Assembly (NCBI RefSeq): GCF_001006805.1
Contig: NZ_LN811350.1
Location: forward strand, 36,818-100,817
Reading direction: 5' to 3'
Source: Microvirga massiliensis
GTDB taxonomy: Bacteria > Pseudomonadota > Alphaproteobacteria > Rhizobiales > Beijerinckiaceae
DNA length: 64,000 bases
The notes below the pieces were generated by a model. The model had not been told where the DNA came from and made no database searches. It saw only the letters and a list, made by a program, of their open reading frames with translations. Each line of letters starts with the position of its first letter. The first letter of the stretch is position 1. Positions 1-64,000 of this stretch are shown one piece after another. Both the position numbers and the translations under genes were made by a program.

Positions 1-1
1 G

Positions 2-532
2 CTCGATTCCCTGCCGGCCCGCTTCGTCCACCACGGCTTCAAGGCCGGAGAGCCGCTCACCTTCCGTGACGGCATGGTCGTTCGTACCCACCCTCTCAAC
101 CACCCGGGTGGAGCGACGGCGTACCGCTTCGATCACGGAGGGCGGGCGGTCTGCTACGTGAGCGACCTCGAGCACAGGGACCCATGGCCGGATCCCGGCC
201 TCGCAGCCTTCGTGCAAGATGCGGATCTCGTCATCTACGACGGCATGTTCTCCTCGCAGGAATACCAGCCGTGCCAGGGCTGGGGCCACTCGACCTGGGA
301 AAAGGGGGTCGAGCTGTGCCAAGCCGCCGGCGTGAAGGCGCTTGCCATTTTCCATCTCTATCCCGGGCACGATGACGATTTGCTGCTGGCCCGGGAGGCG
401 GAAATCCAGAAGGTGATGCCGAGCGCCTTCATCCCGTGCGACCGGCAGGCCGTCGCCTATCACCCGATCTGCATGCGCGACTCGGATTCCCTTGCGGACG
501 CAACGGGCCGCCTTAAGGTGGCGAACGGATAG
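2..532 (+). CDS. Metallo-beta-lactamase-fold hydrolase, 3' part of gene
   Basis: The frame is open from base 2, so the start lies upstream of the window and about 176 residues remain. Metal-ligand-like motifs of the MBL fold are visible: HPLNHPGG, then SDLEH with the bridging aspartate, a DGMF segment, and a late histidine in FHLYPGHDD. This pattern is typical of MBL hydrolases of the phosphodiesterase/RNase Z-like branch, which are cytoplasmic and bind two metal ions. The substrate cannot be told. The short gap to the next gene allows co-transcription but no functional link is evident. Confidence 0.8.
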   Translation, partial: LDSLPARFVHHGFKAGEPLTFRDGMVVRTHPLNHPGGATAYRFDHGGRAVCYVSDLEHRDPWPDPGLAAFVQDADLVIYDGMFSSQEYQPCQGWGHSTWEKGVELCQAAGVKALAIFHLYPGHDDDLLLAREAEIQKVMPSAFIPCDRQAVAYHPICMRDSDSLADATGRLKVANG

Positions 533-602
533 CTGCCACCCAAACCGATTTCATGCCTGATTCGTGCTTCGGCCGGATTCTCCGGCCCTCCTGCGCCTGC
601 CG

Positions 603-1613
603 ATGCCGGAGCTGATCTATCCGGCCGTCGCGGCGGTCAGCGCGGGACTCTGTGCCCTTCTCATCATCGCGCTTCATCCATTGCTGGTGCGCTATGCGAT
701 GGCACGCCCGAATGCACGATCGAGCCATCGTGTTCCGACGCCGCAGGGTGGCGGGCTGGCGGTCATTGCGGCGACCTTCTTCGTCGCCGGAGCGATCCTG
801 GTCGGGACGGGTCAAGGGCTTGCTGGGCCCGCGAGCGTTGCCGCGGCCGGCGCCCTCCTCGCTCTCCTCGGAGCGGTCGACGACATCAAGCCGCTCCCGG
901 CAGTGCCGCGGCTTCTCGTTCAGTTCTTTGCGGTCACTACGGTCGTCGTCGCCTCGGAGGTGCAGATCTTTCCCGAGGCGGTTCCCTCAAGTGTCGAGCG
1001 GGCGATTCTCGTTTTTGCAGGCGTCTGGTTCGTGAACCTCGTCAACTTCATGGACGGCATCGACTGGATTACGGTCGCCGAGGTGGTGCCGATCACGGCC
1101 TTCCTGGCCTGTCTCGGAGTTGTCGGCCTCGTGCCTCCAGTTCCGGCGATCGCCGCAGCTTCGCTATGCGGCGCGATGCTCGGCTTTGCGCCGTTCAACC
1201 GGCCGGTCGCGCGGCTCTTTCTCGGGGATGTTGGCTCTCTTCCGATCGGCCTGATCCTGGGATGGCTGTTGCTCGAGCTCGCCACCACCGGCGCCATCGT
1301 CGCCGCTATCCTTCTCCCTCTCTATTATCTGGCGGACGCCACGATCACGCTCCTGAGGCGCCTCGTCGCCGGCGAACGGATCTGGGAGGCGCACCGCACG
1401 CACTTCTATCAGCGCGCCTCGGACCATGGCTTCTCGATGCTCGCGGTGAGTGGGCGGGTCTTTGGGTTGAACATCGTCCTCGCGGTCCTCGCGGGAGTGA
1501 CGATCCTGTGGCCGCAACCGGCCGTCCAGATGCTCGCCCTGGCAGCCGGGGTCGTTGCTGTGACGCTTCAGCTGCGCCGCTTTGCCGGGTACGGAGGGAT
1601 GGTGTGGGGATGA
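603..1613 (+). CDS. Polyprenyl-phosphate sugar-1-phosphate transferase (MraY/WecA family)
   Basis: An integral membrane enzyme of about 336 residues that transfers a sugar-1-phosphate from a UDP-sugar to undecaprenyl phosphate, starting O-antigen or another surface glycan. Family motifs are present in order: DDIKPLP (the Asp pair), NFMDGID, LFLGDVGSLPIGL and the His-rich AHRTHFYQR loop, separated by hydrophobic helices. I chose the ATG at 603 because MPELIYPAV leads straight into the first membrane helix; a GTG at 564 would add 13 uncharacteristic residues. The neighbours, an epimerase and a CapD-like dehydratase, support a role in LPS or capsule synthesis rather than peptidoglycan. Confidence 0.88.
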   Translation: MPELIYPAVAAVSAGLCALLIIALHPLLVRYAMARPNARSSHRVPTPQGGGLAVIAATFFVAGAILVGTGQGLAGPASVAAAGALLALLGAVDDIKPLPAVPRLLVQFFAVTTVVVASEVQIFPEAVPSSVERAILVFAGVWFVNLVNFMDGIDWITVAEVVPITAFLACLGVVGLVPPVPAIAAASLCGAMLGFAPFNRPVARLFLGDVGSLPIGLILGWLLLELATTGAIVAAILLPLYYLADATITLLRRLVAGERIWEAHRTHFYQRASDHGFSMLAVSGRVFGLNIVLAVLAGVTILWPQPAVQMLALAAGVVAVTLQLRRFAGYGGMVWG

Positions 1614-1646
1614 AACCTGCCCTTGCCCTGCTCTCCAGTGCGACAG

Positions 1647-1670
1647 GCAGCGCCTTCGCGACGGCGCTGC
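1647..1670 (+). terminator. Stem-loop after the glycan transferase gene
   Basis: GCAGCGCC and GGCGCTGC form an 8-bp stem around an 8-nt loop, followed by GCCGGTTTT. It lies between the transferase stop and the next start, so it may be a weak intrinsic terminator or attenuator. Confidence 0.45.
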
Positions 1671-1696
1671 GCCGGTTTTGACAGCATGGTGTTTGC

Positions 1697-2629
1697 ATGA
1701 AGCGGCCTCTGATCGCTCTCACGGGAAGCACCGGATTCATCGGACAAGCCGTGCTGGCGGGCCTCTCCCGCCGCGGCATGAACGTACGGGTTCTTCTGCG
1801 GCGGCCCATGAATGTGCCCGAGGCGGCTTCGAGTGCCGTCATCGGGGACCTCGCATCTCCGCAGAACATGGCGGCTGCCCTGCGCGACGTCGATGCGGTC
1901 GTCCACTCGGCGGGAATCGCCCATGCGATGTCGGGCTTTCCGGAGGACGACTACCGGGCGATCAACACCGAAGCGACGATCGCTCTGGCCCGTGCGGCCG
2001 AGCGTGCCGGCGTGAAGCGCTTCGTCTTTCTGTCGTCGGTCCGGGCGCAATGCGGGCCGAGCGCACCCGGAACCCTCGACGAAAGCGCCAAAGCCCGCCC
2101 GGTGGATGCCTATGGCCGCTCGAAGTTCGAGGCCGAGCAGGGCCTCGCGGATCTCTCGATTGACTGGGTCGCGCTGCGGCCCGTGCTCGTCTATGGCCCC
2201 GGTGTGAAGGGCAATCTGGCCGAACTCCTGAGGATCGCGCGGACACCTTGGCCTCTGCCCCTCGGCAAGTTCTCCGGGCGTCGGTCCCTGGTATCTCTGG
2301 AGGATCTCGTCGCGGCGATTGCTCTCGTGCTCGGAACGGAGGGCCCCTTGCAGCGTCCGCTCATCGTTGCCGAGCCGGAGCCTTTGACGGTCGGCGAGAT
2401 GGTCGCGGCGCTGCGGCACGGGTTCGGTCGCCGGCCAGGCCTGCTGCCGGTGCCGGAAGCTCTGATGACCGCCTTTGCTCGCCTGACAGGCCGCGGAGAG
2501 CTGATCGAAAGGCTCGCGGGCTCGCTCGTGGCGAACCCGGCCCAGCTCATGGCGCTCGGATGGCAGCCTGCTCTTGCAGCGCGGGATGGGCTCGCTCAGC
2601 TGGCGCGAGCGTCTGCATCCGGCGCCTGA
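1697..2629 (+). CDS. NAD-dependent sugar epimerase/dehydratase (extended SDR)
   Basis: A 310-residue Rossmann-fold protein. The N-terminal TGSTGFIG is the dinucleotide-binding motif, FLSSVRA supplies the catalytic Ser region and YGRSK the Tyr-x-x-x-Lys pair. Such proteins interconvert nucleotide-sugar stereoisomers in the cytoplasm; the closest type I recall is the 4-epimerase working with WecA-like transferases in O-antigen synthesis, which fits the gene just upstream. Its 3' end overlaps the convergent CapD-like gene by 83 bases. The exact sugar is unknown. Confidence 0.85.
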   Translation: MKRPLIALTGSTGFIGQAVLAGLSRRGMNVRVLLRRPMNVPEAASSAVIGDLASPQNMAAALRDVDAVVHSAGIAHAMSGFPEDDYRAINTEATIALARAAERAGVKRFVFLSSVRAQCGPSAPGTLDESAKARPVDAYGRSKFEAEQGLADLSIDWVALRPVLVYGPGVKGNLAELLRIARTPWPLPLGKFSGRRSLVSLEDLVAAIALVLGTEGPLQRPLIVAEPEPLTVGEMVAALRHGFGRRPGLLPVPEALMTAFARLTGRGELIERLAGSLVANPAQLMALGWQPALAARDGLAQLARASASGA

Positions 2630-4529
2630 AGCCCGGCACTGCCTCTTCGAATACCGCCTCCGCCCGGGCCCTGTCCTCGGCACGCACGGCCTCGTCGAGG
2701 CGGGCGAGCCAAGCCTCGAGACGTGCGCGATCAGCGAAGACCGGTTGCGCCGCCATGACGCCGTCGATGCCGATCTCGGCCATGGGCTCCTCCCGCGCGA
2801 AGAGGATCTCGTGCAGGCGCTCGCCCGGCCGCGCCCCCGTAACCATGATATCCACGTCCTCGCCGGGTTCGAAGCCCGCCAGGCGGATCATGCGCTCCGC
2901 GAGCTCGTAGATCCGGACGGGTTGTCCCATCTTGAGGACATAGACCGAAGCCCGCTCGTCGCCATTGGCCCCGTCCTTCACGGAGCGTCCCTCGCCGTCC
3001 GCATGAGAGGCCGAGGTCAGGACCAGATCTGCGGCTTCGCGAGTGGTCATGAAATAGCGGACCATCTCCGGGTGGGTCACCGTCACGGGCCCCCCGCGGG
3101 CGATCTGCGCCTTGAATTTCGGGACCACCGACCCGACCGAGCCGAGGACGTTTCCGAAACGCACGGCGATCAGGCGGGTCGCGCCGCCCTGCCCCATCGA
3201 TTCCGCGTCGAGCGCCTGCGCATACATTTCGGCGAAGCGCTTCGTGACCCCGAGCATCGAGACGGGCTCGATCGCTTTGTCCGTCGAGATCATGACGAGA
3301 CTGGCGGCCCCGGCGGCGACCGCCGCATCGGCGACGTTCACGGAGCCGAAGACGTTCGTCTTGATGCCCTCCGCCCAGTCCTTCTCGAGATAGGGGACGT
3401 GCTTCAGCGCCGCCGCGTGCAGGACGATGTCGGGCCTGAATTCTTGCATGATCGCATGGATGCGCTCACGGTCGCGCACGTCGGCCAGCACCCCCTCGAC
3501 ACGCGTTTCCCCATCGGAAATCGCGGGCGTCTCGAGGGCGTGGTGAAGGGAGGGCTCCGAACTCTCCAGGATCAGGAGATCGGAAGCCGCGAAGGCCACG
3601 GCCCGGGCGCAGATCTCGGATCCGATCGACCCGCCGCCGCCCGTCACGAGGACGCGCTTGCCGCGCACGAGATGCTCAAGGCGCTGACGGTCGATCTGAA
3701 CGGTCGGGCGCAACAGGAGATCCTCGATCTCGAGCGGCGCGAGCTCCGCGTCGCGCACTCCGTCTCCCAGGCTCGTGAAGCGCGAGAGTGGCACCCCGAG
3801 ACGCCGAGCCCGTGCGAGCAGCGTATCGGGATCGGCCTCCGGTGCGAGGGCACTCGGGGTCGCGACAAGGCGCCGGATCGCGATGCCGCGCTCCTGAAAA
3901 TCATGAACGACCTGATCGAGATCCGTGAAGTCGCCGAGCACCGGAATGCCGCGAATCGTCTGGCCGAGATCATCGATCCGGTGCGAGAGGATCCCGTGCG
4001 GCTGGATCTTCTTGACGGTGCCGGACTCGATGGCGCGCAGCACGACCTCGATGTCGCCAGCTCTTCCGAGCAGCAGCGTCGGCGTCGTGGCATCGCGCCG
4101 GATCGTGTTCCGGGAGCGGACATATTTGAAATACCGGAACGCGAGACGCGGCCCACCCAGTGCGAACATCTGGAGGAGCCAGTAGAGGGCGATCGCGATT
4201 TTGCCGAAGAAATACGACCCGAAGAAATGCGGGGAGACCAGGATGTAGTCGATGACGAGAAGCGTCATCGCGAGCAGCGTCGCAGCCCGGAAGATGTTAA
4301 ACAGATCCGGGAGCGAGGCGAAGCGCCACTTCGAGCGGTAGAGCTGGAACCAGCCGTAGACGAGCCCCGAAAAGGCCACGAAGGGGATGAGGAAGATCGG
4401 CAGATAGGCGAGCCGCTCGTCGAGGAGCGGCCCCTCGAATCGCACCACGAGCGTCGCAACGATGGCGATTGCCGTCGCGACGAGGTCATGCGCGATGATG
4501 AGCGCCTTCTTGAACTCCTGACGTTTCAT
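2547..4529 (-). CDS. CapD/WbpM-like nucleotide-sugar dehydratase/epimerase, membrane-bound
   Basis: 660 residues, the usual length of the long CapD/WbpM class. The first about 130 residues form four hydrophobic helices, followed by a CoA-binding-like Rossmann domain and, from about residue 295, an SDR domain with VTGGGGSIGSE, ISTDKAIEP and MLGVTKR. The last has Met in place of the usual catalytic Tyr of YxxxK, as in WbpM-type 4,6-dehydratases (family knowledge). It probably makes a UDP-4-keto-6-deoxy-hexosamine for surface glycan. It runs toward the epimerase gene and overlaps its end. Confidence 0.9.
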   Translation of the reverse strand: MKRQEFKKALIIAHDLVATAIAIVATLVVRFEGPLLDERLAYLPIFLIPFVAFSGLVYGWFQLYRSKWRFASLPDLFNIFRAATLLAMTLLVIDYILVSPHFFGSYFFGKIAIALYWLLQMFALGGPRLAFRYFKYVRSRNTIRRDATTPTLLLGRAGDIEVVLRAIESGTVKKIQPHGILSHRIDDLGQTIRGIPVLGDFTDLDQVVHDFQERGIAIRRLVATPSALAPEADPDTLLARARRLGVPLSRFTSLGDGVRDAELAPLEIEDLLLRPTVQIDRQRLEHLVRGKRVLVTGGGGSIGSEICARAVAFAASDLLILESSEPSLHHALETPAISDGETRVEGVLADVRDRERIHAIMQEFRPDIVLHAAALKHVPYLEKDWAEGIKTNVFGSVNVADAAVAAGAASLVMISTDKAIEPVSMLGVTKRFAEMYAQALDAESMGQGGATRLIAVRFGNVLGSVGSVVPKFKAQIARGGPVTVTHPEMVRYFMTTREAADLVLTSASHADGEGRSVKDGANGDERASVYVLKMGQPVRIYELAERMIRLAGFEPGEDVDIMVTGARPGERLHEILFAREEPMAEIGIDGVMAAQPVFADRARLEAWLARLDEAVRAEDRARAEAVFEEAVPGFRRRMQTLAPAERAHPALQEQAAIRAP

Positions 4530-4631
4530 GATCTCGCGGAGGCTGGACGGGGCCGCGGTATCTGCTGCGCCCGATGCTTTGTCAACGAAGCGGGCGGTAT
4601 GGCTCCATCCCTGACGGTAAGCTTCGATCCG

Positions 4632-5252
4632 TCAGCACGTATTACGGCCACGCTTCCAGCCGAGGCCGGCGAGGATGAAGTCGGCCATGACATCGACCGG
4701 CGGATTCGGTCGCTGAGCACATTGCGCACAAAGGCCCGGATGAAAGAACCGGACGAGTGAGACGTGGGCGCAACGCGCAGCGAGCGCGACATCCGGAACG
4801 TCGAATTCCCCGGACTCGACACCCTGGGCCACCAATTCCTGGAACATGGCATAGACCCGGTCGATGTGCCGGTCGATGACGTTCCAGCTCTCCGTCATGG
4901 CGACCTCGACCATCTCGTGCATCCGCTGGTGGTCGGTATAGCGTGAAATCGTGAGACGATGGCCGGTGGCGATCAACGCACGCAGTCGCTCGGCCGCGGG
5001 ACCAGGCTGTTCGACGATCGCCTCGAGAGCTGCCTCCATCTCCCCGGTGATGCGTTCGGCCACGGCTTCGTTGATGGCCTTCTTCGAGTCGAAGAACCGG
5101 TAGACATTGGCCGGACTCATCCGGAGCGCCTTGGCGATATCCGCCACGGTGGTCTTCTGGTATCCGATTTCGCGAAAATACCGCTCCGCCGTCTCGACGA
5201 TACGATGGCGGGTATCCGCGTCCGATGAACGGACAGCAGCTTCTGTACTCAT
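4632..5252 (-). CDS. TetR-family transcriptional repressor
   Basis: 206 residues. The N-terminal helix-turn-helix is clear (about residues 25-60, ending in NVYRFFDSKKAI), followed by a divergent helical ligand-binding domain. The ATG overlaps the stop of the upstream ABC ATPase gene in an ATGA, so the two are probably translationally coupled. A palindrome just upstream of its start matches a site before the RND pump genes, so it likely represses itself and the pump; the inducer is unknown. The regulation is inference from the shared site. Confidence 0.88.
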   Translation of the reverse strand: MSTEAAVRSSDADTRHRIVETAERYFREIGYQKTTVADIAKALRMSPANVYRFFDSKKAINEAVAERITGEMEAALEAIVEQPGPAAERLRALIATGHRLTISRYTDHQRMHEMVEVAMTESWNVIDRHIDRVYAMFQELVAQGVESGEFDVPDVALAARCAHVSLVRFFHPGLCAQCAQRPNPPVDVMADFILAGLGWKRGRNTC

Positions 5253-6052
5253 GTGCTGACGTTATGACGAAATTCGTCAATCGTCAAAGCATGCCTTGGA
5301 ATGATGAGCGGCCAGCCGTCGACGAGCTTCACCTCGGCCTCAATCCCGAAGGCATCCGCAAGGCGTGGCGCCGTCAGCACCTCGCGCGGCGTCCCCGAGG
5401 CTTCGATCCGCCCGGATTTCAGGAGCAGCACCTCGTCGGCATAGCGTGCGGCCAGCGCGAGGTCGTGCATGATGCAGGCGATCGTGCCGCCGGCGCGCGC
5501 GCGCTCCTGGAGGACATCGAGGACGATGAGCTGATGGCGCGGGTCGAGGGCGGCGACGGGTTCGTCCGCGAGGAGGATGGCGCTTTCGGTCGCGAGCGCG
5601 CGCGCGAGGAGCGCCCGGGCCCGTTCCCCTCCCGAGAGGGATGAGGCCGGCCGGCTGGCGAGCGCCGCGAGGCCGACCGCCGCGAGGGCCGAGGAGACAG
5701 CCGATTCCCCTGGCCCGAGCCGGTCCGGCACTTCCCCGTGCGGCAGGCGCCCGAGCGCGACCACATCGCGGACCGGGATCGGCCAGGCAACCGTGCCCCC
5801 TTGGGCGAGGTAGGCAATGCGGCGCGCCCTCTCCCGCGCGGTCATGCGTTCGAGCGGCGCCCCGTCGAGCAGGATCGTCCCCCGCGTGGGCGCCTGCAGG
5901 CCCGCAAGGGTCTTGAGAAGCGTCGTCTTGCCGGCCCCGTTCGGGCCGACGATTGCCGTCAGGCGGCCGGAGCGCAGGACGGCATCGACCCCGTCCAGAA
6001 CCGTCCGGTCGCCGAGCCGGACCGAGATGCCGGAGGCCTGGAGAGCGGTCAT
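5249..6052 (-). CDS. Iron(III)-siderophore/heme-type ABC transporter ATP-binding protein
   Basis: 267 residues from the ATG at 6052, which overlaps the permease stop by 4 bases (ATGA). Walker A is GPNGAGKTT, the signature LSGGERARA, Walker B ILLADEP, and an H-loop HD follows. The FecE/HmuV-type layout with its short C-terminal tail fits iron, heme or cobalamin uptake. It energises the FecCD permease encoded just upstream; no periplasmic binding protein is encoded nearby, so the substrate is not determined. The last codons carry the operator-like palindrome of the following tetR gene. Confidence 0.88.
   Translation of the reverse strand: MTALQASGISVRLGDRTVLDGVDAVLRSGRLTAIVGPNGAGKTTLLKTLAGLQAPTRGTILLDGAPLERMTARERARRIAYLAQGGTVAWPIPVRDVVALGRLPHGEVPDRLGPGESAVSSALAAVGLAALASRPASSLSGGERARALLARALATESAILLADEPVAALDPRHQLIVLDVLQERARAGGTIACIMHDLALAARYADEVLLLKSGRIEASGTPREVLTAPRLADAFGIEAEVKLVDGWPLIIPRHALTIDEFRHNVST
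5265..5286. promoter_or_regulatory. Predicted TetR operator 1
   Basis: TGACGAA at 5265 and TCGTCA ending at 5286 bracket a 22-bp site; its first 15 bases are a near-perfect palindrome (TGACGAA-A-TTCGTCA). It begins 13 bases upstream of the tetR start and lies inside the last codons of the ABC ATPase gene. A second site of the same length and arms lies at 11669-11690 before the efflux adaptor gene. Confidence 0.65.
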
Positions 6053-7110
6053 GCGGGCGCCTCGACGAGTTCGGCCTTCCGGTGGGCGATGATCCACAGG
6101 AAGAAGGGAACTCCGACGAGCGCGGTCACGACGCCGAGCTTCACTTCCACAGCGGCCGGAATCAGCCGGACTCCGATATCGGCACTGAGCAGCAGGGCCG
6201 CTCCTGCCCATCCGGCCGGAACGACGGTGCGGGACGGATCATGCCCGACCAGCGGGCGCACGAGGTGGGGCGCCACGAGACCGACGAAGCCGACCGCCCC
6301 TGCGACCGCAACGGAAGCTCCCGTCGCGACCGCGGCCGCGGCGACGATCGCCAGCCGCAGGCGGCCGATTCCGATCCCGAGGCTCTGCGCCGTCTCCTCA
6401 CCGAGAGCGAGCGCCCTCAGGCCCTTGCTGCTCCACAACAGGGCCGCCGAGGTGACGATCGCAAACGGGAGAAGGAGAAGTACATGTCTGATCGAGCGGT
6501 CCTCGAGCGAGCCCAGGAGCCAGAACACGATCTCCGTCACGGCGAAAGGATTGGGCGAAAGATTGATGGCGAGTGACGTTCCGGCACTCGCGAGGCTCGC
6601 GACGGCGAGTCCCGACAGCACGAGCACGACGACCGTCGCGTTGCGCCCGGCGACCGCGAGCACGAGACCGATCGAGATCACCGCTCCCGCAATCGCCGCG
6701 AAGGGCAGCGCAAAGGACAGGGCGCCCGCCCAGCCCGAATAGAGGACGACGACGGCCCCGAAGGCCGCAGCCTGCGGAGCCCCGAAGACGCTCGGATCGG
6801 CGAGAGGATTGCGCAGCAAGCCTTGAAGAGCCGCGCCGGACAAACCGAGGAGCCAGCCGATCAGGATGGCGAGGACGGTCCGGGGCAAGCGGATCTCACG
6901 CACGATGGTGCTAGCGGGACCAAGATCGGTCACGAGTGCCCACGCGGCCTGCACGGGGGACAGAGGCGCTGGGCCGACTGCGAGCGAGACGAGGGCGAGC
7001 GCGATGACGAGTGCCGCGAGAGCGGCGGTCAAATGGCTCGCAGCACGGACGCGAACTGACCTGATCGGGAGGAGCGGTGTTCTGTCCTGGTGAACGTGCA
7101 AGAGATCCAA
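6049..7110 (-). CDS. FecCD-family ABC transporter permease
   Basis: About 353 residues with many hydrophobic helices; the stretches REIRLPRTVLAILIGW and GAALQGLLRNPLADPS are hallmarks of FecCD/BtuC permeases that import iron-siderophore, heme or cobalamin. The frame opens with TTG at 7110 and has no obvious ATG before the first helix, so the start is uncertain. It overlaps the ATPase gene by 4 bases and forms an operon with it and with tetR. Confidence 0.88.
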   Translation of the reverse strand: MDLLHVHQDRTPLLPIRSVRVRAASHLTAALAALVIALALVSLAVGPAPLSPVQAAWALVTDLGPASTIVREIRLPRTVLAILIGWLLGLSGAALQGLLRNPLADPSVFGAPQAAAFGAVVVLYSGWAGALSFALPFAAIAGAVISIGLVLAVAGRNATVVVLVLSGLAVASLASAGTSLAINLSPNPFAVTEIVFWLLGSLEDRSIRHVLLLLPFAIVTSAALLWSSKGLRALALGEETAQSLGIGIGRLRLAIVAAAAVATGASVAVAGAVGFVGLVAPHLVRPLVGHDPSRTVVPAGWAGAALLLSADIGVRLIPAAVEVKLGVVTALVGVPFFLWIIAHRKAELVEAPA

Positions 7111-7132
7111 AATCCCAACGCCGCGCCGCCAC

Positions 7133-7208
7133 CCTCACCCGGCTGCGCACCGCTGCCGCTTTACCTCTCCCCGGAGGGAGAGGTCGCGCACGAAGTGCGC
7201 GGGTGAGG
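7133..7208. repeat. Nested palindromic intergenic repeat element
   Basis: Outer arms CCTCACCC/GGGTGAGG, a GCGCAC/GTGCGC pair and an inner ACCTCTCCC/GGGAGAGGT stem give a cruciform-prone unit of about 76 bp between the RND gene stop and the permease start. This type of CCTCACCC-CTCTCCC palindrome is, as I recall, widely dispersed in alphaproteobacterial genomes. It may also end transcription from the RND operon. Confidence 0.7.
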
Positions 7209-7266
7209 AGGGAACCACGGCCTTATGCTGATCGCGCGCCCTATATCACGCCTCTTGAACGGTCGC

Positions 7267-10200
7267 CTACTCTGCGGCGATCGCGTAGGGCTGCGCTGGA
7301 ACAGGGTGCAGCACGCTGACTTCAGCCTCCGGCACCGAGTCGGGCACGTCGTCGAGCGTGCGCCGGAACCACAATGCGTAGAGCGCCGGCAGGAAGAGCA
7401 GCGTCAGGAAGGTCGCGACGAACAGGCCACCCATGATCGTGTAGGCCATGGGTCCCCAGAAGGCTGACCTCGAGAGCGGGATCATGGCAAGGATCGCGGC
7501 GAGAGCCGTCAGCACCACGGGCCTTGCGCGGCGCACGGTCGCCTCAATGATCGCTTCGCGCCGGCTGAGCCCCGTCGTGACGTCGTGCTCGATCTGGTCC
7601 ACGAGAATCACGGTGTTGCGCATGATCATGCCCGCCAGCGCGATGAGCCCGAGGAGAGCCACGAAGCCGAAGGGCTTGCTGGCGAGATTCAGGGCAAGCG
7701 AGGCGCCGATGATGCCGAGCGGCGCGGTCAGGAAGACGAGAGCCAGCCGCGAGAAGCTCTGGAGTTGGATCATCAGCAGCGTCAGCATCGCGGCGAGCAT
7801 GACGGGAAAGAGCACGTAGATCGAAGCGTTCGCCTTCTCGGATTCCTCGACAGCGCCACCGATCTCGAGCCGGTAGCCGGCCGGGAGTTTGTCGCGGATA
7901 GTCTGGAGATTCGGCCAGATCGCGGCTGTGACGTCCGGCGGCTGAACGCCGTCGATCACGTCGGCGCGGACCGTGATGGACATGTCCCGGTTGCGGCGCC
8001 AGAGGATCGGCTCTTCGTGTGTGTATTCGATATGCCCGACTTGGGCGAGGGGAACGGGAATCCCGTTGCGCGACACGATCGTGAGATCGCCGATCCGGCC
8101 GAGATCGAGCCGCTCCGACGGAACCGCGCGCGCAATCACCTCGACGCGCTCCGTGCTCTGCCGCACGGTGGTGACCGGGACGCCGGAGAGCAGCGTCTGC
8201 AGCGTCTGCGAGACGGTCTGCGGATCGAGCCCGAGAACGCGCGCCCGCTCCTGATCGACGACGATGCGCACGGCCGGACTCATCTCGTTCCAGTCGAGAT
8301 GCGGGTCGACGACCTGAGCATTCCGGCGCATGACGTCGCGGACGTCCGATGCGATCTCGCGAACCTTCATGGGATCGGGTCCGACGACGCGGAATTGCAC
8401 GGGGAAGCCGACCGGAGGTCCGAAATTGAAACGGTCGACGCGCACGCGCGCCTCCGAGAGCGTGCCCTCGGCGACGGCGCGCTCCAGCCGGGCCTTGATG
8501 CGCTCCCGAGCGTCGACATCCTTCGCCACGATGACGATCTCGGCAAACGACGTATTGGGCAGTTGCGGGTTAAGGCCGAGCCAGAAGCGGGGCGATCCCT
8601 GTCCGACATAGGTCGTGTAGGTCGCGATGTCCTCGTCACCGGCGAGCAGCGCTTCTGCCGTCTCCGCGGTGCGCCGCGTTGCTCCGATCGCGCTTCCTTC
8701 GGGAAGCCTCACCTGCAGGAACAGTTCCGGACGCTCGGAGAGCGGGAAGAACTGCTGCTGCACGTGGCCGAACGCCACGATGGCCGTAATGAAGACGACG
8801 AGCGTCGTCACGACCGTCAGGCCACGGCGGCGGACGCAGGCCTGCACGACACGGCGCAACGCGCGATAGATCCGTGTCTCGTAGATCGCATGCGGATCGG
8901 CATGCCCCTTGGCGAGGGACGCCGGCAGCAGCTTCACGCCGAGATAAGGAGTGAAGATCACCGCCACGAACCAGGACGCCACGAGAGAGATCGCCACGAC
9001 CCAGAAGATGCCGCCGGCATATTCGCCGACGGCGGAGTTCGCGAAGCCGATCGGCAGGAATCCCGCAGCCGTGACGAGCGTGCCGGTGAGCATCGGGAAG
9101 GCGGTCGACGTCCATGCAAAGCCGGCTGCGCTGATGCGGTCCCAGCCCTGCTCCATCTTCACGGTCATCATCTCGACCGCGATGATCGCATCGTCGACGA
9201 GGAGCCCGAGGGCGATGATCAGCGCACCGAGCGTGATCCGGTGCAGGTCCATGCCGAGCACCATCATCACCACGAAGGTGATGGCGAGGACGAGAGGGAC
9301 GGAGAGCGCGACGACGATGCCGGTGCGCCACCCGAGCGACAGAAAGCTGACGAACAGCACGATCAGCAGTGCCTCGACGAAGGAGCGCTCGAACTCTCCG
9401 ATCGCGTGCTCCACGACCTGCGGCTGATCCGCGACCTGCTCGATCTCGAACCCGACCGGTACCTGAGCCATGAAGGCATTGGTCTCGGCCTGCACGGCTT
9501 CGCCGAAGGTCAGGATGTTCGCGCCCTTCGCCATCACGATGCCGATTCCGAGCGCCGGCGTGCCACGCTGCCGCACAAGGAAATCGGGCGGGTCCTCGAA
9601 TCCGTGGCTGACGGTGGCGATATCGCCCAACCTGAAGACGCGCCCGTCTGCTTCGACCGGCGTTTCGGCGACAGCTTTCGCGCCTTCGAGGGCACCAGTC
9701 ACGCGCACTGCGATCCGCTGAGCCGCGCTCTCGACGGTGCCCGCCGGCGTGACGGCGTTCTGCCGGGCGAGCGAGTCGAAGATCGCCTGCGGCGAGAGGC
9801 CGAGCGTCGCGAGCTTCGCATGGCTGAACTCGACGTGGATGCGCTCATCCTGCACGCCGTAGATGTTCACCTTCACGACGGAGGGAATCTTGAGGAGATG
9901 CTGCCGGAGGGCTTCCGCAATCGTCTTGAGCTGCGCGTAGTCGGCGCCCGTACCGGTGAGCATGTAGAGGACGGAATCCACGTCCCCGTATTCGTCGTTG
10001 ACGTTCGGCCCGATCAATCCGCTCGGCAATTCGCTATGCAGATCATCGAGTTTCTTCCGCAGCTGGTAGAAGAGTTCGGGCACCTGCTTCGCTGGCGTGT
10101 TGTCGCGCAAAGACACCTGCATGGCCGTGAAGGCGGGCTTTGTGTAGGTCTGCACCTTGTCGAAGAACGGCAGCTCCTGGAGCTTCTTCTCGATGCGGTC

Positions 10201-10401
10201 AGAGACCTGATTCTGCATCTCTTCCGCAGTGGCGCCGGGCCAGAACGCCGTGACGACCGCGACCTTGATCGTGAAGTTCGGATCCTCCGCGCGACCGAGC
10301 CGCCCGAACGACAGGGCTCCGCCGACGCCGAGCGCCAGGATCATGAAGAGAACGAGCGCGGGATGAGCAACTGCCCAGGCCGAGAGATTGAATTTCTTCA
10401 C
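7267..10401 (-). CDS. RND-family efflux pump permease
   Basis: About 1044 residues, the normal size of an HAE1-type resistance-nodulation-division pump that exports hydrophobic compounds by proton antiport in the inner membrane. TM1 is near the N-terminus, two large periplasmic loops follow, and GLLVDDAIIAVEMM in TM4 carries the paired aspartates of the proton relay. I chose the GTG at 10401, with a GGAGG 8-9 bases upstream, rather than a start at 10437. It lies just downstream of its membrane-fusion partner in the same direction. Confidence 0.92.
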   Translation of the reverse strand: MKKFNLSAWAVAHPALVLFMILALGVGGALSFGRLGRAEDPNFTIKVAVVTAFWPGATAEEMQNQVSDRIEKKLQELPFFDKVQTYTKPAFTAMQVSLRDNTPAKQVPELFYQLRKKLDDLHSELPSGLIGPNVNDEYGDVDSVLYMLTGTGADYAQLKTIAEALRQHLLKIPSVVKVNIYGVQDERIHVEFSHAKLATLGLSPQAIFDSLARQNAVTPAGTVESAAQRIAVRVTGALEGAKAVAETPVEADGRVFRLGDIATVSHGFEDPPDFLVRQRGTPALGIGIVMAKGANILTFGEAVQAETNAFMAQVPVGFEIEQVADQPQVVEHAIGEFERSFVEALLIVLFVSFLSLGWRTGIVVALSVPLVLAITFVVMMVLGMDLHRITLGALIIALGLLVDDAIIAVEMMTVKMEQGWDRISAAGFAWTSTAFPMLTGTLVTAAGFLPIGFANSAVGEYAGGIFWVVAISLVASWFVAVIFTPYLGVKLLPASLAKGHADPHAIYETRIYRALRRVVQACVRRRGLTVVTTLVVFITAIVAFGHVQQQFFPLSERPELFLQVRLPEGSAIGATRRTAETAEALLAGDEDIATYTTYVGQGSPRFWLGLNPQLPNTSFAEIVIVAKDVDARERIKARLERAVAEGTLSEARVRVDRFNFGPPVGFPVQFRVVGPDPMKVREIASDVRDVMRRNAQVVDPHLDWNEMSPAVRIVVDQERARVLGLDPQTVSQTLQTLLSGVPVTTVRQSTERVEVIARAVPSERLDLGRIGDLTIVSRNGIPVPLAQVGHIEYTHEEPILWRRNRDMSITVRADVIDGVQPPDVTAAIWPNLQTIRDKLPAGYRLEIGGAVEESEKANASIYVLFPVMLAAMLTLLMIQLQSFSRLALVFLTAPLGIIGASLALNLASKPFGFVALLGLIALAGMIMRNTVILVDQIEHDVTTGLSRREAIIEATVRRARPVVLTALAAILAMIPLSRSAFWGPMAYTIMGGLFVATFLTLLFLPALYALWFRRTLDDVPDSVPEAEVSVLHPVPAQPYAIAAE

Positions 10402-10494
10402 GGCCGCCTCCTCGGAATGTGAGTGGGACGAGAACAAGGGCAGGGTTGAGTGACCGCCCGGGCCGCGAGGTTGGCGTTCCTCGCAGCGGCTTCT

Positions 10495-11565
10495 TTAGAA
10501 TGTCAGCGAATTCACGACCCGCACCCGCTGGCCGGGATCGAGTTTCTGAACTCCCATGGCGACCACCTGATCGCCATCGCGCACGCCGGCCGTGACGAGA
10601 ACCGCATCGGCCTCGTAGGAGCGCACGGTGACCGGACGCAGCGCCAAGCGTCCGTCCAGGTCGACCGTCCAGAGCGAAGGCCCATTGCCGGCATCGTAGA
10701 GAGACGAAAGAGGCAGCCGCGCTACGTTCGAGGATCGAGGCGACTCGATCGTCAGTGTCGCGGTCATCCCGAGCTGTACCTCAGGTCCTGCGTCCGGAAT
10801 GCTGAACCGGGCGAGATAGGTTCTCGTCACCGGGTCGGCCGCCGGTGAGAGCTCGCGCAGCGTGGTCCGATAGACACGGCCGGCGTTCGACCAAAGCGAT
10901 AGCGTCGCGTCGCCCTGGCTGAGCACGGCGACCTGTGCTTCGGGAAGCGCCACGACGGCTTCTTTCTCGTCATGGGCGATCCGGAATGCGGGCTGCCCCG
11001 ACGCCAGAACCTGGCCTGGTTCGACATGGACTGCAGTGACGACTCCGTTCGAATCGGAGTTCAGGACGGCATAGGAGAGCGCATTGTCGGCGAGCGACAA
11101 GGCCTTTTCCGCCCGTGCCATCCGGCCTCGGGCTTCCTCCTCCGCAGCCGTCTGCTTCTCGAGGAGGGAGGCCGTGGACCAGCCGTCTTGGCGCAAGGTG
11201 CGGATCCGCTGAAGCTCCGCCCGAGCCTGGGTCAGGGCTGCCGAAGCGGCCCTGAGCTCGGCATCGGCCTGCTCGCGCTGCAAACGAAGATCCGACTCGT
11301 CGAGGCGGGCGAGCGGCGTGCCGGCGCGAATGCGGTCACCGACATCGACCAAACGCTCAGCAACCTTGCCGGCGACGCGGAAGCCAAGATCGGTTTCGAT
11401 GCGGGCCCGCACCGTGGCGACGAAGGATCGGGTCGGAGTCTCCGGCGCGAATCGCACCTCGGTCACGAGCACCGGCCGGGCTGCGCGGGCGGGTGTCGCG
11501 GGCGCCTCCTGGCAGGCCGTCAGAGCGAACAGGATGATCGCGAGAGCAGAGAAAGCAGACTTCAT
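10495..11565 (-). CDS. RND efflux periplasmic adaptor lipoprotein (membrane fusion protein)
   Basis: 356 residues from the ATG at 11565, preceded by GGGAG. The N-terminus is a lipoprotein signal with LTAC, Cys18 being the lipidated residue. Lipoyl/barrel-sandwich halves flank a coiled-coil hairpin (ADAELRAASAALTQARAEL region), followed by a beta-barrel; ARIETDLGFRVAGKV is typical of AcrA/MexA-like adaptors. It links the RND permease downstream to an outer membrane channel not encoded here. The predicted TetR operator lies about 105 bases upstream of the start, suggesting a long leader. Confidence 0.9.
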   Translation of the reverse strand: MKSAFSALAIILFALTACQEAPATPARAARPVLVTEVRFAPETPTRSFVATVRARIETDLGFRVAGKVAERLVDVGDRIRAGTPLARLDESDLRLQREQADAELRAASAALTQARAELQRIRTLRQDGWSTASLLEKQTAAEEEARGRMARAEKALSLADNALSYAVLNSDSNGVVTAVHVEPGQVLASGQPAFRIAHDEKEAVVALPEAQVAVLSQGDATLSLWSNAGRVYRTTLRELSPAADPVTRTYLARFSIPDAGPEVQLGMTATLTIESPRSSNVARLPLSSLYDAGNGPSLWTVDLDGRLALRPVTVRSYEADAVLVTAGVRDGDQVVAMGVQKLDPGQRVRVVNSLTF

Positions 11566-11668
11566 CGCATGGCTCCCTGGTGCCGGACCGGCCCCGAGCC
11601 ACAGCCTGCGGAGGGACCAGCGCCGCCCGGCCGAAACCGGTCCAGCCGGACGATTTAAGAATGATGAC

Positions 11669-11690
11669 TGACGAATGTCAATTTTCGTCA
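11669..11690. promoter_or_regulatory. Predicted TetR operator 2, before the efflux operon
   Basis: TGACGAA (11669-11675) and TTCGTCA (11684-11690) form inverted arms with an 8-bp spacer. Length and arms match the site before tetR at 5265-5286. It sits in the region between the divergent adaptor and aminotransferase genes and so could affect both. Confidence 0.65.
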
Positions 11691-11828
11691 GCAAGCATTT
11701 TTCAGGGTTCAGGCAGCGATGTGCGACGGCACACGCGACCGGGTGCGCCTGCCGCCGTGCTGCCGGGCCAGGAGCCGTGGCTTGTCGCGAAGGCTGTGAT
11801 AGGGACGGGCCCGCAACCGACGACTGCC

Positions 11829-12983
11829 ATGAACCCGATTTTCGCCGAACTCCCGACCACCATCTTCGAAGTCATGTCCCGCCACGCACGGGACACCGGC
11901 GCCGTCAATCTCGGCCAAGGTTTTCCGGATGATCCGGGGCCCGAGGACGTCCGCCGCAAGGCGGCCGAGGCCGTGATTGAGGGCTGGAACCAGTATCCGC
12001 CGATGATGGGCCTGCCCGAACTCCGCCATGCGGTCTCAGAGCATTACCGCCATTGGCAGGCCCTCGACTTCGACCCCGAGGCCGAGGTGATGATCACCTC
12101 CGGTGCGACCGAGGCCCTCGCGGGAGCTCTTCTGGCGTTGATCGAGCCGGGTGACGAGATCGTGCTCTTCGAGCCGATGTACGATGCCTATTTGCCACTG
12201 GTGCGCCGGGCCGGGGGCATCCCGCGTTTCGTCACTCTGAAGCCCCCGCGCTTCGCGCTCACCGAGGAGGCGCTCGCGCAGGCCTTCGGCCCTCGTACGC
12301 GCGCCGTTCTCTTCAACAATCCCCTCAACCCGGCGGCCACATTGTTCTCCCCGGAGGATCTCGATCTTCTCGCCTCTTTCTGTCGGCGCTTCGATGCGAT
12401 CGCCATCTGCGACGAGGTCTGGGAGCACGTTGTCTTCGACGGCCGCCGGCACCAGCCGCTCATGAGTTGCGAGGGCATGTGGGAGCGGACAATCAAGATC
12501 GGCTCGGCCGGCAAGATCTTCAATCTCACGGGCTGGAAAGTCGGCTTCGTCTGTGCGGCGCCGGCCATCATGCGCGTCCTCGCGAAGGCCCACCAGTTCC
12601 TGACCTTCACGACACCTCCCAACCTGCAGGCTGCGGTCGCATACGGCCTCATGAAAGAGGATGGTTACTTCGAGAGCCTGCGTCGCGACCTCGCCCGCAG
12701 CCGGGACCGGTTCACGACCGGCCTGACGGATCTCGGCTTCGACGTCATCCCGAGCGAGGGAACGTATTTCCTGAACATCGACATCGCGCGCTTCGGCGAC
12801 GCGGACGATGTCGCGTTCTGCCGCCGCCTCGTCCTCGAGCACGGGGTTGCCGCCATTCCGGTATCGGCCTTCTACGCGGAGGGCGCTGTCAAGAACGTCG
12901 TGCGCTTCTGTTTCGCAAAACGCGACGAGACGCTCGATGCGGCGCTCGAGCGCCTGTCGGGCGTCGTGCGGCAGGCTGCCTGA
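11829..12983 (+). CDS. PLP-dependent class I/II aminotransferase
   Basis: 384 residues from the ATG at 11829 (MNPIFAELPTTIFEVMS), the family-like start; the open frame runs further upstream without protein-like sequence. Motifs: NLGQGFPD, SGATEALAG (phosphate pocket), NNPLNP, CDEVWEH (Asp for the pyridine nitrogen) and SAGKIFNLTGWKVG with the Schiff-base lysine. This is the fold-type I group holding kynurenine/methionine aminotransferases and N-succinyl-diaminopimelate aminotransferase; the amino donor cannot be assigned. It stands alone, divergent from the efflux operon. Confidence 0.88.
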   Translation: MNPIFAELPTTIFEVMSRHARDTGAVNLGQGFPDDPGPEDVRRKAAEAVIEGWNQYPPMMGLPELRHAVSEHYRHWQALDFDPEAEVMITSGATEALAGALLALIEPGDEIVLFEPMYDAYLPLVRRAGGIPRFVTLKPPRFALTEEALAQAFGPRTRAVLFNNPLNPAATLFSPEDLDLLASFCRRFDAIAICDEVWEHVVFDGRRHQPLMSCEGMWERTIKIGSAGKIFNLTGWKVGFVCAAPAIMRVLAKAHQFLTFTTPPNLQAAVAYGLMKEDGYFESLRRDLARSRDRFTTGLTDLGFDVIPSEGTYFLNIDIARFGDADDVAFCRRLVLEHGVAAIPVSAFYAEGAVKNVVRFCFAKRDETLDAALERLSGVVRQAA

Positions 12984-13185
12984 AGTTTCCGCTCCGGGAG
13001 GTGTCGGCGCACGGCCGGCCTGAAGCGGGCCGGCCCGTCCGAGGTCCAACGGACTTTCTGCCCAACGGGCCCTTCCACAGGCTCCGGATCATCAGATGCA
13101 ATTGTATCCCGGGCAGGATGCGGCTAGCGTTCGCCGGCCCGCTCTGACGGGCTGCTCGAATTCTCCTACGGAGTGCCTGCCCACG

Positions 13186-14271
13186 ATGATCCGCCCTATT
13201 CTCGCAGCCGTCGTTCTTGCCGTCTCGACGATTGCCGCACCTGCCCAGGAGCGGGTGGTGAACGTCTATAACTGGTCGGACTACATCGATCCGAAGATGC
13301 TCGAGGAATTCACTCAGCAGACAGGGATCAAGGTCGTCTACGATACTTACGACAACAACGAGATCGTCGAGACGAAGCTTCTCGCGGGCAGATCCGGTTA
13401 TGACCTGGTGGTGCCGTCGGGACCGTTCCTGCAGCGCCTCATCAAGGCGAAGATCTTCCGCCCCCTCGACAAGGAAAAGCTTCCCAACATCGGGAATCTC
13501 TGGCCCGAGATCATGCAGCGTCTGGCCGTCTTCGATCCCGGGAACCAGCATGCCATCGACTACATGTGGGGAACCACGGGACTCGGCATCAACGTCAAGA
13601 AGGTCCGCGAGCGCCTCGGGGATATCCCGCTCAACACGTGGGATCTCCTGATGAAGCCGGAGCTGTCGTCCAAGCTCAAGGATTGCGGCATCTACGTGCT
13701 GGATTCGCCCGAGGATCTCTTTCCGGGAATTCTCTCCTATCTCGGACTCAACCCGGACTCCAAGCGCGAGGAGGATCTGAAGCGCGCCGGTGATGCCTTG
13801 TTCCGCATCCGCGGCAACGTGCAGAAGTTCCACTCGTCCGAATACATCAACGCTCTCGCAAACGGCGATATCTGCCTCGCCGTCGGCTATTCGGGAGACG
13901 TCCTGCAGGCGCGCTCGCGGGCCGAGGAGGCGAAGAACGGACAGGAGATCACGTACGTCATTCCGCGCGAAGGCGCCCTGATGTGGTTCGACGCTTTCGC
14001 GATCCCGGCCGATGCCAAGAACATCGACGAGGCGCATGAATTCCTGAACTTCATGATGCGTCCGGAAGTTGCCGCGGCGAACACGAATTTCGTGTCCTAT
14101 GCGTCCGGCAATCTTGCCGCAAAGCCCTTGGTCGACCCGGAGATTCTGAACAATCCCGGCGTATATCCCGACGAAGAGACGTTCAAGCGCCTCTTCACCA
14201 ACACAGCCTATGACAACCGCACGCAGCGCACGGTGACGAGGCTGTGGACGCGAGTGAAGACCGGGCGGTGA
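13186..14271 (+). CDS. Polyamine-type ABC transporter substrate-binding protein (PotF/SpuD-like)
   Basis: 361 residues beginning at ATG 13186 with a cleavable signal peptide (MIRPILAAVVLAVSTIAAPA). The mature start VVNVYNWSDYIDP is diagnostic for the PotD/PotF family of periplasmic putrescine/spermidine receptors; YDLVVPSGPFLQRL and YMWGTTGLGINV continue the pattern. No permease or ATPase genes lie nearby, so it is either an orphan receptor or serves a transporter elsewhere. The downstream SIMPL gene starts 2 bases after its stop. Confidence 0.9.
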   Translation: MIRPILAAVVLAVSTIAAPAQERVVNVYNWSDYIDPKMLEEFTQQTGIKVVYDTYDNNEIVETKLLAGRSGYDLVVPSGPFLQRLIKAKIFRPLDKEKLPNIGNLWPEIMQRLAVFDPGNQHAIDYMWGTTGLGINVKKVRERLGDIPLNTWDLLMKPELSSKLKDCGIYVLDSPEDLFPGILSYLGLNPDSKREEDLKRAGDALFRIRGNVQKFHSSEYINALANGDICLAVGYSGDVLQARSRAEEAKNGQEITYVIPREGALMWFDAFAIPADAKNIDEAHEFLNFMMRPEVAAANTNFVSYASGNLAAKPLVDPEILNNPGVYPDEETFKRLFTNTAYDNRTQRTVTRLWTRVKTGR

Positions 14272-14273
14272 CG

Positions 14274-14990
14274 ATGACGCGCCGCATGCGGATCGCGATG
14301 CTCTGTGCCGCCCTCATGGCTTCGGTCCCGGCGGCGGCACAGCAGCCGCCGCGCCCCCCCTCGATCAGCGTCACGGGCTCCGGCGAGGCCGAGTTGAAGC
14401 CCGATTTCGCGCGGATCTTCGTGACCGTCGGAACACAGGCGGACACGATCGCCCAAGCGGTCGATCTGAATCGTGCGGCCACTGAACGGGCGCTCGCCCG
14501 CCTCGAGGGGATTGGGATCAAGCGGGATGACATCGCAACTGCCGGATTCCAGGTCTTCCAGACGCCTCAACCGCAAGGCCCCGACGGGCGCGAGCAGAAG
14601 GTGCCGCGCTTCAGCGTCGATCACCGCATCCGCGTGAAGACCCGCGATGTGGCGGGCGTCGGCAAGCTCGCGGGCGAGGTGCTCGCGGCCGGCGACGTGA
14701 CCTTCCAATCGATCAGCTTCGGACTGGACCGTCAGGACGAGGGCGGAGATGTCGCAAGACGTGCGGCCGTTCGCGATGCCAAGCGGCAGGCCGAGGTCTT
14801 TGCCGAAGCCGCGGGGGTCAAGCTCGGACGGCTGATCGAGATCCGTGACGGGGCCGCGCACCCGCTCCCGGAATCGGACATGCCGATGATGCGCATGCGC
14901 GCCGTGGCGGCGGAGGCGGTCCCCCTCGTGCCGCCAGCCACCCTGCGTTTCAATGCGAGCGTGCAACTCGTCTATGAGATCGCGCCCTGA
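14274..14990 (+). CDS. SIMPL-domain (DUF541) periplasmic protein
   Basis: 238 residues with an N-terminal signal peptide ending near PAAAQQ. ISVTGSGEAELKPDFARI is the classic opening of DUF541/SIMPL proteins (YggE-like), periplasmic proteins linked in E. coli to oxidative stress and of unknown mechanism. I chose ATG 14274; a GTG at 14268 overlaps the previous stop and is the alternative. The close spacing suggests co-transcription with the polyamine-binding protein. Confidence 0.85.
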   Translation: MTRRMRIAMLCAALMASVPAAAQQPPRPPSISVTGSGEAELKPDFARIFVTVGTQADTIAQAVDLNRAATERALARLEGIGIKRDDIATAGFQVFQTPQPQGPDGREQKVPRFSVDHRIRVKTRDVAGVGKLAGEVLAAGDVTFQSISFGLDRQDEGGDVARRAAVRDAKRQAEVFAEAAGVKLGRLIEIRDGAAHPLPESDMPMMRMRAVAAEAVPLVPPATLRFNASVQLVYEIAP

Positions 14991-15412
14991 CGGGCGCGCC
15001 CTTTCGAACCGTCGCGCATTCGGGGCGCAAGCTCGAGGCCCCCGAACGATGCAGCCACGCTGTCCGTTCGCCGCGATTCTTCGTTTGCGGTCCACGCGCT
15101 TCGCAAGCTGTATCGTGGATGCGAGTCCGGCGTGCCATCTTGCCGCGCCTGCCGATCCACGGCACATCCGAGCGCTGAAGCCTGAACGGGACGATATCCC
15201 GCCCTGTCTCCAGGCCCGGGCGGGCCGCTTACCACGGACGGCTAGATATACCTCGTTCGAGGGATTACGCTCCCTCCAATACAGAATTGCTCCTGCTGGT
15301 CAGCGGCTTACGATTGCCCGGTTCCGATGCCCGGCTCCATGGAGCCCATCGGGTGCCCGTGCGCAAAACCTGTCAAACGCACGGGCGCAGAGGCTTACTG
15401 GGAGATGATTTC
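14991..15412 (+). other. Intergenic leader with stem-loop before the TAXI gene
   Basis: About 420 bases with no convincing gene. Near its end GCCCGTGCG (15355-15363) and CGCACGGGC (15378-15386) form a perfect 9-bp stem with a 14-nt loop about 27 bases before the next start codon. It could be a leader structure or an upstream terminator. Nothing else stands out. Confidence 0.45.
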
Positions 15413-16570
15413 ATGTCGGAGCGGATCCGCCCTCTTGCTGCACGGTCTGGCCCTATCGCGCGAAGGGTGCGTGATGCGATCGTCCGGATCTCTGCGACGG
15501 CCATTCTGGTCTCGGCGACCCTTGCTGCCGGTCTATTACCCGTCTCCGCGCAGAATCCCACGCCACGGTCGACGCCGAATTCCGCGAGCATCAATGCCGG
15601 AACGGTCGGCGTGATCTCGGGTGGAGCCGACGGCACATACATCCGCATCGCCGCCGATCTCGCCAACGTTCTGGATGGCGAGGATTTGCGAATCATTCCG
15701 ATGATCGGCCGCGGCTCGCTGCAGAATCTGCGCGACATCATGTTCCTGCGCGGCGTTGATATCGGCATCGTTCAGATGGATGCCCGCGCGAGCCTGAAGG
15801 CTGAGAATCTCCACAACGCAGCGGCCGATCGGCTCCGCTACATCACGCGTCTCTACAACGAAGAGGTCCATATCCTGGCCAGCCAGTCGATCACGGATAT
15901 CCGCCAGCTCGATGGGAAGAAGGTCAATATCGACAAGGACGGCAGCGGCACCAACCTGACCGCACGCCTCATCTTCAAGGCTCTCGGGATCAATCCCGAA
16001 TTCACGACGCACGATCAGGCCTCTTCCTATGCACAACTTCGCTCGGGAGAGATCGACGCTGCCGTGTACGTGGCCGGACGTCCCGTGCGCGCGATTTCGG
16101 AATTCCAGGGAGACGGTCGCTTCCACCTGCTCGGAATCCCGTTCGAGGGCGAGCTCGCCGAAGCCTATTTCCCGGCCCGCTTCGAAAACTCCGACTACCC
16201 GAGCCTCATCGAGCCTGGGCAGCCCGTGGATACGCTGGCGGTCGGCAGCATCCTGGCCGTATTCAACTGGCCGGAAAAGACCGAACGCTACAAGAAGGTC
16301 GAGCGGTTCGTGAACGCGTTCTTTTCGAGGTTCGAAGAGTTCCAACAGCCGGGCCGGCATAAGAAGTGGCAGGAAGTCAATCTTGCTGCCGAAGTGCCCG
16401 GCTGGGAGCGTCTGAAGGTGGCGCAGAAGTGGCTCGATCAGCATGCGGCCCAAACGTCTCGCGCCGCTGCCGCCGGCGCACCATCAGCGGAGCCCCGCTG
16501 GATGTCCGGCGAAGCCGCGCAACGCGAGCGCATGTTCAATGAATTCCTCACCTGGCAAAGGCAGCAGTAG
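15413..16570 (+). CDS. TAXI-family TRAP transporter solute-binding protein
   Basis: 385 residues from ATG 15413, preceded by GGGAG. A basic stretch and a long hydrophobic signal segment (residues 20-45) precede the mature domain. GVISGGADGTYIRIAADLA and later GSGTNLTARLIF are typical of TAXI (TRAP-associated extracytoplasmic immunogenic) binding proteins, which feed DctM-like permeases. No permease gene is adjacent. The C-terminal about 40 residues are Ala/Arg/Glu-rich and atypical. An inverted repeat follows the gene. Confidence 0.85.
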   Translation: MSERIRPLAARSGPIARRVRDAIVRISATAILVSATLAAGLLPVSAQNPTPRSTPNSASINAGTVGVISGGADGTYIRIAADLANVLDGEDLRIIPMIGRGSLQNLRDIMFLRGVDIGIVQMDARASLKAENLHNAAADRLRYITRLYNEEVHILASQSITDIRQLDGKKVNIDKDGSGTNLTARLIFKALGINPEFTTHDQASSYAQLRSGEIDAAVYVAGRPVRAISEFQGDGRFHLLGIPFEGELAEAYFPARFENSDYPSLIEPGQPVDTLAVGSILAVFNWPEKTERYKKVERFVNAFFSRFEEFQQPGRHKKWQEVNLAAEVPGWERLKVAQKWLDQHAAQTSRAAAAGAPSAEPRWMSGEAAQRERMFNEFLTWQRQQ

Positions 16571-16653
16571 AGAGCCGATCTGACGCGTAGCTGCGGGGCG
16601 CCCGGCCCAGTGGGGCTCGCCCCGGAAGGAGCAGACGCGGACACAGTGACAAA

Positions 16654-16678
16654 GACGGTTCCCGCCGAGGGAACCGTC
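16654..16678 (+). terminator. Perfect 10-bp inverted repeat after the TAXI gene
   Basis: GACGGTTCCC and GGGAACCGTC form a perfect stem with loop GCCGA. There is no T-run after it, so it may be a Rho-assisted terminator or an operator for the downstream coiled-coil gene. Confidence 0.5.
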
Positions 16679-16734
16679 CCCGGCCCGGTAGAATCGCCAC
16701 GAGGTGCACCGGCCGCGACAGAGGGAGGTCCGAT

Positions 16735-18933
16735 ATGAATGGACCGTATTGCCAGAGATTCCCATTTCCGCAGCCGGCGCTTCTGGCTCGCTCCCGGTCG
16801 ACGCGGGGGCGCAGTGCGAGAGTCGGCCTTCTGCTCGCAAGCGCGTCCTGGCTCCTGCTCGCCACGACGATGACGGGGAGCGCTGCGGATACCCCGCCGG
16901 CCCCCATGCAAGCCGACAGCCCCAATGTCGCGCTGCCGCCCGACACGGATGATCAAAAGGATCTCACGGCACTGCTGTCGTCTCTGATGCAGGAGGCAGA
17001 GAGCCGGCAGCTCGCCGGAAAGCTCAAGCAGCTCATCGACCGCGGTGACGTGAAGTCCGCGGAGCTGCTGCTTTCAGGCGCCATCGAGCAGGGCACCTTC
17101 GCCGCGCTTCTCATCGACCGCATCCACGATCCTGGACTGATTTCCTTCCTGCGCGACCAGAAGCTTCCCGCCACAAGCGAGACGGAGCAGCCCGCAATGA
17201 GCGGCCCGGATACGGCCGCGGTCGAGGAATTGCGGAAAGGGTTGGAGCAAGAGCGGACGCGAGCCGAACAGGCCTCGCGTGAGCTTGACACCCTTCGGAG
17301 CAAGGCGGAACAGGACCTTGCCGCTGCACGGGAGAGTGCGGCGCGCGATCTTGCAGCAGCTCGCGAAGAGGCCGCCCGTGACCGCGCAGCGCTCGAGCAG
17401 AAGAGCGCTCAGGAAATCGCGTCGCTCAAAGAGGCTGCATCCCGCGAGGCTGCATCGGCCGCGGAGGCCATGCAGAAGCTCGCGGCGCTCAAGGAGAGTG
17501 CCGCCCGAGAGCTCACAACCGTAAAGGAGAATGCGGCACGGGACATCACCGCTGCTCGCGAAGCTGCGCGGGAACGCAGCGAGAATTCCGCCCGAGAGTT
17601 CGCAGCCGTCAAGGAGAACGCCGCGCGGGAAATTGCTGCCGCGAAGGAGAACGCGGCGCGTGAGATCGCGGCCGTACGCGAAACTGCGGCGCGCGAGCGC
17701 CAGGCGGCCGAAGAAAAGGCTGCGGCCGAAGTCGCGTCCCTCAAGGAAAAGGCCGTCCGGGACATCGCGGTTGCTGCCGAGACAGAGCGCGAATTCGACG
17801 ACTACAAGCAGAAAGCGGCCCAGGAGCTCGCCGCCGCGAAGGAAGACGCGGCGCGCGAGATCGCAGAGGCTCGCGCAGCCGTAGAACGCGGCCGCAGTGA
17901 TGATGCCGCGCAGGAGATCGCCGCCATCAAGGCGAATGCGACGCGCGATGTTGCGGCCGCGCGCGAGGCGGCCGCACGCGAGCGCGACGAGCAGATTGCC
18001 CGGGAGGTCGATAAGGTCAGGCGGGACGCTGCGCAGCAGGTCGCATCCATCAAGGACAATGCAGCGCGCGAGATGGCCGCTCGTGAGGCAGCGCTCCAGG
18101 AAAAAGCCGAGAATGCCGCGCGCGAGCTCGACTCCATCAAGGAGAAAGCTGCCCGGGAGCTTGCGGCTGCCAAGGAGAGCGCAGCCCGCGAGATCGCGGC
18201 GGCACGGGCAGCTCTGGATGGCGAGCGCACGGCCATTCAGGAGAACGCCACCCGGGAGGTTGCATCCGTGCGTGAGGAGGCTGCGCGCAAGGTAGCGGCA
18301 GCCGCCGAGGCCGCGCGCGAATACGCAGCCCTGCAGGAGAAGATGCACGCGCCGGCGTCTCGCCGTCCGATTGGGCAGATCTTCCCGCTCGCGTGGTATG
18401 GGCCAAGCGACTCGGCCTTTGTCGAGACAGTCCGTAACACCGCTGATCCGGCACCGGGCAACCAGAGCGGACAGCGCGAAGCGCAGCCTCAGACCCGGTC
18501 GATGCTATTCCTCGCCGGCGCAGCCGGAGAGACGGGTAGCGGGGCCCAGCCGGCGGCGCGAAATCAGGCGTCCGCTGAGCCAACCCCGAATCCCCCAGTC
18601 AGTGCTGCTCAGGCGCCTGTTGCGCCCAACGCCGATCGGGCACGTTCCGCACCTCCGCCTCCACCATCCGCTGAGGAGCGCATCTTCGCGCGCGTCGCGG
18701 AACTCCTGCGCACCGGCGACATCAGCGGAGCGCGCCTGCTGCTGGAGCACGCCATGCAATCGGGCAGCGCCCGGGCCATTTTCGGCTTGGCCGAGACATA
18801 CGATCCTGAAGTGCTGTCCCGCCTCGGCGTGCTTGGAATTCGCGGGGACCCGGCGCGGGCTCGCGAGCTCTATGCCAGAGCCCGGGCGGCAGGCTACCAG
18901 CAGGCGCAAGGGCCGGTCGGCGCCACGAGGTGA
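16735..18933 (+). CDS. Secreted protein with a long hendecad coiled coil and repeated end domains
   Basis: 732 residues, ATG preceded by GGAGG. A signal peptide or anchor lies near residues 25-50 (VGLLLASASWLLLA). About residues 165-545 are Ala/Glu/Lys/Arg repeats of 11 residues (for example NAAREIAAAKE, SAARELTTVKE, KAARELAAAKE), a hendecad pattern that forms long right-handed coiled coils. A Pro/Ala-rich linker follows. The C-terminal about 80 residues resemble a Sel1-like helical repeat (ISGARLLLEHAMQSG and ARELYARARAAGYQQAQ), and a related segment occurs before the coil (VKSAELLLSGAIEQG). I do not recognise the whole protein; a periplasmic spacer or scaffold is inference. Confidence 0.75.
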   Translation: MNGPYCQRFPFPQPALLARSRSTRGRSARVGLLLASASWLLLATTMTGSAADTPPAPMQADSPNVALPPDTDDQKDLTALLSSLMQEAESRQLAGKLKQLIDRGDVKSAELLLSGAIEQGTFAALLIDRIHDPGLISFLRDQKLPATSETEQPAMSGPDTAAVEELRKGLEQERTRAEQASRELDTLRSKAEQDLAAARESAARDLAAAREEAARDRAALEQKSAQEIASLKEAASREAASAAEAMQKLAALKESAARELTTVKENAARDITAAREAARERSENSAREFAAVKENAAREIAAAKENAAREIAAVRETAARERQAAEEKAAAEVASLKEKAVRDIAVAAETEREFDDYKQKAAQELAAAKEDAAREIAEARAAVERGRSDDAAQEIAAIKANATRDVAAAREAAARERDEQIAREVDKVRRDAAQQVASIKDNAAREMAAREAALQEKAENAARELDSIKEKAARELAAAKESAAREIAAARAALDGERTAIQENATREVASVREEAARKVAAAAEAAREYAALQEKMHAPASRRPIGQIFPLAWYGPSDSAFVETVRNTADPAPGNQSGQREAQPQTRSMLFLAGAAGETGSGAQPAARNQASAEPTPNPPVSAAQAPVAPNADRARSAPPPPPSAEERIFARVAELLRTGDISGARLLLEHAMQSGSARAIFGLAETYDPEVLSRLGVLGIRGDPARARELYARARAAGYQQAQGPVGATR

Positions 18934-18971
18934 GCGTCAGCCGTTTTCGCTTCGACGCGCGGCACTCACCA

Positions 18972-19017
18972 CACGCACAGGCATTTGGGTCCGAATGCCT
19001 GTGCGTGATGCGTTTTT
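18972..19017 (+). terminator. Strong intrinsic terminator between convergent genes
   Basis: CACGCACAGGCATT and AATGCCTGTGCGTG form a perfect 14-bp stem with an 8-nt loop, followed by ATGCG and TTTTT on the plus strand. It ends the coiled-coil gene and may also serve the convergent fumarase gene. Confidence 0.85.
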
Positions 19018-19038
19018 ATTCCTGGTGAGACGCCGTGC

Positions 19039-20667
19039 TCAACCGAGGTTGAGCTCGCGGAAGAAGTCGTTCCCCTTATCGTCGGTGACGATGAAGGCCG
19101 GAAACTTCTCGACCTCGATCCGCCAGATGGCCTCCATCCCGAGTTCCGGATATTCCACGACCTCGACCTTGCGGATGCAATCCTGAGCAAGGCGGGCAGC
19201 AGGTCCTCCGATCGACCCGAGATAGAAGCCGCCGTGCTTCTGACAGGCTTCCCGCACGGCCGAGGACCTGTTCCCCTTCGCCAGGGTGATCATGGATCCG
19301 CCGGCCGCCTGGAACTGATCCACGAAGGAATCCATGCGCCCGGCCGTCGTCGGTCCGAACGAGCCGGAGGCATAGCCTTCCGGCGTCTTGGCGGGGCCCG
19401 CATAATAGATCGGGTGGTTTTTGAAATAGTCCGGCATCGGCTCCCCGCGCTCGAGCCGCTCGCGAATCTTCGCATGAGCGAGATCGCGCGCCACGATCAC
19501 GGGTCCCGTGAGGGAGAGCCGGGTGCGGATCGGGTAGCGCGTCAGGGTGCCGAGAATCTCGCTCATCGGACGATTGAGATCGATCTCGACGACCTCGCCG
19601 CCGAGATCGGCCTCGTCGATCTCCGGGAGATATTGCGCGGGATTCGTTTCAAGCTGCTCGAGAAACACGCCGTCCCGCGTGATCTTGCCGAGAGCCTGCC
19701 GATCCGCCGAGCAGGACACGCCGAGCCCGATCGGAAGAGAGGCGCCGTGGCGCGGAAGACGAATCACCCGGACGTCATGGCAGAAATACTTGCCGCCGAA
19801 CTGGGCGCCGACGCCCAGCGACTGCGTCATGCGATGGATCTCCGCCTCCATCTCGAGGTCCCGGAAGGCGTGGCCGGCTTCGGAGCCTGCCGTCGGCAGC
19901 CCGTCTAGGTAGCGCGTCGAGGCGAGCTTCACGGTCTTGAGCGTCTGCTCCGCGCTCGTCCCGCCGATGACGATTGCAAGATGATAGGGCGGGCAGGCCG
20001 CGGTCCCAAGCGTGAGGATCTTCTCCTTCAGGAAAGCCATCATGCGGTCCCGGGTCAGGAGCGCGGGCGTGCCCTGATACAGGAAGGTCTTGTTCGCCGA
20101 GCCGCCGCCCTTCGCGACGAAGAGGAACTTGTAGGCGTCCTCGCCTTCCGCATAGAGCTCGATCTGCGCCGGCAGGTTGGAGCGCGTGTTGCGCTCCTCG
20201 AACATCGAGATCGGTGCGAGCTGCGAATAGCGCAGGTTGCGCTTGAGATAGGCGTCCCGGATGCCCTCAGCGATCGCGGCCTCGTCTCTCCCGTCCGTCC
20301 AGACGAGCCGGCCCTTCTTGCCCATCACGATCGCCGTGCCGGTGTCCTGGCACATCGGAAGGACGCCGCCGGCGGCGATATTGGCGTTCTTCAGGAGGTC
20401 CACGGCGACGAACCGGTCGTTCGGCGTAGCCTCGGGATCCTCCAGGATCGCCCGCAGCTGCGCGAGATGGCCGGGCCGCAACAGATGGTTGATGTCGGTG
20501 AAGGCCTGCTCGGCGAGCAGGCGGAGAGCCTCCGCATCGACAGTGAGAATGTCGCGACCGCCCAGACGCTCTGTCCCGATGCCGTCGCTCGTCAGCTTCC
20601 GGTAGGGCGTGGCATCAGGGGCCAGCGGGAAGAGCTCGTGATGAGAAAATGCCGGATCGGCGGACAT
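19039..20667 (-). CDS. fumA: Class I fumarate hydratase (iron-sulfur)
   Basis: 542 residues, the full FumA/FumB length. It interconverts fumarate and malate in the TCA cycle in the cytosol using an oxygen-sensitive [4Fe-4S] cluster. Cluster cysteines are visible in MCQDTGTA, in the AACPP region and in GVSCSADR. The C-terminal beta domain ([17 protein letters not shown] and [12 protein letters not shown]) is typical. It is a single-gene unit ending at the shared terminator. Confidence 0.93.
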
Positions 20668-20828
20668 GGACTTCGAAACTCCAGCCTGAGGGATCAGCTG
20701 GCCGAGCTTCTAACCAGTTCCGGCCGGCTGCGACACAGCTTCGTCGTCGCGGCCAAGATTCCGATCGGGCGATTGTGGAGTAGATGTTTCGCGTTCGAAG
20801 GACCCCGAACGGTCGACCGCCCATGCGG

Positions 20829-21290
20829 TCAGGCAGGCTGCGGGGTCGAATTCACGATCACGGAATAGAGCGCTGCGCCGTCCCGGGCGGCTCTGACGCG
20901 CTCGACCACCCCGGGCTCCCGCAAGGCCCGAGCGATGCGGGCAAGGGCTTTCAGGTGGTCTGCTCCGGCGCCTTCCGGTGCCAGAAGAAGAAACAGGATG
21001 TCGACGGGCTGGCCATCGAGAGCCTCGAAATCGATCGGCTTCTCCATCCGGGCCACGAGTCCGAACAGTTTCTGCAGCCCCGGAAGCTTGCCGTGCGGGA
21101 TCGCGATCCCCTCGCCAATCCCCGTCGAGCCGAGGCGCTCCCGCTGGAGAAGCGCCTCGAAAATGGCGTGCTCATCGAGGCCCGTGAGGCGCCCAGCATG
21201 GCTCGCGAGCTCGTTGAGAACCTGCTTCTTCCCGCTCGCGCGCAGGACCGGGATGACGGCTTCTGGACTCAGGAAATCAAGAGAAGGCAT
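20829..21290 (-). CDS. ptsN: Nitrogen-PTS enzyme IIA, PtsN
   Basis: 153 residues from the ATG at 21290 (MPSLDFLSPEAVIPVL), which fits family N-termini; another ATG at 21338 would add 16 residues. GIAIPHGKLPGL carries the phosphorylated histidine of EIIA-Ntr. PtsN integrates nitrogen and carbon state and potassium homeostasis by phosphorylation-dependent protein contacts. Its place downstream of rpoN is the classic arrangement in Proteobacteria, though here the intervening hpf is broken. Confidence 0.9.
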   Translation of the reverse strand: MPSLDFLSPEAVIPVLRASGKKQVLNELASHAGRLTGLDEHAIFEALLQRERLGSTGIGEGIAIPHGKLPGLQKLFGLVARMEKPIDFEALDGQPVDILFLLLAPEGAGADHLKALARIARALREPGVVERVRAARDGAALYSVIVNSTPQPA

Positions 21291-21372
21291 GGAAGCAGCC
21301 ACGGTGTTCCGCGAAGCAACAGCATCGCGATCATTCAAGCAAAGCTCGGGCCAGCCGGGTTCTCTTCTTCGC

Positions 21373-21598
21373 TCAGACCTGGCCCGGTGGTGGATCGACC
21401 CAGCCGATCGTCCCGTCGGGGCGGCGATATACGATGTTCAGACGCACAGTGCCAGTGCGAAGGTGCCCTCATGTGCCCGAAGACGTTCTCGCCGGCTGGC
21501 AGGTGGTCAAGGGGGCCCTTCGCCCCTGCGATGAGGGCCGAAGCGCGGAAGCGGACATGAATTTCGTCAAAGCTTGCCCCGGACGCTCGCAGCGGCAT
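21373..21598 (-). pseudogene. hpf: Remnant of hpf (ribosome hibernation promoting factor)
   Basis: Between rpoN and ptsN, where hpf is expected, a strong GGGAGGGGAG precedes ATG 21598 and a start resembling HPF (MPLRASGASFD). Near 21445-21385, in a different frame, the C-terminal HPF signature RLNIVYRRPDGTIGWVDP ends at a stop at 21373. Only about 75 codons separate start and stop, against roughly 190 in the family, and the frame changes between the ends. The middle of the gene is therefore missing. The C-terminal match is clear; the N-terminal match is short and weaker. Confidence 0.75.
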
Positions 21599-21697
21599 GC
21601 CTCCCCTCCCGCAGCATGACGGACCTGTCTTGCAGATTCCGATTCCGGTCAGAAGATGGCTTCCGGGCGCGAAGTGCAAGTGGATTTCGGCTTCTGC

Positions 21698-23242
21698 TCA
21701 CAGCGCCTGTTTCACCCGCCGCCGCTCGACGGACGAGGGGATCCGAAGGCTTTCGCGGTATTTGGCGACGGTGCGACGGGCGATATCGATACCTTCTTCC
21801 TTGAGGCGCTGGACGAGGGCGTCGTCCGAGAGCACCTCCCGGGGATTCTCGGCATCGATCAGTTGCTTGAGCCGGTGGCGAACGGCTTCCGAGGAATGGG
21901 CCTCGATCCCTCCAGCCCCTGCGATGGCGGCCGTGAAGAAATACTTCATCTCGAACGTGCCGCGGCTCGTTCCGATCGCCTTGTTCGATGTGACCCGGGA
22001 CACGGTCGATTCGTGCATCCCGATCTCGTCGGCGACGGTCTTCAGGTTGAGGGGACGCAGGAACGCGACGCCGTGTCGGAAGAAGCCTTCCTGCTGTCGC
22101 ACGATCTCGGCAGCGACCTTGAGAATCGTCCTGGCGCGCTGCTCGAGCGAGCGTGTGAGCCAGTTCGCGTTCTGCAGGCATTCGGTGAGAAACGATTTTT
22201 CGGTTTCGTTCCTGGCCGTACGCGTCACGCGGGCATAATACGTCTGGTTGACGAGCACCCGCGGAAGCGTGTCCGGGTTCAGTTCGATCTGCCAGGTCCC
22301 GTCCGGCCGCGGGTGCACGGTGACGTCGGGCACCAGGACGCCGACCGGTCCGCTTCCGAAGGCCCGGCCCGGTTTCGGCTCGAGCTGCCGGATCTCGGCC
22401 AGCATCTCCGTCAGGTCCTCATCGTCCACGCCGCAGACGCGGCGAAGGGCTGCCATGTCCCGCCGCGCGACGAGATCGAGCCGCTCGAGGAGGGCGGCCA
22501 TGGCCGGATCGAGCCGATCTCTTTCACGAAGCTGGATCGCGAGACATTCCGTGAGGCTCCGGGCGCCGATCCCCGGCGGATCGAAGGTATGGATCACGGC
22601 GAGAACCGACTGCACATCGACAAGCGGGGCTCCAAGCCGATCCGCGATAGCGTCGACGGGCTCCGCGAGATAGCCGGCCTCGTCGACGGCATCGACCAGA
22701 TGCCGGCCGATGAGCAGGGATTTCGGGTCCCGGAAGGCGAGTTCGAGCTGGCTTTGCAGGTGCTCGCCGAGCGTTATGTCGCGGGAGAGGGTCGCCTCGA
22801 AACCGGGCAGGTCCTCGTCCGAGGCACTTCCGGCGCCGCTCCAGAAGGACGGCAAGATCGGCAGAACATCTGTATCGTCGGCCTGCCGTGGCGCCGTAGG
22901 GCCCTCATCCTGAAAGACGTTCTCGAACGAGGTGTCCATGTCCCGCTCGAGAGCGTCGCGGCTGGGATCGATATCAGCCTTGAGCCAGTTCTCCTCGGGA
23001 GCCCCGTCACCCTCTCCGTCGATGCCCTGCTGTGCATCGTCGCCCGACCAGATATCGGAACCGCCGTCCTGTGCGGCTTCCGTTTCGGGCCGCTCGAGAA
23101 GGGGATTTCGCTCGAGTTCCGTCTCCACATAGGCCACAAGCTCGATATGGGAGAGTTGGAGGAGCTTGATCGCCTGCAGGAGCTGCGGCGTCATCACCAG
23201 GGACTGGCCCTGGCGCATTTCCAGTCTCTGCAACAACCCCAT
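21698..23242 (-). CDS. rpoN: RNA polymerase sigma-54 factor
   Basis: 514 residues from ATG 23242 (MGLLQRLEMRQGQSLVMTP), the standard glutamine-rich activator-interacting region I. An acidic region II follows, then the core-binding domain, a helix-turn-helix, and near the C-terminus the RpoN box ARRTVAKYRE that contacts the -24 element. It directs transcription of nitrogen and other activator-dependent genes. A fitting -24/-12 promoter lies before urtA in this window. It follows the lpt genes in the order usual for Proteobacteria. Confidence 0.95.
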   Translation of the reverse strand: MGLLQRLEMRQGQSLVMTPQLLQAIKLLQLSHIELVAYVETELERNPLLERPETEAAQDGGSDIWSGDDAQQGIDGEGDGAPEENWLKADIDPSRDALERDMDTSFENVFQDEGPTAPRQADDTDVLPILPSFWSGAGSASDEDLPGFEATLSRDITLGEHLQSQLELAFRDPKSLLIGRHLVDAVDEAGYLAEPVDAIADRLGAPLVDVQSVLAVIHTFDPPGIGARSLTECLAIQLRERDRLDPAMAALLERLDLVARRDMAALRRVCGVDDEDLTEMLAEIRQLEPKPGRAFGSGPVGVLVPDVTVHPRPDGTWQIELNPDTLPRVLVNQTYYARVTRTARNETEKSFLTECLQNANWLTRSLEQRARTILKVAAEIVRQQEGFFRHGVAFLRPLNLKTVADEIGMHESTVSRVTSNKAIGTSRGTFEMKYFFTAAIAGAGGIEAHSSEAVRHRLKQLIDAENPREVLSDDALVQRLKEEGIDIARRTVAKYRESLRIPSSVERRRVKQAL

Positions 23243-23417
23243 GGTGGTTCCTGAACCCGGGAGCAAGCACCTTTGCCTTACGGCATGTTTCTTGCTTGTC
23301 CGAATCCGGGTTCTATAGGCCCAGGCAGCGCAGGTCAAAGCTACGCTCCCGAACGCAGCCGCCTTCATATAGTAGCCCATGCAGCCCCACGGGTGTGGAA
23401 TGGCTGAATGCGGGCCG

Positions 23418-24218
23418 CTACAGCCTGAAATCCTCGCCGAGATAGAGACGGCGCACGTCGTCGTTGGAGACGATCTCGTCCGGACGCCCTTCGGTGAGGA
23501 CGCGGCCGGAATGGATCACATAGGCGCGGTCGGTCAGGCCCAAGGTTTCACGCACATTGTGGTCCGTGATGAGCACCCCGATCCCGCGCCGGGTCAGGTG
23601 CCGGACGAGGTTCTGGATGTCGCCGACGGCGATCGGGTCGATGCCCGCGAATGGCTCGTCGAGCAGCATGAAGGTCGGCTCTCCGGCGAGCGCCCGGGCG
23701 ATCTCGCAGCGGCGACGCTCGCCGCCCGAAAGCGCGATCGAGGGGGTCTTCCTCAGCCGGGTAATGTGAAACTCGTCCAGGAGCGCGTCGAGCTTGCGCT
23801 CGCGCTCCTTGCGCGACGGCTCCACGACTTCGAGCACCGCCCGGATATTGTCCTCGACATTCAACCCACGGAAGATCGATGCCTCCTGGGGGAGGTATCC
23901 GATCCCGAGCCGCGCCCGGCGATACATCGGCAGCCCGGTGACGTCGTTGCCGTCCAGGCTGATCATGCCGCGATCCGCCGAGACGAGGCCGGTGATCATG
24001 TAGAAGATCGTGGTCTTGCCGGCCCCGTTCGGCCCGAGCAGGCCGACCGCCTCGCCGGCATGCACCTCGAGCGCCGCGTCCTGAACGACGGTGCGGCCGC
24101 GGTAGCTCTTCTGCAGCCCCTTGACGGCAAGAATTCCCGGCCCCCCGAACGCATCCGCGGGACGCGACCGGTCAGGTGCGAAGTCGCTATGGGAAATGCG
24201 GGAGAGAATGGCGGTCAC
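23418..24218 (-). CDS. lptB: LPS export ABC transporter ATPase LptB
   Basis: 266 residues with a short N-terminal extension before the ATPase domain; the start is a GTG and could lie slightly downstream. Walker A GPNGAGKTT, the LptB-like GIGYLPQEASIF Q-loop, signature LSGGERRR, Walker B MLLDEPFAGIDP and the switch HN in ITDHNVRETL are all present. LptB drives extraction of lipopolysaccharide from the inner membrane with LptFG and LptC. It follows lptC-lptA in one transcription unit. Confidence 0.95.
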   Translation of the reverse strand: MTAILSRISHSDFAPDRSRPADAFGGPGILAVKGLQKSYRGRTVVQDAALEVHAGEAVGLLGPNGAGKTTIFYMITGLVSADRGMISLDGNDVTGLPMYRRARLGIGYLPQEASIFRGLNVEDNIRAVLEVVEPSRKERERKLDALLDEFHITRLRKTPSIALSGGERRRCEIARALAGEPTFMLLDEPFAGIDPIAVGDIQNLVRHLTRRGIGVLITDHNVRETLGLTDRAYVIHSGRVLTEGRPDEIVSNDDVRRLYLGEDFRL

Positions 24219-24279
24219 CAGCGCAAGAAAGGACAGGTCCTACAGAACGATCGTGCCGGCCGCAACGGCCGGCGCCGGC

Positions 24280-24903
24280 TCAACGCCGGGCGGAATTGGC
24301 CTCGGGCTTCGGCTTACCTTCGGGCTTCGGCTTGCCGTCGGGTGCCTGCGAACCCGAGCCCGGGACGAACAGCGCTCTAACGCGCCCTCCCGGCTTCGTC
24401 TCGACATTCGCGATGCCCGAGTTGAGATCATAGACCAGACGCTCGCCGCGGGTGACGTTCGGCCCGTCCGACAGCGCCACGTTGCCGGTGAGGAGAACGC
24501 GGTTGGCGACCCGATCGAAGGTGGCGTTGTCACCGGTTGCGACCTGGGTCTTCGACACGATCGTGACGGGTCCCTTGCATTCGATGCGCTTGATCGCGCC
24601 TTCGCCGGGCGATGCCGCTGCGGGCTGGGCATTTCCCTGCCCGCGCTGCTCGTAGAACACTTCGAGGTTCGTGCATTTCATCGTGGTTTCGCCCTGCACG
24701 GCCACGACATTGCCCTCGAAGACGGCCCGGCTCTCGCGGTCGAAGACGTCGAGGCGGTCGGCATCGATCTTGATCGGCTCCTTGTTGGATCCGAGCGTCC
24801 CAAAGGCGGAGGAGCGATCCTTGGCGGGTTGGGCCCAGGCGGAAGACAGGCCGACGCCGGCGAGGAGAGCCGTCACGAGGACAGGAAAAAGGGTTCGCAT
24901 CAT
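24280..24903 (-). CDS. lptA: Periplasmic LPS-bridge protein LptA
   Basis: 207 residues with a signal peptide (MMRTLFPVLVTALLAGVGLSSAWA). The OstA/LptA beta-jellyroll repeats are visible (IDADRLDVFDRESRAVFEGNV; MKCTNLEVFYEQ; DRVANRVLLTGNVAL). It carries LPS across the periplasm between LptC and LptD. The C-terminal tail is rich in Pro/Lys/Glu. Its ATG overlaps the lptC stop by 4 bases. Confidence 0.9.
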   Translation of the reverse strand: MMRTLFPVLVTALLAGVGLSSAWAQPAKDRSSAFGTLGSNKEPIKIDADRLDVFDRESRAVFEGNVVAVQGETTMKCTNLEVFYEQRGQGNAQPAAASPGEGAIKRIECKGPVTIVSKTQVATGDNATFDRVANRVLLTGNVALSDGPNVTRGERLVYDLNSGIANVETKPGGRVRALFVPGSGSQAPDGKPKPEGKPKPEANSARR

Positions 24904-25619
24904 TGCGCGACCGCCGTGGATTGCTCGGGATTGGGCTCGGAGGACTGTTCGGGCGGGCGGCCGATCTCCGAGTCGAAGACTGTCCGAACGCGGCCCTGGA
25001 AATGCATGATCTTGCCGCTGTCCTTCACCTCGAGCCCGTTCGCGCGGATCACCCCGTCGCCGAGAGTGACGGTAACGGGCTCGGACGAGACGACCGTCCC
25101 GGCCTTGAAGTCCACGGAGGCGGAATTCAGCTCGATCCTTTCACCGGCCTCGGTCGTGAGACGCACCTGATCGTGCAGCTTAAGATGCTCTTTCTCGGTG
25201 TCGAGCAGGCCAGTGTTCGCCTCCAGGCGGGCGGTGCTGCCGCGGTCGTCGGTTACGATTCGGGCGCGCAGGTCCTTCAGCTCGACGAGGTTGGGCTGGC
25301 GGACATCCTGATTCGCAACAGTGGCGGTGACTTCGTAGGGCCGTGTGCCGTCCCGGAACCCGGTCAGCCGCGGGCTCTCCATCGTGATCTGCGTGCCCGA
25401 CAGGGAAACCGGCCCGATCGACAGGCCCCCCACGCTCCGGAACGGATCGAGGATCGCCACGGCGGCGACCGCAATCCCTCCGATCAGCGCGCCGGCCGGA
25501 ATCGCGACCTTGAGAAACCGCACAAGGCGGGAATGCCGCCGGGCGCTCGTGAAGGCGCGCGATCGCCCGGCGGGAACCGATCCTGCCCGTGCGTCCAACA
25601 ATCCCGTTACGCCCACCAC
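24900..25619 (-). CDS. lptC: LPS export protein LptC
   Basis: 239 residues with a single N-terminal membrane helix (about 35-55) and a periplasmic OstA-like domain. It passes LPS from LptBFG to LptA. The start is a GTG pair at 25619-25614. Sequence conservation of LptC is low, so the assignment rests on the single-pass topology, the repeated strands and its 4-base overlap with lptA. Confidence 0.85.
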   Translation of the reverse strand: MVGVTGLLDARAGSVPAGRSRAFTSARRHSRLVRFLKVAIPAGALIGGIAVAAVAILDPFRSVGGLSIGPVSLSGTQITMESPRLTGFRDGTRPYEVTATVANQDVRQPNLVELKDLRARIVTDDRGSTARLEANTGLLDTEKEHLKLHDQVRLTTEAGERIELNSASVDFKAGTVVSSEPVTVTLGDGVIRANGLEVKDSGKIMHFQGRVRTVFDSEIGRPPEQSSEPNPEQSTAVAQ

Positions 25620-25785
25620 CTGTGAAGCCCTCGCCCACGCCGCCCGCCGTTACGGGGCAACTGCCTGCCGCCGATGGCGAAGTTATGACGGGTTACCTTT
25701 GCTCGCAGAGCGTTGACGCCGCGTCAAGGCTGAGCCGCTCGAAGAGCTTCGACAGGAAGGACCCAACCTCTTGCCGGCCGTCGGC

Positions 25786-26400
25786 TCAGGAATGCGCGAA
25801 GATATCCGTTTCGGCCCAGCCGAGGAGATCGAGCCGGGCGCGGGTCGGAAGGAACGAGAAGCAGTTCTGTGCGATCCCATGCCGGTTCTCGCGCTCGAGC
25901 ATCTGGTCGAGGCGGAGCTTGAGAGCATGCAGATGGAGAACATCCGATGCCGCATAGTCGATCTGGGCCTGCGTGAGGGTCTCGGCGCCCCAGTCCGAGG
26001 ATTGCTGCTGCTTCGAGAGATCGATCCCGAGAAGCTCCCGGACGAGGTCCTTCAGCCCGTGGCGGTCCGTGTAGGTGCGGGTGAGGCGCGACGCAATCTT
26101 CGTGCAGTAGACGGGCCGCGGCATCACCGCGAGGGCATGGAAGAGCACCGCAAGGTCGAACCGCGCGAAATGGAAGATCTTCAGCACGCCCTCGTCGGCC
26201 AGAATCCGGGCGAGATTCACCGGCTTCGGCCCATCCCTGAGGATCTGGACGACATCGGCCGTTCCATCACCGCGCGAGATTTGCACGACGCACAGCCTGT
26301 CACGGTGAGGATTGAGACCGAGTGTCTCCGTGTCGACCGCGATCGCATCACCTGGATCGTAGTCGGCGGGCAGGTCGCCGCGGTGGAAGCGGATGGTCAT
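25786..26400 (-). CDS. rnd: Ribonuclease D-like 3'-5' exonuclease
   Basis: 204 residues from ATG 26400. DEDD-type motifs: AIAVDTETLGL (Exo I, Asp and Glu), HFARFDLAVL (Exo II) and YAASDVLHLHAL (Exo III, Asp with upstream Tyr). It is the short form lacking HRDC domains, common in Alphaproteobacteria; such enzymes trim tRNA and other RNA 3' ends. It precedes lptC in the same direction, the gene order usual in this group. Confidence 0.88.
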   Translation of the reverse strand: MTIRFHRGDLPADYDPGDAIAVDTETLGLNPHRDRLCVVQISRGDGTADVVQILRDGPKPVNLARILADEGVLKIFHFARFDLAVLFHALAVMPRPVYCTKIASRLTRTYTDRHGLKDLVRELLGIDLSKQQQSSDWGAETLTQAQIDYAASDVLHLHALKLRLDQMLERENRHGIAQNCFSFLPTRARLDLLGWAETDIFAHS

Positions 26401-26566
26401 GGAGGTCCGACAGCGGGGCAATCATTCACACGTGGCCGGCGGCACGCCGCGCGCCGGTCACTGCACCGCACTATCCGGTCCTCGGCACCGGTTCAACGCC
26501 TTTCAGCTTCGCTGGCGAGGCCGACGGGCTCCACGGAGCTTCGCCGGACGAGTATTCAGCCCGCGC

Positions 26567-27007
26567 TCAGTAGCACGTGCGCACGCGACGGACGACGACG
26601 CGCCCGCCACGGGTGACCACCCGACGGCGTTCGACGAAGCAGTCCCGGTAGCGCGTGCGGACGGGATAGGCATAGGCCGGGCGCGCGGCCTGTGCCGCGA
26701 GAGCCCCGAGGGCCAGACCACCGATGAGGCCCGCGGCGACCGCGCCGCCGTTTGACCGGCGATGGTGATAATAGGGATAGCCGTACCCGTAATAGGGCCG
26801 TCCGTAGTATCCATTTCGGTACGCGGGAGCGTAGCGATACCCGTAGGGGCCTCCATACCCATAGACGGGACGATGCCAGCCGTAGCCACCGCCATAGCCC
26901 CGGTAATAGACCTGCGCCTCCGCTGGAGCCGGTAAAGAGGCAACGGTGCCGCTGAAGGCCAAGGCCGCAATCGCGGGCAGGACGGCCTTTCTCATTATGG
27001 TAAACAT
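26567..27007 (-). CDS. Small secreted Tyr/Gly-rich protein
   Basis: 146 residues from ATG 27007, with GGAG about 9 bases upstream; a second ATG at 26995 is possible. A signal peptide ends near APAEAQ, followed by a YGYGGPYGYRYAP-like Tyr/Gly/Pro-rich segment, a Gly/Ala hydrophobic helix (residues about 95-110, GLIGGLALGALAA) and a basic C-terminus with two cysteines. I do not recognise a function; similar small envelope proteins are common in Rhizobiales. Confidence 0.65.
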   Translation of the reverse strand: MFTIMRKAVLPAIAALAFSGTVASLPAPAEAQVYYRGYGGGYGWHRPVYGYGGPYGYRYAPAYRNGYYGRPYYGYGYPYYHHRRSNGGAVAAGLIGGLALGALAAQAARPAYAYPVRTRYRDCFVERRRVVTRGGRVVVRRVRTCY

Positions 27008-27347
27008 GACGCGTAACTCCAGACAATGCCTCGAGCAGACAACCGGCAGAAAGGAGCAAATGTTCCGTCTCATGAGATCGTAGTTTCGAGCAGAGCACCC
27101 CTCTTGGGGATCGAGGCGAGCGTGCTGCTCATGTGCATGCAAAATCCAGATCTCTCCGCAGAGAGACGAGGACTGCACTGGCCGGTACACATCACCTCTT
27201 GCTTCGGGGCAAATGCGGAACGAGACTGACTTTCATGGGCCGCAATGCTTGACCAAATCTGTCCGGGCGCGAATGGGTTTCTAAGGCGCTTCGATGGCCA
27301 TGTCCGGCGAGACGGCCAGCAGCGCGCAAGGCGAGAGGGAGAGACAG
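27008..27347. other. Intergenic region, no gene recognised
   Basis: About 340 bases between divergent genes. It must hold promoters for both the Tyr/Gly-rich protein and the dehalogenase, but no clear -35/-10 pair, repeat or RNA gene stands out. Confidence 0.4.
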
Positions 27348-28046
27348 ATGCCGATCAGGGCGCTCGTGTTCGATGTTTTCGGGACGCTCGTCGACTGGCG
27401 CTCGGGCGTTGCCCGAGAGGTCGAGCGTCTTCTCGGCAACGATCATCCCGGTCTCGACGGCGGATCTGTCGCGGATGCCTGGCGGGCACGCTATCAGCCC
27501 AGCATGGAGGAGATCCGAGCGGGCAGACGAGCCTGGGCCGATCTCGACACGCTGCATGGAGAAAGCCTGGACGACGTGCTGGGCCAATTCGGCCTCTCCG
27601 TGAGCCCGGGGGTCCGGTATGAGCTCGTTCTGGCCTGGCATCGCCTCGATGCCTGGCCCGAAGTTCCGGGTGCCCTGACCCGGCTACGGGAGCGTTTCCT
27701 CCTGGCACCGCTTTCGAACGGCCACGTGGCGCTGATGATCGCGCTCGCCCGCCGCAACCGCATCGCCTGGGACGCGATCCTCGGCGCGGAATTCGCACGC
27801 GACTACAAGCCCAAGCCGGAAGTCTATTTGAGAGCCGTACAGGCCCTCGGCTGTCGGCCGGCGGACGTCCTCATGGTGGCCTGCCACTCGAGCGACCTGG
27901 CTGCGGCCGCCGCATGCGGCCTGTCGACAGCACATGTCGCGAGGCCGGACGAACACGGTCCGGGTCGGGGAGAAATCAAACCCGAGGCACCCGTGGATTT
28001 CATTGCCGCCGATCTGAGCGATCTCGCACGGCAATTGAACGCTTGA
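27348..28046 (+). CDS. Haloacid dehalogenase type II (HAD superfamily)
   Basis: 232 residues from ATG 27348 with GAGAGGGAGAG upstream. Motif I VFDVFGTLVDW holds the nucleophile Asp, motif II SNGH, motif III the Lys in YKPKPEVY, and motif IV VACHSSDLAAA. This is the L-2-haloacid dehalogenase branch, which hydrolyses 2-haloalkanoic acids to hydroxy acids, though many members have other substrates. A convergent stem-loop follows. Confidence 0.85.
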   Translation: MPIRALVFDVFGTLVDWRSGVAREVERLLGNDHPGLDGGSVADAWRARYQPSMEEIRAGRRAWADLDTLHGESLDDVLGQFGLSVSPGVRYELVLAWHRLDAWPEVPGALTRLRERFLLAPLSNGHVALMIALARRNRIAWDAILGAEFARDYKPKPEVYLRAVQALGCRPADVLMVACHSSDLAAAAACGLSTAHVARPDEHGPGRGEIKPEAPVDFIAADLSDLARQLNA

Positions 28047-28104
28047 GCAGAACGAGAAGCGCCGCGCAAGCTGGCTTCGCCTGCACGCCGTTTCGCGAAG
28101 ATGT

Positions 28105-28129
28105 CAGGGGAGGGAACGCCCCTCCCCTG
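28105..28129. terminator. Bidirectional stem-loop terminator
   Basis: CAGGGGAGGG and CCCTCCCCTG form a perfect 10-bp stem around AACGC, between the convergent dehalogenase and PRC-barrel genes. No strong T-run on either side. Confidence 0.65.
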
Positions 28130-28137
28130 GTGTTACC

Positions 28138-28860
28138 TTACTGGCGCGGCGCCGTGGTCGTAGCCGGCGGAGCCGTTGTCGAGGCCGGCGGGTTCGTGGT
28201 GCCCATGGTACCCGACCCGGTGGCGGTATTGGCGCTATAGCGGAACTCGGGGGCAGCCTTCAGCTGATCCTTCGTCATGCTGATTCTGGCCCGATCCGGA
28301 ACGCCGTCATTCGAAGCGGCCATGCCGGTAGACGTCGTCCCGGTCGTTCCCGTCGTCGTGCTCCCGGTCGTGGCAGGCTGACCGGTCCGCGGCGCTGTCG
28401 GCGTCGAGACGCCGCCCGCGCCCGTGGTGTTCGTGGCCGTACGCGCCTCCTCGTTGGACATCCACTGCAGCTCCGCAAACGGGATCGCTACGTCCTTCTC
28501 GCCGATGCCGAGGAAGCCGCCGACTCCGACCACGACCGCCTCGATCTTGCCGTCGCGGTCAATGAGAACTTCGTTGATATCGCCGACCTTTTCGTTGTTC
28601 GGGCCATAAATGTCCACGCCCATGAGCTTCGAACCACGCATCATTCCCGGAGCCATCTGGGTCATCATCTGACCGGAGCTCGACGTCGCGCTCGTCGTGC
28701 CGGACGGCATGGTCGAGGTCGACGGCGAGGCCTGAGTGCTACTGGCTGGCGGCATGGCCGACGGAGCGTTCGAACCAGCCGGGGCGTTCGTCTGTGCGAA
28801 GGCAGCCGCGGTCATCAGCGCCGAGGCGGCAAGGCCAGCGGCAAGACGAGTCATTGTCAT
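28138..28860 (-). CDS. PRC-barrel domain protein, periplasmic, Ser/Thr-rich
   Basis: 240 residues. A signal peptide (to about AAAFAQ) is followed by a low-complexity Ser/Thr/Pro linker, a PRC-barrel domain (about residues 75-135, GVDIYGPNNEKVGDINEVL), a second Thr/Gly-rich linker and a Thr/Pro tail. PRC barrels occur in photosynthetic reaction-centre H subunits, RimM and many stress proteins; this periplasmic form has no settled function. AGGAGG lies 5-6 bases before the ATG. Confidence 0.82.
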   Translation of the reverse strand: MTMTRLAAGLAASALMTAAAFAQTNAPAGSNAPSAMPPASSTQASPSTSTMPSGTTSATSSSGQMMTQMAPGMMRGSKLMGVDIYGPNNEKVGDINEVLIDRDGKIEAVVVGVGGFLGIGEKDVAIPFAELQWMSNEEARTATNTTGAGGVSTPTAPRTGQPATTGSTTTGTTGTTSTGMAASNDGVPDRARISMTKDQLKAAPEFRYSANTATGSGTMGTTNPPASTTAPPATTTAPRQ

Positions 28861-28964
28861 ATCATCCTCCTATGTTCACCGGCGCCCACCGGGCGCTTGA
28901 AAGGAGAACGAGAAGCCTGCGCTAAGGTTCGCTCGAAATTTTTCAGGATAGCCGGCGCGGATTG

Positions 28965-29060
28965 ACCAGGAACTCTGACGCAGCTGTAGAGTTTTCATAT
29001 CGAGAGCTGACGGTTCTCCTCCTGGTGCTCAACTCGACCCCGCCCGAGCGGGGTTTTTTT
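28965..29060 (+). ncRNA. Candidate small RNA with intrinsic terminator
   Basis: No coding frame is evident. ACCAGGA (28965) pairs with TCCTGGT (29020-29026), enclosing AACTCT/AGAGTT and GAGA/TCTC hairpins. A textbook terminator follows: CCCCGC, loop CCGA, GCGGGG, then seven T. The segment TCTCCTCCTGG is anti-Shine-Dalgarno-like, as in some alphaproteobacterial trans-acting sRNAs. The nearest upstream gene points the other way, so the terminator needs its own transcript. The 5' end is inferred from the folding and no promoter was identified. Confidence 0.5.
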
Positions 29061-29227
29061 GAGCAGCTCTCAAGATACCGCGCTGAAGCAGCTCGAAGCA
29101 CCCCGTGACGGGAATCGCAACCGATCTCCTGTAACTCGCCTGACTGCGTCTGCATGCCCGGGTCCGGACGAGACATCTCCGGACCGCGGCATGATAGAAT
29201 GCGGCGCTTGCAGGATCTGTGCGGGAG

Positions 29228-30409
29228 ATGCCGAGCTGCTCCGATTTCTACTTTACCGTCCAGGTGTTCAGCGATTTCGCGAGGCTGGTGGATCCGGACC
29301 TCTACAGGCCTTTGCCGCCGGACTGGCTAATCGGCTTGGCCGATATCGTGAACTCCACGCAGGCGGTTCGGGATGGGCGCTACAAGATCGTGAACACGGC
29401 CGGCGCAGCCGTGATCGCCGCGATGATCAATGCGCGCCCGCAGCGGAATTTCCCGTTCGTGTTCAGCGGAGACGGAGCAAGCTTCGCCGTGGAGCCCGAA
29501 GCTGAGGCAATGGCGCGTGCGGCGCTTGCCGCCACCGCGACCTGGGCGAAAGAAGAATTCGATCTCATGCTCCGGGTCGCTCTCATCCCACTGTCAGCCA
29601 TCCGGGCTCAAAGGCTCGATGTACGCGTGGCGCGCTTCGCCCCCTCCCGGAACATCTCCTACGCGATGTTCTCCGGCGGCGGCCTTGCCTGGGCGAGCGA
29701 GGCCATGAAAGCCGGGCAATACGCCGTTGCGCCGGCCGCATCCGGCACGAGGCCGGACCTGACCGGGCTCTCGTGCCGCTGGGAGGAGATCGCGAAGGCA
29801 AACGGCACGATCCTGTCGATTCTCATCGTCCCCGTGAAGGAGGACGACTCGGTCTTTCGGGCCTTCGTCACGGACATCCTCGACCGAGTCGAGAGGACGC
29901 CCGGCGTTGCCCGCCCCTTGCCGGAGACGGGTCCTGAACTCCGCTGGCCCCCACGGGGCCTCGACACTGAGGCTCGAGCTCGCGGGGGCGGCGGTCCGGG
30001 CCTGTTCGCCCGCAAGTCCGGCCTCTTCCTGCGGATGAGCGCTGCATACCTCGTTTTCCGGTCCGGCCTCCGGATCGGGCGGTTCGATCCGGGCACATAC
30101 CGACGGCAGCTGGTCGCGAACTCCGACTTTCGGAAATACGATGATGGCCTGCGCATGACGCTCGATTGCACATCGACTTTCGCCGACGACCTCGAACGGC
30201 GGCTCGAAGATGCGGAGCGCGACGGCATCCTCCATTTCGGCCTCCACCGCCAGAACGCTGCGCTCCTGACTTGTGTCACGCCGTCCGCGTACGAGGCCGA
30301 CCACGTGCACTTTCTCGATGGAGCCGCAGGCGGTTATGCAATGGCGGCGCTGCGCCTGAAGGAGCGTTCAGGCCGTCGCAGCGCCTTTTCGAAGGTCTCG
30401 CCGCCGTGA
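29228..30409 (+). CDS. DUF3095 (adenylate-cyclase-like) protein
   Basis: 393 residues. FSDFARLVDPDLYRPLPPDW, GLADIVNSTQAV and FVFSGDGASFAV are typical of DUF3095 proteins, which are distantly related to class III nucleotide cyclases; the ADIVNSTQ and SGDGA segments correspond to the metal-binding positions of that fold. The biological role is unknown. I start it at ATG 29228 because family members open directly with the FY..L segment; a GTG at 29219 is possible. Confidence 0.78.
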   Translation: MPSCSDFYFTVQVFSDFARLVDPDLYRPLPPDWLIGLADIVNSTQAVRDGRYKIVNTAGAAVIAAMINARPQRNFPFVFSGDGASFAVEPEAEAMARAALAATATWAKEEFDLMLRVALIPLSAIRAQRLDVRVARFAPSRNISYAMFSGGGLAWASEAMKAGQYAVAPAASGTRPDLTGLSCRWEEIAKANGTILSILIVPVKEDDSVFRAFVTDILDRVERTPGVARPLPETGPELRWPPRGLDTEARARGGGGPGLFARKSGLFLRMSAAYLVFRSGLRIGRFDPGTYRRQLVANSDFRKYDDGLRMTLDCTSTFADDLERRLEDAERDGILHFGLHRQNAALLTCVTPSAYEADHVHFLDGAAGGYAMAALRLKERSGRRSAFSKVSPP

Positions 30410-30435
30410 GCGGAGGCCACCCTCGGCCGGCAGGA

Positions 30436-30822
30436 TCATCGTGTTCCCTGCAGCATGCGGTGCAGCGTCGGTGCGAGGTGCTCCAGGAGATAAGCTTTGG
30501 GGATGAACTCTCCCCCGTCCGGAATCGGACCGGATGATGCGTCGGAGTGCCCTGACATCATGATCACGGCCAAGTCCGGCCAGCGCTCGCGGACGAGCCG
30601 GGCGAAGGAGAAGCCGTCGATCTGCCCCGGCACGTGAGCATCCGTGACGACCGCGCGAATTCCGGACCGGGACTCGAGCGTTTTGAGCGCGGCATCGGAA
30701 TCCGCAACATCCACCACCTCGAAGCCGGCCTCTGCAAGATAGCGGCCGATATCTTCGCGCTCGAAGAGTTCCTCCTCGACGAGCAGGACGGGCACGCGAC
30801 TCTGTGATCCGGAAGAATGCAC
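30436..30822 (-). CDS. Stand-alone response-regulator receiver domain
   Basis: 128 residues, receiver fold only. The acidic cluster is VEEE, the phospho-acceptor Asp lies in VVTDAHVPG, the switch Ser/Thr in MMSGHSD, and the lysine in IPKAY. There is no output domain, so it acts by protein contact, for instance in a phosphorelay; no histidine kinase is adjacent. The start is a GTG at 30822. Confidence 0.85.
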   Translation of the reverse strand: MHSSGSQSRVPVLLVEEELFEREDIGRYLAEAGFEVVDVADSDAALKTLESRSGIRAVVTDAHVPGQIDGFSFARLVRERWPDLAVIMMSGHSDASSGPIPDGGEFIPKAYLLEHLAPTLHRMLQGTR

Positions 30823-30956
30823 GGCCGACTCCAGAAGTTATCTCTCATCCTATCGCTGACGGGCGCTCCTGTCTCGCAGCATCGAACCCTCTCATCTGTT
30901 CGGACAGCGCGCTCTATGTTGCACGAGACGCCGGAAACTCTGCGAGGGATTGGCTG

Positions 30957-31832
30957 ATGATCATCGAATTCACGCTGCTCGCCGATACGCGCTGTGGCAT
31001 CGCGGAGGGACCGGTCTGGGACGACCGGCGGAAGCTCCTGTTCTTCGTCGACATCCTCGCGCCGGCGGTGCATGCAGTGCGGCTCGACGGATCGGATTTC
31101 CACAGCTGGAGGATGCCGTCGCGCACCGGCTCGATCGGATTGGGCGAGAGCGGCCGACTCATTGTTGCGCTCGAGCGCGCGCTGGCCGTGCTCGATCCGG
31201 ATACCGGCACGTTGTCGCCTCTCGCGGACCTTCCGAACGAGCCGGCCAGCAACCGACTCAATGATGGCAAGGTCGGACCCGACGGTGCATTCTGGGTCGG
31301 ATCGATGGACGATCGCCCGGAGAAGGAACCGGTCGCTTCTCTCTACCGCATCGACGGTCGTGGGCGCGTTACGCAGCCGATCGCGGGCGGGCTCATCATC
31401 TCGAACGGCCTCGCCTGGTCACCGGACGGCGGCACGATGTTCCATTCGGATTCGCGTGGACCTTGGATCGACCGCTATGCCTTCGAACCCGCCTCGGGCC
31501 GCATGTCGGACCGCACGCGCATCGCGAGCGGCATCGCGCAGGAGACCGGGCGCCCCGATGGTGCGGCGTGTGATTCCCGTGGGCGCTACTGGAGCGCCGG
31601 CGTCACCGCGGGACGGCTCAATGTCTGGTCGCGCGACGGCGCGGTCGAGGAGAGCTACCCGACACCGGTTCCTGCGCCCACGATGCCGTGCTTCTGTGGT
31701 GACGATCTGCTTACGCTCGTCGTCACCTCGCTGCGTCGGGATGATTGCGAGGCGTCATCGCATTCCGGAAGCGTCTTCATCGGCCGTGCACCCGTCGCCG
31801 GGGCACCTGTCGCACGCTGGGCGGATATATGA
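30957..31832 (+). CDS. SMP-30/gluconolactonase-family sugar lactonase
   Basis: 291 residues from ATG 30957. A six-bladed propeller is suggested by repeated WSPDG-like strands. The metal ligands of the family are present: Glu in GIAEGPVWD, Asn in NRLNDGKVGPDG, and Asp in RPDGAACD. The enzyme opens aldono-lactones to sugar acids, the step before dehydration by an IlvD/Edd enzyme, encoded 4 kb downstream. Repetitive sequence follows the gene. Confidence 0.88.
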   Translation: MIIEFTLLADTRCGIAEGPVWDDRRKLLFFVDILAPAVHAVRLDGSDFHSWRMPSRTGSIGLGESGRLIVALERALAVLDPDTGTLSPLADLPNEPASNRLNDGKVGPDGAFWVGSMDDRPEKEPVASLYRIDGRGRVTQPIAGGLIISNGLAWSPDGGTMFHSDSRGPWIDRYAFEPASGRMSDRTRIASGIAQETGRPDGAACDSRGRYWSAGVTAGRLNVWSRDGAVEESYPTPVPAPTMPCFCGDDLLTLVVTSLRRDDCEASSHSGSVFIGRAPVAGAPVARWADI

Positions 31833-31861
31833 TGCTCATGAAGCCATATGCGCGCGTGATT

Positions 31862-32032
31862 CTGGATTGCATCGCCTTCTCGCAATGACGAGGTGGATCC
31901 GGAATTCATTCCGTTTCCGGCAATGCTCCTCGCGTCCTCACGCCCTCCCCGTCATTGCGAGCGGAGTGAAGCAATCCAGGAGCGCATCCTTCGACGGGTA
32001 GATTGCTTCGCCTCCGGCTCGCAAGGACGGTG
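31862..32032. repeat. Three copies of a dispersed GTCATTGCGAG-type repeat
   Basis: About 30-bp units at 31862-31893 (minus), 31949-31980 (plus) and 32001-32032 (minus, diverged) share the core GTCATTGCGAG...GAAGCAATCCAG. The first two form a large inverted repeat. A further diverged copy lies at 54531-54558. Such units are, as I recall, common between genes in Rhizobiales. They fill the gap between the convergent lactonase and DHDPS-family genes. Confidence 0.8.
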
Positions 32033-32062
32033 AGGCGGTGGAATGGGTGGTGTGTTGCACCG

Positions 32063-33004
32063 TTATTCCGCCGCCCGACTGATCTGCGCGCGATCGTTCT
32101 CTGCACGCAACGCGATGGCTGCCGCCTGAATCGCCGTGAGCACGTCAGGGTCGGTGATGTTCGACAGCATCGGCTGCATCGGGCCGGTCTCGGCAATGCC
32201 GGCGAGTCGCACGGCTTCGTGCAAGACACGCAGAGGTGAATGAGCATCCCGCAGATCCTCCGTGGCGAGGAACGTTTCGCGAATCGCAGCACCCCTTGCG
32301 AGATCCCCTGTAGACAGTGCCTGGAGGATCATCGTCGACAGTCGCGGTGCGATGCAGACGGCGCCGGACGTGAAGGCCCGCAATCCGAAAGCCCTCGCGT
32401 GATCGATCACCGGTCGCTCGCCGATTCCGGAAATCACGAGCAATGGATCAACATGGCGCAGGATGTCGGCGAGTGCGGCATCGTCCGCCGGGTTCTTGCG
32501 GACGGTTCCGTATTTCACCGCACAGACGGCGCCGTCGCGGACAAGCGCGCCGAGATCAGCGGCGTCGACGTAGTTGTCGTCCTTGACATAGGCGATCAGC
32601 GGCTTGCCCATCCGCGCGGCGAGAAGCGAAAGGCCCTGCGCGACACCTTTCGGAGTCGAGGGAAACCGCAAGGGCAGCACCATGGCCGTCGGGAAATCGC
32701 GCTCCCTCAGGATGTCGGCCTGATCGAGAGCCTTGCCGAAATCCGCACCGATCGAGGGAATCATCCAGTCGCCGGGCTGCGTGAGTCTCTCGACCATGTC
32801 GAGGAACGACTCGAACTCGCGCACGCCCATATTGTAGAGATTCGCGTTCCCACCCCAGAGGAACGTCGTGACCCCGCCGGCCCGCATGTGATCGAGCTGC
32901 GCCCGATTGGCATCTTCCGACAGCGAGAGATCATTCTTCCGGCAGAGCGGCGGCACCGAAATGACGGAGCGCTGCAGAAGATCGGGTGTGATGCGTGCCC
33001 GCAT
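32063..33004 (-). CDS. Dihydrodipicolinate synthase/N-acetylneuraminate lyase family protein
   Basis: 313 residues from ATG 33004, with AAGGAG 7-8 bases upstream. A class I aldolase/dehydratase TIM barrel is indicated by the Schiff-base lysine in AVKYGT, the tyrosine in PLIAYVK and an N-terminal GGNANLYNM in place of the usual GTTGE. In sugar-acid clusters members act as 2-keto-3-deoxy-acid dehydratases or aldolases. The neighbouring lactonase and IlvD/Edd enzyme support that role; the substrate is not certain. Confidence 0.82.
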   Translation of the reverse strand: MRARITPDLLQRSVISVPPLCRKNDLSLSEDANRAQLDHMRAGGVTTFLWGGNANLYNMGVREFESFLDMVERLTQPGDWMIPSIGADFGKALDQADILRERDFPTAMVLPLRFPSTPKGVAQGLSLLAARMGKPLIAYVKDDNYVDAADLGALVRDGAVCAVKYGTVRKNPADDAALADILRHVDPLLVISGIGERPVIDHARAFGLRAFTSGAVCIAPRLSTMILQALSTGDLARGAAIRETFLATEDLRDAHSPLRVLHEAVRLAGIAETGPMQPMLSNITDPDVLTAIQAAAIALRAENDRAQISRAAE

Positions 33005-33073
33005 GGAATGCTCCTTGGAGGACATTGCTCCAGCTCGCGCCATTCATCGGGTGGTCAGCGAGCGAGTGCAACG

Positions 33074-33117
33074 GAAAAAGGAATCCCGGAGAAACGGAGA
33101 TCGCTTCTCCGGGATTC
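33074..33117 (-). terminator. Intrinsic terminator of the TctC gene
   Basis: On the minus strand, GAATCCCGGAGAA and TTCTCCGGGATTC form a perfect 13-bp stem with an 11-nt loop, followed by CTTTTTCCG. It lies just after the TctC stop and separates it from the DHDPS-family gene, which would then rely on read-through or its own promoter. Confidence 0.85.
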
Positions 33118-33127
33118 GAAACGGCGG

Positions 33128-34090
33128 CTACTGAATCGAGACGCCCGAGGCCTCGACCACGTCCTTCCACTTGGCGCGCTCTGCGTCGATGAACGTCGTG
33201 AACGCTTCCGGCGTCATCGGTGACGGTACGGCGCCGACTTCCTTCAGTTTCGCCTGCACGTCCGCCGCGCCGAAGATCTGCTTCACCTCCGCGGCGAGCC
33301 TGTCGACGATCGGGCGCGGCGTCCCGGCCGGGACGAACAGGCCGTGCCACGAGGTTGCGTCGAATCCCGACAGGCTCTCGGACACGGTTGGAATCTCCGG
33401 CGCCGTCGGGCTGCGCTCGGTGCTCGTCACCGCGATGGCGCGCACGGTCCCGCCCTGCGCCTGCGGCCAAGCGAGCGTCATGTTGTCGAAGGCGAGGTCG
33501 ATATGCTCGCCCGCGAGATTGTTCATGACATCGCCCGAGGAGCGGAACGGCACGTGAGTCATCTTGGTGCCGGTCTTGATCTGGAAGAGCTCGGAGGCGA
33601 GATGCGTCGAGGTGCCGGCACCCGACGAGCCGTATTTCACGCTGCCGGGGTTCTTCTTCAGGTAATCGACGAGCTCGGGGATCGTCTTCGCCGGCACTTT
33701 CGGATTGACGACGAGGAGATTCGGCAGCCGTGCGATCAGGGTCACGGGCTGGAAGGCCTTCTCGGTATCGAAGGTCATGTTCTTGTAGAGGAACGGATTG
33801 ATCGCATGCGTGCTCACCGTTCCGACGAGGAGCGTGTAGCCGTCCGGCGCGGCCTTCGCTACGGCGCCCGAGCCGATATTGCCGCCGGCCCCGGGGCGGT
33901 TCTCGACGACGAAGGGTGTTCCGGTCTTGGCCTGCATCGCCTGGGCGAGAATGCGGGCGAACATGTCGGTGGTTCCGCCGGCGCCGAACGGCACGACGAC
34001 GGTGACGTTGCGCTCCGGCCATTCCGCCGCCTGGGCGGGGAGCGCGAGAGTCGCGAGGCTCAGCGCGAGAGCGCCGAAGAGTTTGCGCAT
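33128..34090 (-). CDS. Tripartite tricarboxylate-type (TctC/Bug) binding protein
   Basis: 320 residues from ATG 34090 with a signal peptide ending PAQAAEWP. VPFGAGGTTDMFAR and GAGGNIGSGAVAKA are signatures of the Bug family of periplasmic carboxylate receptors. No TctA/TctB membrane genes lie nearby, as is frequent for this expanded family. Its divergent position beside the RraA-GntR-IlvD genes suggests it binds the sugar acid or a related carboxylate. Confidence 0.9.
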   Translation of the reverse strand: MRKLFGALALSLATLALPAQAAEWPERNVTVVVPFGAGGTTDMFARILAQAMQAKTGTPFVVENRPGAGGNIGSGAVAKAAPDGYTLLVGTVSTHAINPFLYKNMTFDTEKAFQPVTLIARLPNLLVVNPKVPAKTIPELVDYLKKNPGSVKYGSSGAGTSTHLASELFQIKTGTKMTHVPFRSSGDVMNNLAGEHIDLAFDNMTLAWPQAQGGTVRAIAVTSTERSPTAPEIPTVSESLSGFDATSWHGLFVPAGTPRPIVDRLAAEVKQIFGAADVQAKLKEVGAVPSPMTPEAFTTFIDAERAKWKDVVEASGVSIQ

Positions 34091-34188
34091 CGGAGTTTCC
34101 TTCCCGTGATCCGGCGTACGGCAGCAGGAGCCGCGACGCCACCGACCGGAGGGTCGATCCGGCTCCCTATGCACGGCCACTCGTCACC

Positions 34189-34228
34189 TGACAAGTCTTG
34201 ACAAGTTGAGACAGGTTTGGGCAAGTGA
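34189..34228. promoter_or_regulatory. Four tandem decamers in the divergent promoter region
   Basis: Units at 34189 (TGACAAGTCT), 34199 (TGACAAGTTG), 34209 (AGACAGGTTT) and 34219 (GGGCAAGTGA) repeat a CAAGT-like core every 10 bp, one helical turn. The array ends 21 bases before the RraA start and about 100 bases from the TctC start. It is a natural candidate for the GntR regulator encoded two genes on. Confidence 0.6.
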
Positions 34229-34249
34229 TTTCGACATTCGAGGGAAGAC

Positions 34250-34963
34250 ATGCCGCTCTCCGACGCCTCACGCAGCAAGCTCACCGCCGTCTCGACCGCC
34301 ACGATCACGACCGTGCTGTTCAAGCGCGGCTTTCGCAACGTGTTCATCTCCGGGGTCGGGCTCATCAATCCGAAGGCGCCGCGCATGGTCGGCCCCGCCT
34401 ACACGATGCGCTACATTCCCTCGCGCGAGGATCTCGATACGCTGAGCGTCTTCGAGGATCGCTCGCACCCGCAGCGCAAGGGCGTCGAGGAATGCCCGGC
34501 CGGCGCCGTCTTCGTGATTGACAGCCGCCGGGACCCGAAGGCGGCCTCGGCCGGCGGCATCCTGGTGACGCGACTCTGGAAGCGCGGCTGTGCGGGGATC
34601 GTGACGGATGGCGGCTTTCGCGACACCCCGGACATCGCGGAACTGCCGTTCCCCGTCTATCATGCGGCCCCGGCCGCTCCGACCAATCTCATCCGGCACC
34701 ACGCTGTCGACCTCAACGTGCCGATCGGCTGCGGTGACGTGCCGGTCTATCCCGGCGACATCATCGTCGGCGACCGCGAAGGGGTCGCAGTGATTCCGCA
34801 GCATCTCGCGGACGAAATCGCCGAGGAAGCGTTCGAGCAGACCGTTTTCGAGGATTTCGTGCAGGAGCAGGTCGAAGCCGGCCGGTCGATTTTCGGGATC
34901 TATCCGCCCTCGCCGGAAGCCAAGGAGGAGTTTGCGCGCTGGCGCGCGGCAAAGGGCCGGTGA
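34250..34963 (+). CDS. RraA-fold protein (HMG/CHA aldolase-like)
   Basis: 237 residues. TDGGFRDTPDI carries the Arg-Asp pair that in the RraA/HMG-CHA aldolase family binds metal and pyruvate-type substrates. The family includes both RNase E regulators and class II pyruvate aldolases; the setting among sugar-acid genes favours the enzymatic role, for example cleavage or decarboxylation of a keto acid. That choice is inference. The next gene begins within a few bases. Confidence 0.85.
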   Translation: MPLSDASRSKLTAVSTATITTVLFKRGFRNVFISGVGLINPKAPRMVGPAYTMRYIPSREDLDTLSVFEDRSHPQRKGVEECPAGAVFVIDSRRDPKAASAGGILVTRLWKRGCAGIVTDGGFRDTPDIAELPFPVYHAAPAAPTNLIRHHAVDLNVPIGCGDVPVYPGDIIVGDREGVAVIPQHLADEIAEEAFEQTVFEDFVQEQVEAGRSIFGIYPPSPEAKEEFARWRAAKGR

Positions 34964-34965
34964 CG

Positions 34966-35727
34966 ATGGCCGCCGGCGCGAAGAGGGATGTCGGATCCGC
35001 GCCAGCCGCGCTGCGCGCTGCACCGGAGGCGAAGCGCAGTGCAGGCGTCTACGAGCACATTCTCGAAGGCATCGTTTCGGGCGAGTTCCCTGTGAACGAG
35101 CGCCTGCCGGCCGAGACTGAGTTGGCGCGCCGGCTCGGCGCCTCGCGACCCGTCATTCGCGAAGCGCTCGCGCAATTGCGCGAGGACGGACTGATCGTCT
35201 CGCGGCAGGGCTCCGGCTCCTATGTCCGCCGCCGGCCGGACGACGCCGTCATGCGCTTCGCGCCGATCGGCTCCCTCTCCGATATTCGGCGCTGCTTCGA
35301 ATTCCGAATCGACCTGGAGGGCGCGGCCGCCGCCCTCGCAGCGGAGCGGTGGGAGCAGGCCGACCTCGAGGAGATCCGGGCGGCGTTCGACGGCCTCGAA
35401 GCCGCGATTCGTGACGGGCTCCTCGGCGTCGAGGCGGACGAACGGTTCCACCGTGCCGTCGCGGCTGCGGCTCACAACCAGTACTATCTTCAGGTCCAAT
35501 CGTTTCTGCAGCCGCATATCGCAGTCGGCATGAACCTGATGCGCAATCTCTCGCTGCTGCGCCCGCAGGACCGGCTTCGGCTCGTGCAGGACGAGCATGC
35601 CGCAATCGTCGCTGCGATCGAGGCACGCGATCCGGCGGGCGCCCGTGCGGCGATGCAGAGCCACATCAGGAATGCGCGCCAGCGCATGTTCGAGGGGACG
35701 CCCGGACGAGACGATGACGCGCCCTGA
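34966..35727 (+). CDS. GntR/FadR-family transcriptional regulator
   Basis: 253 residues from ATG 34966; a GTG at 34960 overlapping the previous stop is the alternative. An N-terminal winged helix (ELARRLGASRPVIREALAQL, then GSYVRR) is followed by an all-helical FCD ligand domain with metal-binding residues (D, H in FHRAVAAA, H in QPHIAV and H in MQSHIRNA). It probably senses a sugar-acid intermediate and controls the divergent cluster through the decamer array. Confidence 0.9.
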   Translation: MAAGAKRDVGSAPAALRAAPEAKRSAGVYEHILEGIVSGEFPVNERLPAETELARRLGASRPVIREALAQLREDGLIVSRQGSGSYVRRRPDDAVMRFAPIGSLSDIRRCFEFRIDLEGAAAALAAERWEQADLEEIRAAFDGLEAAIRDGLLGVEADERFHRAVAAAAHNQYYLQVQSFLQPHIAVGMNLMRNLSLLRPQDRLRLVQDEHAAIVAAIEARDPAGARAAMQSHIRNARQRMFEGTPGRDDDAP

Positions 35728-35812
35728 CCCGCTGCCCTGAACGCGCTATTCCTTGCTTATCAACGCGCTCGTGCCTCGACACGATGCGCCCGACACAGGA
35801 CCCGACCGCACC

Positions 35813-37537
35813 ATGACGCGCCGCACTCCGGAATCCCTCCGCTCCCACCGCTGGTTCGGCGTCGAGGACCTGCGCGCCTTCGGGCATCGCTCCCGCACGC
35901 TCCAGATGGGCTATGGGCCCGAAGACTTCATGGGCAAGCCGGTCGTCGCGATCATCAACACCTGGAGCGACGCGCAGCCCTGCCACCAGCACTTCCGCCA
36001 GCGCGCCGACGAGATCAAGCGCGGCGTCTGGCAGGCAGGCGGCTTCCCGGTTGAACTGCCGGCGCTGTCGCTCTCCGAGAGCTGGGTCAAGCCGACCACG
36101 ATGCTCTACCGCAATCTCCTCGCGCTCGAAGTCGAGGAGCTCCTGCGCTCGCATCCGATCGACGGCGCGGTGCTGATGGGCGGATGTGACAAGACCACAC
36201 CCGCCACCATCATGGGCGCGATCTCGATGAACCTGCCCATGATCTTCATGCCGGCCGGACCGATGATGCGCGCCCATTATGGCGGCCAGATCCTGGGCTC
36301 CGGCTCCGACGTCTGGAAGTTCTGGGCCGAGAAGGAGGCCGGCGCCATCACGGACCAGCAATGGAACGACATGGAAGCCGGCATCGCGCGTTCGCACGGC
36401 ACCTGCATGACGATGGGCACCGCATCGACTATGACGTGCATCGCCGAAGCGCTCGGCCTGACGCTTCCGGGCGCGACCTCGATCCCTGCTGCCGATGCCG
36501 CGCATCCCCGCATGGCGGCTTCCTGCGGCCGTCGCATCGTCGACATGATCTGGGAGGATCTGAAACCCTCCGACATCCTGACGCGGCAATCGGTCGAGAA
36601 CGCGCTCGTGGTACACAACGCGCTCGCAGGCTCGACGAACGCCATGATCCACCTCGTCGCGATGGCGCGCCGCGCCGGCATCGAGGTGAAACTCACGGAT
36701 TTCGACGACTTCGCCCAGAAGGTTCCGGTGATCGCGAATCTGCGCCCCTCCGGCGCCTGGCTCATGGAAGACTTCCACATCGCGGGCGGCATTCGCGCAC
36801 TGATGAAGCGCCTCGAAGGATTGCTGCATCTCGAGGCGCGCACCGTGACGGGCAAGACGCTGGGTGAGACGCTGGAGGGCGCGGCAGTCTACAACGACGA
36901 CGTCATCCGCCCGCTCGACAAGCCCATCGCCGCATCCGGTGGAACCGCGATCCTCTATGGAAACCTAGCGCCGCATGGCTGCGTGATGAAGCCGCCGGCT
37001 GCCGAACCGCGCCTGCTCAGCCATACCGGCCCCGCGATCGTGTTCGACACCTACGACGAGATGGCGAAGGCCGTGAACGATCCCGATCTCGACGTGACGC
37101 CCGACCACGTCATGGTGCTGCGCAATGCCGGTCCGATCGGTGGGCCAGGCATGCCGGAATGGGGCATGCTGCCGCTGCCGAAGAAACTGCTGCGCGAGGG
37201 CGTGCGTGATATGCTGCGCATCTCCGATGCGCGGATGAGCGGCACGAGCTACGGCGCCTGCATCCTCCATGTGTCGCCGGAGGCCCACATCGGAGGTCCG
37301 CTCGCAGCCGTGCGCAACGGCGATCTCATCACCGTCGACGTTCCGAACCGCTCGATCCATCTTCATCTCAGCGATGAGGAGATCACCGAGCGCCTGGAAT
37401 TATGGAAGCCGCCGGCACGCGATTATCCGCGCGGCTACTACCGCCTCTTCGCCCAGCATGTCCGTCAGGCGCACGAGGGCTGCGACTTCGACTTCCTCGA
37501 GGGCGCGGGGGGCATCCCGGAGCCCGAGATTCATTAG
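35813..37537 (+). CDS. IlvD/Edd-family sugar-acid dehydratase (arabinonate/galactonate type)
   Basis: 574 residues from ATG 35813. Fe-S cysteines lie in AQPCHQH, GGCDKTTPA and GTCMTMGTAST; the last two are the family fingerprint. The sequence pattern (SQ/SHRWFG, GYGPEDFMGKP, ISDARMSGTSYG near the end) is closer to sugar-acid dehydratases such as L-arabinonate dehydratase than to biosynthetic IlvD. It would form a 2-keto-3-deoxy acid for the DHDPS- or RraA-type enzyme. The sugar is unknown. Confidence 0.87.
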   Translation: MTRRTPESLRSHRWFGVEDLRAFGHRSRTLQMGYGPEDFMGKPVVAIINTWSDAQPCHQHFRQRADEIKRGVWQAGGFPVELPALSLSESWVKPTTMLYRNLLALEVEELLRSHPIDGAVLMGGCDKTTPATIMGAISMNLPMIFMPAGPMMRAHYGGQILGSGSDVWKFWAEKEAGAITDQQWNDMEAGIARSHGTCMTMGTASTMTCIAEALGLTLPGATSIPAADAAHPRMAASCGRRIVDMIWEDLKPSDILTRQSVENALVVHNALAGSTNAMIHLVAMARRAGIEVKLTDFDDFAQKVPVIANLRPSGAWLMEDFHIAGGIRALMKRLEGLLHLEARTVTGKTLGETLEGAAVYNDDVIRPLDKPIAASGGTAILYGNLAPHGCVMKPPAAEPRLLSHTGPAIVFDTYDEMAKAVNDPDLDVTPDHVMVLRNAGPIGGPGMPEWGMLPLPKKLLREGVRDMLRISDARMSGTSYGACILHVSPEAHIGGPLAAVRNGDLITVDVPNRSIHLHLSDEEITERLELWKPPARDYPRGYYRLFAQHVRQAHEGCDFDFLEGAGGIPEPEIH

Positions 37538-37693
37538 CGGATGCGTATCCGCAGGCATTGCAGCTCAGTCCTCGGTGGGAGGGATAACCAGACGCTAGGA
37601 AAGCAACGAGAAATCGTTCCATGCGCCGTCGACTGCTGTGAACGGGACTGTTCCGCCAGCGAATCGAGGACATGTGAAAGAGTTTGGCTCTGA

Positions 37694-37724
37694 AGGTCCG
37701 CGAGGATGGAATAGCGGACCTTTA
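37694..37724 (+). terminator. Stem-loop after the dehydratase gene
   Basis: AGGTCCGC and GCGGACCT pair over 8 bp with a 12-nt loop, followed by TTACTGC. It separates the sugar-acid cluster from the urea operon. Apart from the promoter at 37881, nothing else is seen in 37538-37946. Confidence 0.5.
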
Positions 37725-37880
37725 CTGCTATTTTCGGGGTCTGGTTTAATCCGAACTCGACATTGCACCACAAGCTATTGTCGTCTCCTGGCCTCGTATT
37801 TGGGCGTCTGCCGCTTTTCTGAGCAGATCAATCCGCGGCTTCGCCTCTCTCGACTGCCTTCGGCGCCCGCTTCCCAACTT

Positions 37881-37897
37881 CGGCACGGCTCTTGCTT
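37881..37897 (+). promoter_or_regulatory. Sigma-54 promoter of the urea transport/urease operon
   Basis: CGGCACGGCTCTTGCTT matches the TGGCAC-N5-TTGCW consensus, with GG and GC separated by exactly 10 bases as sigma-54 requires. The expected start site is near 37907, about 40 bases before urtA. A TTGCACC half-site at about 37762 could belong to an NtrC-type enhancer but is weak. Confidence 0.75.
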
Positions 37898-37946
37898 GAA
37901 GCTCCTGCGCCGCACCTGGGCCAGGTTACGCGAGGGAGAAGGACCG

Positions 37947-39236
37947 ATGTCGATTTTGAGGATGACACGTAGAAATCTGCTGGCGCTGACCGCTGCTGCG
38001 CTGGTTTCCGGCGCCACGGCTGGAGCTGCAAGAGCTGAGGAAACCATCAAGGTAGGGATTCTCCACTCACTGTCGGGCACGATGGCGATCAGCGAGACGA
38101 CGCTCAAGGACGTCATGCTGATGCTGATCGATGAGCAGAACAAGAAAGGCGGCCTCCTCGGTAGGAAGCTCGAAGCTGTTGTTGTCGATCCGGCCTCCAA
38201 TTGGCCGCTCTTCGCCGAGAAGGCACGCGAGTTGATCAGCAAGGACAAAGTAGCGGCCGTGTTCGGCTGCTGGACATCCGTGTCCCGCAAGTCCGTGCTC
38301 CCGGTCTTCAAGGAGCTGAACAGCATCCTGTTCTACCCCGTCCAATACGAGGGCGAGGAGAGTGAGCGGAACGTGTTCTACACAGGTGCCGCGCCCAATC
38401 AGCAGGCAATTCCGGCCGTCGACTACCTCGCCAAGGAAGAGAAGGTCGAGCGCTGGGTTCTTGCCGGAACGGACTATGTCTATCCGCGTACGACCAACAA
38501 GATTCTGGAGGCTTATCTGAAGTCCAAGGGCGTGAAGTCCGAGGATATCATGATCAACTACACACCTTTCGGGCATTCCGACTGGCAGACCATCGTAGCG
38601 GACATAAAGAAGTTCGGTTCGGCCGGCAAGAAGACGGCGGTCGTCTCCACGATCAACGGGGATGCCAATGTGCCGTTCTACAAGGAGCTCGCCAACCAGG
38701 GAGTCAAGGCAACGGATATTCCGGTCGTGGCTTTCTCGGTAGGTGAGGAGGAACTCGCCGGCATCGACACGAAGCCTCTCGTCGGGCACCTGGCGGCCTG
38801 GAATTACTTCCAGTCTGTCGACACCCCCGACAACGAGGCTTTCATCGACAAGTGGAAGGCCTTCACCAAGAACGAGAAGCGCGTCACCAATGACCCGATG
38901 GAAGCGCACGTCATCGGCTTCAACATGTGGGTCAAGGCGGTCGAGAAGGCCGGCACGACCGATCCCGACGGCGTTATCGACGCCATTGTCGGCATTCAGG
39001 TACCGAACCTCACCGGCGGCGTCTCCGAGATGCTTCCGAACCACCACATCACTAAGCCTGTCCTCATCGGCGAGATCAAGGAGGACGGTCAGTTCGAAAC
39101 CGTCTGGCAGGCCGACAGCCTTGTACCAGGTGAAGCCTGGTCCAAGTATCTGGAAGGCTCGAAGGATCTGATTGCCGACTGGAAGACGCTCAAATGCGGC
39201 AACTACAACACCGCCACCAAGAAATGCGGCGCTTGA
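37947..39236 (+). CDS. urtA: Urea ABC transporter substrate-binding protein UrtA
   Basis: 429 residues from ATG 37947, preceded by GAGGGAGAAGG. The N-terminus looks like a twin-arginine signal (TRRNLLAL). KVGILHSLSGTMAISE and FYPVQYEGEE mark the UrtA/FmdD-like receptors, which bind urea or short amides in the periplasm. It is the first gene of urtABCDE, and the downstream urease genes confirm urea as substrate. Confidence 0.95.
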   Translation: MSILRMTRRNLLALTAAALVSGATAGAARAEETIKVGILHSLSGTMAISETTLKDVMLMLIDEQNKKGGLLGRKLEAVVVDPASNWPLFAEKARELISKDKVAAVFGCWTSVSRKSVLPVFKELNSILFYPVQYEGEESERNVFYTGAAPNQQAIPAVDYLAKEEKVERWVLAGTDYVYPRTTNKILEAYLKSKGVKSEDIMINYTPFGHSDWQTIVADIKKFGSAGKKTAVVSTINGDANVPFYKELANQGVKATDIPVVAFSVGEEELAGIDTKPLVGHLAAWNYFQSVDTPDNEAFIDKWKAFTKNEKRVTNDPMEAHVIGFNMWVKAVEKAGTTDPDGVIDAIVGIQVPNLTGGVSEMLPNHHITKPVLIGEIKEDGQFETVWQADSLVPGEAWSKYLEGSKDLIADWKTLKCGNYNTATKKCGA

Positions 39237-39298
39237 GTCATTGACGCATGAGGGCAGCCGCCGGGGCTGTCCTCAACCCCTCCATCTGCAATCCTTTC

Positions 39299-40891
39299 AT
39301 GATCAACTTGCGCAAGCTTCTGTGGACTCTCGTCCTGCTGGCAGGCATGGCCTCGGCCGCCTCTGCCGGACCTTATGAAGACGCATTGCCGAAATTCGCT
39401 TCCGACAGCTACTCGGATACGGAATCTGCGATCGTGGCTGTCGCGAGCAGCGGCCATGCCTTGTCTCTCCGTGTCATCGAGGCTTTGAAAGATGGACGGC
39501 TCCTCGTAGGGGCTAGACAGGTCCATATTCGCGATGCGTCCGGCAATCTCATCAATGCTGCCACGGGCCAGCCACACGAGGCGACTGCAGGAAGCCTCAG
39601 ACCGGTTCGTGTCAACAACCGGATTCGTCGCGCCGTCGAGGCTGCGCTTGGCAATCTGACCCTGCTCAGTGCCGATCCCGCGACGCGACTCGAAGCGGCG
39701 CGCGCCGTTTTCCGCTCCCGCGACGTGACGACCTTGGAGACCCTCGATCGAGCGATTGCTCAGGAGACCGATGCCGATGTGAAGCGCGCCCTCCAGGAAG
39801 CGCAGGCGGCCATTCTGCTGAACAAGACAGATGCTTCATCCACCAACAAGCTTGGCGCCATTGAGACCTTGAAGAACCGCGGCGATCAGGACGCGCTCAC
39901 TCTCCTCTCCGGCCTCCCATCGCGAACATCACCGGATATCACGGAAGCAGCGCGCAAGGCAGCCGACAGCATCCGCACAAAGCTGGCGTTCTGGAGTGCA
40001 GCTCAGAACCTCTGGTACGGGATCTCCCTCGGATCGGTCCTGCTGCTCGCCGCCATCGGACTCGCCATTACGTTCGGCACGATGGGCGTCATCAACATGG
40101 CTCACGGCGAGATGGTCATGCTCGGGGCATATACGACGTTCTTGGTGCAGGAACTCATCCGGACCTATGCTCCAAGCCTGTTCGGGGCCTCTCTCTTCAT
40201 TGCGCTGCCGCTCGCCTTTCTGGTCGCAGGCTCAGTCGGCATTCTGATCGAGCGCCTCGTCATCCGTTTCCTCTATGGACGCTCCTTGGAGACGCTGCTG
40301 GCCACCTGGGGCCTGTCCCTCATCCTGCAGCAGGCCGTTCGCACGATCTTCGGACCGACGAACCGCGAGGTGGGCACGCCGGCCTGGATGAGCGGAGCCC
40401 TGGAGGTCGGCGGCTTGAGTCTCACGTACAATCGAATCGCGATCGTCGTTTTCGCCGTCCTGGTGTTCGCTACCCTGCTGCTCGTCATGCGTTACACGTC
40501 CTTGGGGCTCTATGTGCGTGCGGTCACGCAGAACCGGCGCATGGCAGGCTCGATGGGCATCAAGACGAGTCGTGTCGACGCTCTGGCCTTTGGCCTCGGA
40601 TCGGGTGTCGCCGGAATGGCCGGGGTCGCACTCTCTCAGATCGACAATGTCAGTCCCAATCTCGGGCAGAGCTACATTATCGACAGTTTCATGATCGTCG
40701 TGTTCGGTGGCGTCGGAAACCTGTGGGGCACGCTGATCGGTGCAATCACGCTCGGCGTGGCGAACAAGTTCCTTGAGCCCTATGCGGGAGCGGTGCTCGG
40801 CAAGATCGTTCTTCTCATCGGGATTATCCTCTTCATTCAACGACGTCCGCGCGGGCTCTTCGCGCTGAAAGGCAGGGCGGTCGAAACATGA
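39299..40891 (+). CDS. urtB: Urea ABC transporter permease UrtB
   Basis: 530 residues. A signal peptide and a roughly 230-residue helical periplasmic extension typical of UrtB precede a LivH-like permease (from about residue 235, with GTMGVINMAHGEMVMLGAY). I chose ATG 39299 (MINLRKLLWTLVLL); ATG 39248 is possible and neither has a strong ribosome binding site. It overlaps urtC by 4 bases. Confidence 0.93.
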   Translation: MINLRKLLWTLVLLAGMASAASAGPYEDALPKFASDSYSDTESAIVAVASSGHALSLRVIEALKDGRLLVGARQVHIRDASGNLINAATGQPHEATAGSLRPVRVNNRIRRAVEAALGNLTLLSADPATRLEAARAVFRSRDVTTLETLDRAIAQETDADVKRALQEAQAAILLNKTDASSTNKLGAIETLKNRGDQDALTLLSGLPSRTSPDITEAARKAADSIRTKLAFWSAAQNLWYGISLGSVLLLAAIGLAITFGTMGVINMAHGEMVMLGAYTTFLVQELIRTYAPSLFGASLFIALPLAFLVAGSVGILIERLVIRFLYGRSLETLLATWGLSLILQQAVRTIFGPTNREVGTPAWMSGALEVGGLSLTYNRIAIVVFAVLVFATLLLVMRYTSLGLYVRAVTQNRRMAGSMGIKTSRVDALAFGLGSGVAGMAGVALSQIDNVSPNLGQSYIIDSFMIVVFGGVGNLWGTLIGAITLGVANKFLEPYAGAVLGKIVLLIGIILFIQRRPRGLFALKGRAVET

Positions 40892-42024
40892 AAGCCCAAA
40901 CCGTGTTTGATCGGCAAACCGTCGCCGTTCTGTCGCTCCTCGCCGCAGTCGCCATTCTGGTGCCTGCCATGAACACATTGGCAGCGCCCGGATCGCCGCT
41001 GCATCTCTCCGATCACTTGGTCCCTCTGTTCGGCAAATACGTCTGCTTTGCCCTGTTGGCCCTCTCCGTCGATCTGATCTGGGGTTTTTGCGGCATTCTC
41101 TCTCTTGGGCACGGAGCCTTCTTCGCCCTGGGCGGGTATGCGATGGGCATGTATCTCATGCGCCAGATCGGTCCGCGTGGAGTCTATGCCGATCCGATCC
41201 TGCCGGATTTCATGATATTCCTGAACTGGAAGGAATTGCCGTGGTTCTGGCACGGCTTCGAGTGGTTCCCGTTCGCGGCGCTCATGGTGCTGCTTGTACC
41301 GGGCACGCTCGCCTTCATCTTCGGTTGGTTCGCCTTCCGCTCCCGTGTCACCAGCGTTTATCTCTCCATCATCACACAAGCCATGACCTTCGCCCTCATG
41401 CTGGCGTTCTTTCGCAACGACATGGGTTTCGGCGGCAATAACGGCCTGACCGATTTCAAGGGAATACTGGGATTTCCTCTTCAATCGGCATCGACTCGCG
41501 TCGTCCTGTTCGTGCTCTCCGTGATGGCGCTCGCCTGCGGCTACCTGCTGTGCCGATGGATCGTGAACTCCAAATTCGGCAAGGTGCTCGTCGCCGTGCG
41601 CGATGCGGAGAGCCGCACGAGATTCCTGGGTTATCGAGTCGAGCATTACATGCTTGCCGTCTTCACCCTGTCAGCCATGCTGGCGGGCGTTTCCGGTGCG
41701 CTCTACGTGCCGCAGGTGGGGATCATCAATCCGGGCGAGTTTGCTCCGGCCAACTCCATCGAGGTGGTGATCTGGGTTGCCGTTGGGGGCCGAGGAACTC
41801 TGGCCGGCGCCATCCTCGGAGCCATCTTGGTCAATGCGGGAAAGACCTGGTTCACGGCCGCCCTGCCGGAGTTCTGGCTTTTCGCCCTAGGCGGCCTCTT
41901 CGTCCTCATCACGCTCTTCATGCCCCGCGGTATTCTCGGAACGACCGGAGAACTCGTGGAACGTTTCAGCCAAAGAGTGCAGGCCGGCCGGTCATCCAGT
42001 CCCCTGGCGCATCCGGCGGAGTAA
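40888..42024 (+). CDS. urtC: Urea ABC transporter permease UrtC
   Basis: 378 residues, LivM-like with about ten membrane helices. DLIWGFCGILSLGHGAFFALGGYAMG and the EAA-like loop near VAVRDAESRTRFLGY are typical when read in parts. It pairs with UrtB to form the channel for urea import. The ATGA overlap with urtB indicates translational coupling. Confidence 0.93.
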   Translation: MKAQTVFDRQTVAVLSLLAAVAILVPAMNTLAAPGSPLHLSDHLVPLFGKYVCFALLALSVDLIWGFCGILSLGHGAFFALGGYAMGMYLMRQIGPRGVYADPILPDFMIFLNWKELPWFWHGFEWFPFAALMVLLVPGTLAFIFGWFAFRSRVTSVYLSIITQAMTFALMLAFFRNDMGFGGNNGLTDFKGILGFPLQSASTRVVLFVLSVMALACGYLLCRWIVNSKFGKVLVAVRDAESRTRFLGYRVEHYMLAVFTLSAMLAGVSGALYVPQVGIINPGEFAPANSIEVVIWVAVGGRGTLAGAILGAILVNAGKTWFTAALPEFWLFALGGLFVLITLFMPRGILGTTGELVERFSQRVQAGRSSSPLAHPAE

Positions 42025-42027
42025 GCC

Positions 42028-42780
42028 ATGGCTGTACCTGTTACGCCGGCACTGCTCTATCTCGACAACGTCACTGTCTCCTTCGACGGTTTCCGAGCTT
42101 TGAATGCTCTGTCGCTCGCGATCGATCATGCAGAGATGCGGGCCGTCATCGGTCCGAACGGGGCAGGTAAGACGACCATGATGGACGTGATCACCGGCAA
42201 GACGCGGCCGAATGAGGGCACGGCCCTGTTCGAGGGATCTCATGATCTGACCGTGCTCGACGAGGCCGCCATCGCCGAGCTCGGCATCGGCCGGAAGTTC
42301 CAGACTCCGACGGTGTTCTACATGCACAGCGTCGAGGACAATCTGCTCCTCGCGCTGAAGAATCCGCGCGGGCCTCTTGCAACCCTGCTCTCGCGCCGTG
42401 CGACGCAGGAGCGGGAAAGGATCAATGCTCTCCTGGAACGAGTGCGGCTGACAGCGCACCGGCACCGCCGGGCCGGCGAACTGTCGCACGGCCAGAAACA
42501 ATGGCTCGAAATCGGTATGCTGCTGGCGCAGGAGCCCAAGCTCCTGCTGATCGATGAACCTGCTGCGGGCATGACCGACCAGGAGACGGCGGATACGGCC
42601 GATCTGCTGCGCGACATTGCAAGAACGAAAGCCGTGATCGTGGTGGAGCACGATATGACATTCGTGCGCGATCTTGGCGTGAAGGTCACCTGTCTGCACG
42701 AGGGTGCCGTTCTCGCTGAAGGGCCTATCGACACGGTGAGTGCCAACGAGCGGGTGGTCGAGGTTTACTTGGGTCGATGA
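42028..42780 (+). CDS. urtD: Urea ABC transporter ATPase UrtD
   Basis: 250 residues. Walker A GPNGAGKTT, the UrtD-specific signature LSHGQKQWLEIG and Walker B LLLIDEPAAGM are present, and the H-loop is VEHDMTF. It is the LivG-like ATPase of the transporter. It starts 3 bases after urtC and overlaps urtE by 4 bases. Confidence 0.94.
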   Translation: MAVPVTPALLYLDNVTVSFDGFRALNALSLAIDHAEMRAVIGPNGAGKTTMMDVITGKTRPNEGTALFEGSHDLTVLDEAAIAELGIGRKFQTPTVFYMHSVEDNLLLALKNPRGPLATLLSRRATQERERINALLERVRLTAHRHRRAGELSHGQKQWLEIGMLLAQEPKLLLIDEPAAGMTDQETADTADLLRDIARTKAVIVVEHDMTFVRDLGVKVTCLHEGAVLAEGPIDTVSANERVVEVYLGR

Positions 42781-43478
42781 AGATGCTTTCAGTGGAGAAC
42801 CTGTCCCTCCATTACGGTGCAGCTCAAGCCCTGCGCGGCGTTTCCGTCGAGGCGGCGTTGGGCGAGGTGACCTGTGTGCTTGGCCGCAACGGCGTAGGAA
42901 AGACATCGTTGCTGCGCGCCATCGTGGGCCACAGGCCCATCTCCGGTGGCAGCATCCGCTTCGATGGCCAGGACATTGCGGACCTGAAGCCCTTCGAGCG
43001 TGCAACGCGTGGCATCGCTTATGTCCCGCAGGGACGCGAGATCTTTCCTCTCTTGACGGTCAGGGAGAATCTGGAGACCGGCTTTGCGCCCCTGAATCGT
43101 GGCACACGTCGGGTTCCCGACGAAGTATTCGAGCTCTTTCCGGTTCTCCGGTCCATGCTGGGACGCCGCGGAGGTGACCTGTCCGGTGGTCAGCAACAGC
43201 AACTCGCCATCGGACGGGCACTGGTCATGCGTCCGCGCCTTCTCGTGCTCGACGAGCCCACGGAGGGCATCCAGCCTTCGATCATCAAGGATATCGCGCG
43301 TGCCATCCGCTACTTGCGCGACCGGAAGGATATGGCCATCCTGCTCGTCGAGCAGTATTTCGATTTTGCCCGCGAATTGGCCGACCGCTTCGCGGTCATG
43401 GAGCGGGGTGAGATCGTCCAGAAGGGCAGCCGCTCTGCGCTTGACGGAAACGATGTACGTCAACGCTTGGCCATTTGA
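42777..43478 (+). CDS. urtE: Urea ABC transporter ATPase UrtE
   Basis: 233 residues, LivF-like. Walker A is GRNGVGKTS, the signature LSGGQQQQLAIG, Walker B LLVLDEPTEGIQP, and the H-loop has Gln-Tyr (VEQYFDF), as is normal for the LivF/UrtE group. It completes the five-gene transporter. Its end overlaps the ureD start. Confidence 0.94.
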   Translation: MKMLSVENLSLHYGAAQALRGVSVEAALGEVTCVLGRNGVGKTSLLRAIVGHRPISGGSIRFDGQDIADLKPFERATRGIAYVPQGREIFPLLTVRENLETGFAPLNRGTRRVPDEVFELFPVLRSMLGRRGGDLSGGQQQQLAIGRALVMRPRLLVLDEPTEGIQPSIIKDIARAIRYLRDRKDMAILLVEQYFDFARELADRFAVMERGEIVQKGSRSALDGNDVRQRLAI

Positions 43479-44307
43479 TGGCGTCTCTCAGACCGCAGGC
43501 CCCCTGCGCCAGCGCGCTGATGGGCGAGTTGCGCTCAGCGCCGCGATGTTGGGCGGGCGCACGAGGCCGATGCACATTCGGGAAAGCGGTTCCATGCGTG
43601 TCCGGCTCCCGAAGGTGCAAGGCCGGACAATCGAGGCGGTTCTGGTCAACACCGCAGGGGGCATCGCCTGCGGTGATCGCTTCGCCGTGGAGATCGAGGC
43701 GCAGGCCGGGACAGTTTTAACCGTTGCGACCTCCGCCGCCGAGAAGGTCTATCGCTCCGATGGCCCGACTGCGGGATTGTCGGTCAACCTTGCGGTCCAT
43801 GCAGGCTCGCAGCTGGAATGGCTGCCCCAGGAAACCATCCTGTTCAATCAGGCGCGGCTTGCCCGGCGGCTTGATGCCGACATTGCAGAGGATGCTCACC
43901 TTACGGTATTCGAGGCCGTCGTCTTCGGCCGCGCAGCGCATGCGGAAAACATGTCGAGCGGCTTCTTCGAAGATCGCTGGCGCATCCGTCGCGGCGGACG
44001 CCTGGCCTATGCCGATACGCTGCGGCTCAAGGGCCCGATCGCCCATCTGCTGCAGAAGCCGAGCGTCGCGAAGGGAGCCCGCGCTCTGGCGACGCTGATC
44101 CACATTGCGCCGGATGCCGAGGCGCGCCTTGAGACCGCCCGCGAATGCCTGTCCTCCACCAATGGCTGCGACGCTGCCGCAAGCGCCTGGAACGGCATCC
44201 TTGCCGTGCGCTTCTGCGCCGCGTCGATCGAGGCTCTGCGCGCGTGCGCCTGTCCCTTTCTTCTCGCGTTTCGCGGCGAGCCTCTGCCGCGCGTCTGGCT
44301 TAGCTGA
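43453..44307 (+). CDS. ureD: Urease accessory protein UreD
   Basis: 284 residues if started at ATG 43453, which overlaps urtE by 26 bases; this gives the normal UreD length. [20 protein letters not shown] and [10 protein letters not shown] are the UreD fingerprint. UreD, UreF and UreG form the complex that loads nickel into apo-urease. The overlap shows that transporter and urease genes form one unit here. Confidence 0.9.
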
Positions 44308-44317
44308 GGTTGACATC

Positions 44318-44937
44318 ATGCAGCTCACACCTCGCGAAAAAGACAAGCTCCTGATCGCCATGGCCGCCATGGTGGCCCGGCGTCGCCTGGAGCGCGGCGT
44401 AAAACTCAATCACCCGGAGGCGATTGCGCTTATCACTGATACGGTGGTGGAGGGCGCCCGCGACGGACGCTCCGTCTCCGAATTGATGGAGGCAGGCGCG
44501 CATGTGCTTGCCGCCGATCAGGTCATGGAAGGCGTGGCCGAGATGATCCAGGACATTCAGGTCGAGGCCACTTTTCCGGATGGAACCAAGCTGGTCACGG
44601 TCCATCACCCCATCAGGGGCGCGGCGTCCGCTGATGTGCCGGGAGAGGTCGTGACGCTCGAAGGCGAAATCGTCTTCAACGAGGGGGTGGAGCGTGTCGC
44701 TCTCACGGTCGCCAACACGGGCGACAGGCCTATCCAGGTCGGCAGCCACTACCATTTCTTCGAGACCAATCCGGCGCTGTCCTTCGACCGCGAGAGGGCG
44801 CGCGGCATGCGCCTCGACGTTGCGCCCGGCACGGCCGTGCGCTTCGAGCCCGGCTCAACCCGTGAGGTCGTGCTGGTGCCGCTCTCCGGAAAGCGCGAGG
44901 TCTATGGATTCCGCCAAGGCGTGATGGGAGCGCTCTG

Positions 44938-44938
<1 letters not shown>
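44318..44938 (+). CDS. ureAB: Fused urease gamma/beta subunit
   Basis: 206 residues: about 1-100 are the gamma subunit ([20 protein letters not shown]), and about 108-206 the beta subunit ([31 protein letters not shown]). The two are separate in most bacteria and fused in some, such as Helicobacter UreA and a number of Alphaproteobacteria. The linker contains no stop or start that would allow separate synthesis. The TGATG junction with ureC couples translation. Confidence 0.95.
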
Positions 44939-46665
<1,727 letters not shown>

Positions 46666-46666
46666 C

Positions 46667-47152
46667 ATGATCCGCGCCACATCCCTCATTCGCCGTGACG
46701 CCGTCGACGAAGACCGCATCGTCGATATCATCACCCTCGATCATGGTGATCGCCACAGGCGCCGGATCGTGCTCCATGCTGATGGAGGCACAACGTTTCT
46801 GCTCGATCTCGATACCGCCGACGTCCTGGAGGACGGGGATGCAATCTGCCTGGACGGCGGGTCTCTGGTCCAGGTGAAGGCCGCCCCGGAAAGGCTAATC
46901 GAGGTCAGGACCGATGACCCTCTCGACCTGCTGACTCTCGCCTGGCACATCGGCAACCGGCATGTGCCCGCCGAGATCACGCGGGATGCGGTTTACATCG
47001 CCTACGATCATGTGCTGCTCGACATGCTGCAGGGACTGGGAGCGACGACCCGCATCGTCGAGCGTCCCTTCCAGCCTGTGCGGGGAGCCTATCACCACCA
47101 CGAGCATGGCGGGCACTCGCATCATCATTCCCATGAGCACCATCATGGATGA
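46667..47152 (+). CDS. ureE: Urease accessory nickel chaperone UreE
   Basis: 161 residues from ATG 46667, adjoining the ureC stop. The C-terminal half carries IAYDHVLLDML, and the tail is His-rich ([19 protein letters not shown]), which binds and stores nickel. UreE hands nickel to UreG. It overlaps ureF at its end. Confidence 0.94.
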   Translation: MIRATSLIRRDAVDEDRIVDIITLDHGDRHRRRIVLHADGGTTFLLDLDTADVLEDGDAICLDGGSLVQVKAAPERLIEVRTDDPLDLLTLAWHIGNRHVPAEITRDAVYIAYDHVLLDMLQGLGATTRIVERPFQPVRGAYHHHEHGGHSHHHSHEHHHG

Positions 47153-47846
47153 GGCTCGCATCGGGCCGCTCGTTCCAGGGGAGGAGCGGGTCATCCTGCC
47201 ACTCTTCGCCTGGCTGTCCGCTTCCTATCCGGTCGGGTGCTATGCCTATTCGCATACGCTGGAATGGGCCGTCACAACCGGGGACGTGACGAACGAGGAG
47301 ACGCTTGTTGCGTGGCTGACCGATATGATGACGCTCGGTTTCGGCCGCAACGACGCGATCCTGTTGAGCCATGCCTATCGGGCGATCGATGCGAGTGACA
47401 GGGCTACTCTCAAGGCCGTGAACGAACTCGCCCTTGCGCTCTCACCCTCCGCCGAGTTGTTCCTTGAGACGAGCCAGCAGGGGCGCAGCTTTCTCGATGC
47501 GACTCTCGCCGCCTGGCCTTCGCCGAGACTGATCCCGCTCGAGGGCGATGCGGCCTTTCCTGTCGCCATCGGCATGGCGGCGGCGGCGCATCATGTCGCC
47601 CTGTCCACGACCTCGGAGGCTTACCTCTTCGGGCTCGTCCAAACGCTCGTTTCCGCTGCCATTCGGCTGGCCCCCATCGGGCAGACCGCCGGTATTCGCA
47701 TTTGCTCGGCTCTGGCGGCGACCGTTCAGGCCATCGCACGAGAGGCCATCGATCTGTCCCTCGACGATATCGGTACTTCGTCCTTCCGGGCCGATCTGGG
47801 CTCCTTCCATCACGAGAACCAGTACACGAGGCTTTTTCGCTCATGA
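47145..47846 (+). CDS. ureF: Urease accessory protein UreF
   Basis: 233 residues from ATG 47145; an ATG at 47133 is an alternative, as both lie inside the His-rich codons of ure[23 protein letters not shown] is the family N-terminus; [11 protein letters not shown] and [15 protein letters not shown] complete it. UreF gates the UreDFG nickel-loading complex. Its stop overlaps the ureG start in ATGA. Confidence 0.92.
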
Positions 47847-48493
47847 TTTCTCATACGGGACCTCTTCGCATCGGCATCGGCGGGCCCGTCGGTTCGGGCA
47901 AGACGGCTCTGATGGAGGCGCTCTGCAAGACCTTCCGTGATCGCTATGATATCTGCGCCATCACCAACGACATCTACACGAAGGAAGATGCGCGCCTTCT
48001 GACGGTCGCTGGCGCCTTGCCGGTCGAGCGCATCATGGGCGTCGAGACGGGCGGATGCCCGCATACGGCCATCCGTGAGGATGCCTCGATCAACCTGGCC
48101 GCGATCGCAACTATGCGCAGCCGGTTCCCCGACCTCGACATCGTGCTGGTGGAATCCGGCGGTGACAACCTGGCGGCAACCTTCTCGCCGGAGCTCGCAG
48201 ATCTGACGATCTACGTGATCGACGTGGCAGGCGGCGAGAAGATCCCGCGCAAGGGCGGCCCCGGCATCACGCGCTCGGATCTTCTGGTGGTCAACAAGAT
48301 CGACCTTGCTCCCTACGTCGGCGCGGATCTCACCGTCATGGAAGAGGATACGAAGCGCATGCGCGGTCAGCGCCCTTATGTCTTCAGCAATATCCGCGGT
48401 GGCATCGGCGTCGATGCGATCGCGCGGTTCGTCGAAAAGGCCGGCGGCTTGACAGGAGGATCCGATGATATCGAAGCGTTTCCTCCTGGATGA
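47843..48493 (+). CDS. ureG: Urease accessory GTPase UreG
   Basis: 216 residues. P-loop GGPVGSGKT, nickel-site [12 protein letters not shown], switch VESGGDN and the guanine motif NKID are present. It uses GTP to deliver nickel to urease together with UreD and UreF. It is the last gene of the operon, followed by a terminator about 137 bases downstream. Confidence 0.95.
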
Positions 48494-48629
48494 TCCCGGG
48501 AGAAGATGGTACGGGCTGAGCCATGAGGACTTGCTGTCATAGCGCATCCTCCACCTCACGGGTCAAGCATGCACCGTGATTCTCCAGGACCAAGCACCTC
48601 AGTCAGAGTCGTGACTTCCCCGGACTGAA

Positions 48630-48652
48630 GGCGGGAGGGATCTCCTCCCGCC
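48630..48652. terminator. Stem-loop between the urease operon and the serine hydrolase
   Basis: GGCGGGAGG and CCTCCCGCC pair perfectly around GATCT. It lies between two convergent genes and can serve both; there is no long T-run. Confidence 0.7.
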
Positions 48653-48658
48653 GGATGC

Positions 48659-49927
48659 TCAGCTCGTTGCGTGATAGGCGGCTGTTTCGAAGTCGTAGAA
48701 GGCCTGCAGGGTCTTGGGGTCGACGAACGGAAGAACCTGGGCCATGAACACGCCGCCCATTCCCTTCGAGGGGTCGATCCAGAAGAAGGTATTGTAGAGC
48801 CCGGCCCAGGCGAGGCTGCCCGCGGATCGCCCGGTCGGCGCCTGCTCCTCGTTGATCATGAAGGTCAGGCCCCAGCTCTTTGGCAGGCCCGGGAAGAACT
48901 CCGCATCCTCCGATCGTGCGGGGTTTGTGGTCTTGAGCATGACGACACGGGTATCACCCATCGCATTCTTGCCCATCAGAGCCACGGTCTCGGGCTTGAG
49001 GACCTGATGGCCGTTGCCCGTGCCGTTATTCAGGATCATGCGCACGAACTGCAAGTAATCGCCAACCGTGGAATACAGGCCACCTCCGCCGAGCTCGCGA
49101 ACCGGCTGCGGCTGACCCTTCCATTCGACCTCGGTGAGCTTGCCGTCGGAGCCGCGCTGATGCGTTGCCACACGCCGTGCCTCGGTGTCCGGCATCAGCC
49201 GGTAGCCGGTGCTGGTCATCCCGAGCGGGGCAAAGATGTGCTCCTGCATGTAGGTCCCAAGACTCTGACCGCTGATCTTCTCCACCAGCAGGCCGATCCA
49301 GTCGATCGAGATGCCGTATTCCCAACGTTCGCCCGGATCGAACATAAGGGGTGGGTAGAAGCCCTCGTTGGCACCCGAGCCGAGGACCGGGAAGTTCCTG
49401 GCCTTCGCGAAGCGGAGGAAGTCGGCATCCCATTGATCGTAGACCAGGCCCGAGGTGTGGGTCATGAGATGGCGGAGCGTGATCTGGCGCTTGGGGGCAC
49501 GCAGGCGCGGCTCACCGTTGCCGTCGAAGCCCTCGAGAACCTGGAATTCGGCAGCCCGCGGGATATACGTGGAGATCGGTACGTCGAGTTCCAGCTTGCC
49601 CTGTTCCACGAGCTGCATGGCCGCGGTACCGGTGATCGCTTTGGTCATGGAGGCGATGTTGAACACCGAGTCAGGCGTCATCCGAACGCCCTGTCCGAGC
49701 GCCCGCTCGCCGAATGCGGCAAGATAGGTGGTCTGGCTCTTGTCCGTGACACCTGCGACGGCGCCCGGGATGTCGCCGCGCTCGACGGGCCGGCTCAGTG
49801 CGGTGTCGAGCATCTCCTTGAGTGCGCCGTTACCTCCGCTCTGGCCGAAGGCATGCTGTGTCAGGCTCGTAGCAGCCAGAAGCGAAAGGCCGCTGGTTTT
49901 CAGGAAGTCTCTGCGATCCATGGTCAT
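48659..49927 (-). CDS. Beta-lactamase-class-C-like serine hydrolase, Tat-exported
   Basis: 422 residues. The N-terminus MDRRDFLKTSGLSLL is a twin-arginine signal. The catalytic SxxK is SMTK, the second motif YxS/N lies in YGISIDW, and GGGGLYSTVGDY is typical of the EstB/class C esterase group. It is likely a periplasmic esterase or peptidase of unknown substrate rather than a true beta-lactamase. The ATG at 49921 is an alternative start. Confidence 0.88.
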   Translation of the reverse strand: MTMDRRDFLKTSGLSLLAATSLTQHAFGQSGGNGALKEMLDTALSRPVERGDIPGAVAGVTDKSQTTYLAAFGERALGQGVRMTPDSVFNIASMTKAITGTAAMQLVEQGKLELDVPISTYIPRAAEFQVLEGFDGNGEPRLRAPKRQITLRHLMTHTSGLVYDQWDADFLRFAKARNFPVLGSGANEGFYPPLMFDPGERWEYGISIDWIGLLVEKISGQSLGTYMQEHIFAPLGMTSTGYRLMPDTEARRVATHQRGSDGKLTEVEWKGQPQPVRELGGGGLYSTVGDYLQFVRMILNNGTGNGHQVLKPETVALMGKNAMGDTRVVMLKTTNPARSEDAEFFPGLPKSWGLTFMINEEQAPTGRSAGSLAWAGLYNTFFWIDPSKGMGGVFMAQVLPFVDPKTLQAFYDFETAAYHATS

Positions 49928-50307
49928 AGACGTTTCCCTGGATTTGGTCCTGACGCGACGGATCGAAGATGGGCGATGACCACCTGACGAGTTGACGTGC
50001 TCTGAGGGTCTACAGCGCCGCGCCGCAATTCATTCGTCAAGACCAATGTGTTCGGCTGTACGCGTGTACAAAACGCAGACCTGCGGCCCGGCAATCCCGC
50101 GAGCGCAACGGGCAAGTGAAACAGATTGCCGGTTGCGATCGTCCTCGGGCCGCAACGCACAGTGTTGCTCCGCGTCAGGTCGACGTCAATGCGGGAGGAG
50201 GTGGTTGGGGCAGCAACGCCGTCGGCTTGAGGGGTAGGCCTGAAAGGGTTCTGAGCCGTCCCCGCCCATCATAGGCGCTCGCCAGAATCCCTGCGTTCCA
50301 GAGCCTT
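49928..50307. other. Intergenic region with a small palindrome
   Basis: About 380 bases without a convincing gene. TGTAC (50057-50061) and GTACA (50066-50070) form an inverted repeat with a 4-bp spacer about 130 bases upstream of the serine hydrolase start, possibly a regulator site. The rest shows no clear RNA or repeat. Confidence 0.4.
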
Positions 50308-50715
50308 TCAGCGTGCTCTCGTCCGGCCAAATGGGACGAGATCAATGTGCGCCGGATTGGGGGTATGATCCAGCATGGCCCCATTCGCGGCATCCACAAC
50401 GAGGCCGACTGAGCCGCCGGGGAGAATGGCGTTTCCGATCATCCCGGGAGCGGCCTTGTCGGTGAGTTCCGGCTTCACGAGCAGCGCGCCCGGCCGGTAT
50501 CCTTTGGCCTCGGCGTAAGCCGTGAACTCCTCTTTCCGGTTCACCTTCACGACGCAGGGCGACCGGGGGCATTCGTGCCCGAGGGACGTTCGGATCTGCG
50601 CTGAGGCCGGGCTTGCCGTGATCGTGACCTCCTCCTCGACACCGCGCGTCACGGTATTGCAGGCCGTCAGACACAGAAGCAGACCCGCCGCACACCCTGG
50701 AATTCTCGCCCGCAT
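50308..50715 (-). CDS. Small putative lipoprotein
   Basis: 135 residues from ATG 50715. A lipoprotein signal ends in LTAC with Cys19. The mature part opens with a PEGA-like strand pattern (VTITASPASAQIRT, then a CxxxPC pair and VKVNRKEEFTAYAEAKGY), followed by a Gly-rich segment and a conserved-looking end. Proteins of this type are often mislabelled as initiation factors. The function is unknown; outer membrane attachment is inferred. Confidence 0.65.
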   Translation of the reverse strand: MRARIPGCAAGLLLCLTACNTVTRGVEEEVTITASPASAQIRTSLGHECPRSPCVVKVNRKEEFTAYAEAKGYRPGALLVKPELTDKAAPGMIGNAILPGGSVGLVVDAANGAMLDHTPNPAHIDLVPFGRTRAR

Positions 50716-50769
50716 CGATCGCCCCTGCCGCGATGGAAGGCCTGACTGCATATCACCAGCAGATAGCGC

Positions 50770-51223
50770 CTACGGCCAGGGTCGCCAGAGCGAAGTCTCA
50801 AAGGCGCCGGAGCGCCACCGACGCATGTTGCCGTGTTCTGTTAGCTCACGGCATAGGTCTGACCGCGCGTTTAACCAAGTCTGCAGCGGCCCTGCAGGAG
50901 CTTGCGGATATGCCTGCAATATCAATGCCGGTCGGCTGGAAATTTCGACCTTGCTCTTGCGCCTGCAGACCAGCCGCACCGGCTTCCAGCCCGCCACAGG
51001 GCGGAGATTCGCATCATCGATATGGATCAGGGTGTCGGCTTCCAGGTGCAGGAGATCGACACCGGCATGGCCTTGGTATGAACGGATTGCAGCCGCGACC
51101 AGTTACTCATCTGCGGCCAGGATAGCTCTGGTGATCGGCTCTCCACGGTATGCGAATTGGCAAGGGAGTTCGTCCGGTAGCTCCTCGACGAGCTCAGGCG
51201 CGACCTCGTTGGATGCCACTGCT
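50770..51223 (-). pseudogene. Possible broken reading frame, not recognised
   Basis: On the minus strand a frame opening with GTG near 51222 (VASNEVAPELVEELPDELP) meets an in-frame TAA near 51104, then stays open to 50770 with protein-like sequence (LLHLEADTLIHIDDANL). The two halves are in one frame, as if a single stop had interrupted an about 150-residue protein. It overlaps the end of the amidohydrolase gene. I recognise no family, and chance is possible. Confidence 0.3.
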
Positions 51224-52474
51224 CGGGACTTTACAAGTCGTGTTTGCAGCGAGCCGGGTGACGACGTCGAGCAAGATATTGGCGCCCGCGATGAGATCGG
51301 CGTTATGCGTGCGCTCGCGTGGGTTGTGGCTGATGCCGCCGATGCTTGGCACGAAGATCATCGCCGATGGCGCGATCCGCGCGATCATCTGGGCGTCATG
51401 GCCGGCGCCCGAGGTCATCCGCTTCGCGGCAAGCCCGCGCTCGCGGGCCGCGTCCTCGATCAGCGCAACGATCGTCCCGTCGAAGGTCACGGGTTCGGTC
51501 CGCACCAGGCGCTCGACCGAGATCGTCACATCCTCGGCGGCCGCAAGCTCCCTCAGATAGCCGGCAAGGGCTGCTTCCTCCGCCTGCAGGCGCTGTTCGT
51601 CGGGGTTGCGCAGATCCACCGTGAAGGTAGCTCGCGAGGGGATGACATTGATCCCGTTCGGCTCGAAGCTCATGCAGCCGACCGTTGCGACCGTGGGCGT
51701 GTTCGCGTTCCGGGCCCGGTCGCGCAGGAAGGTGATTACGCGCGCTGCGGCATGACCGGCATCCTTGCGCATGGACATCGGTGTCGTGCCGGCATGGTTG
51801 GCAACGCCCTCAACGGTGATGCGCTGCCACGAGATGCCTTGAAGATTTTCGACCACACCGACCGACACACCCTCGCGTTCGAGCACGGGTCCCTGCTCGA
51901 TGTGCAATTCGAGATAGGCATGCGGCGTCAGGAAACCTGGTTCTTCGGAGCCGGCATAGCCGATCCGCTCCAGTTCCGCCCCGAGCACGGTGCCATCGGT
52001 ACCGACGGCGGCCAGTGCATCCTCGACCGTGAGCCCGCCGGCATAAACGAGTGAGCCCATCATGTCGGGCGCGTAGCGCACACCCTCCTCGTTCGTGAAC
52101 GCAGCGACTGCGATCGGTCGTGCGGAAGCAAATCCGGCCGCCTTCAGGGTTTCGATCACCTCTAGCCCCGAGAGGACGCCGTAGCATCCGTCATAGATGC
52201 CGGCATCGATCACGGTGTCGATGTGCGAGCCGAGCAGGACCGGTGCCTCGCCCGCGTTATCGGCGTTCTTCCATATCCCGAAGATATTGCCGACGCGATC
52301 GACCGCGGCCTCCAGGCCGGCTTCACGGAGCCATGCCACGAGGGTATCGCGCCCGGCCTTGTCGGCGTCGGACCCGGCAAGTCGGACCAGCTTGCCGTCG
52401 CGGTCGCGGCCGATTTGTCCGAATTCACGAATGCGGGCGAGCAAACGCTCCGCGTTGATCGCGAGATCGATCAT
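51194..52474 (-). CDS. Zn-dependent M20 amidohydrolase (allantoate/N-carbamoyl amino acid type)
   Basis: 426 residues. LLGSHIDTV, IYDGCYGVL, FTNEEGVRY and LELHIEQGPVLE give the two-metal ligands of the AllC/HyuC/beta-ureidopropionase family; PSIGGISHNPRE is the C-terminal signature. It removes a carbamoyl group, releasing ammonia and carbon dioxide in purine or pyrimidine breakdown. Its ATG overlaps the stop of the truncated dpaL by 4 bases. The last about 15 residues extend past the usual end. Confidence 0.88.
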   Translation of the reverse strand: MIDLAINAERLLARIREFGQIGRDRDGKLVRLAGSDADKAGRDTLVAWLREAGLEAAVDRVGNIFGIWKNADNAGEAPVLLGSHIDTVIDAGIYDGCYGVLSGLEVIETLKAAGFASARPIAVAAFTNEEGVRYAPDMMGSLVYAGGLTVEDALAAVGTDGTVLGAELERIGYAGSEEPGFLTPHAYLELHIEQGPVLEREGVSVGVVENLQGISWQRITVEGVANHAGTTPMSMRKDAGHAAARVITFLRDRARNANTPTVATVGCMSFEPNGINVIPSRATFTVDLRNPDEQRLQAEEAALAGYLRELAAAEDVTISVERLVRTEPVTFDGTIVALIEDAARERGLAAKRMTSGAGHDAQMIARIAPSAMIFVPSIGGISHNPRERTHNADLIAGANILLDVVTRLAANTTCKVPSSGIQRGRA

Positions 52475-52947
52475 GCCCGTGCCCCTGCGGCCCAGAAGGC
52501 CGCGCCGGCCGTCACGGTCTCTGGCCTCACGCCGACCAGATCGGCGTAGCGCTCCAGGTCGGTCGCGCCTTCCGTGTTGATGACGAAGACCCGGGACATT
52601 GCATCGAGATCAAGTGCCACTCGGATCTCGGGATCCGCCGCGGCCCGGACGAGGCCGGCGAGCCCCACACCGCCGCTTTCGCCCGCCACGATGGCGGGAT
52701 CGCTGCCGCCCGGGCGGGCGAGGCGGTTCATCACCGCGACTGCATCCTCCTCGTCGACGGTCATGAAGGCGTCGGCAACCCGGGACAGCACCCGCCAGGC
52801 GACCCGCGAGGGCTCGTAGCACTCCAGCATCGCCATGACGGTCGGCGCGCCGGGCGCGATCTTGACGGGGCTCGCCCTGAACGTCCTCCTAGCAACCTCC
52901 ACCGTCATCGCGCATTGACAGAGCGACCGGTTCGACGTTCCTGGCAC
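52471..52947 (-). pseudogene. dpaL: 5'-truncated diaminopropionate ammonia-lyase
   Basis: Only the C-terminal about 130 residues of a roughly 400-residue PLP enzyme remain: APTVMAMLECYEPS, then AGESGGVGLAGL (a glycine-rich phosphate-binding segment) and FVINTEGATDLERYADLVG. The domain carrying the PLP lysine is absent. The gene breaks off about 40 bases from the divergent gnd start, so its 5' end was lost there. It may still be translated and coupled to the amidohydrolase gene. Confidence 0.82.
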
Positions 52948-52987
52948 GAGTGATGGGCCTTCGGCCTATCGGTGCGGGAGACTTTCG

Positions 52988-53974
52988 ATGCAGCTCGGCA
53001 TGATCGGTTTAGGGCGGATGGGCGCTAACATCGTGCGCCGGCTGATGCGCAACGGTCATTCATGCGTCGTCCATGACCGCAATCCGGAGCCGGGCCGGCA
53101 GCTCGCGGGCGAAGGCGCTGTTGCAGCTTTCTCACTCTCCGAACTCGTGAATGCCTTGACGCCGCCGCGGGCCGTCTGGGTGATGCTGCCCGCGGGAGCA
53201 GTGACGGAATCGATGATCGCCGAGATTGCACCGCTCCTCTCGCCCGGTGATGTCGTGATCGACGGTGGCAACAGCTTCTGGAAGGACGATATCCGCCGCG
53301 CCCGCGACTTGGCGCAGAACGGCCTGCACTACCTCGATATTGGGACGAGCGGCGGCGTCTGGGGTCTCGAGCGCGGCTACTGCATGATGATCGGCGGCGA
53401 ACGCGAGATCGTGGAACGCCTCGACCCGATCTTCGCGGCGCTCGCGCCCGGAGCCGGCGACGCGCCGAGGACCGCCGGGCGCGAGGGTCGCGATCCGCGT
53501 GTCGGGCTCGGCTATCTTCATGCCGGCCCGAGCGGCTCTGGCCATTTTGTGAAGATGATCCACAACGGCATCGAATACGGAATGATGCAGGCGATCGCCG
53601 AAGGATTCGACATTCTCAAGAATGCGGATTCTCCGGCGCTTCCCGAGGAGCATCGCCTCAGCCTCGATCTCGCCGATATCGCCGAAGTCTGGCGTCGCGG
53701 CAGCGTCATCACCTCCTGGCTCCTCGATCTCACGGCAGCGGCTCTCGCACAGGAGCACGATCTCGCGAGCTATTCGGGCCATGTCGAGGATTCCGGCGAG
53801 GGACGCTGGACCATCATGGCCGCCATCGAGGAAGCGGTTTCCGCGGACGTGCTGTCCGCCGCTCTCTATACGCGCTTCCGCTCGCGCCAGGACCACACCT
53901 TTGCGGAGAAGATTCTCTCCGCGATGCGAAAAGGTTTCGGGGGTCATCTCGAGCCCAGGAAGCCGGGACCGTGA
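52988..53974 (+). CDS. gnd: 6-phosphogluconate dehydrogenase (decarboxylating), short form
   Basis: 328 residues, with GGGAG upstream of the ATG. NAD(P)-binding GLGRMG, the substrate segments GGNSFWKDD and [10 protein letters not shown], and [13 protein letters not shown] with catalytic Lys/His/Asn are present. The short form resembles the NAD-preferring GntZ/YqeC type. It makes ribulose 5-phosphate from 6-phosphogluconate; the overlapping gluconokinase gene supplies that substrate. Confidence 0.92.
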
Positions 53975-54519
53975 CCGCGTCCCACGCAAAACGCGCGCGC
54001 GTCATCGTGCTCATGGGCGTTGCAGGATCGGGCAAGAGCACGACCGCAGCTCTCCTGCGCGAACGACTCGGCTGGCCCTATCGCGACGCCGATTCATTTC
54101 ATCCAACGGCCAATGTCGAGAAGATGAGCCGCGGAATTCCGCTCACGGACGATGATCGTCTGCCATGGCTCCAGGCCATCGCGCATTGGATTGACGATCA
54201 TCTGCAACGCAATCAGAACGCGATCGTGACCTGCTCGGCCCTGAAACGCTCCTATCGCGAGTTGCTCGTCGGCAACCGCGAGAACGTGGATCTCGTCCAT
54301 CTCGTCGGAAGCAAAAAGTTGCTCGAAAGCCGCATGGCGGCCCGCAGAGACCACTTCATGCCGGTCGGGCTTCTCGACAGCCAGTTCGCGACACTCGAGG
54401 AGCCCGGGCCGGAGGAGCGTGTCTTGACGATACCCGTCACGATCAGCCCGGATGCGGTGGTGGACACGATCATCGGAGCGTTGGGCCTTCCTGGCGAGAT
54501 CCCGGAAACTCGCCGGTGA
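53971..54519 (+). CDS. gntK: Gluconokinase
   Basis: 182 residues, starting with GTG 53971, which overlaps the gnd stop by 4 bases. Walker A is [33 protein letters not shown] and [12 protein letters not shown] are the GntK fingerprint. It phosphorylates gluconate to 6-phosphogluconate. With gnd it forms a two-gene gluconate operon. Confidence 0.93.
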
Positions 54520-54530
54520 GTTGACTCGGC

Positions 54531-54558
54531 GTCATCGCGAAAGGGGAAGCGATCCAGG
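54531..54558 (+). repeat. Diverged copy of the GTCATTGCGAG-type repeat
   Basis: GTCATCGCGAAAGGGG followed by AAGCGATCCAGG resembles the units at 31862-32032. It lies just after gntK and before a gene remnant. Confidence 0.6.
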
Positions 54559-54563
54559 CCGCC

Positions 54564-54910
54564 TCAGGATGAGGCACCCTGCCCTCGGCTCACAAGGGCA
54601 CGGTGGACACGCTCAATCATGCCCGTATTGCCCTGCGCCACGGCATCCGTGGCGGCCGCTGCAAGATTGGCGTCACTCGGGTAAGCCAGCGCTGCCTCGC
54701 ACGCGGTCCCCTCAAAGAAGACCGTATCCTCCTGAAGCGCGTCGAGCGGAACGACGCTTCCGGCCTGCCTTCCGCGGCCGACGGGCAGTGGCCTGGCCGA
54801 CGGAAGGTCGCCGGACCCGACCCGGACGCTCCAGGGCGCCCAGTTTGTCCAGCCCGGGCACGTCCAGCAGGCACCAGCACCTCGGCCGGCAGTTAGGGCA
54901 TCCCGATTGC
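54564..54910 (-). pseudogene. Remnant of an L-aspartate dehydrogenase-like gene
   Basis: On the minus strand PLDALQEDTVFFEGTACEAA and AYPSDANLAAA match the family pattern of a vFEGsArEAa...FPkNaNVAA core in L-aspartate dehydrogenases. Upstream, the possible continuation GLDKLGALERPGRVRR is in another frame, and downstream the frame reads unrelated sequence to a stop at 54564. So it is a frameshifted fragment of an about 265-residue gene. The identification is from memory of the motif. Confidence 0.5.
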
Positions 54911-55040
54911 TCCCTCATCCTTTCCGGTAGTGCGGCACAGCGGGGCTACTGGCTAGGCGACCAGATCCTCCAAAAAGATGATTGTCGGCGATCATATTTT
55001 ATGATTAAATTCCTAAAGCTCGACAAACAGGATCAGCCGC

Positions 55041-55463
55041 ATGCCTTTTATATCGGCAGCAGAGGCTGCAACTTTGACGGCGCTCAATCTGCATCGGCGG
55101 AGCGAGCAGGACGGCAGGGCGCTCAACCGGGTTCGCGTGTCCGACAAGACACTCCGCGAGATCACGGGGAGACGCCGGCTCGACGGCCGGTTCTTCGAGG
55201 ATTTCGCGGAGGAACTCCTGGAACTTGGCTGGGTCATTATACGCACTCATTCGGCCTGGGGCTTCCTGCGCGCCAGTGCCGTCATGGGTTGGCCGCGTAT
55301 CAACACATCCCGGATCAGTGACGAATTGGATCAGATTGCCGGAGGCAATCTCCATTCTGTAATCAGAGGAGCCCAGGCCGAGCTGGATACTCAGAGGGAG
55401 CCCGAAGCCGATTCCAATCCGGAGGCCCTGCATGCTGTCCCGAGAGAACTCGCGGCGGTTTGA
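55041..55463 (+). CDS. Small hypothetical protein
   Basis: 140 residues, preceded by AGGATC and an AT-rich stretch (TATTTTATGATTAAAT, about 54993-55008) that may hold its promoter. The middle (KTLREITGRRRLDGRFFEDF and LLELGWVIIRTHSAWGF) looks like a small winged-helix or effector fold, with balanced composition suggesting a real protein. I know no family. It is the first gene of the AT-richer region and points toward the secretion genes. Confidence 0.55.
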   Translation: MPFISAAEAATLTALNLHRRSEQDGRALNRVRVSDKTLREITGRRRLDGRFFEDFAEELLELGWVIIRTHSAWGFLRASAVMGWPRINTSRISDELDQIAGGNLHSVIRGAQAELDTQREPEADSNPEALHAVPRELAAV

Positions 55464-55518
55464 CGGAGGTTACATCCGCCCAGCCTCGACTCGCGGAGCT
55501 CAGGCGAGCGAGAGGCGA

Positions 55519-55532
55519 AGAGTTCGAACTCT
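55519..55532. promoter_or_regulatory. Perfect 14-bp palindrome before the ABC exporter gene
   Basis: AGAGTTCGAACTCT is fully self-complementary and lies about 135 bases upstream of the exporter start, between outlying CAGGC/GCCTG arms. It may be an operator for the island genes. The TTCGAAC recalls a tRNA T-loop, but no tRNA can be folded here. Confidence 0.4.
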
Positions 55533-55575
55533 GAGCCTGGGCTACCGCGTCTTGCTGAGAGAGCCTCGCCGGGAG

Positions 55576-55599
55576 AACAGACCCGACCGAGGGTCTGTT
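55576..55599 (+). terminator. Stem-loop upstream of the ABC exporter
   Basis: AACAGACCC and GGGTCTGTT pair over 9 bp with loop GACCGA, followed by TG. It may end the small upstream gene or regulate entry into the exporter operon. Confidence 0.55.
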
Positions 55600-55665
55600 T
55601 GCAGCCGGGCAAGGTCTGCTTCGGTGACTTTGATCATCTAACGCGCCTTAATTTGCGGGAAGCCG

Positions 55666-57393
55666 ATGTCCAGGTTGGGACGCAAAAGGACTGCCAGCAA
55701 ATCCGGGGTTATCCGCGCGGCCTGGAAAGCATCCAGGTTTGGTCTGCTCACAATTTTTGTCCTTAGCATCTTCATCAATATTCTGAGATTTGTTACACCT
55801 TATTACTTGTTACACGTACTTGACCGTGTCCCTGCGAGCCGAAGCGTTGAAACGCTGGTCATGCTTACGGCTGCCGCGATTGTTGCAATCCTGACCGGAC
55901 TCGCACTCGATGGCATACGTCGAAGGATGCTCGCACGGTGGGGCATTTGGATCGAGCAGCGCTTCGGCGCAAAACTTTTGGACCGAAGCCTCAACGACGC
56001 TATCAGTGCCCATTCTTCGATAGCCCGCCAGTCTCTCGACGACCTGTCCAAGTTGCGCTCGTTCGTTACCCGGTCCGCAACATCATGGCTTGACCTGATC
56101 TGGGCACCACTTTTCTTTTTTGGTGTTTATCTCATTCACCCGTTGCTCGGAGCCCTAACATTGGGAGCCGTTGGTCTCCTCATGCTGTCGGGAGTAGTTC
56201 AGGAGGCAATAAGTCGCGAACCACGACGTGCGGCGCGGCAGGCCTCGAGCGAGGCTGGGCAGATCGTCCTCGCAGCTGAGCGCAACATCGAGACCGTTGG
56301 AGCGCTGAGCATGTCACCCACTCTCATCGAGAAGTGGCGAAGAAGCGTATTTACTCAACATGACGAGCGCGACCGGTCCGAGGCGAGCGCAACCTTCTAT
56401 CTCTTGATGAGAAGGGCGATCGGGCAGTGCCTGCGAATTGGTATCATCGGTGTCGGCATATGGCTGTTCCTCCAGCATTCGCTGACACTCGGCGGCATGT
56501 TCGCTGCCCGGGTGATGGCCGGGTATGGTTATCGATTGGTCGAGAAGGCCGCAAGAAGTTGGGTCAATCTAAAAGAAGCGATAGCCGCTTACAAGAACGT
56601 GAAAATGCAACTCGCCGAAGATGAGGTCAGACCGGTCTCCTATCACAGTTCCACCTACAATTCGGCGGTGCTGATAGAAGATGTCAGCTTTCGATACCCA
56701 GGAGGTCGCGATCACATATTCCGGAAGTTCAGATTAGAGATACTTCCCGGAGAACTCGTGCTCGTCATTGGCGGAGCCGCGACAGGAAAGACGACTCTCT
56801 CGCGGCTGATCGTTGGCCGCATCTTACCTAACCGAGGTCGGATCAACATCGGGGATATTGAACTGACGCGCCTTCCGGCGGAGGTGCGCGCTGAACTGGT
56901 TGGTTACTTGCCGCAGCATACCGAGCTCTTTAGCGGAACCGTGCGGCAAAACATAGCCCGAATGTCCGATGGTGCCTTCGAGGATATCATTGCTGCTGCA
57001 AGGCGAGCAGGGGTGCACGAAACCATCCTGCGGCTGCCCCAAGGTTACGACACCGAGATCTCGGACGATATATCGGGCCTATCTGGCAGCGAGCGCAAGC
57101 GTATCGCATTGGCCCGCGCGTTCTACAGGTCGCCACGACTGGTAGTACTGGATGAACCCGCAGCCAATCTGGACCGCCCGTCCCGCAGAGTTTTGGAGGC
57201 GGCCTTGCGGGAACTCAAGAACGAGGGAGCCTCCATCATCCTGACTCAAACTGTGCGCTCGCCAAGATTGGAGAAAATTGCCGACAAGGTGGTGACTCTT
57301 GGCGGCCGCTTCCCAGTCATAACCCGCTCCGGTGCAGTCGAGGAGAGACCCGAGGAACGAAGCCAAAGTGTCGATTTGAGGAGCGTAGGTTGA
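55666..57393 (+). CDS. Type-I-secretion-like ABC exporter (PrtD type) with altered H-loop
   Basis: 575 residues. Residues about 25-320 are a six-helix exporter membrane domain; there is no C39 peptidase domain. The ATPase domain has Walker A GGAATGKTT (about 369), Q-loop YLPQH, signature LSGSERKR (for LSGGQ), Walker B LVVLDEPAANLD, but where the switch histidine is expected it reads ILTQTVRS. Gln for His usually slows or abolishes hydrolysis. No RTX-type substrate gene is nearby. Coding is less GC-rich than in flanking genes. It overlaps the adaptor gene by 4 bases. Confidence 0.88.
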   Translation: MSRLGRKRTASKSGVIRAAWKASRFGLLTIFVLSIFINILRFVTPYYLLHVLDRVPASRSVETLVMLTAAAIVAILTGLALDGIRRRMLARWGIWIEQRFGAKLLDRSLNDAISAHSSIARQSLDDLSKLRSFVTRSATSWLDLIWAPLFFFGVYLIHPLLGALTLGAVGLLMLSGVVQEAISREPRRAARQASSEAGQIVLAAERNIETVGALSMSPTLIEKWRRSVFTQHDERDRSEASATFYLLMRRAIGQCLRIGIIGVGIWLFLQHSLTLGGMFAARVMAGYGYRLVEKAARSWVNLKEAIAAYKNVKMQLAEDEVRPVSYHSSTYNSAVLIEDVSFRYPGGRDHIFRKFRLEILPGELVLVIGGAATGKTTLSRLIVGRILPNRGRINIGDIELTRLPAEVRAELVGYLPQHTELFSGTVRQNIARMSDGAFEDIIAAARRAGVHETILRLPQGYDTEISDDISGLSGSERKRIALARAFYRSPRLVVLDEPAANLDRPSRRVLEAALRELKNEGASIILTQTVRSPRLEKIADKVVTLGGRFPVITRSGAVEERPEERSQSVDLRSVG

Positions 57394-58754
57394 GCACCGC
57401 CGGGCTAATCACGCAGCAAGTTGCAGTGTCGAATACTATTCCAATGCGCAACCCCGATTGGTCTGGCACAGTCGGCCCACCATTTGGAGCGGGTTTAATA
57501 ACGTTAGGCATCACCATCATTGTCATATTTCTGGGTCTCACTGCCGGATGGTCACTTCTCGCACCGCTTGAAAGCGCTGTAGTCGCACCTGGCGTGATCG
57601 TCGTCGACAGTCATGTGAAAACGGTACAGCATCTGGAGGGAGGTATCGTCGAAAGTATTGCGGTTCGCGAAGGCGACAAAGTAAAGGCGGGAGACCTCTT
57701 GATCACACTGCAGGATACGATGCCTGCCTCGGCACTGAACGAGATACGTGCTCAGTACCTTGAAGCGCGAGCAACCGCCGCGCGCCTCGTAGCTGAACGA
57801 GACAATGCGGATTCCCTAACCTTCCCGCCTGACCTAATCTCCAGGTCGTCAGAGCAGAATGTCCATGACGCAATCGCTGGACAAGAGAGCATCTTTCAAA
57901 GCCGCCGCACTCTCCTCAAGCAACAGCTGACGATCCTTGAGCGCACCATATCCGGGCTGCAGATCGAGATCCAAGGCCTGGAAGGTCAAATTGCCGCCTC
58001 TAGAACAGGTCTGACGCTGATTGGAGAGGAACTGAGTGATGCACTCAAGCTACTAAGTCAGGGACTTACGAACAGGCCACGTGTGCTGGCCCTGCAGCGT
58101 CATAAGGCTGAAATCGAGGGCTCCATTGCCAGCTACTTGGCCTCCATCGGAGCCGCGCAGCAGCGTATCGAGCAAGCACGATTGCGAAGCGCAGAGCTGC
58201 AAGCCTCAAGCGCGACAGAGGTGGTCAAAAATCTCGATGCGGTCAGGACCCGCGCTTACGAGCTTGCTCAGAAACTCGCAGCTGCGGAAGATGTCATGCA
58301 ACGGACGCAGATCCGGTCTCCAACCGACGGCATTATCGTTACGATGAAGGTACATACGATCGGCGGCGTCATAAGTGCCGGGCAACCGTTGATGGATATT
58401 GTCCCGGATAACGACAAGCTCATCGTTCAGGCGTCGATCGATGCATTGGATATCGATCAGGTGCAAGCTGGTCTTCCCGTCACAGTATGGCTTTGGGCCA
58501 TCAACCGGAGGAACCGCGCTGCCCTCGAGGGCAGGTTGCAGATGGTGTCCGCAGACCGGGTGGTGGACCCAAAGTCGGGTTCCGCCTATTACGTCGGCCG
58601 CGTTGAAATCGACTCAATGCCATCCGATGCGTCGGTTGCACTGCAGCCAGGAATGGGGGCCGATGTCATGATTCGAACCGGTGCCCGGACACCATGGGAA
58701 TATGTAAAAGCGCCAATAGCACGCTTCATTCAAGGGTCCCTCCGGGAGGAATGA
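57390..58754 (+). CDS. HlyD/PrtE-type secretion adaptor
   Basis: 454 residues from TTG 57390, supported by GAGGAG 6 bases upstream; the TTGA overlaps the exporter stop. One N-terminal membrane helix (about 35-60), a lipoyl half (VKTVQHLEGGIVESIAVREG), a long coiled-coil hairpin (about 110-300), the second half (QIRSPTDGIIVTMKVHTIGG) and a beta-barrel match type I secretion membrane fusion proteins. It would join the ABC exporter to an outer membrane TolC encoded elsewhere. Confidence 0.9.
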   Translation: MSTAGLITQQVAVSNTIPMRNPDWSGTVGPPFGAGLITLGITIIVIFLGLTAGWSLLAPLESAVVAPGVIVVDSHVKTVQHLEGGIVESIAVREGDKVKAGDLLITLQDTMPASALNEIRAQYLEARATAARLVAERDNADSLTFPPDLISRSSEQNVHDAIAGQESIFQSRRTLLKQQLTILERTISGLQIEIQGLEGQIAASRTGLTLIGEELSDALKLLSQGLTNRPRVLALQRHKAEIEGSIASYLASIGAAQQRIEQARLRSAELQASSATEVVKNLDAVRTRAYELAQKLAAAEDVMQRTQIRSPTDGIIVTMKVHTIGGVISAGQPLMDIVPDNDKLIVQASIDALDIDQVQAGLPVTVWLWAINRRNRAALEGRLQMVSADRVVDPKSGSAYYVGRVEIDSMPSDASVALQPGMGADVMIRTGARTPWEYVKAPIARFIQGSLREE

Positions 58755-59070
58755 GGGCGTTGGCAATTGTTATTGGCCGCTGCGGGATCATACATGGCTG
58801 TCGTATGAGGCTGTCGGACCAGCCACTGGCGCGGAAGCATGCGTTTCCGATGACATTGGTGACCGCAGGATTGCCTCTCACTGCTCAATCGAACCTTCAT
58901 CAAGTGAGGTTCCGCGAAGCTCAGTTGCGTGCGTTGACATTCTCGATGACATGGAGGTGATCGATGCTAGACTTTCCGTTACGCAGTATTTGCGCTTGTC
59001 TTTATTTTGTTCTCCTCGACATCAAACTCTGAAGGGGCTAGCATCGTTGAATCTTTAAAAAAGCGCAGCA
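58755..59070 (+). other. Leader region with a signal-peptide-like stretch out of frame with capA
   Basis: About 315 bases. A strong GGAGG at 58953-58957 precedes ATG 58964. Just downstream, in another frame, RYAVFALVFILFSSTSNSEG reads like a signal peptide, but it has no start codon of its own and does not join the CapA frame, which has a stop at 59056. No intact gene is present. A frameshifted 5' end of the CapA gene is one explanation. Confidence 0.4.
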
Positions 59071-60207
59071 ATGTCACCTCACGATATGATCACACCCGAG
59101 ATTACTATCGTTTTCGGCGGGGATACCAGTCTGGGCGATGCATATCTAAGTAAACTTAAATCTGGTGAGCATCTTCAGAGGCTGAAATTTCGCCCGCTCA
59201 GCTTCTTCGACGCGCTGGAACCTCTTATCACTGACAAGTACCGTCTTATCGTCAATCTAGAGACGGTACTGTCCGATGGACCAAAACCGCCTATCAATGA
59301 AAAGAAGCAATACTGTGGTTGGGACACGGCGGAGCGAACGATAAACGCCCTAAAGTCTATCGGAGTAGATGCTGTCTCGCTGGCGAACAATCATACAATG
59401 GATTTCGGCTCCGCCAACCTGACCCCAATGATCTCCCTGCTCAAGACGGCGGATGTTCACGTTCTCGGCGCTGGGGAGAACATCACGGAGGCATCAGAGC
59501 CCTGGAAGATACGTTCTCCTCACGGTAGCATTTATGTGATAGCGGCGTTCGAACTCCGCAGGCAATACAAAGATCTCTATTCCTTCTATGCCGGAAATAG
59601 AAAGCCGGGTGTTAATTATTTCAAGCTGCGGCGACGCAACCGGCTGTCAGCTGCAATCAGTTTGATTAGGCGAACTGATCCTAACGCTCTCATCATAGTG
59701 TTTCCTCATTGGGGGGGAGCGGTCAATTACGGTCCACCGACAGAGCGGATGTTGGACGCAAACGAGGGATTCTTCGAAGCTGGCGCTGATTTGGTGTTAG
59801 GACACGGATCTCACAATGTACAACCGTGCTTTGCGTCTCCTATTGGAACCACGGTATTCTCGATCGGCAATTTCGTTTTCAACTCACCAGGCCGATACAG
59901 AATGTATAATGCATCGCCGTACAGCTTGATTGGACGCTTGAGCCTCGGGCGCTCCCACGGCGGCTGGACGGGAAGGTTGAAGCTTTACCCCATCGTTTCC
60001 GATAACCAGAAAACCGGATATCAACCCCGACCAGTGCAAGAAAAGGAGGCGCTGGAGGTATTCCAGTTTCTATCGGTAGGCGAAAAACATGATTCCGATC
60101 GAGGGTTCGAGCTCCAACGCGACGAGCGGGGGTGGTACATTGTCCGGACAACCCCACTCAGTCGTCAATTCGCTCACCATTCTGATTCAACCGACCGTTT
60201 GTTGTAG
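59071..60207 (+). CDS. CapA-family metallophosphatase-like protein
   Basis: 378 residues. TIVFGGDTSLGD, NLETVLSDG, LANNHTMDFG, VFPHWGG and GHGSHNVQP give the metal-ligand motifs of the CapA/PgsA family, which is needed for poly-gamma-glutamate capsule synthesis in Bacillus and is found in many polymer loci. Unlike usual members it has no in-frame signal peptide or membrane anchor, and its ATG lacks a good ribosome binding site. An out-of-frame hydrophobic stretch lies just upstream. It sits between the secretion pair and the ATP-grasp ligase. Confidence 0.85.
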   Translation: MSPHDMITPEITIVFGGDTSLGDAYLSKLKSGEHLQRLKFRPLSFFDALEPLITDKYRLIVNLETVLSDGPKPPINEKKQYCGWDTAERTINALKSIGVDAVSLANNHTMDFGSANLTPMISLLKTADVHVLGAGENITEASEPWKIRSPHGSIYVIAAFELRRQYKDLYSFYAGNRKPGVNYFKLRRRNRLSAAISLIRRTDPNALIIVFPHWGGAVNYGPPTERMLDANEGFFEAGADLVLGHGSHNVQPCFASPIGTTVFSIGNFVFNSPGRYRMYNASPYSLIGRLSLGRSHGGWTGRLKLYPIVSDNQKTGYQPRPVQEKEALEVFQFLSVGEKHDSDRGFELQRDERGWYIVRTTPLSRQFAHHSDSTDRLL

Positions 60208-60546
60208 TGTGCGCCATGATACGCGTAAGCATGACTCGGACAGCCGTGGAAGTCTCGCGCTTCATTTGCCCTGTTGCGCGATGACTTAGCAAGGCATTTC
60301 GGTGCAGGAATATTGCCAAGCTTTCTCGTCAGACCAATGCATTCCGTGTTAATGGTCGCACTGAATGCAGATTCAACGCGTTCTTGATCCGCCCCTGAAC
60401 CGAGCCAAGGATGTCCGTTCAGTTCTAGGAGGACAAGGTTGTAGACTCGACGGATTAGCATGATGATAGACGCTCGCGAGGTTTTCTTGACTAGAAGATC
60501 ACGTGAAGTCGTACTATAAGACAATCAGGTAGCATTGCGGAGGGAA
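60208..60546. other. Intergenic region before the ATP-grasp ligase
   Basis: About 340 bases. TTGACT (60487) and TACTAT (60512) could be a promoter, though the 19-bp spacing is long. A minus-strand frame (about 60524-60174) contains MLIRRVYNLVLLELNGHPWL but lacks support as a gene. Nothing else is recognised. Confidence 0.35.
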
Positions 60547-62766
60547 ATGCTTGTCATGCACGACGCAACTCCAGACCTCCTCTCTGCCCCCCCCGATGTC
60601 CGGTTCACCGACGCGGAGGCAGGAGGCTCATTTCCCCGGATCATCCGAAGCTCCCTACTTCGAGGCTGCAATGTGTATCACACTTCAAGTGTGCTGAGCC
60701 TCAAGGTCGACCTTGGAGGCCTAGCGCAGCTGAGGACTTCCGATCTTGGACCGGACTTTCCGCTACGGTTCAATAGCTACTTCCCCGTTGTGCCGCCTAT
60801 CCTCCCGCCATCTTCATCTGATCAGGGCGTTTCCTCAGAATATCGATCTAAGCTCTTATCTCCTGCGGGCGTTGAGATTGGCGAGGCGTTGCTGGAGGCA
60901 ATAATCTCCGTCGAAGCAACAATTCTCAGAACGATGTTTTTTCTGGACCGGGTTCAGTTTGCCTCCGTAATTCCCGGCAGCGATGATCATGAAGTAATTT
61001 TGGTATGGGAAACCCTGGACCCTGAGATGTCACGGTCGTCGGCAGAGGTCGCGGTAGCCGGATTCGTTGAAATATCTCGACAGAATGCTGGCCACTCGAG
61101 GAGTGGGGAGTACGAGCTCGCATTGCTGAAACTCACTCAGCGCGCAGAGAGGCGCCGTATCTCGAGTTCTACGGCGGTTCTGAAGAGAGCTGCGTCCCGA
61201 CTGGGCATACCTTTCGAGTTCATTACCCGTCGACAACTGCGCCTTGGACATGGTGTATGCCAGCAGCGGTGCCTTTCGACCATGGGAGGCTCGACGTCCT
61301 ATTCGGCAGTGCTGATGTCATTAGACAAGCATGTAAGCAATCTCCAACTCACTCAACTATCACTACCAGTCCCACGACAATTTAAAGTGGCCAATATCGC
61401 AGAGGCAGTCGCCGCTCTCGAACGCATAGGTAGGCCTGTCGTCGTCAAGCCAGTACAGGGCAATCAAGGTCGCGGAATTACCATCGGGGTGAAGAACCCG
61501 CAGGAAATTGATGCTGCCTTCCAGCTCGCTGCTTCCGAGGAGCACGGAGTTCTCATCGAGGAGTTGGTGCTGGGGAAGGATTATCGCCTTACGGTCGTAG
61601 GCGGGAAATTCGCTGCCGCTCTATTGTGTGTTCCACCACAGATTCGTGGTGACGGTGTGCGCACCATTCGGCAACTCATCGACGAGCTGAATGCCGAGCC
61701 TGACAGGGACAAGCTGCGCTTCTCACCGATTACTTTCGACGATGAACTCAGAGATCATCTCGATTCCCTGGGCTACGGGCTCGACTCGATACCAGCACCT
61801 GGCCAGCTTATTGCGGTCCGAGCGACCGGGCATGTATCTAGAGGAGGTATTCCGATTGATGTAACGGATCTCGTTCACCCCGACAACCGGAAGGTCTCCG
61901 AGGAGGCTGCTCGCGCGATGGGACTCGAGATTGCGGGTGTAGACTTCGTTTCGCCGGATATTTCGAGATCTTACCGCGAAATAGGTGGCCGGATCGTAGA
62001 AGTGAACTCGCGTCCGGGCGTTGGCATGCATCTGTGGCCACGTGAGGGGACATCGCGCGACATGGGGGTCGCCATTCTTCGCCATATGTTCCCGGATCCC
62101 GCCTCTGCCTGCGTGCCGTTTCTTCTCGTCGCAGGAGATCGAGGCCGTGGCTCTGTGGCCCGCTTCGTTGACGGCATGCTGCGGGCGAAGGGTCTGACCG
62201 TGGGGCTCAGCCTAAAGCAGGGAGCCTATATCAATGGGCGGTCGCTCGATGTTCCAGAGGACAAGCTGCAACACGCGCCCAACATCCTCTTGCGGCAGCC
62301 GTTAACTCAAGCGGTGGCAGCTGCCGTGTCCCTCCGCCATGTAGCGAAGCATGGACTGGGGTTACAGAAGTGTGATGCGGTGTCGCTGGTGTCTTTGGAC
62401 TCGGAAAAAATTTCCGACGAGTATGAGAAGGGGTTGGCGGTTCTACTGAAGGCGAACCGAGGGCGGTTCATCGTCAGCTCAAAGAATCGGTTTGCGCGCC
62501 AAGCGCTTTCGTCTGTGGATCGATCTCGGATCGTCCTGATCGCTGCAGACTCTCGCGATCCCGAGGTGAGTGATCACCTCGCGATTGGGGGAGCAGCTGT
62601 TGTGAGGCGCTGGTCAAATGACATGACGGGACTGCAATTTGCATTCGTCGAGGCAGGAGAAGAAGTTGTATCGACTCAAATGCCGAGCCTTTCCGGTGCA
62701 AGACAGCAGCATATCGAGGCGGCCATGCATGCGTTTGCGCTCACTCATACTACCCAACTCAGTTAG
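60547..62766 (+). CDS. Cyanophycin-synthetase-like ATP-grasp ligase with degenerate Mur domain
   Basis: 739 residues from ATG 60547, directly after GGAGGGAA. The N-terminal domain and linker follow CphA (GHGVCQQRCLSTMGGSTSYS). An ATP-grasp domain starts near residue 296 (PVVVKPVQGNQGRGITIGV), with FSPITFDDELRDHL and IVEVNSRPGVGMHL. The Mur-ligase-like part begins near 525, but its P-loop reads GDRGRGSVA instead of GTNGKTTT and the domain is about 180 residues shorter than in CphA1. So one ligase centre looks intact and the other dead, as in CphA2-type enzymes. The product is probably an amide-linked polymer or conjugate, not certainly cyanophycin. Confidence 0.85.
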   Translation: MLVMHDATPDLLSAPPDVRFTDAEAGGSFPRIIRSSLLRGCNVYHTSSVLSLKVDLGGLAQLRTSDLGPDFPLRFNSYFPVVPPILPPSSSDQGVSSEYRSKLLSPAGVEIGEALLEAIISVEATILRTMFFLDRVQFASVIPGSDDHEVILVWETLDPEMSRSSAEVAVAGFVEISRQNAGHSRSGEYELALLKLTQRAERRRISSSTAVLKRAASRLGIPFEFITRRQLRLGHGVCQQRCLSTMGGSTSYSAVLMSLDKHVSNLQLTQLSLPVPRQFKVANIAEAVAALERIGRPVVVKPVQGNQGRGITIGVKNPQEIDAAFQLAASEEHGVLIEELVLGKDYRLTVVGGKFAAALLCVPPQIRGDGVRTIRQLIDELNAEPDRDKLRFSPITFDDELRDHLDSLGYGLDSIPAPGQLIAVRATGHVSRGGIPIDVTDLVHPDNRKVSEEAARAMGLEIAGVDFVSPDISRSYREIGGRIVEVNSRPGVGMHLWPREGTSRDMGVAILRHMFPDPASACVPFLLVAGDRGRGSVARFVDGMLRAKGLTVGLSLKQGAYINGRSLDVPEDKLQHAPNILLRQPLTQAVAAAVSLRHVAKHGLGLQKCDAVSLVSLDSEKISDEYEKGLAVLLKANRGRFIVSSKNRFARQALSSVDRSRIVLIAADSRDPEVSDHLAIGGAAVVRRWSNDMTGLQFAFVEAGEEVVSTQMPSLSGARQQHIEAAMHAFALTHTTQLS

Positions 62767-62879
62767 ATCTTACGACGATTTACGGAGCATGCGTACCGAT
62801 CGCAGTATCGAATAGCTCGTGTCGCAAATCCTCCCGAATCGATCCGAAACCCTCACCACGAGGTTTGATGAATTTCTGA

Positions 62880-63175
62880 CGGTCCGGTGTTATGCTTTGA
62901 TGAGTTGCTTTCCGGTTCCTAACCGACACACTGGTATCTCAGCTAGTCGCCTGCGGGCGAATCGCGCGTCAACTATGAGTACCGGCGACAGGGCTCGGCC
63001 AACCTGTTTTATGCGCTGAGCCGCCGGCGGGACGGCGCCACGTGGGTGTGACACCACGCCAAGCCAAACAGGAGTTTGCCGAGCAGATGCATGCTCGTCT
63101 ACATGCAACGTTCCAGGGCTTGGGTGATTGTGGTGGCGCTGGATAATCTGGGTACCCACCCTTCGGCTGCAGGCA
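62880..63175 (+). pseudogene. Decayed IS630-type transposase fragment
   Basis: In plus-strand frames broken by stops and frameshifts the DDE transposase pattern can be read: CFDE (first catalytic Asp), NYEYRRQGSANLFYALS, then PRQAKQEFAEQMHARLHA in a second frame and VVALDNLGTHPSAA (second Asp) in a third. The N- and C-terminal parts are missing and no terminal inverted repeats were found. It lies between the ligase and the acyltransferase gene, marking past insertion. Confidence 0.8.
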
Positions 63176-63214
63176 GGTCAAGCATCAAAATGCGGCCGAC
63201 CCCATTGTCGTCGA

Positions 63215-63985
63215 TTACACCATTATCCAACCTAGCGTCATCTGCTTATCGGCAGCGTTCACTGCAAATCTCTCCTTGGCCCAAGCAAGCCCGGGCTTTC
63301 CGATTGCGGGACCGACGTTGATCCACTGGCGATCAAGATATAATTTGGACAACTCATGATCGATGTAAGGAGTCACGTTATATTCATTGTCGCCTCTGCG
63401 ATGAACAGAAGCGACCCATGATGCGCCGAGATGGCTTCCGACCCCGTAGCCGATCACGTCATCGTCCAGCACCACGGCCAGATGGCGCACGCCCAACGGC
63501 TCCAGCAGAGACAAGTTCTCGAACGTCCAGACCGTACGCCGTCGATGATAGGTCGTCCGACCGTTTGCCGTCTTTGCCGCATACCACCTGTCGTTGCAGG
63601 CCAGCACGCGAGCCAGGTTCTCCGGACCAATCGGCTCTACATGCGCGCCAGCCCTCGAGAGCCTGCCGACTTTTTTGCGGGTTCCTTTCCAAGAGGATCC
63701 GCGCATCTCGGAGACGGTTTCGCGGTGCCAGACGAATTCGCGATGGCACTCGACCTTATTGAAGTCGTTCTTCCAGCCTTCCTCCCGCTGTTCAGGCACA
63801 TACCCCAGGAGATCGCCGGGCCGGAGCGCCTTTGCTTCGCGGTCGAGAATGCGCTCATACGCCTCCCAGTCGGACACCAGCGGCAGCAGCTTGGTCTTCC
63901 GGCCGAGACGCAGGAGAATGCAGTCCGCCTTGACCTCCTCCGAGGCCCCGCGGGCAAAGTCCTGCGCCAGTACCAGCAAATTCAT
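63215..63985 (-). CDS. GNAT/FemAB-like acyltransferase, possibly 5' partial
   Basis: 256 residues from ATG 63985; the frame stays open to the window end (PGYGMNLLVLAQD), so the real start may lie beyond. GSSWKGTRKKVGRLSRAGAH resembles the basic helix of DUF2156/lysyl-phosphatidylglycerol synthase-type GNAT domains, and HLAVVLDDDVIGYGVGSHLG and NVTPYIDHEL fit the acyl-donor core. Such enzymes transfer an aminoacyl or acyl group to an amine or lipid. It points toward the ligase gene across the transposase remnant; a joint role is inference. Confidence 0.6.
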   Translation of the reverse strand: MNLLVLAQDFARGASEEVKADCILLRLGRKTKLLPLVSDWEAYERILDREAKALRPGDLLGYVPEQREEGWKNDFNKVECHREFVWHRETVSEMRGSSWKGTRKKVGRLSRAGAHVEPIGPENLARVLACNDRWYAAKTANGRTTYHRRRTVWTFENLSLLEPLGVRHLAVVLDDDVIGYGVGSHLGASWVASVHRRGDNEYNVTPYIDHELSKLYLDRQWINVGPAIGKPGLAWAKERFAVNAADKQMTLGWIMV

Positions 63986-64000
63986 GCCGTAACCAGGAAT

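Follow-up and report, generated by a model that had tools for sequence, protein, structure and literature searches.

The right-hand end of the window, by which we mean the whole stretch of 64,000 nucleotides analysed, holds the left part of a gene cluster of about 17 kb. About 10 kb more of the cluster lies past the window end, where a run of N follows closely. Besides the genes below, the cluster contains a protein here called D1611 and two downstream hydrolases, Hyd1 and Hyd2. The features within the window are:

55666..57393, plus strand: PrtD-like type I ABC exporter (ABC), 575 aa; open reading frame and family match; the eight other loci also have a relative next to HlyD and D1611
57390..58754, plus strand: HlyD-family membrane-fusion adaptor (HlyD), 454 aa; above the TIGR01843 cutoff
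59071..60207, plus strand: CapA-family protein (CapA), 378 aa, MslH-like; PF09587
60556..62766, plus strand: CphL, a one-site cyanophycin-synthetase-like ATP-grasp ligase, 736 aa; frame open from 60535
63215..64000, minus strand: GNAT (family LPG_synthase_C), truncated at the window end; it probably represents the C-terminal part (half) of a TPR-GNAT protein
55001..64000, no strand: AT-rich tract, extending about 10 kb beyond the window

The initial annotation read the same five genes, and its frames are confirmed (55666-57393, 57390-58754, 59071-60207 and 60535-62766 on the plus strand, 63215-63985 on the minus strand). For CphL, a start at 60556 (protein P0001) is more likely than one at 60535. 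The GNAT matches PF09924 with 32.7 bits (cutoff 27.5). Its frame has not closed by base 64000, and its relatives in Microvirga and in genome G257 are the C-terminal halves of TPR-GNAT proteins of about 500 residues, so that the true start probably lies elsewhere than at 63985. A duplicated GNAT lies nearby.

The annotation also described the stretch as richer in AT than its flanks, and this is so: GC content drops from 64.5% before position 54500 to 55.4% from 55600 onwards, and none of the 108 one-kb windows before 54.5 kb has 57.5% or less. It further placed gene wrecks at the borders. A gene fragment at 52407-52870 is 96% identical to DNA of another contig; the immediate left border holds a 140-aa reading frame without a family. 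The suggestion that the tract was transferred is consistent with its composition and with a similar cluster carried by a Microvirga plasmid; an empty insertion site was not found, in that one flank gene per side, searched for in 21 genomes each, gave no pair lying side by side.

Recurrence of the cluster

The recurrence of exporter, adaptor and ligase, which the annotation had put forward for checking, is borne out at nine loci, namely the window and eight others in proteobacterial genomes. ABC, HlyD and D1611 are present at all nine, as is an ATP-grasp ligase, which is CphA-like at eight. A PahZ1-like hydrolase is found at 8/9. CapA is found at six loci, in five of which it is fused to a ligase or (at L011) to another domain, and was not found at the other three; the GNAT is present at four and not found at five. 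None of the eight other loci yielded the MurF-like ligase. Gene order varies, and the only complete gammaproteobacterial case, L009, is on a 13.5-kb MAG contig. The ABC, HlyD and D1611 distances correlate across the nine loci (r 0.73-0.90), which may only mirror the species tree. The sampling is uneven: the L008 and L006 families and the L011 order were chosen on purpose, and L118 comes from one of these. Several fetched stretches are short contigs, where absences carry little weight.

A set of 57 loci was reached via D1611 alone. HlyD and ligase/CapA are both present at 2 of these, neither is at 55, and one only at none (Fisher p=0.0006). This count used a limit of 12 kb around D1611, but the ligase/CapA of G257, 12.5-13.4 kb away, was added by hand, the other loci not being extended likewise. 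Without this addition the figures are both 1, HlyD only 1 and neither 55 (p=0.035). Of one group of 37 D1611 matches 20 were fetched, 3 were known CphL-type loci and were not counted among the 57, and 14 were left unfetched; of another 16 matches 14 were fetched, the other two being G780 (already available) and G794 (a 154-residue match). A hydrolase of this family lies within 5 kb of D1611 in 31 of the 57 loci; only 2 of the 57 have HlyD, and each of these also has an ATP-grasp ligase. HlyD thus tracks the ligase and not the hydrolase, and among all D1611 loci examined it occurs only where such a ligase is present. As a control, 74 other loci from the same CphL scan contain no HlyD, D1611 or hydrolase of this type, CapA once, and an ABC match three times. 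For the ABC count, any ABC match of at least 200 aa within 5 kb was accepted. Of the 57 loci, 19 have an Asp/Asn β-hydroxylase in the vicinity of D1611, a second hint of aspartate, coming from the simpler D1611 loci.

Properties of the cluster proteins

CphL is CphA-like, but falls below the CphA cutoffs: its best matches are the cyanophycin synthetase models NF010623 and TIGR02068, with 411.5 and 371 bits against 877 and 850. Residues 29-730 are homologous to the cyanophycin synthetase CphA1 (PDB 7lgm, 7wac and others; E 4.7e-87), and the ATP-grasp catalytic and metal residues are common to both. In the numbering of PMC9427784, mapped through an alignment to the CphA of the same genome and not to the TeCphA1 structure, Lys261 and Arg309 are each kept in 33/33 CphL rows, the metal-binding Glu in 32/33 and the Asn in 33/33. 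The other two active sites are a different matter. In CphA1 the Mur-ligase part attaches arginine. The Mur P-loop is found in none of the 33 CphL rows but in all 17 canonical CphA, and the Pfam search found no match in the window CphL to the Mur domains PF08245 and PF02875, the C-terminal match included. The HxxEH motif of the N-domain is in 0/29 rows covering those columns (the other four of the 33 being fragments that lack them) against 17/17 canonical rows. It is worth adding that this primer-making site, Cx19HxxEH, is present in 83% of nr70 CphA1, some real CphA1 being without it (PMC9262961).

At the positions of the P-loop residue His267 and of the substrate-Asp residues Arg323, Asn394 and Arg458 the window CphL has Q, C, H and G, and these residues are kept in 1, 13, 18 and 4 of the 33 rows, respectively. 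Because residues that bind the substrate aspartate in CphA1 are changed, aspartate is not assured as the substrate of CphL, and the idea of a G domain that, unchanged in other respects, simply makes poly-Asp is weakened, the three substrate-Asp residues being different in the window protein. The ligase also lies outside the characterised cyanophycin clade, a placement that the annotation had proposed to check. In a tree built by a quick method, leaving out the fragmentary or odd CphL rows A_P0006, A_P0007, A_P0010 and A_L010 as well as B_L011, the 17 canonical CphA rows lie on one side of a branch with SH-aLRT 99, and the CphL rows on a separate branch with 100. Contig C14 of this genome (L005) encodes a separate CphA in which every expected Pfam domain is present, adjoining a peptidase-S51 (cyanophycinase-type) gene. 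Given this separate enzyme, and the loss of two of three active-site motifs, CphL is rejected as the cyanophycin synthetase of the strain. At L006 the second ligase has lost the ATP-grasp lysine in the alignment.

CapA belongs to PF09587 (138.5 bits). Its predicted fold is calcineurin-like with MslH subdomains, and the nearest structure to this model is that of the peptide epimerase MslH, which acts on the C-terminal Trp of a lasso peptide (PDB 8gq9, 8itg). The reference residues in MslH are the dyads His88/Asp91 and His295/Asp11 and the ligands Glu44, Asn87, His259 and His261. The counterparts H108/D111, H248/D18, E64 and N107 are invariant in 17 CapA rows; His259 is probably H213, and the His261 position appears to be Gly. 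CapA thus seems to differ from MslH in this last position; it also scores far below the equivalog cutoff of NF038314 (47.5 bits, cutoff 700) and has relatives fused to an ATP-grasp ligase. Among the matches listed, a CphA-like ligase is fused to CapA in 15 of 120 (P0241-P0255), and P0263 is a sixteenth fusion with another layout. The annotation had compared CapA to poly-γ-glutamate synthesis. The CapA family, PF09587, is the feature shared with CapBCA/PgsBCA, but no CapB or CapC was noted among the scanned neighbour reading frames, and the analogy is weakened because several relatives have CapA fused to a ligase and because the model resembles MslH most.

For the D1611 part no Pfam family passed its cutoff, and for the hydrolases none was clear; relatives came from fold and PDB searches, in which families absent from the fold lists were not read as excluded. 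The candidate fold of D1611 is a DUF1611/dethiobiotin-synthetase-like P-loop fold. A reading as the D-glutamate N-acetyltransferase DgcN was not used, literature searches having given nothing related. D1611 has an IS256-like tail, for which a transposon insertion is rejected because L008 has a like tail, the Microvirga copy is a 587-aa protein annotated as a transposase, and PF00872 is carried by 6/120 D1611 homologues among the matches listed. For Hyd1, Hyd2 and two homologues, the best PDB match in all four queries is poly(aspartic acid) hydrolase-1, PahZ1 (PDB 6ve6, 9o7u), their nearest solved relative; LpqC (3d0k) scores nearly as high. By homology to PahZ1 these hydrolases may cleave β-Asp amide bonds. 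PahZ1 was described from its degradation of thermally synthesised poly-Asp, and cleaves best between L- and D-aspartate (PMC4456602). One cluster hydrolase looks Sec-dependent by eye.

The exporter and the possible product

PrtD/HlyD pairs normally carry proteins. The pair here has the ABC and HlyD architecture of type I secretion, with HlyD above the TIGR01843 cutoff (372.5 bits against 208.65). It differs in that ABC is under the PrtD cutoff in a profile search (best match TIGR01842, 412.7 against 510.15), its neighbours are ligases, and a cargo candidate within the cluster is seen only in Microvirga and G257. A defence-system identity was discarded, the exporter giving only generic ABC matches to mad3/mad8.

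We hypothesise, tentatively, that the cluster makes a peptide-like, likely aspartyl, product by means of a one-site CphA relative and exports it through ABC-HlyD; as the annotation suggested, an isopeptide polymer or conjugate would then be made and exported. What the exporter carries may nevertheless be a hydrolase protein and not this product. It is possible, though somewhat unlikely, that ABC-HlyD is an ordinary type I system for a PahZ1-like hydrolase or protease, and that a different molecule, which might stay inside the cell, is made by the ligase together with CapA and D1611. This would agree with the PrtD-like family of the exporter, with an RTX serralysin directly after HlyD in G257, and with a 394-aa PahZ1-like hydrolase on contig C35 whose C-terminal domain shares 50% identity with the one in an RTX serralysin; a 401-aa homologue of this hydrolase is inside the related Microvirga cluster. 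The C35 gene is on another contig and not beside the exporter. Four cluster-bearing genomes (G778, G781, G783 and G850) have no serralysin-type domain at E 1e-3, and G780 has a weak match; D1611-ABC pairs occur without HlyD, and HlyD goes with the ligase (2/57, one ligase being 12.5 kb off) and not with the hydrolase (31/57).

ABC exporters also serve RiPPs, and a pathway in which ligase and MslH-type epimerase act on an encoded precursor, exported by ABC-HlyD, would suit the resemblance of CapA to MslH and the S8 peptidase and ECF sigma genes seen in some simpler D1611 loci. ATP-grasp ligases make graspetides (PMC8939145). We consider such a pathway improbable: the closest relative of CphL is a synthetase of a non-ribosomal polymer, no conserved reading frame of 22-110 aa was found outside the matched genes (a weak test, as precursors evolve fast), and the only group of similar small ORFs that spans three loci is probably the hydrolase gene read in antisense. 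A horizontally acquired mix of unrelated genes, close together without functional meaning, is very improbable and already disfavoured. The AT-rich tract, the gene fragment and duplicated GNAT, and the differing gene order would be expected of it, but the same gene set recurs at eight other loci, includes gene fusions, and is absent from the 74 control loci.

Proposed pathway and its implications

In the proposed synthesis and export pathway, CphL would activate the backbone carboxylate with ATP and add amino acids singly, without arginine side chains. CapA might flip a residue at the growing end or close to it, D1611 would modify the product before export by ABC-HlyD, the GNATs could use aminoacyl-tRNA to attach or exchange an amino acid, and the PahZ1-like hydrolases would trim or recycle the product outside. 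A more specific version, which we regard as unlikely, is a natural, exported mixed D/L aspartyl polymer, β- or α-linked and without arginine, with CphL making the backbone, CapA flipping residues and the PahZ1-like proteins as dedicated depolymerases. Such a polymer would explain the L-/D-aspartate preference of PahZ1 (PMC4456602), and its pathway would be the first dedicated biosynthetic route to poly-aspartate.

If the general proposal is correct, a clade often named cyanophycin synthetase in databases does something else: it has one of the three active sites of CphA1, its partner has the fold of a peptide epimerase, and its product is exported. PahZ1 would also gain a plausible class of natural substrates. 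Few routes to biodegradable polyamides are known (cyanophycin, poly-glutamate and poly-lysine), and this would be one more. Our literature searches found no description of the D1611-ABC-hydrolase module, which recurs in alphaproteobacteria and is a testable gene set even without its product.

Gene content and extent of the locus

ORF and family profile searches identified, among the plus-strand genes of the window, an ABC exporter of PrtD-like type followed by an HlyD adaptor, a protein of the CapA family (PF09587) and a CphA-like ligase, opposed by a LPG_synthase_C-type GNAT that is truncated by the window end. This is the gene set proposed in the initial annotation, and the AT-richness noted there is also borne out (55.4% GC in the tract, against 64.5% in the remaining window). 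The window lies at 36818-100817 of contig C1, and further genes continue beyond it, so that the cluster spans approximately C1:92483 to 109640. In the downstream extension (L004) these are, with two runs of N interspersed:

Hyd1, L004, downstream of window: PahZ1-like hydrolase
Second GNAT, L004:4676-5439: protein 78% identical to the window GNAT
MurF-like ligase, L004: P-loop still GTAGKS
Hyd2, L004: second PahZ1-like hydrolase, with apparent Sec targeting, judged by eye
D1611 (putative DUF1611/dethiobiotin-synthetase-like fold), L004:9863-11641: 592-aa P-loop protein with a mutator-transposase-like tail

The GNAT genes (window 63215-63978 and L004:4676-5439) are a duplication with 85% DNA identity, the 5' side of each adjoining a run of N. 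The mutator-family (IS256-like) transposase-type tail, real or apparent, is found on D1611 at L004:9863-11641, L008:7954-9684 and L086:7239-9002, and in 6 of the 120 D1611 database homologues listed; the Microvirga copy is annotated merely as a transposase.

A one-site relative of cyanophycin synthetase

The window ligase, CphL, resembles cyanophycin synthetase, yet scores far under the cutoffs of the family profiles. Among the 120 matches listed from 5.8 billion proteins, a small group (P0001-P0027) scores from 1618 to 358 bits, and from 339 bits downward most are full-length CphA-type proteins. An alignment was made of 33 family rows (27 database proteins and six fetched loci, some of them fragments), with 17 canonical rows for comparison. 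The ATP-grasp lysine and arginine are retained in all 33 CphL rows, the metal-binding Asn in 33 and Glu in 32. The Mur P-loop is gone from all 33 and the N-domain HxxEH motif from all 29 that cover it; both are present in 17/17 canonical rows. CphA1 has three active sites, according to the parts available of two papers (PMC9262961, PMC9427784), of which CphL keeps one. The initial annotation had named a ligase placed inside a characterised intracellular cyanophycin clade, with unrelated neighbours, as evidence against its reading; in the tree the CphL group has its own branch.

In CphA1 the incoming aspartate is held by Arg323, Asn394 and Arg458. These residues and His267 are Cys, His, Gly and Gln, respectively, in the window CphL, and the monomer is therefore not readable from sequence. 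Elsewhere the same genome encodes a CphA whose domain composition is normal, and a cyanophycinase-type gene accompanies it. In locus L006, a second CphL-like protein (L006:2792-5083) has lost the ATP-grasp lysine and arginine in the alignment, and is possibly an inactive partner subunit.

Recurrence across genomes

A contig scan of genomes for CphL-like ligases gave at least 80 loci. Those of CphL type, the majority from metagenome-assembled genomes, are L006 (Geminicoccaceae), L007 (Sedimenticola), L008 (Paracoccus), L009 (Pseudomonadales), and L010 and L011 (Pelagibius); the remaining 74 served as controls. L007 is a contig end with CphL, two hydrolases and a GNAT, and L010 a contig end with ligases only. 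The nine loci counted are the window, L006, L132 (from the same genome as L006), L008, L009, L011, L086 (a Microvirga ossetica plasmid), L110/L117 and L118.

Gene content of the nine counted loci and the 74 controls
D1611: 9/9; controls 0/74
ABC: 9/9; controls 3/74
HlyD: 9/9; controls 0/74
ATP-grasp ligase: 9/9 (CphA-like kind 8/9)
Hydrolase: 8/9; controls 0/74
CapA: 6/9; controls 1/74
GNAT: 4/9

Six of the eight relatives (L006, L008, L009, L011, L132 and L086) were discovered by ligase, which biases the ligase count for them, and the other two (L110 and L118) by D1611; HlyD, ABC and D1611 were no selection criterion in those six. The initial annotation proposed to check the recurrence of the exporter-adaptor-CapA-ligase neighbourhood; exporter, adaptor and ligase are found together at nine loci including the window, with CapA at six.

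A simpler module, D1611 with a different kind of ABC exporter, recurs in alphaproteobacterial genomes and plasmids (L087-L090, L092-L094, L119-L123, L140-L147, L151, L152, L155 and others). Frequent companions are a PahZ1-like hydrolase of divergent sequence, an Asp/Asn beta-hydroxylase, and genes for two-component systems or for an ECF sigma factor and S8 peptidase. Neither HlyD nor ligase occurs within the stretches seen. In a 2256-aa Sulfuricellaceae protein (L059:7811-14581), encoded near a GNAT, a CphA-like part is fused to CapA and two MurF-like ligases. Within the window's genus, two genomes (L116, L117) encode a RimK-type ATP-grasp/CapA fusion beside GNATs and genes for an ATPgrasp_ST-acylphosphatase and a beta-lactamase-like protein, the last two of which also adjoin the Pelagibius locus L011. 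On a Priestia megaterium plasmid (L091), a D1611 homologue that is only distantly related (26%) is clustered with genes for two ATP-grasp ligases and TPP enzymes, and with ornithine-carbamoyltransferase-type and PEP-mutase-family genes, suggestive of a phosphonate peptide cluster.

Hydrolases, export and product

PahZ1, poly(aspartic acid) hydrolase-1, is the best solved relative for all four queries (Hyd1, Hyd2, the Microvirga homologue and a divergent homologue from one of the simpler loci), with the LpqC protein scoring close behind. In the portion available of its description, Pedobacter PahZ1 cuts beta-Asp and not alpha-Asp amides, preferring an L-Asp that precedes a D-Asp (PMC4456602).

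Of the hydrolases in the Microvirga locus, one carries a C-terminal domain as well as a proline-rich linker. The domain is shared by a 394-aa PahZ1-like hydrolase on contig C35 of the window's genome (L138:2596-3777; 60% identical), and resembles the end of a RTX serralysin encoded after HlyD in another genome (G257). The C35 protein is a possible cargo of the window exporter, and this serralysin-like domain makes protein secretion a serious rival: the ABC-HlyD pair would secrete the hydrolase. We consider it the main rival, somewhat less probable than export of an isopeptide product. Against it, across the 57 loci reached through D1611 HlyD follows the ligase and not the hydrolase (two cases only), and searches of five other genomes that bear the cluster found no such domain in four and a weak match in one. 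Isopeptide synthesis and export, as proposed initially, remains the favoured reading, though a tentative one: the product would be assembled and epimerised within the cell, then exported and trimmed extracellularly.

A gene fragment at window 52407-52947, which resembles a diaminopropionate ammonia-lyase gene, matches C35 DNA (L138:3878-4341) with 96% identity across 465 bp. The longer gene on C35 lies some 100 bp beyond the hydrolase that carries the C-terminal domain.

No open-access full text was found that brings together cyanophycin synthetase and the CapA family, and broader open-access searches gave no account of this locus in the titles or abstract openings listed. The term 'ABC transporter' is absent from the available part of a survey of cyanophycin gene clusters (PMC10206079). 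Adjacent cphA1 and cphA2 genes are reported for Sideroxydans, in a paper whose available text matches 'capa' in words such as 'capacity' (PMC5178258). The locus is, as far as the open-access literature was searched, undescribed; it is real and recurrent, and has at its core a subfamily of CphA-like ligases with one remaining active site.
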